NCBI RefSeq assembly: GCF_018437265.1
Contig: NZ_JAAMFL010000006.1
Coordinates: 62,001 to 126,000 of the forward strand
From: Fructobacillus parabroussonetiae
GTDB lineage: Bacteria; Bacillota; Bacilli; Lactobacillales; Lactobacillaceae
Reading direction: 5' to 3'
DNA length: 64,000 bases
A program made the translations under genes and the position numbers. The notes under the pieces are model-generated. The model was not told where the DNA came from. It saw nothing but the letters and a program-made list of their open reading frames with translations, and ran no database searches. Positions 1-64,000 of the stretch are shown here, piece after piece. Within the stretch, counting starts at the first letter, position 1. Every line of letters begins with the position of its first letter.

Positions 1-251
1 CCCTCAATTACTTGAGAAGCAATGGCGCGTGAATCAGCATAAACCTTTGGCTCAAAGAGTGCGATTCGAGCATCAGCTGGGGCAGTCTGCGTCGCATTCA
101 CCGTGTTCTTTGGCTGCTTTTTAACGGCGGCCATTGATTTCTTAGGCTTTTCTTGCTGAGCTGCGGGTGCTTCTTCTTGCACTTCTTCATATTCGTCTTC
201 GTAGTAATCATCATCACCAGAAAACAAGGTTTTAATTTTATCGAAAGCCAT
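1..251 (-). CDS. sepF: Cell division protein SepF (partial, N-terminal part)
   Basis: First 83 or so residues of SepF, the membrane-associated protein that bundles FtsZ and tethers the Z ring. The N-terminus (MAFDKIKTLFSG) matches the amphipathic membrane-targeting helix of the family. It is followed by an acidic, Gln/Glu-rich linker and the start of the globular domain (ALFEPKVYADSRAIA). The ATG at 249-251 has an AAGGAGT ribosome site and lies 13 bp after the ftsZ stop, the usual ftsZ-sepF order in Firmicutes. The remaining C-terminal part lies outside the window to the left. Confidence 0.93.
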   Translation of the reverse strand, partial: MAFDKIKTLFSGDDDYYEDEYEEVQEEAPAAQQEKPKKSMAAVKKQPKNTVNATQTAPADARIALFEPKVYADSRAIASQVIE

Positions 252-264
252 GAATTACTCCTTC

Positions 265-1539
265 TTAGCGCTTCTTAAAGAAAGGTGGCTGATCGTCATC
301 TTCCGACGAAAGGTCAAGATCAATGTTTTGGTTAATTGGTTCAACGGGATCAAAGGCTTGCTTTTGCACACCGTCAAATTGCTTTTCATCTTGCTTTGGC
401 TGTTGCTTGGTCGTAATGTCCCAATCAGCGAAAGGATCGTTTTTGGTATCAACGCCCTCCGCACCATCCGCTGCTGAACGGGAGAAAAGACCGGCCTGGT
501 CGTTTGTTCCTTCGGCTTGCGCCGAAGGGGCTGGCTTTTCAGTCTTAGCCGTCGTCGCCTTAGCAGCCGGACGTTTCTTGCCATCTTCTAGGCCCGTTGC
601 AATAACCGTGACACGAATGGCATCATTCATATCCATATCAACGGACGTTCCAAAGACAACGTTCACATCGCGACCAGCTTCTTGGTTGATAACGTCGGCA
701 GCAGACTGTGCTTCGAAAACCGAAAGGTCAGCCCCACCCGTTACGTTCAAGAGCACTTCAGAAGCACCCGTCATATCAACTTCAAGCAATGGTGATGAGA
801 TGGCTGAACGAGTGGCATCGACAGCTCGTGATTCACCCGTTGCGGTTCCAACGCCCATCAAGGCAGGACCGGCATCTTCCATCACCGTCTTAACATCGGC
901 AAAGTCCAAGTTGATGAAGCCAGGGTTCGTAATCAATTCGGAGATACCACGAACACCTTGGGCAACCACGTCATCAACAACCTTAAAGGCTTCAATGATT
1001 GGCAACTTCAAGTCGATTTGGTCCTTCAAACGTTCGTTTGTAATGACAACCAAGGAATCAACTTGTTCAGACAAAGCCTGCAACCCTTCGGTTGCATACT
1101 TTGAACGCTTTGGTCCTTCCCAGGCGAAGGGACGGGTAACGACGGCAACCGTCAAGGCACCCATGTCCTTTGCAATCTTAGCCACAACAGGGGCGGCACC
1201 GTTTCCGGTTCCACCACCCATGCCGGCTGTGATAATCACCATATCAGCACCCTTTAAGGCTTCTTCAATGGCTTCTTGTGATTCTTCTGCGGCCTTTGCC
1301 CCACGTTCGGGGTTAGACCCAGCGCCCAGACCACCGGTCAGCTTAGGACCGATTTGAATCTTTTCTTTTGCAGCGGACTTGTCCAAAGCTTGAACGTCCG
1401 TGTTGGCAACGATGAAGTCCACACCTTGGATATCATCTTCAATCATGTGGTTAATGGCGTTTGATCCACCACCACCAACACCGATGACCTTAATTACCGC
1501 GCCGGTTGATGCCTGCGTTTCGTCGATTGTAAAGTCCAT
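265..1539 (-). CDS. ftsZ: Cell division GTPase FtsZ
   Basis: Tubulin-like GTPase that polymerises at midcell to form the Z ring. The 424-residue product has the GTP-binding signature GGGTGNG at residues 108-114. It also has a conserved T7-loop region around residues 205-220, a variable linker rich in Ala, Lys and Gln from about 320, and a C-terminal peptide ([11 protein letters not shown]) of the type that binds FtsA and SepF. The start is supported by AAAGGAG 8-9 nt upstream. It lies 21 bp downstream of ftsA in the dcw cluster. Nothing is missing from the catalytic core. Confidence 0.99.
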
Positions 1540-1560
1540 GAAAATACTCCTTTGGAATGG

Positions 1561-2907
1561 TTAGTCTTCGTCGTTTGTTTCTGCAAATAATGAGGTCAAA
1601 GAAGTCTTCATCCTCTTGAAAAGGCCTTCTTTTGGCGCTTCATCATCCATGTAAAAGTCGTCTTCATCCTCTGTTGTCTGAATGACTTTTGCCTGCTTAT
1701 CTGCTTGATGATAAGTCTCAGCCTCGGGTGCTTGATAGTTTTGCTTGCCCATCAAAACGGCCTTAATTAACTTTTGTAAGTCTGATTGAAAGGCTTCAAA
1801 TGAAGCAAAAGCCAATGCCCGGGCAAAACTTGGATGGCGTAAGCCAATTTGGTTAGGGCGCGCTACTTGGACGTTTTCACCAAAGTGCGCCTGCGCCTTT
1901 GCAAGCAAGCCAGGTGTTGCCGCCGAACCACCGGTGATGATGTATCCACCCGGCAAATCATCGGCCCCAACACTATCGAGCTGCTGGTCAAGTCGATCAA
2001 AGATCTGATCGAAACGGGCTTCCATGATTTCGGCTAAGTAACGTTCATCGACGGGCTTCTTTTCGCTCAAGCCAACGGCATCCACGTAAAAGATTTGATC
2101 AGCAGAAGCTTGGTTCGCATCAGCAGAACCATACTTCACCTTAACCGCTTCCGCTTCGTCCTGTGAAATACTCAAAACCGTTGAAATATCTTTTGTAACG
2201 GATAGGCCACCTTCGTAGTCAACCGTCATATACTTCACTTTGTGATCATGAATGACAGAAGCCGTCGACTGGCCACCAGCCAAATCAATCAGAATGGCAC
2301 CGAAGTTTTGTTCAGCATCTGACAGAAAAGCAGGTGCTAAGGCCATAGGCGCCAAGTCCATGGCAGCAATGGATAAGCCAGCTTTTTTAACAGCCGTCTT
2401 AATGCCATCAACCACCTTGTTTGGTGCCAGGTAAACCAAGCCTTGTACTTCGAGACGAACCCCAATCATATCCGTTGGGTCCTTAATGCCATCAAAGCCA
2501 TCCACAATAAATTGCGAAGGCAGGAATTCGACCGGCGTTTCCTCTGCCAGTGACAGGGAATTCAAGGCCTGTGTCGTGACATTGACAACGTCTTGACCGG
2601 TAATTTGCTTATTTTGATTTTCGATTGAAACTAAACCAGACACCTTTTGGATGCTAACCTGGTTGGCGGGCAAGCCCACCACTACTTCTTCAATGGCCAC
2701 GTTGGCCTTAGAGGAAGCCTGGGAAATCGCCTGTTTAATCGCTTCGGCCGTTTGGTTAATGTCAACAATGACACCCCGCTTCAACCCAGCGCCGGCGGCC
2801 GAACCCGTAGCAATGACGTTGAATCGACCACCGTTATTTTGAGCAACAACCACTTTTACCATGGTTGTGCCGATATCTAATCCAACTATCACGCCGTCTT
2901 GGGCCAT
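1561..2907 (-). CDS. ftsA: Cell division protein FtsA
   Basis: Actin-like ATPase that anchors FtsZ filaments to the membrane. The 448-residue product begins with the phosphate-1 motif GLDIGTTMVKVVV and contains the SHS2 insert and a later GGYIITGGSA adenosine-binding motif. It ends in an acidic linker followed by a short amphipathic segment (LFKRMKTSLTSLF) that fits the membrane-targeting helix. An AAGGGG ribosome site precedes the ATG. It is upstream of ftsZ and separated from divIB by about 100 bp that contains a hairpin. Confidence 0.98.
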   Translation of the reverse strand: MAQDGVIVGLDIGTTMVKVVVAQNNGGRFNVIATGSAAGAGLKRGVIVDINQTAEAIKQAISQASSKANVAIEEVVVGLPANQVSIQKVSGLVSIENQNKQITGQDVVNVTTQALNSLSLAEETPVEFLPSQFIVDGFDGIKDPTDMIGVRLEVQGLVYLAPNKVVDGIKTAVKKAGLSIAAMDLAPMALAPAFLSDAEQNFGAILIDLAGGQSTASVIHDHKVKYMTVDYEGGLSVTKDISTVLSISQDEAEAVKVKYGSADANQASADQIFYVDAVGLSEKKPVDERYLAEIMEARFDQIFDRLDQQLDSVGADDLPGGYIITGGSAATPGLLAKAQAHFGENVQVARPNQIGLRHPSFARALAFASFEAFQSDLQKLIKAVLMGKQNYQAPEAETYHQADKQAKVIQTTEDEDDFYMDDEAPKEGLFKRMKTSLTSLFAETNDED

Positions 2908-2964
2908 GCTGTATCCCCTTTTAATTAAAAATTTTAAACTAAACCTAAAAATAATCTTAACATA

Positions 2965-2992
2965 TTGGAAACCTGTCCGGTAGGCTTTCCAA
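2965..2992 (-). other. Hairpin between divIB and ftsA
   Basis: TTGGAAACCT (2965-2974) pairs with AGGCTTTCCAA (2982-2992, one bulged base) around a 7-nt loop. It lies just after the divIB stop and about 60 bp before the ftsA start codon. In the leftward transcript it is not followed by a clean U-tract, so it is a weak terminator at best. It could trim or modulate read-through into ftsA-ftsZ. Confidence 0.45.
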
Positions 2993-3010
2993 GGAATTTC
3001 TCAAGGAATT

Positions 3011-3715
3011 TTATCTACGAACATAGCTATAGGAATAGGAACCGATTTGTAAGTCAATGACACCGTTTTGCGTCATCGATTGCGCGATTCCTGCATAGTA
3101 ACGCATCTTTTCAGCCATTGTCTTCTGACTGGCATAAACGGTATTACCGTCGCTCATGACTAAAATCAGCTTACTATCGTTGTTACTGTCTGGTGCAAAA
3201 CGAATTTCTCCAATGTCTTGACGAATGACTTTGTCAAGGGAGGAAACCGCGCGAGCGACGGCCTTTATCCGGCTCTCAGATTTAAAACCTTGATAAACCG
3301 GCCCGCGACCGTCTGGCTCCTTAACCTGGCGGCGGTTCCCATTCGAATCAAGCTGATACCAACGACCGTTTTCTTGAATAAAGCCAGCGTTAATCTTTTC
3401 TGAAACCTGCACGTTTAGCCGCTTCCCCGAAAGCTGCAAAGTCGTTTCTGACACCTTGCTGTTTTTCTGCTTTAACTTGTTAGCTAGAAAAGCTTCCTGC
3501 AAAACCACTTGATAACGGTAAGCACCCTCTTTGATGCCCAGCTGCTTTTCAATCGTTTCCGTTGGAATGTTTCCGGAATCAACCGAAACCGTGGTGATTT
3601 TTTGCCAGGGCTGCCAGCAGAACATGAGAATTGCGAAGACAGCAAAAAAAGCCAGGGCCCACCAGGCACTGGTTTTGACTCGATCTGTTGTGAATCTTGT
3701 CAGCTCTTCTTGCAC
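3011..3715 (-). CDS. divIB: Cell division protein DivIB/FtsQ
   Basis: Bitopic divisome protein that connects FtsL/DivIC with septal peptidoglycan synthesis. The 234-residue product has a short cytoplasmic N-terminus and one membrane segment (about residues 16-35). An extracellular POTRA domain follows (about 38-110; ITTVSVDSGNIPTE onwards), then a beta domain. It starts with GTG at 3713-3715, with GGAG six nt upstream, and there is no better ATG. It sits 9 bp after murG, the standard dcw order. The short N-terminal cytoplasmic region is typical of lactic acid bacteria other than streptococci. Confidence 0.93.
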   Translation of the reverse strand: MQEELTRFTTDRVKTSAWWALAFFAVFAILMFCWQPWQKITTVSVDSGNIPTETIEKQLGIKEGAYRYQVVLQEAFLANKLKQKNSKVSETTLQLSGKRLNVQVSEKINAGFIQENGRWYQLDSNGNRRQVKEPDGRGPVYQGFKSESRIKAVARAVSSLDKVIRQDIGEIRFAPDSNNDSKLILVMSDGNTVYASQKTMAEKMRYYAGIAQSMTQNGVIDLQIGSYSYSYVRR

Positions 3716-3724
3716 GATGTACTC

Positions 3725-4825
3725 CTAGTTCTTGATAACGCTTTTAATCAATGCATAGAATCGATCGCCCGCATCCGTAATGCCGACCTGCTTGGACTGT
3801 CCCTTCATCGCTGCTGCCTGAGCATCGTTTTGAAGAAGGGCATCGGCGGCTTTAACCAAGCTGTTACCATCAAGATCCGGTTCCTTAATGGCCAAAGCCG
3901 CACCAGCATCAACCAAAGACTTGGCGTTCTTGCTTTGGTGATCACCCGTCACAAAGGGCGATGGCACCAAGATCGCAGGTAAGCCAAGGGCTGTTAATTC
4001 CGCAATCGACGTTGCACCGGCACGGGAAACGAGGACCGTTGCCTTTTGCATAACCGCCGGCATGTTTTCGATGTAAGGCAGGACTTTGACATGGTCTGAC
4101 AAGGTCTTGCCCTGCTCTTTCAACAAGTCCATAAAGTGATCAATTCGCTTTGGTCCTGCGACAAGGACCACCTGGTAGTCGCGTTCATTAAAGGCCGGAA
4201 TGGCTGCCAAAGTCGCCAAGTTAATCGCTGGTGCTCCCTGGGAACCACCAAAAATCAACAGCGTCTTCTTATCATCGGACAAGCCGTAGGTTGTCCATGA
4301 AAAGTCTGATTGCATCTTGGCCACTTCTTGTGCTCGAGGATTCCCAATCAATTCGGTTTTTTCCTTCGGGAAGAAAGCCTGGGCATCGGGAAAGGCAATC
4401 CCAATCTTCGTCGCGTTTTTCGCCAAGAATTTGTTCGTCACGCCAGCCACAGAGTTTTGTTCATGAATCACAGTTGGCACGTGTAATTTCTGGGCCGCCT
4501 TTAAAACAGCTCCTGACACGTAGCCACCCGTGCCAACCACGACGTCTGGTTGAAAGTCGCGGATCATCTTTTTGGCCTGCTTAACCGCCTTTAAGAACAG
4601 CCAAACGGTCTTGACGTTATCCATTGAAAGTGAGCGCTTAAAACCCTGTACGTGCAATTGTTTGAAGGGCATGCCCGTCTTTGGAACAATGTTTTTTTCA
4701 ACACCACGGAAGGAACCAACGTAGAGAAATTCCGCATCGTCTTCCTTTTCCTTAATGATGTCTGCTAAAGCGAGCGCCGGGTAAATGTGGCCGCCAGTGC
4801 CGCCACCAGAGAGCATGACTTTCAT
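3725..4825 (-). CDS. murG: UDP-GlcNAc:lipid I N-acetylglucosaminyltransferase MurG
   Basis: Transfers GlcNAc from UDP-GlcNAc to lipid I to make lipid II at the inner face of the membrane. The 366-residue product opens with the glycine-rich donor loop GGGTGGHIYPALA (residues 7-19). It also has the second-domain motifs GGSQGA and RAGATSIAELTALGLPAILVP, characteristic of MurG. An AAGGA ribosome site lies inside the 3' end of murD, and only 3 bp separate the two genes, so coupled translation is likely. Confidence 0.98.
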   Translation of the reverse strand: MKVMLSGGGTGGHIYPALALADIIKEKEDDAEFLYVGSFRGVEKNIVPKTGMPFKQLHVQGFKRSLSMDNVKTVWLFLKAVKQAKKMIRDFQPDVVVGTGGYVSGAVLKAAQKLHVPTVIHEQNSVAGVTNKFLAKNATKIGIAFPDAQAFFPKEKTELIGNPRAQEVAKMQSDFSWTTYGLSDDKKTLLIFGGSQGAPAINLATLAAIPAFNERDYQVVLVAGPKRIDHFMDLLKEQGKTLSDHVKVLPYIENMPAVMQKATVLVSRAGATSIAELTALGLPAILVPSPFVTGDHQSKNAKSLVDAGAALAIKEPDLDGNSLVKAADALLQNDAQAAAMKGQSKQVGITDAGDRFYALIKSVIKN

Positions 4826-4828
4826 GGA

Positions 4829-6187
4829 TTAATCCTTCTTTCCTAAAGCTTTTTTCAATGCGGCAACGTATTTGTCACCACGAATCTCAAAGTTGGGATA
4901 CTGATCCCAAGAAGCTGCCGCCGGTGACAGTAAGACCACCTCGCCTGGCTTGGCCATTTGAACGGCCAGTGGCGCCGCCTCTTCGACGTTTTCAACGACA
5001 GTCACAGGCAGATTAGCTGCCTTTGCCATGGCCACCACCTTATCGGTCGTTTGGCCAAAGGCAATCACCTGAATCACGTTTTTCAAATCGGGTACCAAGC
5101 GATTCAAATCATCGCCACGGTCCAAGCCCCCTGCCAGAAGAATCGTTGGCTCCTTGAAGGCCGATAGTGCGGCCTGAGTGGCCTCGATGTCCGTGGCCTT
5201 GGAATCATTGTAGTAAATGACGCCATCTTCCTTGAACAAGTACTCCAAGCGGTGCTTAACCCCCGCAAAAGTCGTTAGCACTTCCTTCATGGCTTCCAGA
5301 CTGCAACCCGCAACCGTTGCGGCAGCCGTTGCAGCCAAGGCGTTTTCCAAATTTGGACGGCCGACCAATTTCACTTCATCAAAGGGCATCAAAACCTTAC
5401 CATCGAGCACCAAATTACCAGCATTTTCATGGGCGAAGGCCTGTTGGTTATCGGGATCAAAGGTGTGAACCCGAGCCTTTGACAGCGCCTTAATGGCTGC
5501 TGTATCCTTCCCGGTTCCATTCAAAATCAGGGTTTGGTCAGGTCGTTGGTGAATGGCCACGCGTTCCTTTGCCGCCACGTAGTTGTCCCGGTTGTGGTGG
5601 AAGTCCAAATGGTTAGCAAAAATATTGGTAATCACAGCGATATCCGCTTGGATTTCCGGAATTCCCACCAATTGGAAAGTCGATAGCTCCAAGACCAAGG
5701 TGTCCTTTGAACCCAAGTCGCCGATGACTTCACAAACCGGTGTTCCGATGTTACCGGCAATCACGACTTTGCCCTGCTTGGGATCATGTTGGAGCATGGC
5801 GCCGAGTAGCGAAGTCGTGGTCGTTTTACCATTTGAGCCGGTCACGACAATCAACCGTCCAGTAAAGGTCGAGAGTGCCACGGCGACTTCGGTCAAGACG
5901 GGGACACCCAGAGATTCGGCCTTTTCAACAATTGGATGGTTATAGAAAATGCCCGGGTTTTTAACCAAGTAATCGCTATCTGCTGCGAGCGCTTCAGCTT
6001 GATCGTTTTCAATAAAGACGACGCCGGCCTCTTTCAATTCACGAACATCTTGATCATCTACAATGGCATCGCGATTGGCCACGATGACTTTGGCACCGAG
6101 CGCAAGCAAGCGTTTTGCTGCTGCCCGACCGGACTTGGCCCAGCCAAGAACCAATACTTTTTTTCCATTAAAATCTAAAGCTGCCAT
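4829..6187 (-). CDS. murD: UDP-N-acetylmuramoyl-L-alanine--D-glutamate ligase MurD
   Basis: Cytoplasmic Mur ligase adding D-glutamate to UDP-MurNAc-L-Ala. The 452-residue product has an N-terminal Rossmann domain (GWAKSGRAAAKRL), the ATP loop GSNGKTTT at 117-124, and the central and C-terminal ligase motifs (YNDSKATDIEAT, GGLDRGDD, LLSPAAASWDQYPNFEIRGD). A GGGGGAG ribosome site precedes the ATG. It is placed between mraY and murG as usual. The D-glutamate donor gene murI is in the same window near 42 kb. Confidence 0.98.
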   Translation of the reverse strand: MAALDFNGKKVLVLGWAKSGRAAAKRLLALGAKVIVANRDAIVDDQDVRELKEAGVVFIENDQAEALAADSDYLVKNPGIFYNHPIVEKAESLGVPVLTEVAVALSTFTGRLIVVTGSNGKTTTTSLLGAMLQHDPKQGKVVIAGNIGTPVCEVIGDLGSKDTLVLELSTFQLVGIPEIQADIAVITNIFANHLDFHHNRDNYVAAKERVAIHQRPDQTLILNGTGKDTAAIKALSKARVHTFDPDNQQAFAHENAGNLVLDGKVLMPFDEVKLVGRPNLENALAATAAATVAGCSLEAMKEVLTTFAGVKHRLEYLFKEDGVIYYNDSKATDIEATQAALSAFKEPTILLAGGLDRGDDLNRLVPDLKNVIQVIAFGQTTDKVVAMAKAANLPVTVVENVEEAAPLAVQMAKPGEVVLLSPAAASWDQYPNFEIRGDKYVAALKKALGKKD

Positions 6188-6243
6188 GACGAACTCCCCC
6201 TTTGATACTTATGTACGGTGGCGCTGCCACCATGATTGAATGG

Positions 6244-7197
6244 TTAGAAAATCCAGAGTGCGATTGCTGCAAAGAGCAGTCCGAAGGCCCAGAAGGCACA
6301 ATTAATCTGCCATTCGCTCCAACCAAACTTTTCAAAGGAATGGTGGATTGGGGCCATTGGAAAAACACGCACCTTGAAGAAGTGGTAAGAAATGGTCTGA
6401 ATAATCACGGACAGTGTTTCAATTACAAAAACCAGACCAATCAAAAGCAGTGAAATCACCGCGTGCAACTGAATGGACTCGACGGCTAATCCAGCCCCAA
6501 TTGCCAGGGAACCCGTGTCGCCCATGAAAATCTTTGCCTTTGGCTTATTGAAGAGTAAAAAGCCGACCAAAGAACCCATCAGGACAACGTTGAAGGAAAC
6601 CATGGCCCAGTTATCCGCACGAACGGCCATATAGGTGTAGGCACCATAGGCAATCAAAGCCAAACCAGTCAGCAAGCCATCCAACCCGTCCGTCAAGTTC
6701 GTTGCATTGGACCAACCCACCAACCAGAACCAGAGGAAGATAATGTAAAAGAAGCCAAGGTAAACAATGCCAAAATAAGGCAAGTTCAAGCCCGCTGGGA
6801 CACGCATGGCCCAGAGCAAGAGCATCACAATCAAGGCCGAAATCGTTTGCGCTAACAGCTTGGGCTTAAAAGCAAAACCATCGTCGGCATGGTGAATTAA
6901 CTTCAAAACATCGTCAACTGCACCGATCATTCCATAGGAGGCAAAGCCAACGGCCAAGGCCAAGATGGTCGTCAAGGAATGACTATTTTGATACGTACTT
7001 GGTAGGCAGAAAACAACGGCCAGTGTGACAAAGCCAAAGACAGCCCCACCCAATGACGGGGTCCCCGCCTTGGCTTGGTGGTCTGGCCCCAGCACACGAA
7101 TGACCGCTTGTTCCTTACTCTGTTTTAACTTCTTAATAACCGTTGGCATGGCAATGGCCGTCAAGACCATCCCCAATAGAAATTCTAATACAAGCAT
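6244..7197 (-). CDS. mraY: Phospho-N-acetylmuramoyl-pentapeptide transferase MraY
   Basis: Integral membrane enzyme that transfers phospho-MurNAc-pentapeptide to undecaprenyl phosphate, giving lipid I. The 317-residue product has about ten hydrophobic segments. It carries the family motifs GTPSLGG near residue 45, the DD pair in MIGAVDDVLK, NATNLTDGLDGL, the FMGDTGSLAIGA motif and the HHSFE motif near the C-terminus. An AAGGA site precedes the ATG. It follows pbpX by 3 bp. Confidence 0.98.
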   Translation of the reverse strand: MLVLEFLLGMVLTAIAMPTVIKKLKQSKEQAVIRVLGPDHQAKAGTPSLGGAVFGFVTLAVVFCLPSTYQNSHSLTTILALAVGFASYGMIGAVDDVLKLIHHADDGFAFKPKLLAQTISALIVMLLLWAMRVPAGLNLPYFGIVYLGFFYIIFLWFWLVGWSNATNLTDGLDGLLTGLALIAYGAYTYMAVRADNWAMVSFNVVLMGSLVGFLLFNKPKAKIFMGDTGSLAIGAGLAVESIQLHAVISLLLIGLVFVIETLSVIIQTISYHFFKVRVFPMAPIHHSFEKFGWSEWQINCAFWAFGLLFAAIALWIF

Positions 7198-7200
7198 TTC

Positions 7201-9342
7201 CTAATCCTTCTCTTTAAACGTAACCTCAAGGCTCTTCTGGTTTTGAAGAACCGTACCCGCTTTCAGCGACTGCTTCTGGGCATAACCAGAATCCGTTAAC
7301 TTTATTTTAACACCAGCCAGGTATCCCCATGACAAAACTTCATTTTGACTCCAATCAGTAAAGTCGGGCACCGTCGTCGTGCCGGCAGCAGTCAGCAAAA
7401 CGAGCTGCCCCTTCACGGCCGATTGACCGCCCTTAATGGATTGAGCGCTGACTTTTCCCTTTGAGCCAACAGTCGCTACGCGCATACCGGCATCGGTCAA
7501 TGCTTTTGTTGCGTCATCGATGCTCTTACCCCGAACATCAGGTAAATCGACCGTCTTGGTTGCGGACTTAACGGATGAATCTTCATCGTTCAAAGCCTGT
7601 AACATCACCGGACGGAAGACGTTGTTCAAGGTAATCTGAATGTTGGCATCTGGAAATACCTGTGGTTGGCGAACCACGACATACATAATGTACCGTGGAT
7701 TATCGCTTGGAACAAGGGCCATCACCGAGTGAATGGCATTGGTCAAACCGTCCAAATACTTCCCGTTTTCAGCGATTTGGGCTGTTCCAGTTTTGGCCGC
7801 CACTTGATAGCCTGCATCCGACAGTGAGTACTGCTTGGCCGTTCCGTCGTCGGCATTGACAACGCCTTCCATGTTCTTCAACACTTCCTTGGCAGTTGAT
7901 GACGAAACCGGCGTTCCGACTTTGGTCGTCTTACCTGTCGAGGTTGTTTTACCAGTCAGGGGATCCGTTGTCTTTTGAATCAAGTAAGGCTTGACCATCG
8001 TCCCCTTATTGGCAAAGGCCGAATAGGCCTGCAGCATTTGTGCCGGCGTCGTTCGAATGGCCTGACCATAGGAGGTGTTGGCTTGGTCAATTGGTTGTTC
8101 AAAAGAAATCGAACCGGTTTGTTCGTTTGGAAGTTCAACCCCCGTCTTCTTTAAGAAGTGGAAGCGATCAATATAGGACTTCCAAGTTTTGGCACCCAGT
8201 GACTGCTCAATCTTTGCAAAACCAACGTTTGAAGATCGCTCGTAGGCTTGTCGGTAGGTCAACGTACCCGCGTTATTACCAAAGGCATCCGTCACCTTTT
8301 GCCCATCGATATCCAGGGTTCCAGATTGATAGGTCGCATCGGGCTGCCACTTCTTTTCCTGAATGGCAGCAGCCAAGGTGATGGTCTTCATGGTTGATCC
8401 AGGTTCAAAGGCTGCCTGGTTAAGCATGTTTTCCCAGGCATCGGAAAGGCCATCTTGCGTATTAGGATCGAAGTTTGGTCGTTGCGTGGCCGCGACAATC
8501 TTACCGGTTTTGGCCTCCATCACAAAGGCCGCGGCTGACTTGGCTTTGGTTCCCGAATAGAGAACATCCATCCGGTTTTCCAAAGTCGCCTGTAGCTTTT
8601 CATCGATGGTTAACGTGACGTTATCACCGTTTTTGACTTGATTCTTCTTATCCTGTTGGACATCGGCGCCAAGAGAGGTGGTTAGGCCGTCTTTCCCGCG
8701 CAATGCGGTGTTCTTAAAGGCCTCGACCCCGAGCACACCGTTCAATGTCTTTTGCCCGACTTTGTTGGCAACGGAATTGGTCAAACCAACTATGTGGGAG
8801 GCCATTCGGTTGTTCGGATAGTAGCGGGCGGGCTGCGCGGTAAACTTGATACCCGAAAGATTCAACTTCTTAATCTGGTTGTACTGATCAACAGACAGGT
8901 TCTTCGCCTTTGTTCCCAGCTCAACCTGCAGCTTATTCGAAGACAGTTGTTGGTAAAGATCATTCTCGTCGGCACCCAAAATTGGGGCCAAAGCAGCCGC
9001 CGTTGATTTGGGATCCGTTACGTAATCCGGCTTGCCATTCACCTTCTGCTTCTTATCTAAGACCGCATACATGTCATAGACCGTCGAATTATCAGCCAAA
9101 ACGGAGCCGTTTGATGACAGAATTTGGCCACGAGTGGCCGGCACCGTCGACTTTTGCATAAAAGTCAGCCGCGTTGCAGCTGACAAGTCATGGTTATTAA
9201 CTGATTTAAAGCCGGCAATTTGAAAAAGACGACCACCCATTACCACAATGATAATCAACGCGAAGAGTCCGAGCAGTGCGCCGAACTTTCGTGCATTTCC
9301 TGTGATCTTTTTGCCGAGTTGTCGTCTTTTACTTTGTTTCAT
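7201..9342 (-). CDS. pbpX: Septal class B penicillin-binding protein (PBP2x/FtsI type)
   Basis: Transpeptidase that cross-links septal peptidoglycan. The 713-residue product has a cytoplasmic basic tail, one membrane segment (about 20-42), a pedestal domain, and the transpeptidase domain. The catalytic motifs are STMK at 316-319 (Ser316 nucleophile), SSN at 370-372 and KTGT at 517-520. Two PASTA domains follow, at about 598-653 and 656-711. It sits between ftsL and mraY with 3-bp gaps on both sides. The two C-terminal PASTA repeats match the Lactobacillales PBP2x type. Confidence 0.97.
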   Translation of the reverse strand: MKQSKRRQLGKKITGNARKFGALLGLFALIIIVVMGGRLFQIAGFKSVNNHDLSAATRLTFMQKSTVPATRGQILSSNGSVLADNSTVYDMYAVLDKKQKVNGKPDYVTDPKSTAAALAPILGADENDLYQQLSSNKLQVELGTKAKNLSVDQYNQIKKLNLSGIKFTAQPARYYPNNRMASHIVGLTNSVANKVGQKTLNGVLGVEAFKNTALRGKDGLTTSLGADVQQDKKNQVKNGDNVTLTIDEKLQATLENRMDVLYSGTKAKSAAAFVMEAKTGKIVAATQRPNFDPNTQDGLSDAWENMLNQAAFEPGSTMKTITLAAAIQEKKWQPDATYQSGTLDIDGQKVTDAFGNNAGTLTYRQAYERSSNVGFAKIEQSLGAKTWKSYIDRFHFLKKTGVELPNEQTGSISFEQPIDQANTSYGQAIRTTPAQMLQAYSAFANKGTMVKPYLIQKTTDPLTGKTTSTGKTTKVGTPVSSSTAKEVLKNMEGVVNADDGTAKQYSLSDAGYQVAAKTGTAQIAENGKYLDGLTNAIHSVMALVPSDNPRYIMYVVVRQPQVFPDANIQITLNNVFRPVMLQALNDEDSSVKSATKTVDLPDVRGKSIDDATKALTDAGMRVATVGSKGKVSAQSIKGGQSAVKGQLVLLTAAGTTTVPDFTDWSQNEVLSWGYLAGVKIKLTDSGYAQKQSLKAGTVLQNQKSLEVTFKEKD

Positions 9343-9345
9343 AAT

Positions 9346-9714
9346 TTATTGATTGACGTTGCGAACGTTCGTTGTGCTTTGTTCCATGTTAGCCGATTTC
9401 GCAACTTTCTCCAAGTTATCCTTGTTGGTCTTTGTCTGAATATCACCCCGGTAGGAGTCGTTTTCTTCGTTGACCTTGTCGATCTTTTCGCTAACCGCTT
9501 GGTTTTTCGCATCGACGCGTTGCATGGACACCGTCGTCCACACCGTTGCTAACATCACGAAGAGAACCGTCACTGCCATGACAACAACGAGCGAGCGTTC
9601 TTGCTTTGTCCAAACAGCGGGTTGGTAGCGCTTTTTAACTTTAACCTTTTTTCGGGCGGGTTGGGCCGGCAGCGCTCTGGCTGCGTTTTCATATCGATAC
9701 GCATTTTGTGCCAT
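9346..9714 (-). CDS. ftsL: Cell division protein FtsL
   Basis: Small bitopic divisome protein of 122 residues. It has a basic cytoplasmic N-terminus (KKVKVKKRYQPAVW), one membrane helix at about 45-64, and an extracellular leucine-zipper-like coiled coil (about 70-110). FtsL pairs with DivIC/DivIB and activates the septal synthase. Identification rests on topology and position between rsmH and pbpX, since the family is poorly conserved. The start is supported by AAAGGAG. Confidence 0.9.
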   Translation of the reverse strand: MAQNAYRYENAARALPAQPARKKVKVKKRYQPAVWTKQERSLVVVMAVTVLFVMLATVWTTVSMQRVDAKNQAVSEKIDKVNEENDSYRGDIQTKTNKDNLEKVAKSANMEQSTTNVRNVNQ

Positions 9715-9770
9715 CAGGTTCTCTCCTTTATCGTACTTCGCTAGTCACTTCAACGAACTTCAGTCGAAGG

Positions 9771-10727
9771 TCAGCGTTCTTTTACATCACGCACCCGTTC
9801 GATTCCTCGTAATTGTGCCGAGGCAGAACGGTGATTTTCTTCTTGTTCTTCTTGGCTTGGCTTAATCGCCTTACGAGTCAACAGCCGGTAATCCGGCGCC
9901 ATTTCGTCTGGCATCACCGGTAAGCCGCGGGGTAATTCGGGCTCCTGGGACTTTTCCTTGAACATTTGCTTTATCAAGCGGTCCTCTTGCGACTGGAAGG
10001 AGATGGCCGAAATCCGGCCACCAACAGCCAACAAATCCAAGGCCTGCTCGAGCGAATCTTCCAAGGCGCCTAGCTCATCATTCACCGCTACGCGTAACGC
10101 TTGAAAGGAACGCTTTGCTGGATGGCCACCATGGCGACGGGCCGGTGCTGGAATCGCTTCTTTAATCAATTCGACCAGTTGAAAAGTCGTTTCGATGGGT
10201 TCTTGTTCACGGGCCTGTTCAATTTTTCGAGCAATGGCCTTTCCAAAACGATCTTCTCCATATCGGGTTAACACACGCACCAGGTCATTAAAGGGCCAGT
10301 CGTTGACGATGGTCTTGGCTGTAAGTTCCTGCCGCTGATCCATGCGCATGTCGAGTGGCGCATCGTGATTATAGGAAAAGCCACGGTCACCTTGATCAAA
10401 TTGAACGGAGGAAACCCCCAAGTCGTACAAAACACCGTCAACGTGATCGATACCCTTTGCGTGCAAAGCACTCGTTAACGTCCGAAAATTATCAAAAATC
10501 AAAACCAGCTTTCCGGCTTCAATTTCTTTTTGGTACTGTTTTTTGTTATACGAAATCGCGGTTTCATCCTGATCAAAGGAGTAAAGCCGGCCAGTTGTCA
10601 GCTTCGATAAGATAACGCCGGTATGTCCACCACCCCCAAGGGTTGCATCGACATAAACGCCATCCGGTTTAACGGCTAGTAAATCAACCGCTTCTTTCTG
10701 GAGAACGGTTACGTGTTCAAATGTCAT
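9771..10727 (-). CDS. rsmH: 16S rRNA (cytosine1402-N4)-methyltransferase RsmH
   Basis: SAM-dependent methyltransferase (MraW) that modifies C1402 of 16S rRNA. The protein starts with [13 protein letters not shown] and has the SAM-binding loop [10 protein letters not shown], then [28 protein letters not shown], all typical of the family. Three consecutive ATG codons occur at 10725-10733. The ribosome site AAAGGGG is best spaced for the third (start 10727, 318 residues), while the first is only one base from the SD. It lies 51 bp after mraZ in the dcw cluster. Confidence 0.97.
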
Positions 10728-10778
10728 CATCATTCCCCTTTCACTCGTTCATGTCAGAAAGCGGCAGTCCGTGACCAA

Positions 10779-11210
10779 TTAAAAGTCAAAGTCCACCAAT
10801 CCCTCGGCAATCTCATCAAAGTTCTCGGCTGTTTGTTCCGTGTATGCCTGCCAGTTTTCAGCTGACCAGATTTCAAAGGAATCACCAACACCGGTTACCA
10901 CTACTTCCTTTGCAAGTTCGGCATGTTCCTTTAAGTTCGGTGCAATAATGACGCGGCCTTGCTTATCAAATTCCGCCTGCATGGACCCAGCCATGACGAA
11001 ACGCTTAAAAGCACGGGCGTCTTTCTTCCCGATTGGTAAATTATTTAATTGCTCTTCGAGCTTATTCCAAACGTCCAATGGCATGGCGCGCAAGGAATGT
11101 TCCATCCACTTGGCAATGACGAAAGTCTCACCGAGTTGGTTTCGAAATTTCGCCGGAATCGTGAGCCGGCCCTTGGGATCTAGATTATGTGATGATTCAC
11201 CCATGAACAT
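10779..11210 (-). CDS. mraZ: Transcriptional regulator MraZ
   Basis: First gene of the dcw cluster, 143 residues with two SpoVT/AbrB-like DNA-binding halves. The N-terminal MFMGESSHNLDPKGRLTIPA and a second-half motif FDKQGRVIIAPNLKEHAEL carry the family DXXGR signatures. MraZ forms ring oligomers that bind GTGG-type repeats upstream of its own gene, and three such repeats are visible at 11256-11279. The SD AAAGGAG is 12 nt from the first ATG and 18 nt from the in-frame ATG at 11204. The first matches the usual MFMGE start of homologues. Confidence 0.97.
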   Translation of the reverse strand: MFMGESSHNLDPKGRLTIPAKFRNQLGETFVIAKWMEHSLRAMPLDVWNKLEEQLNNLPIGKKDARAFKRFVMAGSMQAEFDKQGRVIIAPNLKEHAELAKEVVVTGVGDSFEIWSAENWQAYTEQTAENFDEIAEGLVDFDF

Positions 11211-11244
11211 GATGGCCCACGTCTCCTTTCCTGTGGATTACTTA

Positions 11245-11279
11245 AATATAACTTACCACATTCCCCCACTTTTCACCAC
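11245..11279 (-). promoter_or_regulatory. dcw cluster promoter region with MraZ operator
   Basis: On the minus strand three GTGG cores occur at exact 10-bp intervals (plus-strand CCAC at 11256-59, 11266-69 and 11276-79), written AGTGGTGAAA, AGTGGGGGAA, TGTGGTAAGT. A candidate -10 (TATATT, 11245-11250) follows immediately downstream. Tandem GTGG repeats upstream of mraZ are the known MraZ binding site. Binding here would cover the -35 region, consistent with autorepression. Confidence 0.8.
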
Positions 11280-11308
11280 TTTTCCTTAATTTTATTTAAA
11301 GTTTGCCA

Positions 11309-11350
11309 TAAAAAAAGAGCCAAATCCTTGATTTAACAAGGATTTGGCTC
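11309..11350 (-). terminator. Intrinsic terminator after the DUF3397 gene
   Basis: Perfect 14-bp stem GAGCCAAATCCTTG / CAAGGATTTGGCTC (11317-11350, 6-nt loop), followed on the minus strand by a run of Ts (plus A-run 11309-11316). It isolates the DUF3397 gene from the dcw promoter. Confidence 0.92.
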
Positions 11351-11372
11351 AGTGGGGGATTTCCCCTATTTT

Positions 11373-11720
11373 TTACAAAAATTGATTGAATAAAGCAGCC
11401 AAAATGGTGATTAAGACTAACAGAATGGCTAAAAGACCGGAAAAACGCCAGAATAGATGGGTAAAACGTAAAATATCGACATCGTTTTTCCCCATTAAAA
11501 GAAAGGCTAGTAAACTAGCCAGTAATAATAAGAGGGCTAGAATGAGCAAAAGATCCGAACGGTAAAAGGCGGCCCCTTCAATCAAATAGAAGGCTAGCCA
11601 ACTCGGGAGTGCTGCTAAATCAATAAAGGATAGTTTTGGCAACATCCGATAAAGAAAACGCCAAATCATCACAAGTAGTAATACCGCCAACCAAAGGCCA
11701 GCCCAAAAATACCAAACCAT
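11373..11720 (-). CDS. Small membrane protein, DUF3397 family
   Basis: 115-residue integral membrane protein with about four hydrophobic helices (WAGLWLAVLLLVMIW, LALLLLLASLLAFLLMG, SGLLAILLVLITILAALF). DUF3397 proteins of unknown role are commonly found just upstream of mraZ in lactobacilli and relatives, and position and topology fit. The ATG at 11718-11720 is preceded by GGAGG at 8 nt spacing. A GTG nine bases earlier lies inside the SD itself and is not a plausible start. It ends at a strong terminator. Confidence 0.75.
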   Translation of the reverse strand: MVWYFWAGLWLAVLLLVMIWRFLYRMLPKLSFIDLAALPSWLAFYLIEGAAFYRSDLLLILALLLLLASLLAFLLMGKNDVDILRFTHLFWRFSGLLAILLVLITILAALFNQFL

Positions 11721-11738
11721 GTTATTCACCTCCAGTTA

Positions 11739-11767
11739 ACTGTATCAAGGTCGCTCGAAAATTTCAA
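11739..11767 (-). promoter_or_regulatory. Putative promoter of the DUF3397 gene
   Basis: Minus strand -35 TTGAAA (11762-11767) and -10 TACAGT (11739-11744) with a 17-bp spacer, about 20 bp upstream of the ATG. Confidence 0.45.
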
Positions 11768-11821
11768 TTTTAATGCCCTCTATGGTAAGATAACCCTAGA
11801 ACATTCAGGAGAACACGGGAT

Positions 11822-12049
11822 ATGTCGAAGAAAAAGAAACAGCAGATTGAAAAAGATCAGCCAATCGCACCAACGGTTGATCAGGCACTAGAAGACGAGG
11901 TTAACCGTCAACTGAACAAGCGCCCGCTACCAACGGTTGAAAAGAAAAAGAAGACACGTTATCAAAAGTGGACATTATTCATGTCCCTCTTCATGGTCAT
12001 TGTCATGGCTGGTTCTGTTATTTACGCCGCCATTTCAGCCATCCGTTAA
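11822..12049 (+). CDS. Small single-pass membrane protein, DUF4044-like
   Basis: 75-residue rightward gene. The first 40 residues are charged and Lys-rich. The C-terminal part (KKKTRYQKWTLFMSLFMVIVMAGSVIYAA) is a basic segment followed by one membrane helix, which resembles the short DUF4044 proteins of lactic acid bacteria. The start has AGGAG about 10 nt upstream, and the gene ends at a bidirectional terminator shared with fakA. Function unknown. The long charged N-terminal extension is more than the minimal family length. Confidence 0.7.
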   Translation: MSKKKKQQIEKDQPIAPTVDQALEDEVNRQLNKRPLPTVEKKKKTRYQKWTLFMSLFMVIVMAGSVIYAAISAIR

Positions 12050-12073
12050 GAAGTTTTTTAACATAAACGTACA

Positions 12074-12102
12074 AAAAAAGACGAGCTTTGCTCGTCTTTT
12101 TT
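12074..12102. terminator. Bidirectional terminator between the DUF4044-like gene and fakA
   Basis: GACGAGC (12080-12086), loop TTT, GCTCGTC (12090-12096), flanked by an A-run upstream and T-run downstream. It can serve both the rightward small gene and the leftward fakA. Confidence 0.9.
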
Positions 12103-12112
12103 ATTTGCTAAT

Positions 12113-13816
12113 TTATTCAACTGACAACAAGAATGGATACAAATCTTGTCCACCATTGTGCACTTCGATTTCCAAATCGTCATCAATTTCTTCGATGGCT
12201 TCTTCCAAAGCCTTCTCAGCTTTGGCCTTGGCACCCTTACCAGAAATAATGGTGACAATTTCAGAATCGTCATCACACATCTCTTGAAGAAGTGACTTGG
12301 CTGTTTCAACGAGCTGCTTACCAACGACAACAATTTCGCCGTCCTTCATACCAAGCCAATCACCCTTTTTGATGTCATGGCCCTTCAAAGTCGTTTCTCG
12401 CACCGCTTGCGTGACGGCGCCGGAAACAACCGTTGCCAATTCTTCCGTCATGGCTGCTTGGTTATCTTCCAATGAGGCATCGGGATTGTAGCCAAGCATG
12501 GCCGTCAATCCTTGTTGGATGGAACGGGACTTAACAACTGAAACCGGAACATCTGCCAGATCCTTAGCCTGATCAGCCGCCAGGAAAATGTTCGAGTTGT
12601 TTGGCAAAATGATGGCTTCTTTGGCGCCGGATTGTTCAATGGCATCAACAAAGTCCTTGGTTGACGGATTCATTGTTTGTCCACCGGTAAGCACTTGGTA
12701 AACGCCAAGCGATTCAAAGAGTTTGGCGATTCCGTCACCAGAGGCAACGGCGAAGACGGCCTTCTCAGGCGCCTCAACCGGCTTCTTAGCCTGGCCAGCC
12801 GCCTGGTTTTCAGCTTCCTGCTTGTCAATCACTGCCTGTTGCTGATCGCGCATGTTGTCGACTTTGACCTTGCGCAAAGAACCGAATTCCGTTCCCCAGT
12901 GGATAATCGAACCAGGGTCTTCCGTGTGTACGTGAACCTTCACAACGTCATCATCGTTAATGACAAGAAGAGAGTCACCCTTGTCGGCAATGTAGTTATA
13001 GAACTTATCGTAGTCAAAGGGTTGGTCATAAGTTGTCCCGACACCCAAGTCAACCATGATTTCAGTACAGTAACCATACTTGATATCTTCGGGATTCAAG
13101 GACTCATCCGCTTGTGCACCGGCGTGAAGCTTGGAAACCATTTGGTCCAATTCCGCGTTATCAGGCGCCTTCAAGTTATCTTCATCAAAAGTACCCAACA
13201 CTACTTCAGAAAAGCCAGACAGGACCATTACAAGACCCTGCCCACCGGAATCAACGACGCCGACTTCTTTCAAGACGGGCAAGAGGTCAGGCGTTGAATC
13301 CAATGCCTTCTGCGAAGCTGCAAAAGTCTTTTCCATCAACGTTGGCAAGTCGTCTCCCGCCGTCGCTGAACGATCCGCTTCGGCAGCTGCCTCACGAATC
13401 ACCGTCAAAATGGTTCCTTCGGTAGGCTTCATCACTGACTTATAGGCGACTTTGGCAGCTTCCATCAACGCATCGGCCATGTCGCGGGCTGAAAGAGTTT
13501 CCTTTTCGCCCATTGAATTGGCCATTCCACGGAAAATCTGTGAAAGAATGACACCAGAATTTCCACGGGCGCCCATTAAGAGACCCTTGGCTGTAGCTTT
13601 TGATAGCAAACCGACCGTTTGATCCTGTGACTCGCGCTCGTATTCAGCACCAGAAGCCATGGACAAGGCCATGTTCGTTCCCGTATCCCCATCGGGCACG
13701 GGAAAAACGTTTAATTTATTAATGTTTTCCGCATTGGCAGACAACTTGGCTGCGGCAGCGTTCACCATCTTCCCATATACCAAGGGGGTGATGGTGGTTA
13801 TTTTTTCTGCAGTCAT
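12113..13816 (-). CDS. fakA: DhaL/DegV-dependent fatty acid kinase FakA-like (YloV)
   Basis: 567-residue protein of the YloV/FakA family. The N-terminal DhaL ATP-binding domain has the metal-binding motif PVPDGDTGTNM (39-49) and GARGNSGVILSQI. A middle domain and a C-terminal domain (GDWLGMKDGEIVVVG) complete the typical architecture. FakA phosphorylates fatty acids delivered by FakB (DegV-type) proteins for membrane lipid synthesis. No FakB gene is in the window. It follows yloU by 6 bp, the conserved Firmicute pair. Confidence 0.92.
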   Translation of the reverse strand: MTAEKITTITPLVYGKMVNAAAAKLSANAENINKLNVFPVPDGDTGTNMALSMASGAEYERESQDQTVGLLSKATAKGLLMGARGNSGVILSQIFRGMANSMGEKETLSARDMADALMEAAKVAYKSVMKPTEGTILTVIREAAAEADRSATAGDDLPTLMEKTFAASQKALDSTPDLLPVLKEVGVVDSGGQGLVMVLSGFSEVVLGTFDEDNLKAPDNAELDQMVSKLHAGAQADESLNPEDIKYGYCTEIMVDLGVGTTYDQPFDYDKFYNYIADKGDSLLVINDDDVVKVHVHTEDPGSIIHWGTEFGSLRKVKVDNMRDQQQAVIDKQEAENQAAGQAKKPVEAPEKAVFAVASGDGIAKLFESLGVYQVLTGGQTMNPSTKDFVDAIEQSGAKEAIILPNNSNIFLAADQAKDLADVPVSVVKSRSIQQGLTAMLGYNPDASLEDNQAAMTEELATVVSGAVTQAVRETTLKGHDIKKGDWLGMKDGEIVVVGKQLVETAKSLLQEMCDDDSEIVTIISGKGAKAKAEKALEEAIEEIDDDLEIEVHNGGQDLYPFLLSVE

Positions 13817-13822
13817 TTTACT

Positions 13823-14182
13823 TTAATCCTCGGTTTCAATCCCTTGAACAATGACGTTCACTTCAGGTACATGCAAGCCTAGGTAGGCGTTTAAATAATA
13901 CTTGACACGGGCTTGAACAGAAGTGGAAATATCTGCCAACTTCATGCCGTGTTGAACCACGATGTAAACATCAATCGTCAGGCCCTTATCGCCTTGAGAA
14001 ACCACAACACCACGGCCGTAGCTTTCACGATTCAAAATCTGGTTCACACCGTCTTTCAAAGCAGAGCGAGAAGCCATCCCAACCACACCAGGATTGGCGA
14101 TGGTTGCGCCACCGACAACGGAGGCAATGACATCGTTTTCAACTGTGACATCACCGTTTTTTGTTCGAATTTTAATTGCCAT
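13823..14182 (-). CDS. yloU: Asp23/Gls24 family envelope stress protein (YloU)
   Basis: 119-residue Asp23-family protein paired with fakA in many Firmicutes, with envelope homeostasis suggested for the family. The product begins MAIKIRTKNGDVTVENDVIA and ends with the conserved NVIVQGIE segment. Homologue alignment from memory (YloU begins MSIELRTKYG) supports the ATG at 14180-14182, but its SD is poor (only GGA). An in-frame GTG at 14207-14209 has the better SD AAAGGA and would add nine residues. Start therefore uncertain, identity not. Confidence 0.88.
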   Translation of the reverse strand: MAIKIRTKNGDVTVENDVIASVVGGATIANPGVVGMASRSALKDGVNQILNRESYGRGVVVSQGDKGLTIDVYIVVQHGMKLADISTSVQARVKYYLNAYLGLHVPEVNVIVQGIETED

Positions 14183-14242
14183 CACATAAGTCCATGAAGC
14201 ATGAAACACGCTCCACTTTTCCTTTCAAATTACTTACATCCT

Positions 14243-14272
14243 ATTTTACCATGACCTGACCAAAAGCCCCAA
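14243..14272 (-). promoter_or_regulatory. Putative promoter of yloU-fakA
   Basis: Minus strand -35 TTGGGG (14267-14272), 18-bp spacer, -10 TAAAAT (14243-14248), about 55 bp upstream of the yloU ATG. Confidence 0.5.
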
Positions 14273-14302
14273 CTTAACGGCATTCTTTTTCAGGGTCATT
14301 TA

Positions 14303-14335
14303 AAAATAAAAAAACCACCCAGTGGAGTGGTTTTT
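14303..14335 (-). terminator. Terminator of rpmB
   Basis: AACCAC/GTGGTT hairpin with a CCACTGG-type loop overlapping the rpmB stop codon, followed on the minus strand by a long T-run (plus A-run 14303-14314). Confidence 0.85.
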
Positions 14336-14534
14336 ATACACGTTCGATTGAGCCGTTCTTTAATCCGGCCTTCAACGTACGTGCCGTTAAGTAAACTTTC
14401 TTAGGTGCGGAACCGTTAATCTTAACCGTTACCTTTTGCAAGTTTGGCTTCCAGCTACGACGACTTGAGTTCAAGGCGTGTGAACGTTGGTTACCAAAAC
14501 GGGTGCGTGCACCGTTAATTGCATCTTTTGCCAT
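14334..14534 (-). CDS. rpmB: 50S ribosomal protein L28
   Basis: 66-residue basic ribosomal protein. The sequence [20 protein letters not shown], the [11 protein letters not shown] core and the terminal [14 protein letters not shown] are diagnostic for L28. It lacks the zinc-binding cysteines present in some paralogues. Single-gene transcription unit with its own promoter (TTGCCA-17-TAAAAT) and terminator. AGGAGGG precedes the ATG. Confidence 0.98.
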
Positions 14535-14592
14535 GTCTGACCCTCCTATCCGAGCCGCACGACGTGCCTGCTCTTCTTATCAACAATACAAT

Positions 14593-14621
14593 ATTTTACC
14601 AGAGGGTTTAGACTTTGGCAA
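14593..14621 (-). promoter_or_regulatory. rpmB promoter
   Basis: Minus strand -35 TTGCCA (14616-14621) and -10 TAAAAT (14593-14598), spacer 17 bp. The predicted leader of about 50 nt contains a short GCACG/CGTGC inverted repeat. The -35 lies directly after the trxA stop. Confidence 0.75.
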
Positions 14622-14625
14622 GATA

Positions 14626-14943
14626 TTAGGCGTATTTATGCAAAATTTCGCTTAATTGTTCTTTATTGTGGAAACCAGTCAAGCGTTCAACGGCTTGTCC
14701 GTCCTTCATCACAACCAACGTCGGGATGGCCCGAATGCCAAAGTTTCCTGGCGTTTCCTTGTTTTCATCCACATCCACCTTATAAAAGTCGATGCCTGAG
14801 AAACTGCCATCCTCTGCTAAAGCGTCGAGGACTGGTGACTGCATCTTGCATGGGCCACACCAAGTTGCCCAAAAATCAGTAATGGAGACACCGTTCTTTG
14901 TTTTCTCCTCGAAATTTTCGTCTGTTAATGCTTCAACTGTCAT
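14626..14943 (-). CDS. trxA: Thioredoxin
   Basis: 105-residue cytoplasmic disulfide reductase with active site WCGPC (Cys29, Cys32) and cis-Pro in AIPTLVVMKDG. Electrons would come from TrxB (53055..53990). The ATG overlaps the thiN stop (ATGA), with AGGAGG upstream, so it is translationally coupled to thiN. Confidence 0.97.
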   Translation of the reverse strand: MTVEALTDENFEEKTKNGVSITDFWATWCGPCKMQSPVLDALAEDGSFSGIDFYKVDVDENKETPGNFGIRAIPTLVVMKDGQAVERLTGFHNKEQLSEILHKYA

Positions 14944-15590
14944 TCATTCCTCCTATCCGTCGATTGAATCACCAGCACTATGCCGCTTCCAATTGAAACG
15001 TGTACCAATTCTCCAATAAATTCATTCGACGAATACATTCTACCGCTATTTACGCTCAAGGTCAACGGATATTCTGCGTCGAGGATTTCAAAATTATCAA
15101 GTATACCTAATGGCATAAAACCTAAATAATGATGCCCTGGCAACTTTTTAACCACCTGGTGATTGGCATCCAAATAGGTCACTTGGTTCTGCCGGTCCAC
15201 CACCCGTAAAGAACCAACCAAATGATGAAAGTCCGCTCGCAAAGGGATGGTCAAATTTGACAACTCATGGTCGAGCCGTCCGCCGGTTGCTCCATAAAGA
15301 ACAATTTCGTCTGCTCCCTGCTGCATGGCAAAGCGAATGGCCAACTCCGTATCCGTATCGTCTTTAGCCGGTGGATAGACGGCAAATTGCCGCTCCTCTT
15401 GAAAACACCTTAAGCGCCCTTTCTCCTCTTCTGAGACTGAATCAAAGTCGCCGACTGCAAGAAGTGGTTCAATCCCTTCTTCCATCAGGAAAAAGGCGCC
15501 TCGATCCGCGCCAATCCATTGACCCGGTTCCTCAAACATTTTTTCTGGCCAATTCTCTCTGGGGCCCCCAGCTAAAACGTTAATTCGCAT
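14940..15590 (-). CDS. thiN: Thiamine pyrophosphokinase
   Basis: Converts thiamine to thiamine diphosphate using ATP. The 216-residue product has the N-terminal catalytic domain with ADRGAFFL and VGDFDSVSEEEK, a central AKDDTDTELAIRFA with the DDTD motif, and GATGGRLDHELSN. A C-terminal thiamine-binding beta domain follows. The ATG at 15588-15590 has GGAGG immediately upstream. A longer frame starting 48 bp earlier crosses the preceding terminator-like hairpin and is rejected. It follows rpe and overlaps trxA. Confidence 0.93.
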   Translation of the reverse strand: MRINVLAGGPRENWPEKMFEEPGQWIGADRGAFFLMEEGIEPLLAVGDFDSVSEEEKGRLRCFQEERQFAVYPPAKDDTDTELAIRFAMQQGADEIVLYGATGGRLDHELSNLTIPLRADFHHLVGSLRVVDRQNQVTYLDANHQVVKKLPGHHYLGFMPLGILDNFEILDAEYPLTLSVNSGRMYSSNEFIGELVHVSIGSGIVLVIQSTDRRNE

Positions 15591-15598
15591 CTTACCTC

Positions 15599-15630
15599 CA
15601 AAAAAGGCGGCCGAATTCAATCGGACCGCC
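15599..15630 (-). terminator. Hairpin plus U-tract between rpe and thiN
   Basis: GGCGG-CCGA pairs with TCGG-CCGCC (15606-15630, one bulge), followed on the minus strand by six Ts that end exactly at the GGAGG of thiN (15595-15599). It looks like an intrinsic terminator of rpe that partly limits thiN-trxA expression. Confidence 0.7.
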
Positions 15631-15647
15631 AAGGCCATTCGGCCCTT

Positions 15648-16304
15648 TTACTTCGTTACATCCAAAAGCGTTTGAACCTTGGCTGCAGGATCTTTTTTGT
15701 CGTAGACGTATGAACCAGCAACGAAAACATTAGCACCGGCATCTGCCGTCAATTTCGCCGTTTCGTTGTTAATCCCACCGTCCACTTCGATATCAAATTC
15801 CAAGCCAAGTTCATCACGGTAAACGACTAATTCCTTAATCTTTTCCGTCATTTCTGGCAAGAAGGCCTGGCCACCAAAGCCAGGGTTAACCGTCATCACC
15901 AAAACCTGGTCAACCATGCTCAAAACTGGCACAATCGCTGAAACTGGCGTTCCTGGGTTAATCACGACTTCAGCCTTGACACCGGCCTTTTTGATCATTT
16001 GCAACACCCGGTGAATGTGTGGGGTTGCTTCAACATGAACACCAATCAAGTTGGCGCCCGCTTCGGCCAAAGCCGCCACATGGTTTTCAGGGTGAACAGC
16101 CATCAAGTGGACGTCTAAGAACAAGTTGGTCATCGGGCGCAATTGCTTAACCCATGCAGGACCATACGCCATTGATGGGACAAATGAGCCGTCCATCAAA
16201 TCAATGTGGAGATATTGTGCCCCTGCCTTTTCAACCAAAGTCACGTCTTCACCCAACTTTGTTACATCCGCACTCAAAATTGACGGTGCAATAATTCCTG
16301 CCAT
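15648..16304 (-). CDS. rpe: Ribulose-phosphate 3-epimerase
   Basis: 218-residue TIM-barrel enzyme interconverting ribulose 5-phosphate and xylulose 5-phosphate, a step leading to phosphoketolase in heterofermentative sugar breakdown. Motifs: APSILSADVTKLGED at the N-terminus, HIDLMDGSFVPSMAYGP, HLMAVHPENHV, VMTVNPGFGGQAFLP and EVDGGINNETAKL. It follows rsgA by about 30 bp, as in many Firmicutes. GAGGAA precedes the ATG. Confidence 0.98.
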   Translation of the reverse strand: MAGIIAPSILSADVTKLGEDVTLVEKAGAQYLHIDLMDGSFVPSMAYGPAWVKQLRPMTNLFLDVHLMAVHPENHVAALAEAGANLIGVHVEATPHIHRVLQMIKKAGVKAEVVINPGTPVSAIVPVLSMVDQVLVMTVNPGFGGQAFLPEMTEKIKELVVYRDELGLEFDIEVDGGINNETAKLTADAGANVFVAGSYVYDKKDPAAKVQTLLDVTK

Positions 16305-16335
16305 GTCGTTCCTCTTTCTTTTCTAATTCGCTCGA

Positions 16336-17253
16336 TTAATTTAAACGATCCTGCTTCCACTTGCTGGACGTTTTCTGATAGACCGGCCGTTTTCCCTTAA
16401 TAATTTGGTAAAACAGTTCATAGCTATTATACCGTTCAGCGCTTATGCTGCCAAGTTCGACGGCCTCTTTGACCGCACAGCCCGGTTCATTTAAGTGTGA
16501 GCAAGTTCGGAAGCGGCAGTTCACTGCCACTTGCCGAATCTCTGGAAAATAATCCCCCAATTGTTCAACCGGAAAGTCAAAGACTTCATAAGAAGAGAAG
16601 CCAGGGGTATCGGCAATCAAGGTCTCGTATTCCGGCACGGGAATCAAGGATACCTGTCGTGTCGTGTGCTTTCCACGAGAAAGCGCCTGGGAAACCTCGC
16701 CAACGGCTAATTGTAATTCTGGTGCCAGCTGATTCAACAGCGTGGACTTACCAGCACCCGTTTGCCCCATTGCCACAACAACACGGTCTTTCAAGAGTGG
16801 CGAAAAGGCCGTCTGCAGATCATCACCAGCAAAAATCACTGGGTAGCCAATGGCTTCATAAAGACTGACCTTGGCTTTAAAAGTCGCCCGTTCTTCTTCT
16901 GACAGCAAATCAAGCTTCGAGAAGTAGAGCACGGGGTGGACTTTTTCAGCCTCTAGCGCAACCAATTGGCGGTCCAACAAGTTTTGCGAAAAAGCGGGTT
17001 CGACAACTGAGGTCACCACAATGGCCAAGTCAACATTGGCCATTGGCGGACGCACCAAGCTATTTTCACGCTCATGTAGCGCCCAGATCAACCCTTCTCC
17101 ATTCTCAGACTCAAAGTCGGCCCAGTCCCCCACCAAGGGCTTCTGTCCGTTTTTGCGAAACTGCCCCCGCGCGCGGGTTCGCTCCACCGTTCCGTCCTCG
17201 AGCATTAAATCATAATAACCGGCCAACGACCGTATAATCCGTCCTGTTTTCAT
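16336..17253 (-). CDS. rsgA: Ribosome small subunit-dependent GTPase A
   Basis: Circularly permuted GTPase that checks 30S maturation. The 305-residue product has an N-terminal OB fold, then G4 (SKLD 112-115), G1 (GQTGAGKS 163-170), G3 (DTPG 215-218), and a C-terminal zinc site with Cys246, Cys251, His253 and Cys259. No SD sequence precedes the ATG. Instead, TATAAT lies six bases upstream, predicting a leaderless mRNA starting at the A of ATG. First gene of the rsgA-rpe-thiN-trxA group. Confidence 0.97.
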
Positions 17254-17259
17254 AGGGAT

Positions 17260-17268
17260 ATTATAGCA
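17260..17268 (-). promoter_or_regulatory. Extended -10 promoter of rsgA (leaderless)
   Basis: Minus strand TGC-TATAAT (17268 down to 17260). Six bases (ATCCCT) separate it from the ATG, so the usual +1 position is the A of the start codon. No convincing -35 element 17 bp upstream. Confidence 0.75.
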
Positions 17269-17301
17269 TGAGTGCTTTAAGACACGCTTTGAAAAGTCCG
17301 A

Positions 17302-17342
17302 ACAAATAAAAAGAGTCGCCCAAACAACTGTTTGAGCAACTC
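17302..17342 (-). terminator. Terminator of the surface protein gene
   Basis: GAGTCGCCCAAACA pairs with TGTTTGAGCAACTC (17313-17342, minor mismatches), followed on the minus strand by TTTTTATTTGT. Confidence 0.88.
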
Positions 17343-17392
17343 ATTTTAAATTATCTCGGAAAAACTAATGAATCATTGGGTGATTAATAATC

Positions 17393-18112
17393 TTAGTGAC
17401 GAGGCTTGTAAAATGACAAACCAAGTACTGAAGCAGCCAATGCCAAGCCAGTCAAAGCCATAGCGTTGTTAGAATTAGCTTCTACACCTGTTTCAGGTTG
17501 TGCTGAAACTGCCTTATCATCGGACTTAGCAACAACTTGTTCAGCGTTCGCTGCGGCATCATCAATAGCTGGGTGGAAGTCGAAGTGTGATTCGGCATTC
17601 TTTTCTTCTTGACTAGGCGCACCAGCATTGTTGTTCTGGTCCTTGTCCGCGTCTGTTGACCCATCTGCGTTCTTATTAGCATCTGGCGTTGAAGGAGTTA
17701 CTGGTTCTGCTGGCTTGTTATCTGTGTCAGCAGATGGTGTAGCGTTCTTCGTATATTCAACCGTGACCTTCTTGTTCGCTGCGTCAACTGTTACCTTGCC
17801 TGCAGTATAGCCGTCAACCGTTACCTTGCCAGCTTCCAATTCAAGAGCTTCTTGATCATCAAGATTTCCATCAGTTGCTGGTGCTTCAAGAGTTGTCTTT
17901 GATGGCGTCAATACATCTGAGTTACTCTTGTTTTCTGCAACTACATTAAATGTGATAGGCGTTGAATCAGCTGATGCCGTCATTTCTTGCCCGAACATTG
18001 GCACGTTAGCACCAGAAATTTCAGATACACCGGCGATGGCAAAGGCTGCAACAGCTGCTGCAACCCAAATTTTTCCACTCTTATACATTTTTACACGATT
18101 AAATTCTTGCAT
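17393..18112 (-). CDS. Cell-surface protein with KxYKxGKxW signal and LPXTG-like anchor
   Basis: 239-residue secreted protein. Its N-terminus has the KxYKxGKxW-type signal (KMYKSGKIW at residues 8-16) followed by an Ala-rich hydrophobic stretch. The middle part has short repeats (AGKVTVDGYT, AGKVTVDAAN, KKVTVEYTKN, about 93-122) and a Pro/Asp/Asn-rich spacer. The C-terminus has QPETG (204-208), a hydrophobic helix and KPRH, a sortase anchoring signal. KxYKxGKxW signals often go with accessory Sec export; no secA2 or sortase gene is in the window. The start at 18112 has GAAGGGA. No recognised functional domain, so role unknown; adhesion is a guess. Confidence 0.85.
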   Translation of the reverse strand: MQEFNRVKMYKSGKIWVAAAVAAFAIAGVSEISGANVPMFGQEMTASADSTPITFNVVAENKSNSDVLTPSKTTLEAPATDGNLDDQEALELEAGKVTVDGYTAGKVTVDAANKKVTVEYTKNATPSADTDNKPAEPVTPSTPDANKNADGSTDADKDQNNNAGAPSQEEKNAESHFDFHPAIDDAAANAEQVVAKSDDKAVSAQPETGVEANSNNAMALTGLALAASVLGLSFYKPRH

Positions 18113-18396
18113 AAAATATCCCTTCAGTACTTTTACTCTAAACAACACGTTCAGCATATCGGAAAACAATTACGGGATATTTACGTTTATTACAAAAGAA
18201 ACACATTTCAAAAGACTATAAAACTTAAATTATTTTTTCACAAGTTATACAAATTCAAAAATCAATTTTAACAAGGATATTAATTTTCATTTAATGAACA
18301 AGTGAAAATCTTAACGTTAATGTTTTAACAAGAATGTTATAATAATTTTTTTTACGGATGGTAATCTAATCAACTCCTTAGCGAGCAAATAAAAAA
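18113..18396. other. AT-rich upstream region of the surface protein gene
   Basis: About 280 bp without a gene. It holds the promoter TTGTGA-17-TATAGT, a direct repeat TTTTAACAAG at 18266 and 18323 (57 bp apart, similar for about 17 bases), and an imperfect palindrome AAAATCTTAAC / GTTAATGTTTT centred near 18316. The repeats lie upstream of the promoter, where an activator could bind. Confidence 0.6.
18215..18243 (-). promoter_or_regulatory. Promoter of the surface protein gene
   Basis: Minus strand -35 TTGTGA (18238-18243), 17-bp spacer, -10 TATAGT (18215-18220). Leader about 95 nt to the ATG. Confidence 0.65.
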
Positions 18397-18413
18397 AGCC
18401 CTTCTTAAGGACT
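18391..18413 (-). terminator. Terminator after pknB
   Basis: AGTCCTT / AAGGGCT hairpin (18397-18413) with a G-U pair, followed on the minus strand by seven Ts, 14 bp beyond the pknB stop. Confidence 0.85.
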
Positions 18414-18427
18414 TTTTCCCGTTTTAT

Positions 18428-20245
18428 TTAATTCGTTTTCGTCGTTGAACTTGAACTTGAGCTACTTGACGAGGCAGCCGCGCTCGTTCCCGATGAGATC
18501 TTGACCGTCAACGTTTTATCGATGGTAAATTTCGAACCGGCAGCCGGATCTTGTCCGACAACGGTGCCACTTGGCTGACTAGCATCCACGACATTGAAGG
18601 CCAAGGACACATTGTTTTGGTTTGCCCAGTTGACAACGTCTGACTGAGATTTGTTCGTTAAGTCAGGCAAGGTAATCGACTTTGGCCCATTGGAGACGGT
18701 CAAGGTAATGGTTGTATCACCCGGATCCACCTGCGAACCGGCAGCAACCGATTGGCTCATGACCTGGCCAGAAGGCGTCGAATTTGAGTCCTCCGTCTTC
18801 TTCTTAACCGTAATGCCCTTATTCGTCAATTGATTGGCGGCCTTTGAATAGTCCCAGCCGGAGTAATCCGAAATCGACACGGTATCCGTACCAGAAGAAA
18901 TCACCAGCTTAACCGATGAGCCCCTTTTAATCGAACGGCCCACCGATGGACTCACTTTAATGACATCCCCCTTATCAACTGACTTGGAACTCGTCGTTGA
19001 CGTTGAAGAAATCGAGAGGCCGGCATCTTCCAACTTACTCTTGGCGTTGCTTTCGGTCATGTTAGTCACGTCTGGAATACTGGTATAAGTGTTTCGGGCA
19101 TAAGTATAAGCGCCGATGGCACCGGCCAACACCAATAAGACGATGGCCAAAACGGCCCACTTCTTTTTCGAACGGTACTTAATGCCGTTTTTATCTAAGA
19201 CTTCGCGGACAAATTTTGGTGTGCGATCAACTTGTTCGGCGATTTCTTTTACGGAGTAACCCTTTTGCCCAAAGTCGATAATCCGCTCTTCCACATCGTC
19301 TTTCTCTTCGTCTGCCAGTTCTTCAGGATCATCCTCAACAAAGGGATGACTATTCCAATCCGGCGTCACTAATTTTGTTTCATCAGATGCTTCCGGCACA
19401 AAACGGCCTTCCGCCGAGCGGCGCTTTGACAGCGACGTCTTCAAATCATCCGCCATATCCGCCGTTGAGAAGTAGCGGTCTTTGGCATCCTTTGTCGTTG
19501 CCCGTAGAATCACGTTCTCCAAGGGTTGCGGAATTTGCGGATCAAAGTCCTTGACGAAGGGCATTGGTTCTTCGGCATGCTGATAAGCAATGCGATCGGC
19601 CGTGTCACCCTGATAGGGCACCTGATTGGTCAGCATCTCATAGAGAATGACACCCAGCGCATAGATATCGGACTTTTCAGAAGCACTTTGCCCGCGAGTC
19701 ACTTCTGGTGCCAAATAGTGGATTGACCCAATCACCGGCTCCTTTGTCCTTGGTTGTCCAAACTTATTTTGAGCCAGGGCAATCCCAAAGTCGGTGATCT
19801 TCACCTGCCCCTTATCATCAATTAAGATGTTTTGAGGTTTCAGGTCCCGGTGAATAATCCCAGCCTTATGAGCGGCTGAAACGGCCGCCAGGATCTGTTC
19901 CATGATATCGACGACTTCCTGGTAAGGAATGGGGAAATGTTCTTTAATATAGCTTTTTAAGTCCATACCTGCCACGTATTCCATGACTAAGTAGGGATTG
20001 CCATCCGCTTCCCCCGCGTCATAGAGTTGGACGATATGGTCATTGACCAACGTTGTCGCCGCTTTGGCTTCTTTTTGGAACCGTTGCAACGCTTCTGGCT
20101 GATCCTTAATATCAAAGCGGATCATCTTCAAAGTTACATCGCGTTTTAGATAGGTGTCATAGGCTTGGTAAACACTGGCCATGCCACCCTCGCCCAACAA
20201 GCGCACAATCTGGTAACGGTTATCAATCATCGTTCCCTTTTCCAT
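18428..20245 (-). CDS. pknB: PASTA-domain Ser/Thr protein kinase
   Basis: Membrane kinase sensing muropeptides/lipid II and regulating wall growth. The 605-residue product has the kinase domain 10-270 with the Gly-loop GEGGMASVY (18-26), Lys40, HRDLKPQN (132-139), DFG (152-154) and APE (179-181). The juxtamembrane region (323-352) contains a helix-turn-helix-like segment. A TM helix follows (363-383), then three PASTA units (about 388-451, 455-519, 522-586) and a Ser-rich tail. Its ATG overlaps the stp stop (TAATG). An alternative start at Met6 also has an SD (AAAGGGA). Confidence 0.96.
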   Translation of the reverse strand: MEKGTMIDNRYQIVRLLGEGGMASVYQAYDTYLKRDVTLKMIRFDIKDQPEALQRFQKEAKAATTLVNDHIVQLYDAGEADGNPYLVMEYVAGMDLKSYIKEHFPIPYQEVVDIMEQILAAVSAAHKAGIIHRDLKPQNILIDDKGQVKITDFGIALAQNKFGQPRTKEPVIGSIHYLAPEVTRGQSASEKSDIYALGVILYEMLTNQVPYQGDTADRIAYQHAEEPMPFVKDFDPQIPQPLENVILRATTKDAKDRYFSTADMADDLKTSLSKRRSAEGRFVPEASDETKLVTPDWNSHPFVEDDPEELADEEKDDVEERIIDFGQKGYSVKEIAEQVDRTPKFVREVLDKNGIKYRSKKKWAVLAIVLLVLAGAIGAYTYARNTYTSIPDVTNMTESNAKSKLEDAGLSISSTSTTSSKSVDKGDVIKVSPSVGRSIKRGSSVKLVISSGTDTVSISDYSGWDYSKAANQLTNKGITVKKKTEDSNSTPSGQVMSQSVAAGSQVDPGDTTITLTVSNGPKSITLPDLTNKSQSDVVNWANQNNVSLAFNVVDASQPSGTVVGQDPAAGSKFTIDKTLTVKISSGTSAAASSSSSSSSSTTKTN

Positions 20246-21111
20246 TAGTCGAGCCTTCCTTTCAATCGATTTTCTTCAACGAGTTCATCAGCTTTTACCG
20301 GCCGGTCATTTTGAACCGTCAACCGTTGTCCCGTTGAGCCCATTTGATCCGTCATGTTGGTCATCAACAGCGCCGTGACGTTGTCGGGGACATCTCGTGC
20401 AATGGCGGCTTTAACCAGCGCTGATAATCGTTCCGAAATATCTAAAACAGAGCCCATTTGCGGGTTGTTTCCCGGACGGCGAACGCCCGGTTGTAAAATC
20501 GCCACCTGTTCATCGATTGACAGGACTTTGGCAAGGCCGTCCGAGGTCAAGTACAACCAGTCACTTTCATCCGGTACAAAAGTCGTCCACTCCAGATCGA
20601 CTTTTTTATTCACGCCTAAATAACGTGTCAGCGAATCTGCTTCCGGAATGTCTTCATCGATTGGCTCGCCGGCTTGCCGCGCCAATTCGTTCCTGACGGT
20701 ATGGTCAAAAGTCAACATTTCGGCCTGTTGCTGACGGAGCAAATAAGCACGGGAATCACCGGCATTGGCAACCAGTACTTTGTCCGACAGGCAAACAGCC
20801 AAAACCAAAGTCGTTGCCATCTGGCTCACTTCTTGGTCGTGTTGACCGACCAACAGAATCGACTGGTTGGCTAAGTCCGCCTGGTGAACTAACCAGGCCT
20901 TCACTTTTTCCTCTTCGTCGTAAGCCACCTGTTCCCAGGCGTGCCCGAGGGTCTCAACAACCATTCGAGCCGCTTTTTTGGAGCCTTCCTGTGAGGCAAC
21001 GCCGTCTGCAACCAATACTAAAGGATTGCCGGCGCGATTGTAAAACGCCCCGACAGCATCCTGGTTATCAGACCGGGCTGGTCCTTTGTCACTTTGGTAG
21101 GCAATTGCCAT
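20245..21111 (-). CDS. stp: PP2C-family protein phosphatase
   Basis: 288-residue cytoplasmic phosphatase that reverses PknB phosphorylation. PP2C metal-binding motifs are present: SDNQDAVGAF, VADGVAS (Asp36), GDSRAYLLR, LYLTSDGLAKVL and DNVTALLM. The C-terminal 50 residues are charged and less conserved. Translational coupling to pknB through overlapping stop and start codons is the standard stp-pknB arrangement. AAAGGA upstream. Confidence 0.95.
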   Translation of the reverse strand: MAIAYQSDKGPARSDNQDAVGAFYNRAGNPLVLVADGVASQEGSKKAARMVVETLGHAWEQVAYDEEEKVKAWLVHQADLANQSILLVGQHDQEVSQMATTLVLAVCLSDKVLVANAGDSRAYLLRQQQAEMLTFDHTVRNELARQAGEPIDEDIPEADSLTRYLGVNKKVDLEWTTFVPDESDWLYLTSDGLAKVLSIDEQVAILQPGVRRPGNNPQMGSVLDISERLSALVKAAIARDVPDNVTALLMTNMTDQMGSTGQRLTVQNDRPVKADELVEENRLKGRLD

Positions 21112-21116
21112 AACTG

Positions 21117-22463
21117 TTAATCCTTTCTTTGAAAGGTGGCGATATAAAAGCCATCAGTTTGATAATCATCCGGATAAATCTTCAAGGCGAGTTCCTGGCG
21201 ATCGGCCTTAACCCCCTTGGTCGTTTCCGTTTTCACTTGAACAAAGTCAGGGTGCTTCGCCAAAAATTCGGCCACCACGTCATCGTTTTCCTGATTCAAA
21301 ATCGTACAAGTCGAATAAACCAATCGGCCGCCTTTAGCTAACTTCGTCGCCGCTGCTTCCAAAATAGCCAACTGCAGCGTTGCCAGATGTTGCACGTCAG
21401 CCATGCTCTTTTCATAGCGAATTTCAGGCTTTCGACGTAACAAGCCAAGTCCCGAACAGGGGGCATCAACTAAAATCCGGTCAAAATCATGCTGAAAATG
21501 TTCTGGAATTTCACGAGCATCAAGGGCCATGGCATCGACACGGTCAGCCAAGCCTAAACGCGCGGCGTTTTGAGCAATCAGCTTCACTTTGTGAGCATGA
21601 ATATCCAAGGCTGTCACCCGTGCCTCTTCGGGCAATTCCTGTGCAATTTGTGTCGTTTTACCACCGGGTGCCGCGGCCGCATCTAAGACAGTGCGAACCT
21701 GATCATCAATTTTCATGGCTTCAACCGGTAGCATGGCTGACTCGTCTTGCACCGTTAACAAACCTTCTTGATAGGCTGTTGACGAAGCCACGTGCCCATC
21801 GGCAATGATCAAGGCATCTTCAGCCAAGGAGCCCTTTTTGGCTGTATATCCCTCAGCCTCCAAAGACTGGATGACCGCTTCTGCATCACTCTTTGCCGTG
21901 TTCACCCGAGCAGATTGCTCCGGTGCATGGTTGAGCGATTGTAAAATGCTGGCGGCTTTTTTACCACCCAGTTGTGCCGTTAACTCGGCAACCAACCATT
22001 CAGGAACCGAATAGCTAATGGCCAAACGTTTTGTCTCATCTTGAATCTTTTCAGGATCAGCCAGGCCGTGGCGGTCCATGTTATGCAAGATCGCCGTCAC
22101 GAACTTGGCAGTGCCAACGTTTCCCATGGTCTTAGCGATTTCGATGGTTTCATTGAAAAGCGCGTGTTTTGGAATCCGATCCAACTTTTGCCATTGGAAA
22201 AGGGCGGTTAAGAGCAATTCCTTTACCCAATTTTCAAGTTTCTTCCCCTTCACATAGGGGGCCAACCAGTATTCCAAGAGCATCCGGTATTGAATCGTCC
22301 CATAAACCAAGGTGGTCAAAAGCCCCTTGTCCGCGTCCTTTAAAGGATTGGCTTTAATAATTTGATTTAACTGCAAGTTCGAGTATGCGCCGTTTTTAAC
22401 TTTTGCCAAAGTCAACACCGCCAGCAGGCGGGGATTGTCCGAGTGAGTGATTTTTTTAGGCAT
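21117..22463 (-). CDS. rsmB: 16S rRNA (cytosine967-C5)-methyltransferase RsmB
   Basis: 448-residue SAM-dependent RNA m5C methyltransferase. It has an N-terminal NusB-like RNA-binding domain (about 1-140) and a Rossmann methyltransferase domain with DAAAAPGGKTTQIAQ. The two catalytic cysteine motifs are DAPCSGLGLLRRKPEIRY and VYSTCTILNQEND. Its ATG overlaps the fmt stop by 8 bp with AGGAGAGG upstream, fitting the conserved fmt-rsmB-stp-pknB order. Confidence 0.96.
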   Translation of the reverse strand: MPKKITHSDNPRLLAVLTLAKVKNGAYSNLQLNQIIKANPLKDADKGLLTTLVYGTIQYRMLLEYWLAPYVKGKKLENWVKELLLTALFQWQKLDRIPKHALFNETIEIAKTMGNVGTAKFVTAILHNMDRHGLADPEKIQDETKRLAISYSVPEWLVAELTAQLGGKKAASILQSLNHAPEQSARVNTAKSDAEAVIQSLEAEGYTAKKGSLAEDALIIADGHVASSTAYQEGLLTVQDESAMLPVEAMKIDDQVRTVLDAAAAPGGKTTQIAQELPEEARVTALDIHAHKVKLIAQNAARLGLADRVDAMALDAREIPEHFQHDFDRILVDAPCSGLGLLRRKPEIRYEKSMADVQHLATLQLAILEAAATKLAKGGRLVYSTCTILNQENDDVVAEFLAKHPDFVQVKTETTKGVKADRQELALKIYPDDYQTDGFYIATFQRKD

Positions 22464-23427
22464 TCGCCTCTCCTATCGTGATCCATGCATCCCCAACCGC
22501 TAAGTGTTGGCCCGCGCCATTCAAATAGGCGGCGATGTCCATGACGGCTTTACCAGCGGGTTGCAAGCGTAGCACGGCCAGTTGACTGCCATCAGCAGCG
22601 GCAACGTGCAGCGCCTTTTTACTCTTAAAGGTGATGACACCAGGCTTTTCAGTCGTTTTCTCAGCCAGTGGGGTGACTTTGACAAACTTCATTGACTGAC
22701 CATCCGACTGTACGTGCGCTGGATGCGTCGGATAAAGTCCGCGAATGTGCCAGTCCAACTGCTGGGCCGTTTCCTGATCAAAGTGCAACTGTTGCTGTTC
22801 TCGGGAAATGTTCGGTGAAAAAGTCACTTCATCTTCTGCCTGCGGGTTCCCCTTCAGGTCACCAGCGGCAATTTTTTCCAAGTTTTCCGTTACTAGGCCA
22901 ACCGCTGCCTGCCCCAACTTATCAAACATGGTACCCACGTTGTCGTCTTCTGTAATTGGCACCTTAACAAGGTCTAAAACATCGCCGGCATCCATTTTCT
23001 TCACCATGTACATCAAGGAAACACCCGTCTCCTGGTCACCATTCATGATGGCGTAGTGAACCGGTGCACCACCACGGTACTTTGGCAGCAAGGAAGCGTG
23101 CGCGTTCACCGCACCGTACTTGGCTGCTTCGAGCAACTTCGTTGGTAAGAACTGGCCAAAGGCCGCCGTTACGATAAAGTCGGGCGCAATGGCTAGAATT
23201 TGAGCCATTTCGTCAGAGCCAGAAATCTTTTCCGGCTGCAAAACAGGTAACCCAAGCTTTTCGGCCGCCACTTTAACGGGACTCGCCTTGAGTTGGTACT
23301 TTCGTCCGAAGGGGCGGTCTGGCTGGGTGACAACGGCCTTGACATCAAAGCGTTCATCAGTCGCCAGTGCTTCAAGCGTTGGTACAGCAAATTGTGGGGT
23401 GCCCATAAAGACAATCGATAAAGCCAT
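22456..23427 (-). CDS. fmt: Methionyl-tRNA formyltransferase
   Basis: Formylates initiator Met-tRNA using 10-formyl-THF. The 323-residue product starts with the Rossmann segment SIVFMGTPQFAVPTLEAL and carries the signature HASLLPKYRGGAPVHYAI with the catalytic Asn/His region. An OB-fold C-terminal domain (about 208-320) follows. GAGG precedes the ATG. It is the first gene of the fmt-rsmB-stp-pknB operon and has an extended -10 promoter just upstream. Confidence 0.97.
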   Translation of the reverse strand: MALSIVFMGTPQFAVPTLEALATDERFDVKAVVTQPDRPFGRKYQLKASPVKVAAEKLGLPVLQPEKISGSDEMAQILAIAPDFIVTAAFGQFLPTKLLEAAKYGAVNAHASLLPKYRGGAPVHYAIMNGDQETGVSLMYMVKKMDAGDVLDLVKVPITEDDNVGTMFDKLGQAAVGLVTENLEKIAAGDLKGNPQAEDEVTFSPNISREQQQLHFDQETAQQLDWHIRGLYPTHPAHVQSDGQSMKFVKVTPLAEKTTEKPGVITFKSKKALHVAAADGSQLAVLRLQPAGKAVMDIAAYLNGAGQHLAVGDAWITIGEANA

Positions 23428-23471
23428 GTTTCTTACCTCACTGTGTTTTCTAAAAGGAATCAGTTGATCTT

Positions 23472-23480
23472 ATTATAGCA
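23472..23480 (-). promoter_or_regulatory. Extended -10 promoter of the fmt-pknB operon
   Basis: Minus strand TGC-TATAAT (23480 to 23472), directly abutting the T-run of the priA terminator. Predicted leader about 38 nt. No -35 recognised. Confidence 0.65.
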
Positions 23481-23548
23481 AAAAAGAGAAAGAAGGCCCA
23501 AAGGCCCGACCTTTTATCGCGTCTTTTCACCATTTCTTTCTCTTTTTT
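23480..23548 (-). terminator. Long inverted repeat after priA
   Basis: Perfect 15-bp arms AAAAAAGAGAAAGAA (23480-23494) and TTCTTTCTCTTTTTT (23534-23548), with a 39-nt loop containing a small GGCC/GGCC hairpin. It ends in a T-run on the minus strand. Probably terminates priA before the fmt promoter. Confidence 0.7.
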
Positions 23549-23559
23549 AACGAACTTTT

Positions 23560-25983
23560 TTACATAAAGGAGACGGGATCACGACGGACTTCTAATGCAA
23601 AGTCCTTGTCGGCCTTCTGCGACTGGTCCACCAAGTCGCGAAGTAAGGCATCCACCTCGTTTGGCTTTTTCATCTTCAAAATCATTTGGAAAAAGAAGCG
23701 GCCCTTCAATTTTGCAATCGACCGGGGCGATGGACCCAGCAACAAAACGTCTTCGGGTAGGCGCTTTTTGAGCCAGGCCGCAATTTTAGCCGTTTGCAGG
23801 GCAACCTGATTTTCCTCACTTGCCGAGCATTGAATCTGAACCGTATAAAAGTAAGGCGGAAATTCAGCCGCATGACGAATAGCCATTTCCTGTCGATAAA
23901 AACCTTCATAATCGTGTTTTTGCGCATACTTCAAGGCATAGTGATCCGGGTTATAGGTCTGAATCACCACTTCGCCCTGATGTTCGGCACGGCCCGCACG
24001 GCCGGCTACCTGCGTCAGTAATTGAAAAGTCTTTTCCGATGCCCGAAAGTCAGGCAGCCCTAAGCCCGTATCCGCATTCAAGACACCGACCAAGGTCACG
24101 TCAGGGAAATCCAAGCCCTTCGCCACCATCTGGGTTCCCAGTAGAATCTGCGCCTTTTTCTGGCCAAAGTCGGCTAATGCCTTGGCCATGGCTCCCTTTC
24201 TTCGCGTCGTGTCCTGATCCAAGCGAATCACGGGATAATCCGGTAACAAAGCAGCCAGTTCGGTCTCGACTTTTTCAGTGCCCGTTCCATAGTAGCGAAT
24301 GCGGTTTGAACCACAGACCGGACAAATGTGTGGAATTGGTTCCTGATAACCGCAGTAGTGGCACTTCAAGGTGCGACTATCCATGTGCAGGGTCATGGCC
24401 AAATTACAGTTCGGATCCCTTGGCACAAAACCACAGTCACGACACATCACAAAGGACGAAAAGCCCCGCCGATTCAACATCAAGACCGCTTGTTCGCCAC
24501 GTGCCAAAACGGCCTTCAACTGTTCTAAGAGACCAGAAGAAAAATTGGTGTCCCCGCGGTCGAGCTGTTCCTGACGCATGTCAACAATCGATACTGCTGG
24601 CAAAGTCGCATGTGGATTAGCTCGCTTAGTTAAGCGAAGAAAGTGGTACAGGCCCTTTTGTGCTCGAGCCCGGCTCTCCAATGAAGGCGTTGCCGATCCC
24701 AGCACAACGGGTGCGTGATGAAAGCGCCCCCGCCAAAGCGCCACGTCACGCGCCGAGTAATGAGGATTTTCGCTTTGGCTGTAAGAACTCTCATGTTCTT
24801 CATCAACAATAATCAGTCCCAAGCGATCAAGGGGGGCGAAAACGGCGGAACGAGCACCGACGACCACCTGAACTTTTCCTTCATGAATCCGCCGCCATTC
24901 ATCATAGCGTTCCCCAACGGAAAGGCCGGAATGCAGCAAGGCGGTTTGATCACCGAAACGATCTTCGACTCGCTTTTGCATCTGAGGGGTCAGGGCGATT
25001 TCTGGAACCAAAAAGAGAACCTGTTCCCCGCGATCAATCGCTTTTTGAGCCGCCTGCAGATAAACCTCTGTCTTACCTGATCCAGTGATACCCTCTAACA
25101 AAAAGACCTCTTGCTGATGGTCATCATTCGCCGACGTGATAGCTTGATAGGCAACCTCTTGCTCATCGTTTAGTTGCTTGATGTCATCCTTTTGCCCGTC
25201 GGCCAATCGATCGGGCCGCCGTTTGACTTCGACGGCGACTTTTTTCAAGATACCCTTCTTAGCGGCAACACCCAGGGTTGCAAAAGAAACATCCAGTTGT
25301 TCTAGCCAGTCTTCCTTTGAAAAAGTCTGACCCGGGTGAGCGATGGCAAAGTCCACGATGGCTCGTTGCTGCTTGGCCCCTTTTGACAGACTAGAAGAAA
25401 TTTCTTCCAGCGCTTCTCGATCCGGATTGGTTTGAAAAGCGGTGGTGGTTTTCACTTTCCCCTGGTTCTCAATAACCGTCAACACTTTGAGTAAGCCGGC
25501 CTTTTCAAGCTGGCGAATCGCTCGCCAGCCCTTGGCTGAAAAGTCCTTCATCTTCACCAGGCGTTCCTGCTGGCCATCTAGGTAAGCTAACCGATCCGCA
25601 TCGGAAAGGCTAGGCTGCGCAATCAGTTTTTTGCGATAAGACGCCTTTAAGGAAGTCGGCAGCATCAGGGCCAAAAAAGTCACCCAGTAGGAAAAATTCT
25701 TTTCCGCTAAGTGCTTGGCCAGCTCCAAGAGTTCAGTTGATAGAACCGGACGTTCATCTAAGACCGTCAACACGTCTTTGACCTGGTCTTCTTGAATATC
25801 TTCTGGCAACTGATCCGTCAGGGCCACAACGTATCCAAGAACAGAGCGATGGCCAAAGGCCACCAAGACGCGAACACCAGCCTGAACACGTTGCGCTAAT
25901 TCGTCAGGTATCAAGTAAGTGTACGGTTGATTGGTTTGTTGCGTGGGCACATCAACCACGACCTGTGCATAGCGTGACGTCAT
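23560..25983 (-). CDS. priA: Primosomal replication restart helicase PriA
   Basis: 807-residue superfamily 2 helicase that reloads the replisome at stalled forks. It has the N-terminal 3'-DNA-binding domain (VVDVPTQQTNQPYTYLIPDE), a winged-helix region, and Walker A GITGSGKTEVYL with DEEH box. Paired zinc sites follow (CRDCGFVPRDPNC and CHYCGYQ...CPVCGSNRIRYYGTGTEKVE), then the C-terminal domain. The ATG at 25981-25983 is correctly spaced from AAAGGAGG. The GTG directly before it is too close. Upstream of fmt as in B. subtilis. Confidence 0.97.
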   Translation of the reverse strand: MTSRYAQVVVDVPTQQTNQPYTYLIPDELAQRVQAGVRVLVAFGHRSVLGYVVALTDQLPEDIQEDQVKDVLTVLDERPVLSTELLELAKHLAEKNFSYWVTFLALMLPTSLKASYRKKLIAQPSLSDADRLAYLDGQQERLVKMKDFSAKGWRAIRQLEKAGLLKVLTVIENQGKVKTTTAFQTNPDREALEEISSSLSKGAKQQRAIVDFAIAHPGQTFSKEDWLEQLDVSFATLGVAAKKGILKKVAVEVKRRPDRLADGQKDDIKQLNDEQEVAYQAITSANDDHQQEVFLLEGITGSGKTEVYLQAAQKAIDRGEQVLFLVPEIALTPQMQKRVEDRFGDQTALLHSGLSVGERYDEWRRIHEGKVQVVVGARSAVFAPLDRLGLIIVDEEHESSYSQSENPHYSARDVALWRGRFHHAPVVLGSATPSLESRARAQKGLYHFLRLTKRANPHATLPAVSIVDMRQEQLDRGDTNFSSGLLEQLKAVLARGEQAVLMLNRRGFSSFVMCRDCGFVPRDPNCNLAMTLHMDSRTLKCHYCGYQEPIPHICPVCGSNRIRYYGTGTEKVETELAALLPDYPVIRLDQDTTRRKGAMAKALADFGQKKAQILLGTQMVAKGLDFPDVTLVGVLNADTGLGLPDFRASEKTFQLLTQVAGRAGRAEHQGEVVIQTYNPDHYALKYAQKHDYEGFYRQEMAIRHAAEFPPYFYTVQIQCSASEENQVALQTAKIAAWLKKRLPEDVLLLGPSPRSIAKLKGRFFFQMILKMKKPNEVDALLRDLVDQSQKADKDFALEVRRDPVSFM

Positions 25984-26072
25984 CACTGCCTCCTTTCAAG
26001 AAATCACCAATTCATCAAATGGCGCAACCAACAAAGCAACGAGCTAATCCAAACTACTCGTTACTGAAAAGA

Positions 26073-26090
26073 ACCCGCCCAAAGGCAGGT
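26073..26090 (-). terminator. Probable terminator after nadR
   Basis: ACCTGCC pairs with GGCGGGT (one G-U pair; 26073-26090) followed on the minus strand by TCTTTTC, nine bases beyond the nadR stop. U-tract is short. Confidence 0.6.
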
Positions 26091-26098
26091 CCAACAAG

Positions 26099-27214
26099 TT
26101 AGACTTTGGTCAAGTTAACCCCGACTCGTTTTTCAATAATCTCGAGTGCCTGCAGATAACGGGCATAATAACCTGCCTGGTCGTCCGCTGCACCCTGACG
26201 ATCCAAACGAACCGCCTTGTCAGCAAAGCCATAGTCACGAATGACCTGCCAGAGATTCTGATCAAAAAGCTGCGAAGCTTTGGCATCGGCCCCGTTTTGC
26301 ACCGCCACTTCTGGCGGAATCACAAGAATCAAATCAAGTTCTTCTTCCCCAATCGTGTTATCAAAAAGGAACTGCAGTTTCGCCGCATCGTCTTGATCCA
26401 ACCAAGAACGCGTCTCGGCCATTGTCACCATGGCGTCCGTATCAAAAAAAGTCAGCCCGTTGTTGGCCGGCGAATTGATTTCAGCCGAATTGGCATCGTA
26501 TTGCCCTTGAATAATACGCGAATAATCCTTTAGTAGTAATTCGGAATCAAAGACATTGGACTTCTCTTGGTAGGTTCGCGAAAACTCCACAGAAAATGGC
26601 GAGTTTGACGTTCGGGCCAGTCGCCTGGTCAACGTGGACTTGCCAGTTTGAGGCGCCCCAACAACTAAAATCTTCTTCGCAAAGTGTCGACGGAAAACAC
26701 GGTTGATATAATCCCAGTTTCCCAAGGGATCTTTGCGAACCGCCGTCGCTGAAACCTTCAAAATCGTGCGGTCCATTAGTGAGACCGACCAATGGCCGTC
26801 ATCTGGCAATAGCTTCTCAAGCATGGCTTGATAATCTGCTTCGCCCGTGTAAAGCGTAATATGGGCATCCGGATTCGTAATGTTTCGCTTAATCGTCGTT
26901 GTCAACCGATCCGTCCACTCCTGCCAACCATTTGGCATTTGCGGAATATCATCTTCATTGATGTAATCCACCTTAATGCTTTTTTCGTCATTAAAGGCTT
27001 CTCGTAAGTAGCGAAAACGTTTCTCGACGGGCAGCCCAATCTGGTCACCACGATCGCCAGTATATCCTGAGGTAATGACCACCACGCCGTCATTTAAGGC
27101 AGCCGCCTTGTAGATTTCGGCTTGGTGGCCAATGTGCATCGGTGCCAGGGTACCGAAAAAGACCCCAATTTTATCGCCTGTTAGGTTTTCTTTGACTAAG
27201 TTTGCTTTAACCAT
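26099..27214 (-). CDS. nadR: NadR-like NMN adenylyltransferase / ribosylnicotinamide kinase
   Basis: 371-residue bifunctional NAD salvage enzyme. The nucleotidyltransferase domain (residues about 14-165) carries GTLAPMHIGH (21-30) and the second substrate motif KVSATAVR. The C-terminal kinase domain has P-loop GAPQTGKST (186-194) and FFDTDAMVT. The N-terminal helix-turn-helix repressor domain of enterobacterial NadR is absent, so a regulatory role is not expected. It fits an organism salvaging nicotinamide riboside. AGGAG precedes the ATG, and the promoter is an extended -10. Confidence 0.93.
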   Translation of the reverse strand: MVKANLVKENLTGDKIGVFFGTLAPMHIGHQAEIYKAAALNDGVVVITSGYTGDRGDQIGLPVEKRFRYLREAFNDEKSIKVDYINEDDIPQMPNGWQEWTDRLTTTIKRNITNPDAHITLYTGEADYQAMLEKLLPDDGHWSVSLMDRTILKVSATAVRKDPLGNWDYINRVFRRHFAKKILVVGAPQTGKSTLTRRLARTSNSPFSVEFSRTYQEKSNVFDSELLLKDYSRIIQGQYDANSAEINSPANNGLTFFDTDAMVTMAETRSWLDQDDAAKLQFLFDNTIGEEELDLILVIPPEVAVQNGADAKASQLFDQNLWQVIRDYGFADKAVRLDRQGAADDQAGYYARYLQALEIIEKRVGVNLTKV

Positions 27215-27258
27215 GTTCTCCTACCAAATCAACGTTATCCAATGATGGAATTGAGTCT

Positions 27259-27267
27259 ATTATAGCA
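27259..27267 (-). promoter_or_regulatory. Extended -10 promoter of nadR
   Basis: Minus strand TGC-TATAAT (27267 to 27259), about 45 bp upstream of the ATG. Confidence 0.65.
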
Positions 27268-27386
27268 AAATTTCAGCGCAAAATCGTTCCCGGATGAGCC
27301 TTCTAAAGAGTACACCGGCCCATCATTTCCCATTCGCTGTCGCCATCCTTTCAACCCCGTCAAAACAATAACACGTAAAAATATAG

Positions 27387-27411
27387 AAAAAAGCTACTCA
27401 AACGAAGTAGC
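27387..27411 (-). terminator. Terminator of the padR-DUF1700-DUF4097 operon
   Basis: GCTACT/AGTAGC stem (27393-27411) followed on the minus strand by TTTTTT. Confidence 0.85.
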
Positions 27412-27452
27412 CTTTACATTTCGATTAATGATTTTATAGCCGCCAGCACAGC

Positions 27453-28160
27453 TTAGGTCAAGGAAATATCGCCCGAAAGGTTCGTCAGGCTAAAGACTGC
27501 CTGATCCGCCGTGACGTTCTGATAAGCATTCGTCACATTGATATCGCCATAACGACTATAAGTTTTCAGCTTTGGCAGCGTGCTCTTCTTAACGAAGATA
27601 TCGCCATAGCGGTTTGTCACACCCCCGCTCGTTGCGACTTTGACATCGGACAAGTTCACATCCCCGTTGGTATTTTTAATTTTCAGCTGATCGGAGCGGC
27701 TGTTTTTGACCGTCAAATCACCATTCAGGCTAGCTAAACTGAGACTTTGAAGGGTCGTTTTCTCAGGAAGGGTAATCGTGATGTGATGGGGTGTTGGTTG
27801 GTTGATTCCCCAAGACCAACCAAAGCGCTCATCGCCAGTAACTTTGACCAATCCGTCGTTCGAAGAAACCGTGACATAATTCTTCTCTGCTCGATCAACG
27901 GAAATCGCAAAGTGCTCCCCCGAACGCACCGTTACATCAGCGTTTTTTACAGACAAATCGAGTCCCGTCAGATCCTGCTTACCGGAAACAATCTGATCAG
28001 GTGTCAGGTCCACTTCGCCCTTTTCATCGCGCTCAGATAAATAAACAGGGCCGTTGTTCCAATAAATTTGTCCTGGAAAACCGTCCTGAAAAAAGGCAAG
28101 GCCCATTAACACGGCGCCCAACAAAACGAGAGAAGAGCCAAACCAAATTTTCTTATTCAT
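27453..28160 (-). CDS. Membrane-anchored DUF4097 beta-repeat protein
   Basis: 235 residues with an N-terminal membrane helix (WFGSSLVLLGAVLMGLAFF) and an extracytoplasmic region of repeated beta-strand units of the DUF4097 (LiaG-like) type. Examples of the repeat are SLNGDLTVKNS, NTNGDVNLSDV, NRYGDIFVKKS and SRYGDINVTNA. Such proteins occur with PadR and DUF1700 genes in envelope-stress modules; molecular function unknown. Its start overlaps the DUF1700 stop by 8 bp, so the three genes are one operon. Confidence 0.85.
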   Translation of the reverse strand: MNKKIWFGSSLVLLGAVLMGLAFFQDGFPGQIYWNNGPVYLSERDEKGEVDLTPDQIVSGKQDLTGLDLSVKNADVTVRSGEHFAISVDRAEKNYVTVSSNDGLVKVTGDERFGWSWGINQPTPHHITITLPEKTTLQSLSLASLNGDLTVKNSRSDQLKIKNTNGDVNLSDVKVATSGGVTNRYGDIFVKKSTLPKLKTYSRYGDINVTNAYQNVTADQAVFSLTNLSGDISLT

Positions 28161-28719
28161 GGTTCAACCCCTTTTTCAAACGTTGCATCACTCGACTACC
28201 AGCAAAACGCGTCCAATCCGCGGACTTCATGGAGAAGAAAGTCGCCAAGGGCGACAATAAAAACATGATTCCTAGCATCAAAAGTGCTAAGCCAATATAA
28301 AAGGCCCCGCCCCACAACGACTGTGCCACGACAACAACCCCAGCAACGCCGACAAAGGCCGCAGCCAAAATAAAGGCCACCATCAAGGACCAAATCAGCA
28401 AGGATGGCAACCAGACAAGGAAGAACAAGACCACAAACAGTCCCAGGTACAATGGTGCTGTCAGCCACATTAGCCAAGCAAAGTGGCCAGCATGGCCTTG
28501 ATTAGTCGTTCTGTTCGAATCTTGGTCCGCAATTTCTTGATTAGCGAGTCGTACTTGAATCTTTTCGGCTAGTTCTGCCGGTGTGCCCAAAGTCTTTCGC
28601 GCCGCCCAATCGTCTAATTGATGATTATTCAAATAGTCAGCATAGTGCTGAACAAATTGTTCTCGCTCGCCTGTTTTCAAGCGTCCTAACGCCTGTTCGA
28701 GCTCTTCGATGTAGGTCAT
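28153..28719 (-). CDS. DUF1700 family membrane protein
   Basis: 188 residues. The N-terminal 60 (MTYIEELEQALGRLKTGERE) match the DUF1700 cytoplasmic helical domain that typically begins with an EL..L..L..E pattern. The C-terminal half has about four membrane helices. The ATG at 28717-28719 has GGGAG; an upstream in-frame Met lies inside padR and is rejected. DUF1700 proteins accompany PadR regulators and DUF4097 proteins. Confidence 0.85.
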   Translation of the reverse strand: MTYIEELEQALGRLKTGEREQFVQHYADYLNNHQLDDWAARKTLGTPAELAEKIQVRLANQEIADQDSNRTTNQGHAGHFAWLMWLTAPLYLGLFVVLFFLVWLPSLLIWSLMVAFILAAAFVGVAGVVVVAQSLWGGAFYIGLALLMLGIMFLLSPLATFFSMKSADWTRFAGSRVMQRLKKGLNHE

Positions 28720-28720
28720 C

Positions 28721-29026
28721 TTATTCTCCCAGTAGGCCATTGACCTGGCTGGCAAAAGTTCGCCAGTCACGTTCCACTTCGATCAAATAGGCCTTTCCTT
28801 CATCCGTCAATCGATAATACTTTCGAATTCGTTCTGCATAAACAGCCGAGTGTGTTGCCACTAAGCCCGCCTGTTCCATTCTTCTAAGGACGGGATAAGT
28901 TGTTGAATCCGAGATGGGTAATTGGCGTTGAATTTTCTTTGTCAACGCATAACCATATAAAGGTTCCTGATTTAAACTTGCTAGGACAACCGCCTCTAAA
29001 ACACGATTTGGTACTTTAATTGTCAT
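28721..29026 (-). CDS. PadR family transcriptional regulator
   Basis: 101-residue winged helix protein. The segment VLEAVVLASLNQEPLYGYALTKKIQ and the following YPVLRRMEQAGLV and YYRLTDEGKAYL match PadR subfamily 1. As the first gene of a three-gene operon with DUF1700 and DUF4097 it probably regulates that operon. GAGGAG upstream; strong promoter TTGTTT-17-TATAAT with partial palindromes in the spacer that could be its operator. Confidence 0.93.
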   Translation of the reverse strand: MTIKVPNRVLEAVVLASLNQEPLYGYALTKKIQRQLPISDSTTYPVLRRMEQAGLVATHSAVYAERIRKYYRLTDEGKAYLIEVERDWRTFASQVNGLLGE

Positions 29027-29049
29027 CGCAAACTCCTCTTCTACCCAAT

Positions 29050-29078
29050 ATTATATGATATCGAGTATGCAGAAACAA
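29050..29078 (-). promoter_or_regulatory. padR operon promoter
   Basis: Minus strand -35 TTGTTT (29073-29078), spacer 17 bp, -10 TATAAT (29050-29055). The spacer contains ATACTCGATAT, a short imperfect palindrome suitable for PadR autoregulation (inference). Confidence 0.75.
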
Positions 29079-29100
29079 AATTTATTCTAAAAGAGCAAGA

Positions 29101-29128
29101 AAAAAGTCGCTGGTAAAACCAGCGACTT
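29101..29128 (-). terminator. Terminator of msrA-msrB
   Basis: AAGTCGCTGGT / ACCAGCGACTT (29104-29128), 11-bp perfect stem with AAA loop, T-run on the minus strand. Confidence 0.93.
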
Positions 29129-29138
29129 GGTCATTTAT

Positions 29139-29576
29139 TTACTTGAAAAGGGACAAATACTTGCCGTACCCCTCTTTTTCCATGTCTTCTTTTGGAACGA
29201 AGCGCAAGGAAGCGGAATTAATGCAGTAACGCAAACCGCCCTTATCCTGAGGACCATCAGGAAAGACATGACCTAAGTGAGAATTAGCATCACGCGAACG
29301 AACTTCCGTCCGTGTCATCCCAAAGGAATGGTCCGTGTGCTCACGCAAGTCAGCATCATCAATGCCCTTCGTAAAGGCAGGCCAGCCACAACCAGAATCA
29401 TACTTATCCGTTGATGAGAAGAGCGGTTCACCAGAAACCACGTCAACGAAAATGCCATCATCCCACCACTGGTCATACTTACCGGTAAATGGGCGCTCCG
29501 TTGCCGCATTCTGTGTTACTTCATATTGTTCAGGTGTCAAACGAGCCTTTAATTCTTCATTACTTTCCTTCGTCAT
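29139..29576 (-). CDS. msrB: Peptide methionine-R-sulfoxide reductase MsrB
   Basis: 145-residue repair enzyme for methionine-R-sulfoxide. Catalytic Cys118 lies in [11 protein letters not shown]; Cys63 in SGCGWPAF is the likely resolving residue. The structural zinc CxxC pairs of other MsrB forms are absent. Overlaps the 3' end of msrA by 17 bp, with GGAGG upstream. Reduction would be supplied by TrxA/TrxB in this window. Confidence 0.96.
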
Positions 29577-30099
29577 GAATTTTATCCTCCCAATACTTTG
29601 CTTGATATTGCTTCCGGGGTACCATCATCATGGTTTCTCGGAAGGGATCCTTCTTATAAAAGTCCTGGTGGTATTCTTCCGCCTCGTAGAAAGGCTTGGC
29701 ATCTTCAATTGATGTCACGATTGGTCGATCAAAACGACCGGACGCAGCCAACGCCTTCTTCGATTCCTCGGCGATTTCTCGCTGCTTCTCAGAGTTTACG
29801 AAGATCACCGGACGATAAGAATCACCACGGTCCGCAAACTGGCCGGTCGCATCCGTTGGATCCGCTACCAGCCAGTACAAATCGACTAGTTCCTTGTAGG
29901 AAATCACATCTGGATCGAACCAGATTTTGACGGCTTCCGTATGTCCAGTGGTATGCGAACATACCTCTTCATAGGTTGGGTTGGCGACGTGACCGCCGGT
30001 ATAACCGGAACGAACCTTTTTGATTCCAGGCATGGAATCAAAGGGTTCAACCATACACCAGAAACAACCACCTGCAAAAATTGCTGTATCTTCTGCCAT
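29560..30099 (-). CDS. msrA: Peptide methionine-S-sulfoxide reductase MsrA
   Basis: 179-residue enzyme with active-site GGCFWCM (Cys12 catalytic) and the family segments [26 protein letters not shown] and EYHQDF. The ATG is preceded by AGGAGG, but that SD sits within the 3' arm of an 18-bp hairpin (30102-30141), so translation may be controlled. It is followed by msrB in an overlapping pair. Confidence 0.96.
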
Positions 30100-30101
30100 G
30101 T

Positions 30102-30141
30102 AAAAGACCTCCTAAGTACTATTGTACTCAGAAGGTCTTTT
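30102..30141 (-). promoter_or_regulatory. Hairpin sequestering the msrA ribosome binding site
   Basis: Arms 30102-30119 and 30124-30141 pair over 18 consecutive positions in the leftward RNA (16 Watson-Crick, two G-U) with a 4-nt loop. The 3' arm contains the AGGAGG of msrA and ends in UUUU three bases before AUG. It could act as engB terminator, as a translational switch, or both. Confidence 0.75.
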
Positions 30142-30169
30142 TCGTCAATGGTCTAGTTGTTATTTATTC

Positions 30170-30175
30170 ATTATA
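30170..30175 (-). promoter_or_regulatory. Putative -10 element for msrA
   Basis: Minus strand TATAAT at 30175 to 30170, between the engB stop and the hairpin. A possible alternative pair is TTGATA-16-TAAATA in the same stretch. Either would place the whole hairpin inside the msrA leader. Confidence 0.45.
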
Positions 30176-30203
30176 AAACAATTATCAACCAAATTGTTCA
30201 AAC

Positions 30204-30788
30204 TTACATTTTGCTTTCAATCCAGCCCCAGACTTCATCTTTACCGGTTTTTTCGACCGATGAGAAAAAGCAGAAGTCCGAGTTGGCGTCGTCGTATTCG
30301 ACCGCCTTTTTAATAATCGACTCCGATTGGTTTAGTTTTCCACGAGCGATTTTATCCGCCTTGGTTGCCACTAAAAGAACGGGAATTTGATAATAATTCA
30401 ACCACTGATACATCATGATGTCTTCTTCGCTGGGCTTGTGTCGCGCGTCCACCAAAGAAATCACCCCACGCAATTGCTTCCGTGACGTAATGTAGGTTTC
30501 AATCATCTGTCCGAAAGCTTCTCGCTTCTTTTTGGATACCTTGGCATAACCATAGCCAGGCACATCGACAAAGTACAAGGCGTCTTCGACCGCATAGAAG
30601 TTTAACGTCTGTGTTTTACCTGGTTGGCCAGACGTTCGGGCAAAGTTTTTTCGGTTGATGAGCGTGTTTGTCAATGAAGACTTCCCCACGTTTGAACGGC
30701 CAACAAGGGCAAATTCTGGTCGGCCATCATCGGGATACTGACTAGGTGAAACGGCCGACATGACCATTTCTACATTATGAACGTCCAT
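30204..30788 (-). CDS. engB: Ribosome biogenesis GTPase EngB (YsxC/YihA)
   Basis: 194-residue GTPase needed for 50S assembly. Motifs: G1 GRSNVGKSS (30-38), G2 region [11 protein letters not shown]3 DVPGYG, G4 TKAD. The product ends shortly after the G5 loop as usual. Three bp separate it from clpX, the conserved clpX-engB pair; GGAGGA precedes the ATG. Confidence 0.97.
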
Positions 30789-30790
30789 AC

Positions 30791-32041
30791 TTAGTCCTCC
30801 TCTTTCGTTTTCAACACCATCTTTGGTTCCTTACCCGTTTCAACTGCAGCCTTCGTAATGACGACTTTTTCAACATCATCGCGTGATGGAATCTCGTACA
30901 TGATATCTTTCATCACGTCTTCAATGATTGAACGGAGGCCACGGGCACCCGTTCCTCGTGAAATGGCCAAGTCAGCCATTGCCTTGAGTGCCGTTGGTTG
31001 GAACTCAAGATCCACACCATCCAGGCCAAGCAAGGCCTTGTACTGTTTCACTAAGGCGTTCTTAGGCTGCGTTAGGATATGGGTGAGGTCTTCAACCGTC
31101 AATTCGTCGAGCACCGTAATAATTGGTAGGCGACCAATGAATTCGGGAATCAATCCGAATTTAGACAAATCTTCCGGCTCCACATTTTGTAAAACATTTG
31201 CCTTGTTTAAGGCTTCGGCGTTTTCGGACGAAGCCGATCCAAAGCCAATGACACGCTTACCTAGTCGTTCCTTGATAATCGTATCTAAACCAGCAAAGGC
31301 GCCGCCAACAATAAAGAGAATGTTGGTTGTATCCACCTGGATGAGTTCCTGGTTAGGATGCTTGCGACCACCCTGTGGCGGAACGGAGGCAACGGTTCCT
31401 TCCAGCATTTTCAGCAAAGCTTGCTGGACACCCTCACCGGAAACATCTCGCGTAATGGAAACGTTTTCGGATTTCTTAGCAATCTTATCGATCTCATCGA
31501 CGTAGATAATCCCCCGCTGCGCCGATTCGACGTCAAAGTCTGCCGCTTGTAAGAGCTTCAACAGGATGTTTTCCACGTCTTCGCCGACGTAGCCGGCCTC
31601 TGTCAAAGTCGTTGCATCAGCGATGGCGAAGGGAACCTGCAAAATTTTAGCAAGCGATTGCGCCAAATAGGTCTTTCCAGAACCAGTTGGTCCAAGTAAG
31701 GCGATGTTGGACTTTTGGAGTTCAACGTCGGTTGTCTTCAAGGCGTTTTCATTGACGCGCTTGTAGTGGTTATAAACCGCTACTGCCAAAGTCTTCTTCG
31801 CATCGTCTTGGCCAATCACATAGTCACCCAAAGAAGCAACAATTTCCTTTGGCGTTGGCAAGTCGATTTGCTCTTCTTTGGCATCGACAGCCAGTTCATC
31901 TTTGATGATTTGTTCAGCAAGGTCTGTACACTCGTTACAAATGTAGAGGCCATCTGGTCCAGCAACTAACTTTTTGACCTCATCAGCACCTTTTCCACAA
32001 AAGGAACAGTGCACCATTGGTCCTTGATTTTGCTCAGCCAT
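30791..32041 (-). CDS. clpX: ATP-dependent Clp protease ATP-binding subunit ClpX
   Basis: 416-residue AAA+ unfoldase feeding ClpP. N-terminal zinc-binding domain with Cys12, Cys15, Cys35 and Cys38; Walker A GPTGSGKT at 117-124; Walker [11 protein letters not shown] near 180; pore-loop GYVGED; sensor-2 [16 protein letters not shown] precedes the ATG. It lies downstream of tig behind a terminator, with engB next. Confidence 0.98.
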
Positions 32042-32109
32042 AAGCCGTCCTTTCTATCGTTTCGTTTAAGAAAGTCCTAATCAATCAGGCCCATTCTCAA
32101 GCTTTTTCT

Positions 32110-32134
32110 AAGAAAAAAAGCCCGCAAGGGGCTT
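32110..32134 (-). terminator. Terminator of tig
   Basis: AAGCCC/GGGCTT hairpin (32118-32134), with T-run on the minus strand, just after the tig stop. Confidence 0.9.
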
Positions 32135-32142
32135 CAATTCGT

Positions 32143-33435
32143 TTACTTTGCCTTAGCAGAGGAAACGATCTTATCAACCGCTGCCTTCATGGCGATGTCA
32201 TGCTTCAACAGAGCATCTGACAATGATTGCTTAACTTGTTCTTCTGAGATGTTGTACTGTGAAGCCAAGTCCTTGATTTCAGCAGCCACTTCTTCATCAG
32301 AAGGTTGGAAATCTTCCGCCTTCACGATAGCTTCCAAGACCAAGTTTGTCTTAACACGTGTGTCAGCACCTTCAGTGAATTGTTCCTTCAATGAATCTTC
32401 TGTTTGACCAGAAATTTGGAAGAACATCTGTGGTGAGATACCTTGTTGTTGCAATTGACCGAGGTATTGTTGCATTTGACGGTTCACGTCTTCGTCGATC
32501 ATTTCTTGTGGAATTGAGCCACCAACTACTTCAGCGTTCTTAACAGCTGCTTCAACGGCAGCGTCTTCGAAGGCATCCTTAGCAGCTTGTTCGCGTGCTT
32601 CTTCCAAGTTCTTCTTCGTCTTGGCCTTCAATTCGTCAAGCGTGTCAACATCTTCGTCAACATCCTTTGCGAATTCGTCATCCAATTCAGGCAAAGACTT
32701 GCGCTTGATTTCGTGAAGCTTTACTTCAAAGAGCGCTTCCTTACCAGCCAAATCCTTGGCTTGGTATTCTTCTGGGAAAGTGACCTTAACGTCAACATCG
32801 TCACCGGCAACATGTCCAACTAATTGTTCTTCAAAGCCAGGAATGAATGAGCCTGAACCCAATTCAAGTGAGTAATCCTTTGATTGGCCACCTTCGAAGT
32901 GGTCACCATCAACAGAACCGTCAAAGTCGATCACAACAGTGTCGCCGTTTTCAGCCTTCGTGCCTTCAGGTTGCAAGACCAATTCTGCCTGGTTTTCTTG
33001 CATCCGCTTGATTTCAGCATCAACATCGTCATCTGAAACCTTGGCATCTTGCTTTTCAACAGTCAAGCCAGTGTAGTCACCCAACTTGATTTCTGGGGCA
33101 ACGGCAACTTCGGCCTTCATTTCCCAATCAGCACCCTTTTCCATTGAAACAGGGGCGATGTCAGGTTGTCCAACAACCGTAATACCAGCTTCTGCAACAG
33201 CAGCTTGGTATGCGGCTGGCAAAACGATGTCCATCACATCTTGGTACAAAGCTTCTTCACCGAACTTTTGCAAGAAAAGTGACATTGGCACCTTTCCCTT
33301 ACGGAATCCAGGAACCGCAATCTTGTTCTTGTTCTTTTCAAAAGCGGCCTTCAAACCCTTTTGTACATCCGCTTCTGCAATTGAAAATTCTAACGTACCA
33401 CGGTTTGCATCCGCAGCTGCTGTCCATTTAGACAT
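32143..33435 (-). CDS. tig: Trigger factor
   Basis: 430-residue ribosome-bound chaperone and prolyl isomerase. The N-terminal ribosome-binding domain carries the signature VPGFRKGKVP (about 42-51). The FKBP-type PPIase domain spans about 160-245 (GDTVVIDFDGSVDG, FIPGFEEQLVGH), and the C-terminal helical chaperone domain follows. GGAGG precedes the ATG, and the gene has a clear promoter. Located upstream of clpX as in most bacteria. Confidence 0.98.
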   Translation of the reverse strand: MSKWTAAADANRGTLEFSIAEADVQKGLKAAFEKNKNKIAVPGFRKGKVPMSLFLQKFGEEALYQDVMDIVLPAAYQAAVAEAGITVVGQPDIAPVSMEKGADWEMKAEVAVAPEIKLGDYTGLTVEKQDAKVSDDDVDAEIKRMQENQAELVLQPEGTKAENGDTVVIDFDGSVDGDHFEGGQSKDYSLELGSGSFIPGFEEQLVGHVAGDDVDVKVTFPEEYQAKDLAGKEALFEVKLHEIKRKSLPELDDEFAKDVDEDVDTLDELKAKTKKNLEEAREQAAKDAFEDAAVEAAVKNAEVVGGSIPQEMIDEDVNRQMQQYLGQLQQQGISPQMFFQISGQTEDSLKEQFTEGADTRVKTNLVLEAIVKAEDFQPSDEEVAAEIKDLASQYNISEEQVKQSLSDALLKHDIAMKAAVDKIVSSAKAK

Positions 33436-33466
33436 AGTAAATCCTCCAAGTCATTTCTTCCTATTA

Positions 33467-33495
33467 ATTTTAGACTAAATAAGCGATTATCACAA
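33467..33495 (-). promoter_or_regulatory. tig promoter
   Basis: Minus strand -35 TTGTGA (33490-33495), 17-bp spacer, -10 TAAAAT (33467-33472); about 30 bp upstream of the ATG. Confidence 0.7.
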
Positions 33496-33574
33496 GGTTT
33501 GTCGCGACGAAATTTAGAAAAAACGGCTGTTTTTGATCTTTTTGTCATCTTTTAATGTTGCTTTTGTCTTTCTT

Positions 33575-33583
33575 TGTTATCAT
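33575..33583 (+). promoter_or_regulatory. Putative extended -10 promoter of the gtrA-like gene
   Basis: TGT-TATCAT on the plus strand, about 31 bp upstream of the ATG. No good -35. Confidence 0.4.
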
Positions 33584-33614
33584 AGTGGAAATATCACGGT
33601 TAGAGAGAACGGTT

Positions 33615-34061
33615 ATGGTAAAAGCTTTACTAAAAAAATATGACAAAATCATTCGTTACCTATTGTTAGGTTTTGGAACTTTTTTGGTCAATATGTGGTC
33701 TTATGGTCTCATTTCAAAAGTCGCCAATTATTCGATTTCCTACACCTTAGCCTGGGCGATTGCCGTACTCTTCGCCTATGTGACCAACCGTCAGTGGGTC
33801 TTTGAATCAAAGGCCCGCGGATGGCAGCTCCTCCCTGAAATCGTCAACTATTATCTTTCACGAGGACTGACTTTTTGGTTGGGCTTGGTCATCATGTGGA
33901 TTGGTGTTCAACACCTGAAGTTCGACGACTTTTACGTCAATATCGCGCGTAATGCCATGTTGCTCATCCCCAATTATTACTTAGCAAAGCTTTACGTCTT
34001 TCGAGATAAGAAGCGGCAACTAGACGACGAAAACCTGACCGAAGAAGAATTGGGCGAATAG
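33615..34061 (+). CDS. GtrA-like membrane protein
   Basis: 148-residue protein with four membrane helices typical of the GtrA family. Motifs include IIRYLLLGFGTFLVNMWSYGLI at the N-terminus and AVLFAYVTNRQWVF, where the central NRxWVF is characteristic. GtrA-like proteins are thought to flip lipid-linked sugars for wall polysaccharide or teichoic acid glycosylation. The ATG at 33615 is chosen because homologues begin near KKYDKIIRY; its SD (GAGAG) is weak. Acidic C-terminal tail. Solitary rightward gene with no glycosyltransferase beside it. Confidence 0.85.
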   Translation: MVKALLKKYDKIIRYLLLGFGTFLVNMWSYGLISKVANYSISYTLAWAIAVLFAYVTNRQWVFESKARGWQLLPEIVNYYLSRGLTFWLGLVIMWIGVQHLKFDDFYVNIARNAMLLIPNYYLAKLYVFRDKKRQLDDENLTEEELGE

Positions 34062-34114
34062 CCTAAGCGGATTCCTAATCGGCATAAAAAACCGCACTCC
34101 GCTCACTCCAACCA

Positions 34115-34123
34115 TGCTATAAT
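34115..34123 (+). promoter_or_regulatory. Extended -10 promoter of a putative small RNA
   Basis: TGC-TATAAT on the plus strand at 34115-34123, placing +1 near A34130. No -35 and no reading frame follows before the terminator at 34246. Confidence 0.65.
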
Positions 34124-34129
34124 TTAGTC

Positions 34130-34246
34130 AGAAAAGGAGCCGTCCTGCTAGACGGCTCCTCAGGACAAAGCCGCAAAGCGGTGGCTGTCCTTTCTGGGAT
34201 ATTAAAAAACCATACTCAGCCGGTCAAAGCGAGAGTATGGTTTTTT
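34130..34246 (+). ncRNA. Putative structured small RNA (unassigned)
   Basis: About 117 nt between the extended -10 promoter and a strong terminator, with no start codon plus SD. H1: AGGAGCCGUC (34135-34144) pairs with GACGGCUCCU (34151-34160), loop CUGCUA. H2: AGGACA (34162-34167) with UGUCCU (34186-34191) enclosing a GCCGC/GCGGUGGC stem. H3 is the terminator stem 34206-34244. GUCCUG at 34142-34147 is also complementary to CAGGAC at 34161-34166, so an alternative fold exists. It matches no RNA family I recognise. It could instead be a trailer of the gtrA-like gene. Confidence 0.5.
34206..34246. terminator. Bidirectional terminator (small RNA / pepV)
   Basis: AAAACCATACTC (34206-34217) and GAGTATGGTTTT (34233-34244), 12-bp stem, T-run on both strands. 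Serves the rightward transcript and the leftward pepV. Confidence 0.93.
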
Positions 34247-34286
34247 GTTAGTCTTCTTTCTTTCGCTTTACCAAGTTCTTTGGCTG

Positions 34287-35702
34287 TTATTCTGGCAAGT
34301 TTGCCAATTCGACAATCGCCTGGCCATAGATTCCCATCGAACGAACCAAGTCGTCAACCAAGGCAAATTCGTTGACCTGGTGCATGGTCTCAGGCGAATC
34401 TGGGAAGAGCGCACCAAAGGCCACGCCACGTTCCATCAAACGGCCGTATGTGCCACCCCCGATTACCTGATCATGGGCTGGCAAGCCGGTTTGCTCATGG
34501 TAGATGTTCAACAAAGTCTGAACAACGGGATCTTCTGGCGCCACGTAGTGTGGTACTTGTGCGTGACCACCAATTTCTGCCTTGTGTGGCCAGTTTTCAA
34601 CCGCCTCGGCCAGCTTGCCACGAATAAAGTCGGGGCTAATGCCCTTTGGATAACGGAAGTTGTAGTTAATAAAGGCGCCGTTTTCTTCGTCGAAACGAAT
34701 GATGCCAACGTTCATCGACAAGGCACCCATGACGTCGTCCTGGAAAGCGACACCAAGTTGGCGACCGGTTGGATCATCGTGTGACCAAGTGCCCAAATAG
34801 GCCAAGAAGCCTGCAGCAGAACCACCAAAGTCATACTGCTCCAAGAAGTGAGCCAAGTAAGTACCAGCATTCTCACCCGTTTCCGGAAGGGAACCGTGAA
34901 CCTGCTTTCCAATCAACTCAAAGGAGACCTCATCGCCATCGAGGCTGACTTTGCCATGAATTTGAGGATGGGCCTTCAGATAGGCCGCAAACGCCTCATC
35001 CACCCTATCAAAGTCAAGGCCAGCCACCGTCGCGCGGGCGACACCAGGTACCATGTTTGTCCGCAAACCGGACTCAAATTTCAGCAACTGCGCCTTATCC
35101 CCGTTTGTTCCAGCAGCCGTCACGTTCACCTGCACGTTTCCCTTTTCCCCATTGATAATGGGGTATTCGGCATCGGGCGAAAAGCCGAAGGCGGGTGCGG
35201 GCTCCACTTCGAAGTAGCGCGTCATCCCCGTCCAATCGTTTTCCTCATCCGTACCAAAGATCAAGCGAACCCGACGCTTCAAGGGCAAATCCAAATCACG
35301 AATCATCTTGAAGGCGTAATAAGCCGCCAATCCTGGCCCCTTATCATCGGAAGCACCACGGGCAATGACTTTGCCATCCTCGATAACTGCTGTGAAAGGA
35401 TCGGTATCCCAGCCCTCACCGGCCGGCATGACATCAACGTGCGCGAGCAAAGCCACGTATTCTTCGCTGTCCTCTGGCCCGATTTCAATGTAGCCAACCA
35501 CGTTATCGATGTTCTTTGTGGTAAAGCCGTCCCGGTCTGCTAACGATAAGATGTGCGTCAGCGCTGCTTTCGGTCCGGGTCCCAGGGGCGCGTCCTCCGT
35601 TGCCTGCTGATCATCGCGCACGGATGGAATGGCTAAATAATCCGCCAAATCCGTTAAGTAGTCGGCTTCCTCTTCCTTTGCTTTCAACTGCCAATCGACC
35701 AT
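34287..35702 (-). CDS. pepV: Dipeptidase PepV (M20 family)
   Basis: 471-residue zinc aminopeptidase that hydrolyses dipeptides after oligopeptide uptake. Motifs: LLAHVDVMPAGEGWDTDPF (metal-binding His and Asp), GASDDKGPGLAAYYAFK (bridging Asp), GTDEENDW (catalytic Glu pair), SPDAEYPIINGEKGN, and a C-terminal VIGGGTYGRLM. The ATG at 35700-35702 has GGAGG at good spacing. A 17-residue upstream extension is not supported. Typical of lactic acid bacteria. Confidence 0.96.
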   Translation of the reverse strand: MVDWQLKAKEEEADYLTDLADYLAIPSVRDDQQATEDAPLGPGPKAALTHILSLADRDGFTTKNIDNVVGYIEIGPEDSEEYVALLAHVDVMPAGEGWDTDPFTAVIEDGKVIARGASDDKGPGLAAYYAFKMIRDLDLPLKRRVRLIFGTDEENDWTGMTRYFEVEPAPAFGFSPDAEYPIINGEKGNVQVNVTAAGTNGDKAQLLKFESGLRTNMVPGVARATVAGLDFDRVDEAFAAYLKAHPQIHGKVSLDGDEVSFELIGKQVHGSLPETGENAGTYLAHFLEQYDFGGSAAGFLAYLGTWSHDDPTGRQLGVAFQDDVMGALSMNVGIIRFDEENGAFINYNFRYPKGISPDFIRGKLAEAVENWPHKAEIGGHAQVPHYVAPEDPVVQTLLNIYHEQTGLPAHDQVIGGGTYGRLMERGVAFGALFPDSPETMHQVNEFALVDDLVRSMGIYGQAIVELANLPE

Positions 35703-35776
35703 GAAAATACCTCCGTCTGTTTTCTCCGGAAAAGTCTCACATGACTTTTTCATAATTTTCTAATGATTTGATTTTT

Positions 35777-35782
35777 ATTATA
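35777..35782 (-). promoter_or_regulatory. Putative -10 of pepV
   Basis: Minus strand TATAAT (35782 to 35777), about 75 bp upstream of the pepV ATG. No clear -35. Confidence 0.4.
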
Positions 35783-35823
35783 CACAAGTCCGCGGTAAAA
35801 TGTTGCCAGGAGGTCAAATTTTT

Positions 35824-36684
35824 ATGCTTACCCTATCACACGACATCGCAGCAAACGTCGTCAACAAAAGACAGAACAACAGTTTCAAGGGAAACTATGG
35901 TCACGTCCTCATTATTGGTGGCAACGAAAACCTTGGTGGCGCAGTCATCATGAACGCCCAAGCCGCCGTTTATTCTGGTGCGGGGCTCGTTACCGTTGCA
36001 ACGGATTTGGCCAACAAATCCGCCATCCACGCCCGCCTTCCAGAAGTGATGGTCATGGATTACCGAAAAGACCTATCGGCAGCCATCAAAAAAGCGGACG
36101 TCATCTTAATTGGTTCCGGTCTTGGCCAGGAATTAACCATTCTAAAAGAAACCCTCCAAGCCGTTCAAGCAAAACAGACGCTCATTATTGACGGTTCAGC
36201 CATTACCATGATGGCAGAGCAGCACCTTCCCCTTCCCAATGCCAAAGTCGTTCTCACCCCACACCAAATGGAATGGCAACGGTTTGGCGAAGTGGTCATT
36301 GCTGATCAAAGCAGGGAAGACGCGAACTGGGAGGCGCTGATCAACCTCAATCCGGAACCGATTCTTGTTTTGAAATCATCGGCTACCCAGGTATACTTGA
36401 AAGATGATATGTATCAACTGTCAGTTGGTGGCCCTTATCAGGCAACTGGCGGCATGGGCGACACCCTGGCTGGTATGATTGCCGGCTTTACGGCACAGTT
36501 TTCACCTGTCAGTCACGCTGTCTTAGCAGCCGTTTATACGCACTCCGCCATTGCCGAAGAGCTCAGCAAAACGGCCTACGTGACCCTGCCATCAAAAATC
36601 GCCGAAGCCATTCCGGCTTACATGCAACGATTGGCAATGGAAACGGTTAGCAAGGCGCCCGTCGATACAAAGCAAGAAGAATAG
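35824..36684 (+). CDS. nnrD: ADP-dependent NAD(P)H-hydrate dehydratase
   Basis: 286-residue ribokinase-fold repair enzyme that dehydrates damaged (S)-NAD(P)H hydrates. Motifs: GNYGHVLIIGGNENLGGA, GAGLVTVAT, VLTPHQMEWQRF and the C-terminal ATP/Mg motif TGGMGDTLAGMI. The YjeF N-terminal epimerase domain is not fused. The ATG at 35824 has AGGAGG upstream; an earlier in-frame Met would precede the SD. Followed 25 bp later by exoA in the same direction. Confidence 0.94.
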   Translation: MLTLSHDIAANVVNKRQNNSFKGNYGHVLIIGGNENLGGAVIMNAQAAVYSGAGLVTVATDLANKSAIHARLPEVMVMDYRKDLSAAIKKADVILIGSGLGQELTILKETLQAVQAKQTLIIDGSAITMMAEQHLPLPNAKVVLTPHQMEWQRFGEVVIADQSREDANWEALINLNPEPILVLKSSATQVYLKDDMYQLSVGGPYQATGGMGDTLAGMIAGFTAQFSPVSHAVLAAVYTHSAIAEELSKTAYVTLPSKIAEAIPAYMQRLAMETVSKAPVDTKQEE

Positions 36685-36709
36685 TAAAACGAGAAGGAAG
36701 AGAAGGCAC

Positions 36710-37528
36710 ATGAAACTCATCTCCTGGAACATCGATTCCATTAACGCCGCTGTCGAACACAAATCCGACCGTGGGCTCATGACTTGGGGCGTCCTCGAAA
36801 CCATTGCGGAAGCAAAACCGGACGTGATCGCCATTCAAGAAACCAAGCTAAAAGTCGAAGGCCTCACCAAGAAGCAACGAGAGGCGCTCGAAACGCTTTT
36901 TGCCGGCTATCACTTTTATACGAATTCTTCATCAGCCCGCAAATCCTATGCCGGCACGATGTTGATCACAAAAGACGAACCAATTAACGTGGCCTATCCG
37001 ACAATTGGGGCTCCCGGCGAAATGGATCAAGAAGGTCGGATTGTGACTGCAGAATTCGAGAATTGCTTCGTTTCAACTGTCTACACGCCTAACGCCGGTG
37101 GCGAACTAGCGCGTCTCGCTGATCGGCAACTTTGGGATGACGCATATCGTGCATACATCAACGGCTTGAACGAGCAAAAGCCCGTCATCTTCTCCGGTGA
37201 CTTTAACGTCGCCCACGAAGAAATCGATTTGAAGCACCCAAACACGAATCATCACTCGGCTGGCTTTACTGATGAAGAGCGCTCACAGTTCAGCAAGTTG
37301 CTCGACGCCGGCTATACGGACACCCTGCGCGCCATGCACCCAGGCGAAGAAGGCATTTATTCTTGGTGGGCCCAACGTTCGAAAACATCAAAAATCAACA
37401 ATTCTGGTTGGCGGATCGACTACTACTTGGTATCAAACCGAATCGCAGATAAAGTTGAAAATATCAAAGTCGTGGACACTGGCGCCCGCCAGGACCACGC
37501 CCCACTCGAATTAGAAATTAATTTATAA
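36710..37528 (+). CDS. exoA: Exodeoxyribonuclease III / AP endonuclease
   Basis: 272-residue Mg-dependent AP endonuclease and 3' exonuclease of base excision repair. Motifs: SWNIDSINA (Asn7), IQETKL (Glu44), SGDFNVAHEEIDL, WRIDYYLVSN and the catalytic QDHAPLELEI at the C-terminus. AAGGAAGAGAAGG precedes the ATG. Second gene after nnrD; ends in a bidirectional terminator. Confidence 0.97.
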   Translation: MKLISWNIDSINAAVEHKSDRGLMTWGVLETIAEAKPDVIAIQETKLKVEGLTKKQREALETLFAGYHFYTNSSSARKSYAGTMLITKDEPINVAYPTIGAPGEMDQEGRIVTAEFENCFVSTVYTPNAGGELARLADRQLWDDAYRAYINGLNEQKPVIFSGDFNVAHEEIDLKHPNTNHHSAGFTDEERSQFSKLLDAGYTDTLRAMHPGEEGIYSWWAQRSKTSKINNSGWRIDYYLVSNRIADKVENIKVVDTGARQDHAPLELEINL

Positions 37529-37533
37529 GATTC

Positions 37534-37566
37534 AAAAAGCTTCGCAAATTTTGCGAAGCTTTTTTT
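37534..37566. terminator. Bidirectional terminator (exoA / exonuclease)
   Basis: AAAAAGCTTCGCAAA and TTTGCGAAGCTTTTT (37534-37564), a 15-bp near-perfect palindrome between convergent genes. Confidence 0.94.
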
Positions 37567-37567
37567 A

Positions 37568-38101
37568 TTACTTATAGCGCACTGCTTCTTTTAGCGGTGC
37601 CGTGCCATAGAGCTGGCCTTGGCGAATCAAAATTTCAGCACAGGCAATCGCATCGGCTAAGGCATTGTGGTGATTTTTCAACGAAATATCAAGCGCGGCC
37701 GAAACCGTGTTCAACTTGTGATTTGGCAAATCAGGCATTAACCGACGAGACGTTTTTAACGTATCCAAAACTTGGAAGTGCGCATCGGGCAAGTCATAAT
37801 AGTCCAAGCAAGCCTTCAAAACAGACACATCAAAGGTCGCATTGTGGGCAACAACCATCTTTTCCTCGGTAAAAAACGGGGCGATTGTGGGCCAAATTTC
37901 TTTAAAAGTCGGCGCGTCAACCACGTCTTCTTCATAAATGCCGTGAATCTGCGAATTTCGCGCAGAAAAAGGGGTATCCGGCTTCAGTAATGTATAAAAC
38001 TGGTCAACAATTTCGTCATTTCGAACAACGACCAGCGCCAGCGAAACGGCTGAATGTCGCTGACCCGAGGCCGTTTCAAAATCAATGGCAACAAAATTCA
38101 T
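37568..38101 (-). CDS. DnaQ-like 3'-5' exonuclease (DEDDh)
   Basis: 177-residue stand-alone exonuclease of the PolIII epsilon type. Visible DEDDh residues: AIDFETA (Asp7, Glu9), HNATFDVSVL and HHNALADA. There is no BRCT or helicase domain, so it is not DinG. Role uncertain; similar proteins degrade short DNA or RNA ends. ATGA overlap with the preceding GNAT gene indicates coupling. Confidence 0.88.
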   Translation of the reverse strand: MNFVAIDFETASGQRHSAVSLALVVVRNDEIVDQFYTLLKPDTPFSARNSQIHGIYEEDVVDAPTFKEIWPTIAPFFTEEKMVVAHNATFDVSVLKACLDYYDLPDAHFQVLDTLKTSRRLMPDLPNHKLNTVSAALDISLKNHHNALADAIACAEILIRQGQLYGTAPLKEAVRYK

Positions 38102-38655
38102 ACGAGGCTCAACTCCCTTCGTTCAAGCGTTGCTTGCCGTTTATTTGGTAATTGGACAGACTGCTCAGCTCCTGGCACAACGGCAAAGCCCAACTCATCG
38201 TAGAGATGACGAGCCGGGGCATTCGTGATATCAACATCTAGCCAGAGTCGCTCATAACCAACCTGAACCGCCCAATCGATCATTGACTGAATGGTTAAGC
38301 GGCCCAGCCCCTGATTTTGATAATCATGTAAAATCGCAATGCCAACTTCGCCAGACGAGATCGAACCAATGCCAACCGGGTAGGAAAGCGCCGGATTATC
38401 GTCTGAATCTGTCGCCGTTTCGGCTTCCGCCCAGACTAGCCATGTTTTTGCTGGCAAAGTCGCTTCCGCGTCAAGCTCTTCTTCGTCGATACTTTGCGAC
38501 TGCTGCCGTGCCAATTCATCGGCTAACTGAAAGGTATCCGATTCCTGCTTTAAAACAGCCAAAAGGTCTTGTGCAACTTGGGCGTGTTGCAAGTCGAGGC
38601 TCTTCAAACAATAAGATAAGCTGACTTCGTTTTCACCCGGGTACTCAACCATCAT
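38098..38655 (-). CDS. GNAT family N-acetyltransferase
   Basis: 185 residues. The acetyl-CoA-binding motif A is VGIAILHDYQNQGLGRLTIQ, and motif B is NAPARHLYDELGFAVV. The N-terminal third has a weakly conserved, acidic segment. Substrate unknown. It lies between tsaE and an exonuclease, overlapping both. RimI, the usual partner of TsaE loci, is a shorter enzyme, and this one is not an evident match. The first of two adjacent ATGs (38655) has GAGG at 7 nt. Confidence 0.83.
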   Translation of the reverse strand: MMVEYPGENEVSLSYCLKSLDLQHAQVAQDLLAVLKQESDTFQLADELARQQSQSIDEEELDAEATLPAKTWLVWAEAETATDSDDNPALSYPVGIGSISSGEVGIAILHDYQNQGLGRLTIQSMIDWAVQVGYERLWLDVDITNAPARHLYDELGFAVVPGAEQSVQLPNKRQATLERRELSLV

Positions 38656-39107
38656 ACGAGTGCCTCTTCGATGGCAGCAGCCTTTCCCAGACCCTTTACC
38701 GTAATCAGACGTTCGTCTGCACCGTTTCCGGTCCGCTCAAAAGTCATCACCAAGCGGTCATTGGGCAGCAAATCCGCCATGAATTGTGGCCATTCGATTA
38801 ACGTCACACCATCCGTTCCCAGATAGTCCTCAAATCCCTGGTCAGCTGCACCAGATTCTTCCAAACGGTAGGCGTCAAAATGATAAAGTGGCAACCGTCC
38901 CGACTCGTAGGTATTCAAAATATTAAAAGTGGGACTCTTGACGCGATCCGATACACCGAGTGCCTGGGCAAAGCCCTTTGTAAAAGTCGTTTTACCAGCG
39001 CCCAAGTCCCCGTTTAGGGTGATCACTAAGCCAACCGTGGCTAAATCTGCCAGCTTTTTTGCCAACGCCTGTGTTTGCGCCGGATTTGTGCTTTCGAATG
39101 TTTTCAT
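38652..39107 (-). CDS. tsaE: tRNA t6A biosynthesis ATPase TsaE
   Basis: 151-residue P-loop ATPase of the TsaBDE complex that makes N6-threonylcarbamoyladenosine. Motifs: LNGDLGAGKTTFTKGFAQALG (Walker A), VKSPTFNILNTYESG, YHFDAYRL and LIEWPQ. The ATG at 39105-39107 has no SD. TGG-TATAAT ends seven bases before it, suggesting a leaderless mRNA. A TTG six bases upstream lies within the promoter-to-start interval and is unlikely. Confidence 0.95.
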   Translation of the reverse strand: MKTFESTNPAQTQALAKKLADLATVGLVITLNGDLGAGKTTFTKGFAQALGVSDRVKSPTFNILNTYESGRLPLYHFDAYRLEESGAADQGFEDYLGTDGVTLIEWPQFMADLLPNDRLVMTFERTGNGADERLITVKGLGKAAAIEEALV

Positions 39108-39114
39108 AACCAAT

Positions 39115-39123
39115 ATTATACCA
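39115..39123 (-). promoter_or_regulatory. Extended -10 promoter of tsaE (leaderless)
   Basis: Minus strand TGG-TATAAT (39123 to 39115) followed by ATTGGTT and then ATG. The predicted +1 is the last base before, or the A of, the start codon. Confidence 0.7.
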
Positions 39124-39168
39124 CGGCCCCGCCCCTTCTGGTCTGGACCAGCCGCTTAAAAGAACAGT

Positions 39169-39193
39169 AAAAAACGCGGGTAAAAACCCGCGT
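39169..39193 (-). terminator. Terminator of ruvB-queA
   Basis: ACGCGGGT / ACCCGCGT (39174-39193), T-run on the minus strand. Confidence 0.93.
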
Positions 39194-39200
39194 CTTTTCG

Positions 39201-40262
39201 TTATTTATGAACAAACATGGCATCCCCAAAGGAGAAGAAACGGTACTTTTCAGCCACGGCATGCTGGTAGGCATTCAAAATATTTTCACGACCCGTAAAG
39301 GCAGCGACTAACATCACCAAAGTTGACTTTGGTAAATGGAAGTTCGTAATGAATGCATCGACAATCTGCCAGTCATAGCCAGGCTTAATAAAGATATCGG
39401 TCCAACCAGAATCCGCCTTTAATTCACCCTGGAACTTAGTTCCGATGGTTTCCAGTGTCCGAATCGAGGTCGTCCCCGTGGCCACAACGCGGCCACCGTT
39501 TTTGCGTACCTTGTTCAGCTTGGCTGCCGCTTCCTCTGACAACTGGTAGAACTCGGAATGCATCTTGTGGTCTTCGATGTTTTCTTCGTCAACTGGTCGG
39601 AACGTTCCCAAGCCAACGTGCAAGGTCAACTCGACCAATTCAACGCCCTTATCAGCCACTTTTTGGAGCAATTCTGGGGTCCAATGAAGACCTGCCGTTG
39701 GTGCGGCAGCGGAACCATCAACCTTCGAATAAACGGTCTGGTATCGTTCCTGATCTTCCAATTTTTCTTTGATGTAAGGTGGCAGAGGCATTTCACCTAG
39801 CTGTTCCAGCCGTTCCATGAAGATCCCTTGGTAGTCAAACTGAATGTATCGACCACCATGGTCCAATTCCTTCACAATCGTTCCCGTCATCACGGGCTTT
39901 TCGGGGTCGTCACCAAACACAATCGTCGAGCCCACTGGGGACTTTTTTGCGGGCTTTACCAAGACTTCCCATACGTCATCGTGATCTTGACGAAGCAAAA
40001 GAACCTCGGCATGACCACCGGTACTTGGCCGAACCCCGTGCAAACGAGCGGGCAAGACCCGGGAATTGTTCATTACCAAGGCATCGCCAGGATTCAAGTA
40101 GGACAAGATATCGTAAAAGTGCTTGTCTTCATAGGCGCCCGTTTCGGCGTTCAAAACCAACAAACGCGAGGAGGAACGATCCTTCAAAGGCGTTTGGGCG
40201 ATCAGTTCTTCTGGTAAATCATAATCAAAATCCGATAGTTGATAGTGTGCCGCTTCGGTCAT
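39201..40262 (-). CDS. queA: S-adenosylmethionine:tRNA ribosyltransferase-isomerase
   Basis: 353-residue enzyme of queuosine synthesis that adds epoxycyclopentanediol to preQ1 in tRNA. Begins [17 protein letters not shown]; further motifs [35 protein letters not shown] and [18 protein letters not shown]-like (here [11 protein letters not shown]). The ATG at 40260-40262 has AAGGGGG. Longer frames run back into ruvB and are rejected. The pair ruvB-queA is conserved in Firmicutes; tgt is not in the window. Confidence 0.96.
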
Positions 40263-40272
40263 GGCATCCCCC

Positions 40273-41328
40273 TTAATTCTGCTGTTCATATGGGCGTCCG
40301 AGGTGCTGGTAAGCTGATTTTGTGACCACACGTCCCCGGGGCGTCCGCTTTAAAAAGCCAATTTGAAGTAAATATGGCTCCACCATCGATTCAATGGTGT
40401 CTTGTTCTTCACCAATATTGGCGGCAATGGTTGCCAGACCAACTGGCCCACCATTATACAAATCAATCATGGCAAGCAAAAGCTTATGGTCGGTTTCATC
40501 CAAGCCCTTTTGATCCACCCGTAATTTATCTAAGGCAGTCGCCACTAATGCTGGTTCAATGGCAGATTTCCCAGCCACCTGAGCAAAGTCGCGCACCCGC
40601 TTTAACAAGCGGTTAGCGATTCGGGGCGTTCCCCGCGAACGCAAGGCAACGGCCAGCGCCCCCTCTTTTGTGATTGGCGCTTCAAAAATGGCAGCCGTTC
40701 GTGTCACGATTTCAGCTAAGTCTTCTGGCTCGTAGTAGGCCAGGGAGTTAATAATGCCAAAGCGATCACGAAGCGGTTTTGATAACATTCCTGGCCTTGT
40801 TGTCGCCCCAACGAGTGTAAAAGGTGGTAACGGGAAGTGAACGGCCCTCGCCGTTGGTCCCTGCCCAACCATGATATCGATATAGTAATCTTCCATGGCC
40901 GAATAGAGCATTTCTTCCACGTTCATCGGCAATCGATGAATTTCATCAATAAACAGCACATCCCCAGGTTCCAAGCCATTCAAAAGTGCGACCAGGTCGC
41001 CCCCCTTTTCAATGGCCGGACCGGATGCCGTCTTGAGGTGAACCCCTAGCTCGTTGGCAATAATCATCGCCAAAGTCGTTTTACCAAGGCCTGGAGGGCC
41101 AAAAAGCAAAACGTGGTCCAAGGCTTCCTCGCGCATCTTGGCGGCCTTCAGATAGACCGAAAGTTCTTCCTTTAACGCCTTTTGCCCGATGTATTCGGAT
41201 AGCTTTTTAGGACGCAGCGAAAGTTCACTTTCCTGCTCCTCTTGGTTCGCACCGGCGTTTTTTAAGAGTTCGTCCGCCTCGTTTTGCCCTTCGAACCAAC
41301 TGTTGAATTGTGTCGTTTCCTCTGTCAT
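40273..41328 (-). CDS. ruvB: Holliday junction branch migration helicase RuvB
   Basis: 351-residue AAA+ motor. Walker A GPPGLGKT (77-84), Walker [19 protein letters not shown] sensor region, and the C-terminal winged helix ending in [13 protein letters not shown]. ruvA is not adjacent. The ATG at 41326-41328 lies seven bases after TATAAT. A weak AGGA three bases before the ATG is too close to be a normal SD, so the mRNA may be leaderless. Confidence 0.97.
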
Positions 41329-41335
41329 TAGTCCT

Positions 41336-41341
41336 ATTATA
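41336..41341 (-). promoter_or_regulatory. -10 element of ruvB-queA
   Basis: Minus strand TATAAT (41341 to 41336), 7 nt from the ATG. Preceded by CGC rather than TGN. No -35 recognised. Confidence 0.6.
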
Positions 41342-41389
41342 GCGTATTTTGCTTTTCTTTTGGCAGTTCCAATACCGTCTGGGCGCAAA

Positions 41390-41413
41390 TAAAAAAGTCG
41401 GTTTCCCGACTTT
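41390..41413 (-). terminator. Terminator of murI-rdgB
   Basis: AAAGTCGG / CCGACTTT (41394-41413), TTTC loop, overlapping the rdgB stop; T-run on the minus strand. Confidence 0.9.
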
Positions 41414-42017
41414 ATTCGGCCAACCAGGCCGGTAATTTCAAACGTAATTCCTGCAGGGCCCGACCGCGGTGTGACACGTCATTCTTTTCGGCCGTGGTCA
41501 TTTCAGCAAAGGTCTTTTCAGCAGGCGCATAGTAAAAAATTGGATCGTAGCCAAAGCTTTCCTGCCCATCCCAGTCTTCCGTGATAAAGCCGTCCACACG
41601 ACCAGCCACTTGTAAGTTGGCTCGGTCCGGTCCCACAACGACCATGACCGTCGTAAAGAAGGCTTCACGTTCAATGTCTTGCTTACCCGATAACTTGGCG
41701 AGTACCTTTCGATTATTGGCAACGTCATCATGGTCACCAGCGTAGCGGGCAGAAAAAACGCCGGGCTCGCCGTTCAAAGAAGGGATGGTCAGGCCGGAAT
41801 CATCGGCCAGTACCAAATCATCTGGATAGGCTTTGGCAATGGTCTCTGCCTTCTTGGTCGCGTTCTCCAAAAAAGTCTGTCCATCCTCCAAGACGTCAGG
41901 GACAGCTGGCAAATCGGCCAGTGAAACCAGGTCAAGGGCAATCGCCGCTTCTTTAAAAGCGGCTTTCATCTCGTTGACTTTATGGGCGTTCTTGCTAGCA
42001 ATAATCAAACGGGTCAT
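41412..42017 (-). CDS. rdgB: XTP/dITP diphosphatase (RdgB/HAM1)
   Basis: 201-residue house-cleaning nucleotidase that removes ITP, dITP and XTP. Motifs: [13 protein letters not shown] at the N-terminus, [48 protein letters not shown] and the C-terminal [10 protein letters not shown]. The ATG at 42015-42017 has GAGAGGA. Transcribed with murI, the usual racE-ysnA arrangement. Confidence 0.96.
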
Positions 42018-42028
42018 CGTAAATCCTC

Positions 42029-42856
42029 TCACTTGTTTTCAAGGGTGGTTAACGGCAGGTGCCGGTATTGAAAATCGCCTTGGCCAAGCCAATTATTGGC
42101 AATCGTTTCAAAAGTCGCAACCGGTCCCGTCGTATACAGTTGATAAGTCGCTGACTTTTCCTTGCTTTTCGACAGAAGGTCTTGCTGTTTCAAATAATCC
42201 GCTAAGTCCTTAGCCGTCGCCTTCCCCGCATCAACTAATTGGACGCCGTCAGCAACAGCTGACTGAATGGCTGGCGTCAGCAAAGGAAAGTGGGTACAAC
42301 CAAGAATGAGCGTATCAATCTGATCGTTTTCAAAGTGCTTTAAGTGCGCCTTGACGGCTGTCTTTGCTTCATCACTTTGGTAACGATTTTTCTCGACCAG
42401 TTGCACGAAGTCTGGCTCTGCTTGTGCAAAGACTTTGGCAGTGGGCAGTAGGGCTTCAATCTCTTCTTGGTAGCGGCCCGATTTGACCGTACCTTCCGTT
42501 GCAATTAAACCAATTCGACCCGACAAAGTCGTGTCAACTGCCGCCTTTGCGCCAGAATCAATGACACCAATGACAGGAATGTCTAATTCATCCTGCAAAA
42601 CTGGTAAAGCACAGGCAGTGGCGGTATTGCAAGCAATGGCCAAGACCTTAATCTGGTGTTTTTTCACTAAAAAGTGAGCAATCTGCCGGCTGTAATCAAT
42701 CACCTCGTCGGGTGATTTTGGGCCGTACGGGTTACGGGCGTTATCCCCAACAAAGACAATTGACTCATCGGGCAAGAGTGCCTTGGTCGCCTTGAGGACG
42801 GTCAGTCCACCAATGCCAGAATCCATCATTCCAATTGCGTTTTCTCGTTTTTCCAT
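42029..42856 (-). CDS. murI: Glutamate racemase
   Basis: 275-residue cofactor-independent racemase supplying D-glutamate for MurD. Catalytic cysteines lie in AIACNTATA and LGCTHFPLL; N-terminal GMMDSGIGGLTVLK and VGDNARNPYGPKS are typical. The AGGAGG upstream is only one base from the ATG, an unusual spacing, and a -10-like GATAAT lies seven bases upstream. The real translation signal is therefore uncertain, though no better start exists before the conserved MDSGIGG. Confidence 0.96.
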   Translation of the reverse strand: MEKRENAIGMMDSGIGGLTVLKATKALLPDESIVFVGDNARNPYGPKSPDEVIDYSRQIAHFLVKKHQIKVLAIACNTATACALPVLQDELDIPVIGVIDSGAKAAVDTTLSGRIGLIATEGTVKSGRYQEEIEALLPTAKVFAQAEPDFVQLVEKNRYQSDEAKTAVKAHLKHFENDQIDTLILGCTHFPLLTPAIQSAVADGVQLVDAGKATAKDLADYLKQQDLLSKSKEKSATYQLYTTGPVATFETIANNWLGQGDFQYRHLPLTTLENK

Positions 42857-42919
42857 ACCTCCTATTATCGGATAATCTTAAAAAAAAGCAAGAGAGACCG
42901 GGCCGAAAGTCGCGCTATT

Positions 42920-42928
42920 TGTTATAAT
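42920..42928 (+). promoter_or_regulatory. Extended -10 promoter of yslB
   Basis: TGT-TATAAT on the plus strand; +1 near 42935, leader about 17 nt containing AAAGGA. Divergent from murI. Confidence 0.7.
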
Positions 42929-42951
42929 AGTTAGAAGAAAGGATGTCTTTT

Positions 42952-43785
42952 ATGCCAAACGCTCGATCAAATCAAACAATCGGTTCAACACGGTCTGAAA
43001 ACGCCTTTGCATCGCTACTCCTACGGGATGGTCTCTTGCAAAACCTGTTAACAGATGACTACGCCAACATCACGTATTGGGCTGGAAAGGAACTGGCACG
43101 TCAGTTCCCACTTGAATCAATCGCCGAAATCACGGACTTTTTCGACAAAGCCGCCTTTGGTGATCTGGCCATTACCTACCAGGGCGAAGCCGAACAACAA
43201 TGGGTCCTATCGGGGCCTGTGGTAGCGGACCGTTTGGCATTGAACCGCCAGGCCGACTTTTCATTGGAAGCCGGCTTCCTCGCACAGCAAGTCGAATTGC
43301 AAAACGAGGCCGTTTCGGAAAGCTACTTTCAAGTCGTCACCCGCAAACACGCCGTGACGATTACCATCATGGTGGATAACGACCATAAGATTGATTCGCT
43401 CACCGCCTCTGAACAAGTTGGCTTGCGTGACCGCTTCTTCGACTTGATGGATGAAAAAACCGAAACGGTTCACGAACAAATCGAAAGCGTCGGACAAATT
43501 AAGCCCGCTTCAGAATCACACATGATCGATGAAGATGCCGAAATTTCCGAAGCTGACACGCTGAGTCAAACCGCCACAAGCACAATGGCTGAGACGGTTG
43601 AAAACAGCCAGAGCCAGCTCAGTCAAGAAGCACCAGCTGACGCGGTATCCCAAATCAATGATGAAGCAGCAATCATCACAGATGACGAGGAGCTGTCAGT
43701 CGAACAGTCAATCACGAACTCACTTTTAGCCTTTGATCCAAAGGCTAAAAAGACGAATGATTCAAAGACTGCCCTGGACTTTTAA
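42952..43785 (+). CDS. yslB: YslB-like DUF2507 protein with long acidic tail
   Basis: 277 residues. The first 145 match the DUF2507/YslB domain, with FASLLLRDGLLQNLL and ITYWAGKELARQFPLES as the family hallmark near residues 25-60. From about 150 onwards there is a low-complexity tail rich in Glu, Asp, Ser, Gln and Ala, which I would predict disordered. Family members are usually about 150 residues, so the tail is extra. Function unknown; often next to murI (racE) in Firmicutes. The ATG at 42952 is 8 nt from AAAGGA. Confidence 0.85.
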   Translation: MPNARSNQTIGSTRSENAFASLLLRDGLLQNLLTDDYANITYWAGKELARQFPLESIAEITDFFDKAAFGDLAITYQGEAEQQWVLSGPVVADRLALNRQADFSLEAGFLAQQVELQNEAVSESYFQVVTRKHAVTITIMVDNDHKIDSLTASEQVGLRDRFFDLMDEKTETVHEQIESVGQIKPASESHMIDEDAEISEADTLSQTATSTMAETVENSQSQLSQEAPADAVSQINDEAAIITDDEELSVEQSITNSLLAFDPKAKKTNDSKTALDF

Positions 43786-43791
43786 AAAAAC

Positions 43792-43824
43792 AAAAAAAAC
43801 CACCCCATCGGGTGGTTTTTTGTT
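43792..43824. terminator. Bidirectional terminator (yslB / cshB)
   Basis: AACCACCC / GGGTGGTT (43798-43817) with CATC loop, A-run upstream and T-run downstream, between convergent genes. Confidence 0.93.
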
Positions 43825-43868
43825 TGGTAGAAAGAATTTTTCTAACCTTGCGCTTGTCAGCGAACCTC

Positions 43869-45230
43869 TTAATCCTGGTTCTTATTTTGACGACGGGTGT
43901 TTCTTCTTTCCTGCCGCTGTTCAATACGACGATCCATTTGTTGCTTTCGCTTCAAATTATTCTTGATCTGACGCTTGTAACCAGGCTTGACTTTCTTTTT
44001 CTTCTTTTTGACCATCCCGACCATTTCTGGATCGAGCTTTTTCGTCGTGGCTTGTCGTTGGTAACGGGCCTTACGGTCCTTCACATCGACAATGTCTTCA
44101 TTCTTAATCTGCTTATTTTGGAAAACAATGCCCAACTTCTCAAGTTCAGCAATCTTGTTTTCTTCATCAGGCCCATACAAGGTCACAGCCGTTCCTGAGA
44201 GACCATTTCGGCCCGTTCGACCGACACGGTGAACGAAGAACTCTAATTCACCCGGAACGCCATCATTAATGACATGGGAAACGCCTTCAATATCAATACC
44301 ACGGGCAGCCAAATCGGTGGCCACGACATATTGATAATCGAGGTGCAAAATGCCCTTCATGACTCGTCGGCGTTCACGGGGTGGAATATCTCCGTGAATC
44401 TCGGCCACCTTGAGTCCTTGACTACGCAAATGGGCAGCCAATTCCTTCACCCGTTCTTTTGTATTAGCAAAAATCAGTGCTAAATACGGATTAAAGATTG
44501 TGAGCAATCGGTCGATCACCTCTTCTTTATTCTTTGAACGGGTAGCAATCAACCAGTTATCAACTGTATCGGCAATCGTCGCCGACGTTGGAATCGTGGT
44601 GAAAACCGGGTTCTCCAAATACTTACGCAAGAACGGCTTCAACTTTTCTGGCATCGTTGCTGAAAAGACGAGTGTCTGCAAATCCTTTGGCATGGCAGCA
44701 GCCAAAAAATCAACATCAGGCAAAAAGCCCATGTCCAAAGTCATATCCGCTTCATCAACAACCAGCGTCTTAACCTGGTTGACAACCAGCGAACCGGACT
44801 TGACTAAGTCGGAAAGACGACCCGGTGTACCAACGACTAACTGTGGCTGATGCTTCTCTAGTTGTCTTACCTGACGCGCTTTATCCGTACCACCGACATA
44901 TTCGACGATGGCGACTTTTTCCATTGCCATGGCTTCTGCAAAAGCGCGTGCCGCCTTGGCAATTTGTGCGGCTAATTCACGTGATGGCGTTGTAATCACA
45001 ACTTGCGTCCGCTGTACGGTCGGATCCAATTGATTAAAAATGGGTACCAAGAAGGTATGGGTCTTTCCAGAACCCGTCTGGGACTGGCCGACCACATCCC
45101 CACCTCGCAAAACCGTCGGAATCAACTTCGCCTGAATGGGCGTTGGCTGATCAAAGCCGATCTTTTTCAGTGCCTTTAGCACGTCCGGCTTTAAGTTAAA
45201 TTGGCCAAATTGTTGGCTTTCTTCTGACAT
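43869..45230 (-). CDS. cshB: DEAD-box RNA helicase (CshB-like)
   Basis: 453-residue ATP-dependent RNA helicase for ribosome assembly or cold adaptation. Q motif FDQPTPIQAKLIP, Walker A SQTGSGKT (50-57), PSRELAAQ, DEAD box VVDEADMTLD, SAT, and helicase C motifs ATDLAARGID and HRVGRTGRNG. The highly basic tail (KKKKKKVKPGYKRQ, Arg/Gln/Asn-rich) fits the CshB subfamily. Downstream of nrnA by about 56 bp. AAGGA upstream. Confidence 0.93.
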   Translation of the reverse strand: MSEESQQFGQFNLKPDVLKALKKIGFDQPTPIQAKLIPTVLRGGDVVGQSQTGSGKTHTFLVPIFNQLDPTVQRTQVVITTPSRELAAQIAKAARAFAEAMAMEKVAIVEYVGGTDKARQVRQLEKHQPQLVVGTPGRLSDLVKSGSLVVNQVKTLVVDEADMTLDMGFLPDVDFLAAAMPKDLQTLVFSATMPEKLKPFLRKYLENPVFTTIPTSATIADTVDNWLIATRSKNKEEVIDRLLTIFNPYLALIFANTKERVKELAAHLRSQGLKVAEIHGDIPPRERRRVMKGILHLDYQYVVATDLAARGIDIEGVSHVINDGVPGELEFFVHRVGRTGRNGLSGTAVTLYGPDEENKIAELEKLGIVFQNKQIKNEDIVDVKDRKARYQRQATTKKLDPEMVGMVKKKKKKVKPGYKRQIKNNLKRKQQMDRRIEQRQERRNTRRQNKNQD

Positions 45231-45286
45231 CGTGTCCTTACTTTCTCTTTGTTCGCTAGCCGTTTTCAGCTAGCTCGGTCAACGAC

Positions 45287-46249
45287 CTAAGACTGTTTTT
45301 TTAAAGCACTATCGACTCGGTCGATCACTGCTTGAATTTGTTCTTTTCCATATGCCCAGGCCCCGGATGCTAAGGGGTGACCCCCACCGTCAAAGTCTTG
45401 GGCAATCTCATTGATGACGATCGAACGGGAGCGCAAACGAACACGGTAGTCGCCATTGTCTTGCTCTTCGAAAATCGCCCAGGCCTTGACCCGGTCAATC
45501 CGTGATGGGATCGATACCGTATACGAGGTGCCGGCGTCGCCAAGGTGGAAGGAATCCAATAATTCGCGGTCCAAAACGACATAGGCAAAACCAGAATCCA
45601 AGACCGTAATATGCTGCATCACCCAGCCAGAAAGCTTGACGGCCGGCTCTGGCAAAGTCGTCATCTGCGTATACATGCTCTGGTAATCAAAGCCGTAAGA
45701 AACGAGCTTCGCTGCCACATCAAAGACATCTTCGTTCAATGAGTACATGAACCGACCAGTATCCCCAATAATGCCGATGTAAAGGAAGCGAGCAGCCTCT
45801 TTGGTCATCGTCAACCCTTGGTCCTTTAACTGCTCGTAGAATTGATAGATCAACACGGCGGTTGCCGCTGCTTCATCTTCAACCCACTGCCAGTCCCCGT
45901 AAGGTTCGACGTTTGGATGGTGGTCAATTTTGACGACCTCCAAGCCATTCCGCCAGCGTTGGTCATCGACTCGGGGATCGTTTGCCGTATCAACGACAAT
46001 GACGAGTGCCTTCTTATAGGCAGCGTCTGGTACGTCATCTGCAATCGGTTGCCCGTCACCAATCCATGCTAAGCCCGGAATTTGCTTACCAGCCGCATAG
46101 ATCTTTTTTTCGGGGAAAGAAGCCTTTAAAATGGCTTGCAACCCAAGCTGTGACCCATAGGCATCGGGATCAGGGCGCTGGTGGCGATGAATGATAATAG
46201 TATCATAACGTTTAATTTGTGCGAGAATATCTTCTTGAATACTTGCCAT
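45287..46249 (-). CDS. nrnA: DHH/DHHA1 phosphoesterase NrnA
   Basis: 320-residue bifunctional oligoribonuclease / 3',5'-pAp phosphatase. DHH family motifs: IIIHRHQRPDPDAYGSQLGL, VVDTANDPRVDD, KIDHHPNVEPYGD (DHH), IGIIGDTGRFMYS. The C-terminal DHHA1 motif ends in DFDGGGHPLASGA. Cleans up nanoRNA and sulfate-assimilation by-product pAp. First gene before cshB; AGGAAA upstream. Confidence 0.94.
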   Translation of the reverse strand: MASIQEDILAQIKRYDTIIIHRHQRPDPDAYGSQLGLQAILKASFPEKKIYAAGKQIPGLAWIGDGQPIADDVPDAAYKKALVIVVDTANDPRVDDQRWRNGLEVVKIDHHPNVEPYGDWQWVEDEAAATAVLIYQFYEQLKDQGLTMTKEAARFLYIGIIGDTGRFMYSLNEDVFDVAAKLVSYGFDYQSMYTQMTTLPEPAVKLSGWVMQHITVLDSGFAYVVLDRELLDSFHLGDAGTSYTVSIPSRIDRVKAWAIFEEQDNGDYRVRLRSRSIVINEIAQDFDGGGHPLASGAWAYGKEQIQAVIDRVDSALKKQS

Positions 46250-46278
46250 GTCTTTTTCCTGTCTCTTTGTTACCTTCT

Positions 46279-46306
46279 ATTATACCCTAGCAAAGCGGCT
46301 GGGCAA
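46279..46306 (-). promoter_or_regulatory. nrnA-cshB promoter
   Basis: Minus strand -35 TTGCCC (46301-46306), spacer 16 bp, -10 TATAAT (46279-46284), about 30 bp upstream of the ATG. Confidence 0.6.
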
Positions 46307-46322
46307 AAGGGGCAATCCTGCA

Positions 46323-47417
46323 TTAAAACTGCTCAAAAAGAGAAACGGCCTCGTATTTTTGTTCAATAATATTTGAAAAAGTCAGTCCCAACAGCCGAAC
46401 GGAAAAGTCCTCCGGATAGATCTCATCAAAAATCAGCATCGCCTGCCGAGTCATAAAGGCCGGATCCAAGTCAAAGGTTCCCGCTAAGGTAAGGCCCTTC
46501 GTTTGCGTCCGAAATTCGTCATCTCGAATTTTAACCGTCAGGGTTCGGCCAAGTAGCTTTCGTTTCTGCATGTTCGCCACGACTTTTTCAGCGAGCGCCT
46601 TAAAGGCCGCTTCGACCGATTGCCGGTCATGAATGGCCAATTCAAAAGTCGATTCCTTCCCCACCGATTGTCGCATCGAGCGGTCCTTCACCGGTGAAAA
46701 ATGGGTGGCACGTGCCTGCCAGTACAAGACATCCCCAAAGGAGCCGAAGTGCACCCGCAGGTCGTCCAAAGACATGGCGTATAAATCACGACCATTCTTG
46801 ACGCCCAGCTTCTCAAACTTAAGCAGCGTCTTCTTGCCGACCCCCCGAAAGTCCTGAATGGGCAATTGCAACATAAAATCCTGTGCTAACTCATGAGGAA
46901 TCACCGTCACCCCGTTGGGCTTATGGTGTTCCGAGCCCAATTTGGCCAGCACTTTGTTGTAAGAAACCCCAACGGAACAAGTCAGGTGCGTTTCCTGCCA
47001 AATTCGGTGGCGCAATTGCGCAGCCAAAGTTGGCGCCGCCATTTTGTTTTCCGTAACATCCAGGTAAGCTTCGTCAAGAGCCACCGGCTCAATGGTCTCC
47101 GTGAATTCATGGAAAATGGCGTGAATTTGTGACGAAATCTGTCGATACTTATCAAAGTCAGGGGCCACAAAAACGAGATTCGGACAGACTCTTTTCGCTT
47201 CAATCGAACCCATGGCCGAATGCACGCCGGCTTTGCGCGCCACATAGTTGGCTGTCGCAATCACCCCGTGTCCGTGGTGCTTATCCGGATCACGGCCAAT
47301 CCCAAGGGGAACATGTCGTAACTGCGGATGATCCCGCATTTCAACCTGAGCGTAAAAGGCGTCAATGTCAACGTGCAGAATTTTTCGGTTATCACTTGCT
47401 TGCAAAAACTCTGCCAT
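46323..47417 (-). CDS. dinB: DNA polymerase IV (Y family)
   Basis: 364-residue translesion polymerase. Catalytic motifs: LHVDIDAFYAQVE (Asp17, Asp19) and VALDEAYLDVTE; thumb region FRGVGKKTLLKFEKLG; little-finger domain to the C-terminus, ending in a Phe-rich peptide (SLFEQF) reminiscent of a sliding-clamp-binding motif. The ATG at 47415-47417 has AAGGGGG. A GTG-initiated longer frame would run into the rplS terminator. No LexA box seen upstream. Confidence 0.95.
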   Translation of the reverse strand: MAEFLQASDNRKILHVDIDAFYAQVEMRDHPQLRHVPLGIGRDPDKHHGHGVIATANYVARKAGVHSAMGSIEAKRVCPNLVFVAPDFDKYRQISSQIHAIFHEFTETIEPVALDEAYLDVTENKMAAPTLAAQLRHRIWQETHLTCSVGVSYNKVLAKLGSEHHKPNGVTVIPHELAQDFMLQLPIQDFRGVGKKTLLKFEKLGVKNGRDLYAMSLDDLRVHFGSFGDVLYWQARATHFSPVKDRSMRQSVGKESTFELAIHDRQSVEAAFKALAEKVVANMQKRKLLGRTLTVKIRDDEFRTQTKGLTLAGTFDLDPAFMTRQAMLIFDEIYPEDFSVRLLGLTFSNIIEQKYEAVSLFEQF

Positions 47418-47454
47418 GCCGCCCCCTTTTTTCTCAGCGTTTTTATCTTCAAAA

Positions 47455-47484
47455 GAAAAAGTCCCCACTGGAACAGTGGAGACT
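47455..47484 (-). terminator. Terminator of rplS
   Basis: AGTCTCCACTG / CAGTGGGGACT on the minus strand (47460-47484), GAA loop, then T-run. dinB starts about 45 bp beyond, so dinB may depend on read-through or an unrecognised promoter. Confidence 0.9.
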
Positions 47485-47495
47485 TAAGCCATACC

Positions 47496-47855
47496 TTAGA
47501 CGTCGCGACGACGTTCCTTAATACGAGCTGCCTTACCTTGCAATGCACGCAAGTAGTAAAGCTTAGCACGGCGAACTTGACCGTAGCGAGTTACTTCGAT
47601 CTTTTCAACACGTGGTGAGTGTACTGGGAAGGTACGTTCAACACCAACACCAGAAGAAATCTTACGAACCGTGTAAGTGGCCTGGATACCAGTTCCCTTA
47701 CGCTTAATCACAACTCCTTCAAAGAGCTGGACACGTTCGCGAGTTCCTTCAACAATCTTGGCGTGGACACGAACCGTGTCACCAGCGCGGAATTCAGGAA
47801 TATCGTTCCGCAATTGGGCTGAGGTAACTTTTTCTAACAAAATGTTTTGACGCAT
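47496..47855 (-). CDS. rplS: 50S ribosomal protein L19
   Basis: 119-residue ribosomal protein at the 30S-50S interface. Motifs: [50 protein letters not shown] and the basic C-terminal [18 protein letters not shown] upstream; own promoter with about 80-nt leader and its own terminator. trmD-rimM, its common neighbours, are not adjacent here. Confidence 0.98.
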
Positions 47856-47942
47856 GTCATTCTCCTAATCGCCAATCGTATGCTTGCCGAACCGACTCAC
47901 GCACAGCGGATTACCGTTAATTATGGCTTATTGCCTTTTACT

Positions 47943-47971
47943 AGTATAGCAAAGCTTGGCTTTGCTTGCAA
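47943..47971 (-). promoter_or_regulatory. rplS promoter
   Basis: Minus strand -35 TTGCAA (47966-47971), 17-bp spacer, -10 TATACT (47943-47948) with an upstream TGC. The spacer is itself an inverted repeat GCAAAGC-CAA-GCTTTGC. Starts only 6 bp after the pgcA stop. Confidence 0.8.
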
Positions 47972-47976
47972 CGGCT

Positions 47977-49680
47977 TTATCCCTGGAGCTTTTCTGCCAT
48001 TTCCTTTTCATAGGCGGCCAACTTTTTGTCGGCAGCGGCCTTCGAATCGGCGACCACACCCAGGTATAGCTTCAGCTTTGGCTCCGTTCCAGAAGGACGA
48101 AGTGCAATCCAAGAGCCATCAGCCAACCAGTACTTCAACACATTGGCCTTTGGCTGTGGCATCTTTTTCACTGAACCGACGCGATCGACCTGTTCCTGGC
48201 TGGCAAAGTCCTGCGTAGCCAAAACCAATTGACCAGCGACTGTTTCAAGCTTTTCGTTACGGAATTTCGTCATGAGATCGGCCATTTCCTGATGGCCGGA
48301 AACCCCTGGAAATTCATAAGCATTTGTCTTTTCTTCAAAGTAACCAAATTGCTTGTACAAGTCATCGAGGCCATCGGCAAAGGAACGACCAGCTTCCTTA
48401 TAGTAGGCAGCCATTTCAGCAAAGAGCACGAGGGCCTGAATGGCATCCTTGTCGTGAGCAAAGGGTTTAATTAGGTAACCAAAGGATTCTTCAAAGCCGA
48501 AGAGATAGGTATAGTCCTTTTTCTCCTCAAAGCGATCAATCATGGCCGCAATGTATTTGAAGCCCGTCAAGACATCAAAGGTTGTCACGCCAAAGGACTT
48601 CGCAATTTCGGAAGCAAAACGAGAAGAAACAATGGAGGTCACGATCGCACCGTTTTCAGGCAGCGTATTCGTCTTCTTCTTAGCCGTCAGCAAGTAGTTA
48701 ACCATCAAAGCGGCAATTTGGTTTCCAGACAGTACCTGGTAAGAACCATCGGCTAAGCGTACCGCAGCACCCATTCGGTCGGCATCGGGATCCGTTGCCA
48801 CGACAAGGTCTGCTTCTTCGCGCTTGGCGTATTCAATGGCCAGTGACAAGGCCGCCGGATCTTCCGGATTCGGCTTTTTAACCGTTGGAAAGTCACCATC
48901 CAACTCGGCCTGTTCCTTAACGACGGTGTAATTGGTGAAGCCAGCTTGTTGTAAGGCCTTTTCACCAATGTATTGTCCCGTTCCGTGAAGGGGTGAGTAA
49001 ACGAACTTAAGGGCTGCCCCCTCTTTTTTGATCAATTCCCGATCAACTGAAATTGTCTTCACTTCAGCCAAATAGGCGTTATCGACCAAGTCGTCGATGA
49101 TCGCCACGTTCTTTTCGCTGGCATCCTTTTGGATGGTAAAGGGATTTTCGATGGCCGCCCGGGCATCGATGACAGCTTGAACAGCGGACGGAATCATCTG
49201 GCCACCGTCTTCACCGTAGACCTTGTAGCCATTATCTTCCTTTGGATTGTGCGATGCCGTAATCATGATACCGGCAAAAGCCTTCAGATGACGAACGGCA
49301 AAGGATAATTCAGGCGTTGGACGCAGTGAGGAGAAACGGAAGACCTTAATACCGTGGGCTGAAAGGACCTGTGAGGCTTCAATCGCAAATTCCGTGGAAT
49401 GGTGACGGGAATCGAAGGCGATCACGACGCCACGTTCTTTGGCCGCTTGGCCGTTTTGATCAATATAGCTGGCAAGGGCTTCCGTGACTTTGGCAACGGT
49501 CACCACGTTAATCTGATTAGGACCGACACCCATGTGTCCGCGCATCCCCGCTGTTCCAAAAGCCATGTCCTGATAGAAAGCTTCTTCAATCTGATCTTCT
49601 GGCATGGCCTGGAGTTCGTTTTCTAAGTCCTTTGGCAAATCAGCAGCTTGCCATTTAGCAAAAGTATCGTTATAAGTCAT
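47977..49680 (-). CDS. pgcA: Phosphoglucomutase / phosphosugar mutase
   Basis: 567-residue alpha-D-phosphohexomutase interconverting glucose 6- and 1-phosphate, which feeds GalU for UDP-glucose. Motifs: FGTAGMRGHMGVGPNQIN, the phosphoserine loop TASHNPKEDNGYK (Ser143), metal-binding DPDADRMGAA, sugar-specificity loop FGFEESFGYL and the phosphate-binding RPSGTEPKLKLYL near the C-terminus. Downstream of dedA by 3 bp. Confidence 0.95.
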   Translation of the reverse strand: MTYNDTFAKWQAADLPKDLENELQAMPEDQIEEAFYQDMAFGTAGMRGHMGVGPNQINVVTVAKVTEALASYIDQNGQAAKERGVVIAFDSRHHSTEFAIEASQVLSAHGIKVFRFSSLRPTPELSFAVRHLKAFAGIMITASHNPKEDNGYKVYGEDGGQMIPSAVQAVIDARAAIENPFTIQKDASEKNVAIIDDLVDNAYLAEVKTISVDRELIKKEGAALKFVYSPLHGTGQYIGEKALQQAGFTNYTVVKEQAELDGDFPTVKKPNPEDPAALSLAIEYAKREEADLVVATDPDADRMGAAVRLADGSYQVLSGNQIAALMVNYLLTAKKKTNTLPENGAIVTSIVSSRFASEIAKSFGVTTFDVLTGFKYIAAMIDRFEEKKDYTYLFGFEESFGYLIKPFAHDKDAIQALVLFAEMAAYYKEAGRSFADGLDDLYKQFGYFEEKTNAYEFPGVSGHQEMADLMTKFRNEKLETVAGQLVLATQDFASQEQVDRVGSVKKMPQPKANVLKYWLADGSWIALRPSGTEPKLKLYLGVVADSKAAADKKLAAYEKEMAEKLQG

Positions 49681-49683
49681 TTC

Positions 49684-50361
49684 TCAGTCCTCATCTTTCT
49701 CTTGGCTGGGTTTGGTGATTAAATCAATGATGAATTGGCGAAACCTTGGTGATCGTAAAACCAGAACCGCAATCACAATGGCCAACACAATGCCGACGGG
49801 TAGTACTCCGGCTGGTAAAGTCAAGTGACCAAAGAAGTACCCAATGGTCACCATCGAGCTCGCCCAGATCACAGAAGCGAGGGCCGACATGTGGAAGTAG
49901 GTTTTAAAAGGTAACTTTAAGCGGTGGGCAGACAATGGAACGATTGTTCGTACGAAAGGAACAAAACGGCCCAAAATGATGAATAACTGCCAGCGCTTCG
50001 GATTGAGGTTGGCCGTCACTTTAGCAGTAAAATCTTCATTTAAATGCTTCTTAACCCAGGGAATCTTATCAACTTGTCGAATCACCCAAGCCCCCAACCA
50101 GTAGTTAATTGAATCACCGATGGTCGATGCTAGCGTAAAAAGCAGAATCAAAATGACGAATTCTTCAATCGAATGGTGTCGGCCTGCTAAGCCAGCCGCT
50201 GTCATGACGAGCGCATCACCTGGAATGAAGCCAGTAATGATTCCCCCAGTTTCAATTAAAATCAACAGAAATAAGATCGACAGTTCAATGAATGAAAAAT
50301 TCGCGTCGGCATGCCCAATCTGGGTTACCCAATCCGCAATTGCGCCAAAGGCTAAAACCAT
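49684..50361 (-). CDS. DedA family membrane protein
   Basis: 225 residues with about five to six hydrophobic segments. Motifs GFIPGDALVMTAAGLAGR, GDSINYWLG and GRFVPFVRTIVPLSA are characteristic of DedA/SNARE-associated proteins. Members act as undecaprenyl-phosphate or phospholipid flippases or in membrane homeostasis; exact substrate not predictable. Followed by pgcA. GAGGAG upstream. Confidence 0.92.
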   Translation of the reverse strand: MVLAFGAIADWVTQIGHADANFSFIELSILFLLILIETGGIITGFIPGDALVMTAAGLAGRHHSIEEFVILILLFTLASTIGDSINYWLGAWVIRQVDKIPWVKKHLNEDFTAKVTANLNPKRWQLFIILGRFVPFVRTIVPLSAHRLKLPFKTYFHMSALASVIWASSMVTIGYFFGHLTLPAGVLPVGIVLAIVIAVLVLRSPRFRQFIIDLITKPSQEKDED

Positions 50362-50390
50362 GTGCTACTCCTCTTTTCGTTTTATTTCCT

Positions 50391-50419
50391 ATATAAGGGA
50401 AACAAAGCTAAGTCAAAAT
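50391..50419 (-). promoter_or_regulatory. Putative dedA-pgcA promoter
   Basis: Minus strand -35 TTTTGA (50414-50419), 17-bp spacer, -10 TATATA (50391-50396). Confidence 0.5.
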
Positions 50420-50629
50420 TTTATTTTCTATTTTAATTAAACGAAGTTAATTTAAAATAAAAAGTTTCTTTCACCTACTCCAATCATACGCTAAGAACCG
50501 CTCAAAATCTGCCCAGATCTCGTTTTTTTCAAAAAAAACGCATCCAATCCGATTGGAATCGTCCCTTTTCCCGGTTATTAAAAATGCTGTTTATTCCTAA
50601 ATGCCCTCTTCATCAAGAGAAAAGCAACA

Positions 50630-50643
50630 CAAACAATTGTTTG
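50630..50643. promoter_or_regulatory. 14-bp palindrome upstream of mannitol dehydrogenase
   Basis: CAAACAATTGTTTG, a perfect palindrome 75 bp upstream of the mdh -35. A candidate binding site for a dimeric regulator; identity unknown. Confidence 0.45.
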
Positions 50644-50717
50644 CTCATCTTTTATAGATAAAAAATAATCATTAATCCCTTATATTATCGCCTTTTACAA
50701 AAAGTTTTCTTTTTCAC

Positions 50718-50746
50718 TTGACACAAGTTTGCTCAATGTTTATTAT
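50718..50746 (+). promoter_or_regulatory. Mannitol dehydrogenase promoter
   Basis: Consensus -35 TTGACA (50718-50723), spacer 17 bp, -10 TATTAT (50741-50746); leader about 38 nt. The only fully consensus -35 I found in the window, consistent with high expression. Confidence 0.85.
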
Positions 50747-50790
50747 ATATTGTGTAAAGTAAAACAAAGTTTATTTGGAGGATGTATCTC

Positions 50791-51807
50791 ATGGAAGCAC
50801 TTGTTTTAACAGGTAAGAAGCAATTGGAAATCAAGAACATTGATAAGCCTGAAGTAAAGCCTAACGAAGTTTTGATTCACACGGCCTTTGCCGGTGTTTG
50901 TGGAACTGACCACGCCTTGTACGCTGGTGAACCAGGATCAGCCGATGCTGTTCCACCAATCGTATTGGGACACGAAAACTCAGGTGTTGTTAAAGAAGTC
51001 GGCTCAGCCGTTACAAACTTGAAGGTTGGCGACCGCGTGTCTGTTGACCCTAACATCTACTGTGGACAGTGCAAGTTCTGCCACACAAACCGTCCTGAAT
51101 TGTGTGAAAACCTTTCAGCTGTTGGTGTTACGCGCGATGGTGGTTTTGAAGAATACTTCACTGCCCCAGCCGAAGTTGTTTACCCAATTCCTGACAACGT
51201 TGACTTGAAGTCAGCCGCAATCGTTGAACCAATTTCATGTGCCATTCACGGTATGAAGTTGTTGAAGCCATCCCCATACCAAAAGGCTTTGGTTATCGGT
51301 GACGGTTTCATGGGTGAATTGTTTGTTCAAATCTTGCAAGCTTACGGTATCCACCAAGTTGATTTGGCCGGAATCGTTGACGAAAAGTTGAAGATGAACA
51401 AGGAACTCTTCGGTGTTAAGAACACGTTCAACACAATGAACGGTGACAAGGTTCCTGCTTCAGAATACGATGTTGTTATCGAAGCTGTTGGTATGCCACA
51501 AACACAAGAAACTGCCGTTGAATCAGCTGCCCGTGGTGGTCAAGTTTTGATGTTCGGTGTTGGTGGACCTGACGCCAAGTTTGAAATGAACACGTACGAA
51601 ATCTTCCAAAAGGAATTGACGATCCAAGGTTCATTCATTAACCCTAACGCATTCGAAGATTCATTGGCTTTGCTTTCATCTGGAAAGTTGAACATCAAGC
51701 CATTGATGTCACACGAATTGACGTTGGCACAAGTTGACGACTTTGTTAACGGTAAGTTGGGCGTTGTCTCAAAGGCCGTTGTTAAGGTCGGTGGCGAAGA
51801 GGCCTAA
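50791..51807 (+). CDS. mdh: Mannitol 2-dehydrogenase (zinc-dependent)
   Basis: 338-residue medium-chain dehydrogenase reducing fructose to mannitol with NADH, which lets heterofermenters regenerate NAD+. Catalytic zinc ligands Cys37, His61 and Glu62; structural zinc Cys91, Cys94, Cys97 and Cys105; nucleotide loop GDGFMG (170-175). Length and sequence match the Leuconostoc enzyme as I remember it. The ATG at 50791 is 9 nt from GGAGG; an ATG within the SD region is rejected. Codons are strongly biased (GTT, GGT, TTG, AAG), unlike the neighbours, fitting high expression. Followed 3 bp later by a membrane protein gene. Confidence 0.95.
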   Translation: MEALVLTGKKQLEIKNIDKPEVKPNEVLIHTAFAGVCGTDHALYAGEPGSADAVPPIVLGHENSGVVKEVGSAVTNLKVGDRVSVDPNIYCGQCKFCHTNRPELCENLSAVGVTRDGGFEEYFTAPAEVVYPIPDNVDLKSAAIVEPISCAIHGMKLLKPSPYQKALVIGDGFMGELFVQILQAYGIHQVDLAGIVDEKLKMNKELFGVKNTFNTMNGDKVPASEYDVVIEAVGMPQTQETAVESAARGGQVLMFGVGGPDAKFEMNTYEIFQKELTIQGSFINPNAFEDSLALLSSGKLNIKPLMSHELTLAQVDDFVNGKLGVVSKAVVKVGGEEA

Positions 51808-51810
51808 CCT

Positions 51811-52533
51811 ATGCAAAAGAGTAACCGTACGATAAGCTGGGGCACTGCCATTGCTTATTTCGCCTTTTCCCTTGTGATTAACTCAATGGGAAACGTCTTG
51901 ACGATTGCCACGAGTCAAAAGATTCACCCCGCTTTCTTGGGTTCAGCTTATTGGACCGCTGCTGAAAACGGTTGGAATATGTCCTTTATGGGAAACACCG
52001 CGTCTGGTCTTTCTTGGGTCTTCTTCATTGTTGGTGTTTTGATCGCCATCTTGAACATGGTCTTAGATCGCAAGTTAAACTGGTGGAAGTTCTTTGGAAA
52101 CATCGCTTTCATGGTGCCTTTCTCACTCTTGATTAACGTATTCTCAAATTGGTTCAACAGCATTATGCCAGAAGCTCACGGCTTGGGCATGGTCATCTTC
52201 TATGTCTTCTTGAACTTCTTAGGGGTTTCATTAATTGCTGTCGCAATCTCAATTTACCAACGTGCCAATGTCGTCTTGCACCCTGCTGACGACTTGATGC
52301 AAATCTTGCGTTTTAAGTACTTTAAGGGAAATGCCGGCGTGGCAATGTGGTTCTCATATATTCCACCTACCATTATCGGTGTTGTCGCTTTGATTGCTCT
52401 TCCAAACTTCTCAAACTACGGTTTGGGCACCATCTTTGCCTTCCTCTTCCAAGGAAGCATTACTGGTTGGGGCGACAAGCATATCTTCCCTAAGTTGAAG
52501 CACCAAGGTATCTCCGCTTCAACAGAAGTATAA
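51811..52533 (+). CDS. YczE/YitT-like integral membrane protein linked to mannitol dehydrogenase
   Basis: 240 residues with about five to six membrane helices. The C-terminal half (NVVLHPADDLMQILRF, then GLGTIFAFLFQGSITGW) resembles YczE/YyaS/YitT-family proteins, where a P.D motif follows the middle helices. Three bp after mdh with GAGG inside the mdh end, so co-transcribed. A fructose permease called FupL has been described in Leuconostoc pseudomesenteroides; whether this is related I cannot tell from sequence alone. Transport of fructose or mannitol is inference. Confidence 0.7.
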   Translation: MQKSNRTISWGTAIAYFAFSLVINSMGNVLTIATSQKIHPAFLGSAYWTAAENGWNMSFMGNTASGLSWVFFIVGVLIAILNMVLDRKLNWWKFFGNIAFMVPFSLLINVFSNWFNSIMPEAHGLGMVIFYVFLNFLGVSLIAVAISIYQRANVVLHPADDLMQILRFKYFKGNAGVAMWFSYIPPTIIGVVALIALPNFSNYGLGTIFAFLFQGSITGWGDKHIFPKLKHQGISASTEV

Positions 52534-52569
52534 TCAATGGAATGATTGTCTTAGAAAGGACGTTAAATC

Positions 52570-52953
52570 ATGGCATTTACAGATTATTATGATGATGTTC
52601 AACACATCGGTATCCCAACAAAGGACTTGGCTAAGGCCGAAAAGTTCTGGGAATCACTCGGTTTCAAAAAGATCGGTGACTTTCCTTCAAACGAAGTCAT
52701 CTTCATGAACTACGGTCACTTAACTATTGAAACTTGGCATGATGAAACAGCAACTGGTAAGCCAGGAGCCATCAACCACATCTCAATGAACACAAGCAAT
52801 GCTGATGAAGCTTTCAAGGAAGCCAAAGCAGCTGGATTCGATGTCATTGATTCAGAAGTGCAACACTTGCCATTCTGGGACAAGGGAATCAAGTTCTTCA
52901 ACATTATGGGACCTGATGCCGAAATCGTTGAATTCTGCGAGATCGTCAAATAA
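52570..52953 (+). CDS. VOC superfamily (glyoxalase I-like) protein
   Basis: 127-residue single-domain vicinal-oxygen-chelate protein. Candidate metal ligands His12, Glu54, His70 and Glu121 are all present in the usual two beta-alpha-beta-beta-beta modules (QHIGIPTKDLAKAEKFWESLGFK; INHISMNTSNADEAF). Substrate unknown; glyoxalase or lyase activity on a carbonyl is plausible. Third gene of the rightward mdh group, 36 bp after the membrane protein, AAAGGA upstream; ends in a terminator. Confidence 0.85.
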   Translation: MAFTDYYDDVQHIGIPTKDLAKAEKFWESLGFKKIGDFPSNEVIFMNYGHLTIETWHDETATGKPGAINHISMNTSNADEAFKEAKAAGFDVIDSEVQHLPFWDKGIKFFNIMGPDAEIVEFCEIVK

Positions 52954-52964
52954 CAATTCCAAAT

Positions 52965-53002
52965 AAAAAACGCACTGCCATTTAATTGGCAGTGCGTTTT
53001 TT
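52965..53002. terminator. Terminator of the mdh group
   Basis: CGCACTGCCA / TGGCAGTGCG (52971-52996), 6-nt loop, A-run before and T-run after. Confidence 0.95.
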
Positions 53003-53013
53003 ACTTGTTATAC

Positions 53014-53045
53014 AAAAAAGGATAACCAACAACCTGGTTATCCTT
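53014..53045 (-). terminator. Terminator of trxB
   Basis: AAGGATAACCA / TGGTTATCCTT (53018-53045), T-run on the minus strand. Confidence 0.92.
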
Positions 53046-53054
53046 TATCTGATG

Positions 53055-53990
53055 TTATTGCCTTGCGGCAAGGTAATTATATGCTTCTTGTCCAGCTAGG
53101 CCGCCATCGCCGATTGCCGTTGTAATCTGGCGCAAATCCTTCACCAGAACGTCTCCAGCAGCAAAGAGACCGGGAACAGCCGTTTCCATCCGCTGGTTGG
53201 CTTTAATCCAGCCGTTAGTGTCTGTGATGCCTAACTGAGTAAATTGGGCGGTATTCGGCTTTAAACCGATGTAAATAAAGACACCCGCTGTTTTAAAAGT
53301 CGAGTTCTCACCCGTTTCGTTATTTTTCAACTCGACAGACTGAACTTCATCGCCATTCCCATTGATGGCAGTCACCGAAGTGTTGAAGACGAAGCGAATG
53401 TTTTCCTGCTTCTTTGCCCGTTCTTGCAAGATTGGCTGTGCCTTCAATTGATCACCGCGGACAAAAATAGTGACATCTTTGACGATATTGGCCAAATAAA
53501 GGCCTTCTTCGACGGCAGAATCACCACCACCAACAACCGTTACGGATTCACCCTTGAAAAAGGCAGCATCACAAACGGCACAGTAAGAAACGCCTTTGCC
53601 CTGATAGTCCTCTTCACCAGGAACGCCGAGGTGCGTATGCTCTGAGCCCGTTGCCAGGATGACCGCAGGGGCTTGCAAGTCACCCATATCCGTGTGGACG
53701 ACTTTGTCATGGTTTTCTAAGACATCAATGCCAGAAACGGCACCAAACGAATATTCCGCGCCAAACTGCGTCGACGAGGCGTACATTTTCTCGGCCAAGT
53801 CAGGTCCCATGATTTTGTTATAACCTGGATAATTCTCGACCTCAGCCGTATTGTTCATCTGGCCGCCGTAGATTCCTTGATCGACCATCACGGTCTTCAA
53901 CTCCGCACGGGAAGCATAGGTTGCGGCCGTCATTCCTGCCGGACCAGCACCAATAATAATGACATCATAGTTTTTCACTTCTTCGGCCAT
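53055..53990 (-). CDS. trxB: Thioredoxin reductase
   Basis: 311-residue low-molecular-weight NADPH-thioredoxin reductase. FAD loop GAGPAG (14-19), redox pair CAVC (Cys137, Cys140), NADPH loop GGGDSA (154-159), C-terminal FAD motif GLFAAGDVLVKDLRQITTAIGDG. Keeps TrxA and the Msr enzymes reduced. AAAGGAG upstream; monocistronic. Confidence 0.97.
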   Translation of the reverse strand: MAEEVKNYDVIIIGAGPAGMTAATYASRAELKTVMVDQGIYGGQMNNTAEVENYPGYNKIMGPDLAEKMYASSTQFGAEYSFGAVSGIDVLENHDKVVHTDMGDLQAPAVILATGSEHTHLGVPGEEDYQGKGVSYCAVCDAAFFKGESVTVVGGGDSAVEEGLYLANIVKDVTIFVRGDQLKAQPILQERAKKQENIRFVFNTSVTAINGNGDEVQSVELKNNETGENSTFKTAGVFIYIGLKPNTAQFTQLGITDTNGWIKANQRMETAVPGLFAAGDVLVKDLRQITTAIGDGGLAGQEAYNYLAARQ

Positions 53991-54059
53991 AAGCGCTCCT
54001 TTACTCGTTTAATCTTTCAATAAGGATATTGTATATCTTAAAAATACATTTGTCGAATT

Positions 54060-54089
54060 AAAAAAAGAGGTGTCTAGACCTCTTTTTTT
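54060..54089 (-). terminator. Terminator of galU
   Basis: AAAAAAAGAGGT / ACCTCTTTTTTT (54060-54089) around GTCTAG. Confidence 0.94.
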
Positions 54090-54091
54090 AT

Positions 54092-54967
54092 TTACATCTT
54101 TGCAGCGATTTCCTTAATGTAGGCACGCAATTCATCCTTGACCTGTGGATGCTTCAAACCAAATTCGATGTTTGTTTCCAAGAAACCAATCTTTGAACCA
54201 ATGTCATAACGGTTACCCATAAACTTGTGGGCGTACACGTGTTGACGGTTATTCAAGGTATCAATGGCATCCGTTAATTGAATTTCGCCACCCTTACCAG
54301 GCTTCGTGTTTTCCAACTCTTCGAAAATTTCAGGCGTCAAGAGGTAACGACCGATAATGGCCAAGTCAGAAGGCGCTTCTTCTGGCTTTGGCTTTTCAAC
54401 GAAGGACTTCACACGGTAAAGCCCATCATCTTTCACCTTTGCCGCTGGATCAATCACACCGTATTCAGAAACACGATCATGAGGCACTTCCATTACGGCC
54501 AATGTTGATTCACCCGTTTCGTTATAACGTTCAATCAACTGCTTCGTCAATGGCACTTCGTCTTGCATCAAGTCATCCCCAAGCAAAACGACGAAGGGTT
54601 CGTCGCCAATAAAGCTCTTGGCCGTTAAGATGGCATCCCCGAGACCCTTTGGACGTGATTGACGAATAAAGTACATGTTGATGTCAGTCGTTTCTTCGAC
54701 CAACTTCAACAATTCAACCTTGTTCTTTTCGCGCAAGTTGTTTTCAAGTTCAGGATTGGAATCAAAGTGATCTTCAATTGATCGCTTAGACTTCCCATCA
54801 ACAATCACGATATCTTCAATTCCAGAAGCAATTGCTTCACGAACAATGTATTCAATCGTTGGTGTGTCAACAATTGGCAACATTTCCTTGGCCAGTGCCT
54901 TTGTTGCTGGCAAAAAACGCGTTCCCAATCCAGCGGCTGGGATAATGGCTTTACGTACAGGTTTCAT
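54092..54967 (-). CDS. galU: UTP--glucose-1-phosphate uridylyltransferase
   Basis: 291-residue enzyme making UDP-glucose for exopolysaccharide and teichoic acid. Nucleotide motif [13 protein letters not shown] (11-23), [34 protein letters not shown] and [11 protein letters not shown]. Receives glucose 1-phosphate from PgcA. TAGGATA SD; extended -10 promoter about 50 bp upstream. Confidence 0.97.
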
Positions 54968-55016
54968 TCTATCCTACTTTCTTATCGGCCCACAGTGTCG
55001 ACCGTCGTTCTTTTCC

Positions 55017-55025
55017 ATTATAGCA
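55017..55025 (-). promoter_or_regulatory. Extended -10 promoter of galU
   Basis: Minus strand TGC-TATAAT (55025 to 55017) preceded by a GCAAA...TTTGC inverted repeat; starts 10 bp after the gpsA stop. Confidence 0.65.
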
Positions 55026-55034
55026 AAACTTTGC

Positions 55035-56045
55035 TTAATCTTCAGCTTTCAATGGCCTTGTCATCAAATCGTTAATTCCCTGATCAATCGTTTTACCTTC
55101 ATAGATCACTTGATAAAGCGTCCGCGTGATTGGCAGGTCCAAATCATATTCCTTTTCAAAGTCGACGACGGCCTTGATTGTATTGACACCTTCAATGACC
55201 ATGCCCATCTCTTCTTCTACTTGAGCCAATGGCTTCCCAGATGCTAAAGCAACCCCAGCACGGTAATTTCTTGAGTTTGGCGACATTCCTGTCACAATCA
55301 AGTCCCCGATTCCGGCCAGCCCTAAGAAGGTTTCGGGCTGGGCACCCAAGGCCTGCCCAACCTCTCGAATTTCAACCAAGCCCCGTGTCAAAAGCGCAGC
55401 CTGCGCATTGGCACCATAGCCCTTACCGATTAACATGCCAGAACCAATCGCGATGATGTTTTTCAAAGCGCCACCCAGTTCAGAACCAATTAGATCGTGA
55501 TTCGTATAAGGACGGAAGTGCGCATTGGCAAGTGCCCCTTGTAAGGCTTCGGCTGCGCGAACATCGTTTGAGCCAATGGAAATAGCAGTTAAGTCACCCT
55601 TGACTACGTCTTCGGCATGCGATGGTCCTGAGATAACGGCTAAGCCGCTGTAGCAGTCAGCGGGAATTTCTTCAACCAACATTTGTGAAATACGCAAGTG
55701 CGTCTTTTGCTCAAGTCCCTTGGCCGCATGAGCCAAAATAACCGACTGTTTATTTGCCAACAGGATGGCTGCTAATTGCTTGGCAACTTGGCGAATGGCC
55801 TTCGTTGGAACGACGAACAGCACAATGTCGGCGCCTGATACAGCAGCTGCCATTTGATCAGTCGCTTGCAGGTTATCTTCGAGCTTAGCACCGGGCAAGT
55901 AACGGTCGTTTTGATGCCGTTCATTAATTTCAGCTGCTTGATCCGCCTTGTGCGACCAGATCATAACTTGCTGACCGTTCTTCGCCATCGTATTGGCTAA
56001 GGCCGTTCCCCAAGAACCGGCCCCTAGCACTGCAATCTTAGTCAT
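55035..56045 (-). CDS. gpsA: Glycerol-3-phosphate dehydrogenase [NAD(P)+]
   Basis: 336-residue enzyme making sn-glycerol 3-phosphate for phospholipids. N-terminal dinucleotide loop VLGAGSWGTALA; catalytic Lys region GALKNIIAIGSGM; SRNYRAGVALA and the substrate-binding VIEGVNTIKAV. The ATG at 56043-56045 overlaps hprK by 8 bp with GAGGAA upstream. A 40-residue longer frame running into hprK is rejected. Confidence 0.96.
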   Translation of the reverse strand: MTKIAVLGAGSWGTALANTMAKNGQQVMIWSHKADQAAEINERHQNDRYLPGAKLEDNLQATDQMAAAVSGADIVLFVVPTKAIRQVAKQLAAILLANKQSVILAHAAKGLEQKTHLRISQMLVEEIPADCYSGLAVISGPSHAEDVVKGDLTAISIGSNDVRAAEALQGALANAHFRPYTNHDLIGSELGGALKNIIAIGSGMLIGKGYGANAQAALLTRGLVEIREVGQALGAQPETFLGLAGIGDLIVTGMSPNSRNYRAGVALASGKPLAQVEEEMGMVIEGVNTIKAVVDFEKEYDLDLPITRTLYQVIYEGKTIDQGINDLMTRPLKAED

Positions 56046-57003
56046 GTTTTCTTTCCTCAGCGTCTTCTTTTTGGTTTTCAATAATGGCCTTGTCCATTCG
56101 TTCCTGCAAGGTCTGTAGGGCGTCGTAACCCATGTTTTGTGTCCGGAATTTAACCGCCGCCGCATCGATTACCGAAGCCGTATTACGACCAGGGGTCACC
56201 GGTACCACCATCTTTTTGACTTTGACACCCAAGATGTTCAGCGTTTCGTCCTCGTTACCGAGACGATCGAAGTTTTCTTCCCCGATTTTACCGTTTGATA
56301 GGTGAATGTTTAATCGAATGGAGGCATGGGAGCGAACGGACACGGCACCATAAACTTGCTGGACATCGATAATTCCAACGCCACGAACTTCCATCAAGTT
56401 CTGCAAAACAGCCGATGGTTGACCAATTAACCGTTGCTCATCTTCTTGATGAATATCCACTCGGTCATCGGCAACTAGACGTGCCTTTCCCTGCTGAATC
56501 AACTCCAAAGCAGATTCTGTTTTTCCAATACCAGCATCGCCGGTAATCAAAACGCCCAATCCGTGAACATCAATCAAAACGCCGTGAACAGCCTGCCTTG
56601 GGGCCAACTCACCACCCAGATAATAGGTCATGTTCGACAGAATCTGAGAAGATGTTAAATGCGTCGTCAAAATCGGAATATTGGCTTCTTCCGCCGCCTG
56701 CTTTAATTCATCGGCAATTGGCAAGTTGGTTGACACGACAAAGGCGGGCGTCTTCGTATCGGCCATCTTCCGATAAACCATCAAGAGTTCATCGTGTGAC
56801 ATCCGTTCCGAGAAGGAAGTTTCCGTAATACCCAAAAGCTGCACACGTTCGGGTGCGTAGTAAGTAAAATACCCCGTCATTTCCAATCCAGGACGGGAGA
56901 TATCCGCCGTTGAAATCGTCCGATCCAAATAATCGTGTCCAGAGACAATTGTCAACCGCGTGTGATCAACTAAGTCCTTTACTGTCACCTTTTTTACTGC
57001 CAT
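56038..57003 (-). CDS. hprK: HPr kinase/phosphorylase
   Basis: 321-residue bifunctional regulator that phosphorylates HPr Ser46, controlling CcpA-mediated carbon repression. N-terminal domain, then P-loop GDAGIGKTE (155-163; the usual Ser is Thr), DDRVDI, and the family signature LMEVRGVGIID (203-213). It sits in the conserved hprK neighbourhood of a YvlD-like gene and gpsA; lgt is not adjacent. GAGGAGG upstream. Confidence 0.95.
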   Translation of the reverse strand: MAVKKVTVKDLVDHTRLTIVSGHDYLDRTISTADISRPGLEMTGYFTYYAPERVQLLGITETSFSERMSHDELLMVYRKMADTKTPAFVVSTNLPIADELKQAAEEANIPILTTHLTSSQILSNMTYYLGGELAPRQAVHGVLIDVHGLGVLITGDAGIGKTESALELIQQGKARLVADDRVDIHQEDEQRLIGQPSAVLQNLMEVRGVGIIDVQQVYGAVSVRSHASIRLNIHLSNGKIGEENFDRLGNEDETLNILGVKVKKMVVPVTPGRNTASVIDAAAVKFRTQNMGYDALQTLQERMDKAIIENQKEDAEERKHD

Positions 57004-57004
57004 G

Positions 57005-57361
57005 TTACTGCCTCCTCATTTCAATTCGGGTTTGATCCATAAAGATCAAATTTGCAACGGTCATCAATACGGCAACTAGAAAAGCCCACCAGAAGCTGGT
57101 AAAGGCAAAGCCTGGAACAAAGTAAGCCGTTAATTCCAGCAACGCGGCATTGATAATCAACGAAAAAGCGCCAAGGCTGATGATCACAAGCGGTAAGGCC
57201 AAGGTCATCAATACGGGTTTTAACAAACGGTTTAAAATCGTTAACACAATGGCCGCCAGTGCAGCAACCGTCATGTTTTCTAAGATAAAGCCGTTAGGGA
57301 ATAACAGGGCACAGGCCAAGAAGACCGCCATGTTAATCGCTGTTTGCATGATAAAGCGCAT
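57005..57361 (-). CDS. YvlD-like / phage holin family IV membrane protein
   Basis: 118 residues, four membrane helices, with the family pattern AAIVLTILNRLLKPVLMTLALPLVIISLG (NRLLKP and LP..I). YvlD proteins are envelope-stress linked; the holin name is historical. Upstream of hprK as in B. subtilis. The ATG at 57361 has AAGGAG at 5 nt. An upstream in-frame Met is 33 bp earlier and lacks an SD. Confidence 0.85.
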   Translation of the reverse strand: MRFIMQTAINMAVFLACALLFPNGFILENMTVAALAAIVLTILNRLLKPVLMTLALPLVIISLGAFSLIINAALLELTAYFVPGFAFTSFWWAFLVAVLMTVANLIFMDQTRIEMRRQ

Positions 57362-57392
57362 AGGCACTCCTTCATTTAGATTTACTAGGTCC

Positions 57393-57401
57393 ATTATACC
57401 A
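57393..57401 (-). promoter_or_regulatory. Extended -10 promoter of the yvlD-hprK-gpsA operon
   Basis: Minus strand TGG-TATAAT (57401 to 57393), about 30 bp upstream of the start. A weak -35 TTTAAG lies 17 bp upstream. Confidence 0.65.
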
Positions 57402-57431
57402 AAGTCTCTTGTTGCCTTAAATTAAATGAAA

Positions 57432-57457
57432 CAAAAAAAGCCCTTATTTTCGGGCTT
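57432..57457 (-). terminator. Terminator after phoU
   Basis: AAGCCC/GGGCTT stem (57438-57457), T-run on the minus strand. Confidence 0.9.
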
Positions 57458-57473
57458 CTTGTGGAAAATTTCT

Positions 57474-58148
57474 TTAAATAAAGTAGTTATAGCCAGGATT
57501 CAATTCAATAATCTTTCCTGTCCGTTTATACACAATCCACTCGGCGATATCCGTCGTATAATCACCAATCCGCTTAATGTAACCAGCGATCACCAGGTAG
57601 TCAGCGGCTGAATCAACCAACTCAGGATCGTCCTTCATCCCCTGAACCGAGTCTGTTCGGACTTTGGCAGCGGCATTCGACAGCTCATGGTTCTTGGCCG
57701 CAATGTTTTCGGCTCCCAAGGCATCGTTTTTCACGTAGTAAGCCATCACTTCGGAAACCATCGTGGCCACCAATTCACCCATTTCACCGAGTTGTTCTTC
57801 TACGGCATGAATGTGCTTGGTCCCCTTCACACGAATGGTCGAGGTCGCAATATTACGCGCCTGGTCCCCCATTCGTTCCAGCACGGAAACCGCCTTCAAT
57901 ATGGTCACAATCTCACGCAAATCCGTTGTTACCGGCTGATAGAGCGCAATCATTTCAAAAGTCTTCTTTTCGAGTGCTGCTTCGCGTTCATTAATCTTAT
58001 AATCATGATCAATGATCTTGCGAGCGCCCTCACGGTCATGCTTAATAAAGGATTGTACAGCCGCCTGAATCGTCTTGGCAACCAGTTCACCCATTTCCGT
58101 AAAGGATGAGTCCAAATCTGCTAATTCATCATCAAATAGTCGACGCAT
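57474..58148 (-). CDS. phoU: Phosphate uptake regulator PhoU
   Basis: 224-residue all-helical protein with two PhoU three-helix bundles, each with the metal-binding E/DxxxD pattern (for example LERMGDQARNIA and IKRIGDYTTDIAEW). It tunes Pst transport and signalling. Last gene of the pst operon, 47 bp after the second pstB. No PhoPR two-component genes in the window. AAAGGA upstream. Confidence 0.95.
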   Translation of the reverse strand: MRRLFDDELADLDSSFTEMGELVAKTIQAAVQSFIKHDREGARKIIDHDYKINEREAALEKKTFEMIALYQPVTTDLREIVTILKAVSVLERMGDQARNIATSTIRVKGTKHIHAVEEQLGEMGELVATMVSEVMAYYVKNDALGAENIAAKNHELSNAAAKVRTDSVQGMKDDPELVDSAADYLVIAGYIKRIGDYTTDIAEWIVYKRTGKIIELNPGYNYFI

Positions 58149-58195
58149 CGCAACTTCCTTTCAAATATCAAAGCCAACAGGCTAAACAATTACCA

Positions 58196-58963
58196 TTATC
58201 CGAAGCGACCGGAGATGTAGTCAGCGGTTTCTTGCTTTTCAGGATTAATAAAGATCTTTCGCGTATCGCCCACTTCGACCAAATCACCATTCATAAAGAA
58301 GGCGGTTCGATCCGAAATACGGGAGGCTTGGGACAAGGAGTGCGTCACAATGATCATGGCATACTGATCACGCAACTCCAATAAAGTATCCTCAATATTG
58401 TGCGCTGAAACCGGATCCAGGGCCGAAGTCGGCTCATCGAGCAAGAGCAAATCCGGCTGAGTGGCCAACACACGGGCAATGGACACACGCTGCTGCTGAC
58501 CACCAGAGAGGCCAAGGGCTGATTTGCCCAGACTATCCTTTACTTCTTCCCAGATTGAAGCAGCCTTCAGCGATTCTTCAACGGCTTTATCGAGCACCGC
58601 CTTATCTTTTACACCGGCAAGGCGCAAGCCAAAGGCAACGTTATCGTAAATCGAAAAGGGAAAGGGGTTCGGCTGTTGGAAAACCATCCCAATTTTCTTA
58701 CGCAGCTCAACAGTATCCGTTGTCGGCGCGTAGATGTCTTGGCCCATGAAGTTAAAGGAACCAGTCACCGTGATGTTATCTTCCAAATCATGCATCCGGT
58801 TCAACGCACGTAAATACGTTGATTTTCCAGATCCCGAAGGGCCAATCAGCGCCGTGATTCCCTTCTTTGGAAAGGCCAAATCAATGCCGTGCAGCGCTTC
58901 TTTTTGACCGTACCAAAGCTTCACGTTACTCGTATCTAAGATTTTGTCGTTTTCGTTTGTCAT
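58196..58963 (-). CDS. pstB2: Phosphate ABC transporter ATPase PstB (second copy)
   Basis: 255-residue ATPase. Walker [10 protein letters not shown] (41-49), Q-loop [15 protein letters not shown], signature LSGGQQQR, Walker [15 protein letters not shown]-loop TH. Its ATG overlaps the stop of the first pstB (ATGA). Two tandem PstB ATPases are common in Lactobacillales. Confidence 0.96.
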
Positions 58964-59802
58964 CCAAAATTACCTGAAATATAATCATCGGTCAACTTGA
59001 CCTTTGGGCGAGTGAAAATCTTTCGTGTCAGATCGTACTCAATGACTTTTCCTTGGTGGAAAAAGGCCGTGTAATCAGAAATACGAGCCGCCTGCTGCAT
59101 GTTGTGCGTCACAATGATAATGGTGTAATACTGCTTCAACTCAAGCAAGGTTTCTTCGAACTTAGCCGAAGAAATTGGGTCGAGTGCTGAGGACGGTTCG
59201 TCCAAAAGTAAGATATCAGGCTTAAGCGCCAGGGCACGTGCAATCACGAGACGCTGCGCCTGTCCACCCGAAAGCGCCAGGGCGGACTTGTTCAATTCAT
59301 CCTTGACCTGATCCCACAAAGCGGCCTGTTTCAAAGTCGTCTCAACAATCTCGTCTAGTTCCGCCTTCGTATACTTCCCCCGACGCGTAAGCGGAAAGGT
59401 AATGTTATCGTAGATGGACTTCGCAAAAGGGTTGGGGCGTTGGAAAACCATCCCAATGTGTCGACGCATTTCATAGACATCAATGTCCTTTGAATTAATG
59501 TCGAGGCCACGGTACATAATCTTTCCCGTCACATTGGCCACACCGTCGTTCATTCGGTTCAAAGAGCGTAAAAACGTTGACTTTCCAGAACCCGAAGCAC
59601 CAATCAACGAAGTGATTTTATAACGTTCAAAGGAAAGGTCGCCTTCAGACAAGGCTAACTTATCACCATAAAACACCTGTAAATCTTCCGTTGACAGGGC
59701 GATTTCGTGCCGATCGCTATCCATCTGATAGATAAAGCGTTCCGGCCGCGTATCGGAGATGAACTCAGATACTGGCTTCAATTCTTGACTTTTATTCGTC
59801 AT
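58960..59802 (-). CDS. pstB1: Phosphate ABC transporter ATPase PstB (first copy)
   Basis: 280-residue ATPase with a 35-residue N-terminal extension before the ABC domain. Walker [10 protein letters not shown] (68-76), Q-loop [15 protein letters not shown], signature LSGGQAQR, Walker [13 protein letters not shown]. The extension is typical of the first of paired PstBs in lactic acid bacteria. GAGG upstream; 7 bp after pstA. Confidence 0.96.
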
Positions 59803-59809
59803 GTTAACC

Positions 59810-60694
59810 TCACGAATTCGTTAACTTCTTGTACAAAAGTGTTCCTAAACGTCTTGCAGAAAAATTAAAGAGCAAAACGACGATAATCAAGACCGCGGAA
59901 GCACCAGCCGAAACAGCTGACAAATCAGGCATAATTCCTTCGGAATTAATCTTCCAAATGTGAACTGCCAATGTTTCAGCAGGACGGAATGGCGACAATG
60001 GTGACGCCATGTTGAAGGGGTTCCAATCAGCAAAGTTAAGCGCTGGTGCAGACTGACCCGCTGTGTAAATCAAAGCCGCCGCTTCACCAAAGACACGTCC
60101 GGCCGAGATCACAACACCGGTAACAATCGATGGAACAGAAGCTGGCAAGATAATGTGAATCACCGTTTCAAAACGAGATAAGCCTAGCGCGGCGCCGGCT
60201 TCTCGTTGTAGGTTCGGAATTTGACTCAAGGATGTTTCGATCGAACGAGTCAAAATAGGTAAGTTAAAAATGGTTAGGGCAATCGCACCAGAAAGAATTG
60301 AGAACCCAAGGTGAAACTTCACCACGAAGATCAAGAAACCAAACAAGCCCACCACAACTGATGGCAGAGATGACATCACTTCAATGGCCGTTCGCACAAT
60401 GTTAATAAAGAGGCTTGGTTTCGCATATTCATTCAGATAAATGGCCGCGCCAAGCGCAATCGGAAAGGATATTAGCATGGCCAAAATCAGGAGGTAGAAG
60501 GAATTAAAAAGCTGAATTCCAATTCCCCCACCCGCTTCAAAGGAACGGGCTGGCGCAGTCAAAAAATGCCAGGAAAGGTGTGGCAATCCTCGAACAAGGA
60601 TAAAGGCCAGCATGGCAATCAAGACCAAGGCCACGGACGCAGCAATGGTGTAGATGACACCCGTTGCGACTTTATCAGCAGTCTTTGCGTTCAT
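59810..60694 (-). CDS. pstA: Phosphate ABC transporter permease PstA
   Basis: 294-residue permease with six hydrophobic segments and the EAA loop (QREAGAALGLSRFETVIHIILPAS). Works with PstC. Starts on the last base of the pstC stop (TAATG), with AAGGAG in pstC. Confidence 0.96.
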   Translation of the reverse strand: MNAKTADKVATGVIYTIAASVALVLIAMLAFILVRGLPHLSWHFLTAPARSFEAGGGIGIQLFNSFYLLILAMLISFPIALGAAIYLNEYAKPSLFINIVRTAIEVMSSLPSVVVGLFGFLIFVVKFHLGFSILSGAIALTIFNLPILTRSIETSLSQIPNLQREAGAALGLSRFETVIHIILPASVPSIVTGVVISAGRVFGEAAALIYTAGQSAPALNFADWNPFNMASPLSPFRPAETLAVHIWKINSEGIMPDLSAVSAGASAVLIIVVLLFNFSARRLGTLLYKKLTNS

Positions 60695-61617
60695 TATTTC
60701 ATCTCTCCTTTACGTCCAATCATACGGATTAAGACATTGAAGATCAGGGACATCAACAATAGAATCATGGCTAATGACCACAAGACATTGTTTTGCAAGG
60801 AGCCCATCACAGTGTTACCAATTCCCATCGTCAAAACAGAAGTCAGGGTAGCAGCTGGTGAAACAAGGGAGTTCGGCATATTGGCTGCGTTTCCAATCAC
60901 CATTTGAACTGCCAAAGCCTCACCAAAGGCACGGGCCATTCCAAAGACAATGGCTGTTAAGATACCTGGAATAGCAGCACGCAACACCACTTTATAGATC
61001 ATTTGCCAACGGGTTGCCCCAATGGCCAAAGCGGATTCACGATAATGCCTTGGCACACCCTTCAAGGTGTCCACCGTCATGGAGGTAATCGTTGGTAGAA
61101 TCATCACGAAAAGCACGATTGTTCCAGACAAAATACCAAGTCCAGTCCCGCCAAAAATCGAGCGAATCACTGGCACGACGACGGTCAAACCAATCACTCC
61201 GTAGACAACGGATGGAATTCCAACCAAAAGCTCGATAACGGGTTGCATAATTTTAGCACCCCGCTTTTTAGAAATTTCAGTCATGAAGACGGCAGTTCCA
61301 ATGGCGAAGGGCGTTGCAATAATGGCGGCCAAAAAGGTCACAGCCATTGAGCCAACAATCAAAGGAAGTGCACCAACACCTGGTAAGCCTGTCTTTTTAT
61401 CAACAACGCTTGGATTCCAATTCGTCCCGAAGAGAAAGTCGGTAACGGATACCTTGTTTGTTGTAAAGGTGGCAATGCCTCGCGTAATCACAAAGGCAAA
61501 GATTAACACCACGATGGCAGAAATCAAGATCAGGGCAGAAATCGAAATGAACTTACCAAATCGATCCTGCTTAGTAGACAAGGAAGTCTTTTTAATTTTT
61601 TCAGTAATTAAATCCAT
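60694..61617 (-). CDS. pstC: Phosphate ABC transporter permease PstC
   Basis: 307-residue permease, six membrane helices, EAA loop YRESALAIGATRWQMIYKVVLRAAIPG and the PstC motif GIPSVVYGVIGL. SD AAAGGGA is about 12 nt from the ATG, somewhat long. Follows pstS by 16 bp. Confidence 0.96.
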   Translation of the reverse strand: MDLITEKIKKTSLSTKQDRFGKFISISALILISAIVVLIFAFVITRGIATFTTNKVSVTDFLFGTNWNPSVVDKKTGLPGVGALPLIVGSMAVTFLAAIIATPFAIGTAVFMTEISKKRGAKIMQPVIELLVGIPSVVYGVIGLTVVVPVIRSIFGGTGLGILSGTIVLFVMILPTITSMTVDTLKGVPRHYRESALAIGATRWQMIYKVVLRAAIPGILTAIVFGMARAFGEALAVQMVIGNAANMPNSLVSPAATLTSVLTMGIGNTVMGSLQNNVLWSLAMILLLMSLIFNVLIRMIGRKGEMK

Positions 61618-61633
61618 TGTTCAGTCTGTCCCT

Positions 61634-62515
61634 TTATTTACGGGTAATAAGACCGTTACGATCACGATCAATTTGCATCTTATGCACGGAAATATAGCCA
61701 AGCTTTTCAACGTACTTCTTCTGGAAAGAAGTTGAGTTCATGTAGGCTAAGAACTTCTTCGTATCACCGGTTGCCTGACCCTTAGTATAAATATGTTCAT
61801 AGGACCAGATTGGATAAGAACCATTTTCAACGTTTTCATTCGTTGGCGCCACACCGTTCACGTTCAGGGTTGCCACATCATTAGATTGATAGGCAAAGGC
61901 CACGTAAGAAATCGCACCTGGCGTGTTTTGAACAATTGATTTCACCATTCCAGAAGAATCTTGTTCCTGTGCTTCCTTTGAGGTTGCACCACCCATTGCC
62001 CACTTTTCAAAAGCAGCTCGGGTACCAGATCCTGCCGCACGGTTGACCAAAACAATCTTCTGGTCAGCACCACCAACTTGTTTCCAGTTGGTAACCTTCC
62101 CCGTGAAGATGTCTGTCAATTGGCTAAGAGTCAAGTTATTCACCCCAACCTGCTTATTGACAATCGGCATGATACCAACAACGGCGACACGGTGGTCGAC
62201 CAGATCCTGGCTCTTAATTCCCTTTTTTTCCTCCGCGTACAAATCGGAGTTTCCAAGTGAAACAGCACCTTGTGAGATTTGCGAAAGGCCTGTTCCAGAA
62301 CCACCACCTTGAACCGTCACCGAAATACCCGGATGAGACTTTTGAAAGTCTTCCCCAGCCGCTTCAACGAGCGGCTGTAAGGCGGTTGATCCAACAGCAG
62401 TGATTGGCGCATTGCTTCCATTCTTATCACGTGTTTGATAGGCAAACACTAAGATTCCAGTAATGAAAGCGAGGACAAGAACCGTAATGACGGCCCCACG
62501 ATGCGATCTTTGCAT
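61634..62515 (-). CDS. pstS: Phosphate-binding protein PstS
   Basis: 293-residue extracellular receptor of the Pst system. Phosphate-binding segments AVGSTALQPLVEAA, GGGSGTGLSQISQGAVSLGNSD and NRAAGSGTRAAFEKWAMGG are present. The N-terminus has a membrane helix (about 8-26) but no lipobox cysteine, so it appears anchored by an uncleaved helix rather than as a lipoprotein. GGGGGA SD. First gene of the operon. Confidence 0.96.
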   Translation of the reverse strand: MQRSHRGAVITVLVLAFITGILVFAYQTRDKNGSNAPITAVGSTALQPLVEAAGEDFQKSHPGISVTVQGGGSGTGLSQISQGAVSLGNSDLYAEEKKGIKSQDLVDHRVAVVGIMPIVNKQVGVNNLTLSQLTDIFTGKVTNWKQVGGADQKIVLVNRAAGSGTRAAFEKWAMGGATSKEAQEQDSSGMVKSIVQNTPGAISYVAFAYQSNDVATLNVNGVAPTNENVENGSYPIWSYEHIYTKGQATGDTKKFLAYMNSTSFQKKYVEKLGYISVHKMQIDRDRNGLITRK

Positions 62516-62628
62516 GAGCGTTTTTCCCCCACTGTGTGCAAAAGATAAACTAACAACAGAAAAAATGTTCCATAACTAAACAGCGTATTTGTATCGCAAC
62601 AAAAATGTGGTTAGAAAGGAACAAGGCC

Positions 62629-62637
62629 ATTATAACA
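62629..62637 (-). promoter_or_regulatory. Extended -10 promoter of the pst operon
   Basis: Minus strand TGT-TATAAT (62637 to 62629), directly after the T-run of the recA terminator; leader about 107 nt. No clear -35 and no obvious Pho-box repeats. Confidence 0.6.
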
Positions 62638-62662
62638 AAAAAAAGCGTTTCACACGCTTTTT
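62635..62662 (-). terminator. Terminator of recA
   Basis: AAAAAGCGT / ACGCTTTTT (62640-62662), 5-nt loop, T-run on the minus strand. Confidence 0.88.
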
Positions 62663-62686
62663 AAAGGGAAATTATTCTGATAACTT

Positions 62687-63796
62687 TTAGATAATTGGTT
62701 CGTCTGTTAAACCATCATCCTCTGCAGGCTTGCCAGCATCCGTTTCACCAGGTCCTGCCTCAGTGGCTGGTTCATCACCAATGCCATAAGCATTTCGAAC
62801 TTGTCGATACAAATCTTCACGTAATTCGGCATGTTCTGGGTCATCCAGGTATTCCTTGGCCTTTTCACGACCCTGACCAATCCGCTCACCCTGATAGGCA
62901 TACCAAGAACCCGCCTTATCAATAATGTCTTGGTCAACAGCCAAATCAAGAATCTCACCGGTTTGAGAGATTCCCTTTCCATACATGATGTCAACTTCGG
63001 CAACCTTAAATGGCGGCGCAACCTTGTTCTTAACGACCTTAACCTTCGTTAAGTTTCCCATCACATCCGTCCCGTCTTTGATCTGAGTTGATCGACGAAC
63101 TTCCAGTCGGACCGTTGAGTAGAACTTCAAGGCACGACCACCTGGTGTTGTTTCGGGATTTCCAAACATCACCCCGACCTTTTCACGGATCTGGTTAATA
63201 AAGATGGCAATCGTTCCCGTTCGGTTCAACGTACCAGCCAACTTACGAAGTGCTTGCGACATTAACCGTGCTTGAAGGCCGACGTGGGCATCGCCCATCT
63301 CACCTTCAATTTCAACACGGGGAACCAAAGCAGCAACCGAATCAACAACAACCATGTCAACGGCACCCGATTGAACAAGCGCATCGGCAATTTCCAGTCC
63401 TTGTTCACCAGTATCCGGCTGTGAAAGAAGTAATTCATCCTTCTTAACACCCAGTGCTTCAGCATACTTCACATCCAATGCGTTTTCAGCATCGATATAA
63501 GCGGCCGTCCCACCAGCTTTTTGAATTTCAGCCACGGCGTGGAGGGCAATCGTCGTCTTACCAGATGATTCTGGTCCGTACACTTCGACAATCCGTCCCT
63601 TGGGATATCCGCCGACACCAAGTGCCACATCCAACTTCACGGATCCAGATGGCGAGGTGGCAACTTGCGTTGTTTGGTTATCACCAAGGGTCATGATTGA
63701 ACCCTTACCAAAATTCTTTTCAATTTTCTTGAGCGCTTCGTTCAAGGCAGCTTGGCGGCCGTCCTTTTTGTTATCGCTCGTTTTCTTTGCAACCAT
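62687..63796 (-). CDS. recA: Recombinase RecA
   Basis: 369-residue DNA strand-exchange ATPase and LexA co-protease. Walker A GPESSGKT (74-81), Walker [13 protein letters not shown]1/L2 loops ([30 protein letters not shown]), acidic C-terminal tail. AAGGAG SD. SOS-type promoter with LexA box upstream. pgsA precedes it; cinA, often between them, is absent. Confidence 0.98.
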
Positions 63797-63822
63797 ATGA
63801 AAACTCCTTATCGTCTACCAAT

Positions 63823-63851
63823 AGTTTACGGATAACCGTTTTAAAATGCAA
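63823..63851 (-). promoter_or_regulatory. recA promoter
   Basis: Minus strand -35 TTGCAT (63846-63851), 17-bp spacer, -10 TAAACT (63823-63828). Confidence 0.75.
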
Positions 63852-63860
63852 GAGTTTTTT

Positions 63861-63874
63861 CGAACATTTGTTCG
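63861..63874 (-). promoter_or_regulatory. LexA (SOS) box of recA
   Basis: CGAACAAATGTTCG on the minus strand: CGAAC-N4-GTTCG, matching the Gram-positive LexA/DinR consensus. Nine bp upstream of the recA -35. Confidence 0.85.
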
Positions 63875-63912
63875 CTTTATTTCCCCCTTTAAATGATTAA
63901 ACGAAAAAAGCG

Positions 63913-64000
63913 CTCAAAGTCCGTCAGCGAAAACCGAGCGGTTTTGCCAGAAATAGTCAATGCCGGAATAGATCGTAAAGAAGACGGCAATATAAAGTAA
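63913..64000 (-). CDS. pgsA: CDP-diacylglycerol--glycerol-3-phosphate 3-phosphatidyltransferase (C-terminal fragment)
   Basis: The last 28 codons of a leftward gene cut by the window edge. The peptide ends YIAVFFTIYSGIDYFWQN and then SVFADGL, resembling the last membrane helix and tail of PgsA. PgsA makes phosphatidylglycerol phosphate for phosphatidylglycerol. pgsA upstream of recA is the common Firmicute order. Stop TGA at 63913-63915. Confidence 0.8.

Follow-up and report, generated by a model that had tools for sequence, protein, structure and literature searches.

A Structured RNA Beside pepV in Fructobacillus parabroussonetiae Is Probably a Type I Antitoxin That Has Lost Its Toxin Gene

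Why should a structured RNA with its own promoter and terminator stand between a gtrA-like gene and pepV when no gene is present for it to act on? The question is raised by positions 34115-34246 of a 64,000-nt stretch of the Fructobacillus parabroussonetiae genome (hereafter the window; features in Table 1), where the original prediction described an RNA of no recognised family able to adopt two mutually exclusive folds. Comparison with congeneric genomes leads us, with high though incomplete confidence, to read this feature as the antitoxin RNA (RNA II) of a chromosomal type I toxin-antitoxin module, broadly like TxpA-RatA or SprG-SprF, from which the convergent toxin gene has been deleted. 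On this reading, a formerly unassigned structured RNA would be placed in a recognisable antitoxin family and the locus would record, at the molecular level, how a toxin was lost while its antitoxin stayed, an outcome whose recurrence is its main interest.

Table 1. Coordinates of the genes, RNA elements and putative toxin remnant in the gtrA/pepV interval of the window.
Feature	Position	Strand	Basis
GtrA-family membrane protein gene, upstream neighbour (ORF opens at 33555)	33615..34061	+	start by comparison
Extended -10 element TGC-TATAAT, TGCTATAAT	34115..34123	+	sequence; copy conservation
Predicted antitoxin-type small RNA (RNA II), ~117-125 nt	34130..34246	+	fold, RatA/R1 matches, covariation
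Purine-rich 5' segment AGAAAAGGAG, last 5 nt within H1 5' arm	34130..34139	+	sequence
Hairpin H1, 10 bp, hexaloop CUGCUA, arms 34135-34144 / 34151-34160	34135..34160	+	fold, arm-swap, covariation
Hairpin H2, outer stem AGGACA/UGUCCU (34162-34167 / 34186-34191) and inner stem 34170-34174 / 34181-34185	34162..34191	+	fold
Bidirectional terminator hairpin, ends in T6	34204..34246	both	fold; terminator stem covaries
Putative toxin remnant, 8 codons and stop (LVKRKKED), 12 bases past the pepV stop	34248..34274	-	tail comparison
pepV (M20 peptidase), stop codon 34289-34287	34287..35753	-	ORF, homology

The extended -10, the 10-bp stem of H1, the outer and inner stems of H2 and the strong terminator are all present as originally described. 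The minimum free energy of the RNA, whose 5' end at 34130 is an estimate from the position of the -10, is -53.6 kcal/mol compared to a mean of -30.6 kcal/mol for shuffled sequences (z = -7.1, with none of 200 shuffles equally low); the folded structure is real at the sequence level and lies well past chance expectation. No credible ORF was found within the unit, in keeping with the ~117 nt free of translation signals noted at the outset. By eye, no recognisable -35 was seen upstream of the extended -10, but the promoter reading is supported because the -10 is conserved across 42 aligned copies of this RNA from congeneric genomes: TATAAT is kept in 34 and TGNTATAAT is exact in 26, the window's copy being included both times. 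The 5' ends of these copies average 82% purine, and that of the window's copy is 69% purine over 13 nt. A consensus scanner reported neither the extended -10 nor the terminator hairpin; extended -10 promoters without a -35 are outside its coverage, and its loop limit of 8 nt is probably why the terminator was missed. The sole terminator-like match that it returned is part of H2, and this single match does not exceed shuffled sequences (mean 1.6). A promoter, a lack of coding capacity, an intrinsic terminator and a conserved structure, the general marks of a type I antitoxin RNA, can all be recognised in the sequence.

The proposal that the RNA is a cis-acting switch with two exclusive folds came from the hexamers GUCCUG (34142-34147) and CAGGAC (34161-34166), which are indeed perfectly complementary in the window, and H1/H2 pairing of comparable strength was computed in one other copy among the 42. 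The alternative pairing does not compete energetically, however: when forced it yields -42.2 instead of -53.6 kcal/mol, a cost of 11.4 kcal/mol, with an ensemble probability of 0.0, and growing prefixes of the RNA form H1 first. In the two orthologous loci described below, the alternative helix is down to 4 and 5 of its 6 pairs, with a probability of at most 0.0026. The energetic cost, the zero probability and the interrupted pairing in both orthologs lead us to reject a two-state switch, and we attach next to no likelihood to this reading of the RNA.

That no RNA family had been recognised holds at gathering score, where Rfam returned no family for the whole 64-kb window, but not below it, where the best match over the RNA is RatA (RF01776; 38.5 bits, E = 0.001, gathering threshold 49), and the relatives of the RNA point to a type I antitoxin identity. 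The other sub-threshold Rfam matches between 33900 and 34500 (STnc370, mir-5583, COG2908, Retro_dr1 and sR38) had E-values from 0.08 to 3 and were taken as chance. Independent searches of 13 congeneric genomes for Pfam Hol_Tox and for Rfam RatA placed a convergent, opposite-strand RatA-like match beside 20 of the 22 above-cutoff Hol_Tox matches, at a gap of 30-47 nt, and the convergent partner of the remaining two, both on contig G007:C25, was found by the covariance model R1 described below. RatA itself matched 47 times at E <= 1, in 12 of the 13 genomes, with 27 of these matches convergent with a Hol_Tox match of any score within 400 nt. The gathering score of RatA was reached in none of the 13 genomes (best 47.5 bits). 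A control panel of 14 genomes gave RatA matches in three, two of them archaea, with none over the cut-off and no match in Bacillus subtilis, and Hol_Tox matches in 11, above cut-off in two. Since the RatA scores are sub-threshold and both searches have control matches, neither score is sufficient singly, and the family argument follows from the co-location of the two.

Of the 47 RatA matches, three were dropped as spurious by eye and two truncated tandem copies were omitted, and R1 was built in this analysis from the remaining 42 sequences, the window's copy among them. R1 finds such RNAs in all 13 congeneric genomes at E <= 0.1 and locates these short modules across lactic acid bacteria: at E <= 0.01, with E-values that are rough, it matched 76 of the 121 Lactobacillaceae genomes searched, representing 32 of 40 genera, with five of the 76 genomes, the window's own included, coming from the window's genus. 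We viewed 16 loci outside the genus, six of which were reversed or cut short; at nine of the ten that were readably oriented there is a convergent small hydrophobic ORF with a Shine-Dalgarno (SD) sequence. A further R1 match in the window, at 52955-53089 (29.6 bits, E = 0.008), was judged by eye to be two ordinary terminator hairpins behind another gene. PADLOC returned no match for two peptides, and a literature search on this antitoxin family (Fructobacillus, Leuconostoc, lactic acid bacteria and holin-like toxins), partial in its coverage, found no title or abstract opening that describes it.

Compensatory base changes, proposed as a check on H1 and H2, are found across this wider family, though they are not significant in the three orthologs alone. 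When 53 copies, the window and both orthologs included, were aligned by fitting to R1, both-side changes occurred in 21 of the 24 modelled pairs, 86.4% of cells paired compared to 71.8% in shuffles, and the covariation score was 0.382 compared to 0.153 for shuffled alignments and at most 0.156 for slid versions. All nine modelled pairs of H1 show both-side changes, and only 69-72% of its cells are paired because many copies are mismatched or out of register in this helix. An arm-swap comparison with fixed alignment columns, which is independent of folding and of the model, gave -12.7 kcal/mol for H1 arms with their own partner and -4.9 kcal/mol when swapped, with the own partner best or tied in 27 of 39 distinct rows. 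An earlier version with arms picked from the folds gave a similar contrast (-12.9 vs -4.5 kcal/mol, best or tied in 22 of 38), although such picking favours cognate pairs.

What the RNA may once have acted on is suggested by the same interval in two relatives. Between gtrA and pepV, Fructobacillus papyrifericola M1-21 (G008; pepV 95% identical) carries the RNA and a convergent 35-codon ORF with a GTG start, and F. broussonetiae M2-14 (G004; pepV 84% identical) carries the RNA and a convergent 34-codon ORF with a TTG start. Both ORFs encode a hydrophobic stretch and a basic tail, and both modules have the same order, with a leader repeating the outer arms of H2, then a short leader ORF with its SD, and finally the toxin-like ORF behind another SD-like stretch. 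We considered and rejected the idea that these toxins are frameshifted, as the first SD-ATG opens the leader ORF, and further downstream a separate SD-like stretch precedes the toxin start. A Pfam scan of the two ORFs gave nothing over cut-off, Hol_Tox (PF16935) included.

The window has no convergent small hydrophobic toxin gene, and the toxin body, the leader and the toxin promoter are all missing. Abutting the shared terminator is a short reading frame, TTG GTA AAG CGA AAG AAA GAA GAC TAA, whose product resembles LAKRKKKGN, the sequence with which the F. papyrifericola ORF ends in the same position against the terminator. The earlier statement that the RNA lacks a cis target gene is correct for the window, but apparently only since that gene was lost: relatives have the convergent toxin, and its tail seems to be kept here. 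Because the more distant F. broussonetiae carries the toxin, we infer from the three loci that it was lost from the window and not ancestrally absent. The remnant is just eight codons long and the ortholog ORFs are putative toxins, and the toxin reading is to be taken with that caveat. The stretch beside pepV holds a gtrA-like gene or the RNA in 7 of the 13 congeneric genomes and other sequence in six; in four of those seven (G003, G007, G009 and G011) gtrA lies directly against pepV with no module, so the history of the locus needs several losses or gains.

Toxin-less copies of the RNA are common in the genus. We scored 59 R1 matches (E <= 1e-4) from the 13 congeneric genomes for a convergent toxin ORF; a script found one at 36, and correction by eye left 37 with a plausible intact toxin, three ambiguous and 19 without. 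Of these 19, about a dozen have only a toxin tail left next to the terminator, as in the window; some are surplus tandem copies, and about five of the RNAs have themselves degenerated. Such loci offer natural, repeated cases for asking whether a type I antitoxin RNA lives on without its toxin, a question that arises from SprF1 and from the orz-only loci of Escherichia coli. The genome of the window has four of these RNAs, namely two on contig C14, one on C10 and the one in the window, and a single recognised toxin, on C14, which matches Pfam Hol_Tox at 41 bits. The C14 locus (L094, about 14643-15106) has tandem antitoxin RNAs for this one toxin, and G002:C1, G002:C2 and G007:C23 likewise have a surplus RNA upstream of a complete pair. 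The C10 copy (L232, G000:C10:51090-51223, minus strand) is a second toxin-less RNA with a toxin tail, LIVTLIKLGNKK followed by a stop, and lies next to the end of a putative glyS gene. At L236 (G012:C11:255474-255602) the toxin body is gone: by eye, the leader repeat survives together with a -10-like stretch and the first SD, and the leader joins the last toxin codons directly. F. broussonetiae has 18 antitoxin-model matches at E <= 0.1, a few of which are opposite-strand echoes (among its loci are L083, L085, L092, L095, L106 and L246), and no Hol_Tox above cut-off; its five scanned partner peptides differ widely from one another and none matches a Pfam family. In this genome the RNA side appears to be conserved, with a toxin side that has been replaced or has diverged past recognition.

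Several characterised systems resemble the RNA in part. RatA/TxpA of Bacillus subtilis likewise combines a small RNA with a short hydrophobic toxin gene that runs toward it, the two overlapping at their 3' ends, and relatives of the window's RNA pair with Hol_Tox peptides. RatA differs in size, being given as 222 nt with ~120 nt of predicted overlap (PMC6562991, PMC3531473) compared to ~117 nt and an estimated 50 nt for the RNA studied here, and the window's match to it misses the family threshold. The convergent toxin that marks a TxpA-RatA module is absent from the window; it is found at 20 of the 22 congener Hol_Tox loci and, with peptides that are not Hol_Tox, at both orthologs. SprF1 of SprG1/PepG1 from Staphylococcus aureus shares a purine-rich 5' end and an antisense 3' end, and two of six toxins of relatives match NCBIfam PepG1 (E = 5.8e-10 for the toxin in the window's own genome). 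These two matches reach only 38.6 and 30.3 of the 70 bits required, the other four peptides, including both ortholog ORFs, have no match, and the window again lacks the toxin. SprF1 is described as a dual-function RNA whose purine-rich 5' end binds ribosomes (PMC8158120, PMC8938821).

The par locus (Fst-RNA II) of pAD1 from Enterococcus faecalis is alike in having convergent promoters, a small antitoxin RNA and a common bidirectional terminator (PMC7472228). It differs in its direct repeats (DRa/DRb) in DNA, as the H2 repeat here has the same sense in both RNAs and by eye is inverted in the DNA, and Pfam scans of nine relatives' peptides found no Fst family member. The closest precedent for an RNA without its toxin is the orz-only loci of E. 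coli (OrzPmg), where a type I antitoxin RNA has outlived its toxin gene and a toxin fragment is left; in that study, about 30% of E. coli genomes have orz without intact zor and a Northern signal is reported for orphan OrzPmg (PMC11264685). OrzPmg has been shown by Northern blot whereas the window's RNA is predicted from sequence, and kinship between the two RNAs is not expected.

By published accounts, RatA, SprF1 and par RNA II pair with their toxin mRNAs through complementary regions, either the 3' ends or a common terminator, and the outcome is RNase III cleavage, lower toxin mRNA or a translation block (PMC6562991, PMC3531473, PMC8003834, PMC8158120, PMC8938821, PMC7472228). For RatA and par, those sources describe loop-loop contact as shown or proposed (PMC6562991, PMC3531473, PMC8003834, PMC7472228). 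The relatives of the window's RNA could work similarly. Where the pair is intact, RNA and toxin mRNA would converge on a common bidirectional terminator, and the complementary 3' ends that this gives are present in the sequences; the terminator loops would probably meet first, followed by H2 with the leader repeat if the architecture is a guide, and pairing would then block toxin translation or lead to RNase III cleavage. A deletion in the window, bounded by the pepV stop and the last toxin codons, probably took the toxin, its leader and its promoter, leaving the antitoxin unit intact and a terminator that most likely now also ends the pepV mRNA.

Two readings would instead tie the RNA to its neighbours. 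The terminator hairpin lies ~41 nt past the pepV stop with no other seen between, and the RNA could now regulate pepV as an antisense of the 3' end of its mRNA over the common terminator, triggering RNase III or stabilising the message. We consider this improbable, as the overlap is a by-product of geometry inherited from the toxin gene, and 10 of the 13 congeneric genomes have no such RNA in the stretch beside pepV. The RNA also follows the gtrA-like gene in the same orientation and might be its 3' UTR or a terminator-only trailer, an outcome that had been named in advance as one that would overturn the original prediction. RNAs of this kind, -10 included, face toxin genes convergently at many other loci and the promoter element is conserved, making a gtrA trailer very improbable.

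The weightier question is what an orphan antitoxin does now. The present copy seems to have no evident cognate mRNA, and toxin-first loss would be the expected order because losing the antitoxin first should harm the cell; the simplest reading that follows from these two points is a surviving antitoxin that is turning into a relic. It may still function, for example by SprF1-like ribosome binding or by protection from related incoming toxins. The corresponding alternative, that the orphan is kept for a toxin-independent job as an anti-addiction agent against toxins that arrive or are encoded at other loci, or by acting on ribosomes like SprF1 through its purine-rich 5' end, is compatible with the identity proposed here and differs on present function only. 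SprF1 offers a precedent (PMC8158120, PMC8938821), and toxin-less copies are frequent in the genus. A further point for it is conservation: the 80-nt core from the -10 to just past H2 (34118-34197) is identical to the toxin-bearing F. papyrifericola copy at 76 positions (95%), compared to nucleotide identities of 79% for gtrA and 84% for pepV, where 111 of 210 four-fold sites differ. With F. broussonetiae as outgroup, three of the four core differences fall on the paired F. papyrifericola side, one is ambiguous and none falls on the orphan, which is only suggestive, with four differences, that the orphan decays no faster than the paired copy. A recent deletion would produce the same picture, with conservation that may predate it, and 51 of 60 columns (85%) are conserved in the spacer ahead of the -10 as well. 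As to the ribosome version, the high purine content of the family's 5' ends speaks for it and the lower value of the window's own copy against it. For protection from toxins, the orphan's terminator region forms a duplex of -45.0 kcal/mol with the C14 mRNA, the sole recognised toxin mRNA of its own genome, compared to -100.6 kcal/mol for the cognate RNA; it ranks 17th of 42, as a typical family member would, leaving specific cross-silencing of the C14 toxin unsupported. Blastn against plasmid and phage collections at E 0.1 gave no match. On balance we regard a toxin-independent job as unlikely.

Similarly doubtful, in our estimate, is a broader conjecture built on these comparisons, according to which Lactobacillaceae would carry widespread, uncatalogued type I antitoxin RNAs opposite fast-changing small toxins behind a leader ORF, with the toxin repeatedly lost and the RNA retained under selection as a toxin-independent regulator that attenuates ribosomes like SprF1 or as standing immunity to toxin loci that invade, the window's RNA being one such guardian.

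Further features of the toxin genes emerged from the same loci. A short leader ORF (MV, MVLKS, MILKS and others, each followed by a stop) with a strong SD starts 35-62 nt upstream of the toxin start in 31 of 32 small toxin genes (L082, L094, L104, L107 and 27 others), and often overlaps or ends near the toxin SD; the pattern used to find it is permissive, since 12% of base-shuffled leaders contain it, compared to 14 of 14 genes tested a second time. This conserved two-start layout suggests translational coupling or a decoy. A simple duplex scan of the RNA over toxin leaders was uninformative, its best duplexes lying at about -27 to -36 kcal/mol and frequently falling at multiple unrelated sites. 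At its 5' end the toxin mRNA carries a same-sense repeat of the H2 outer arms (for example at L104, L102 and L094) that lacks the inner stem, and candidate roles for this repeat are RNA-RNA contact or shared processing.
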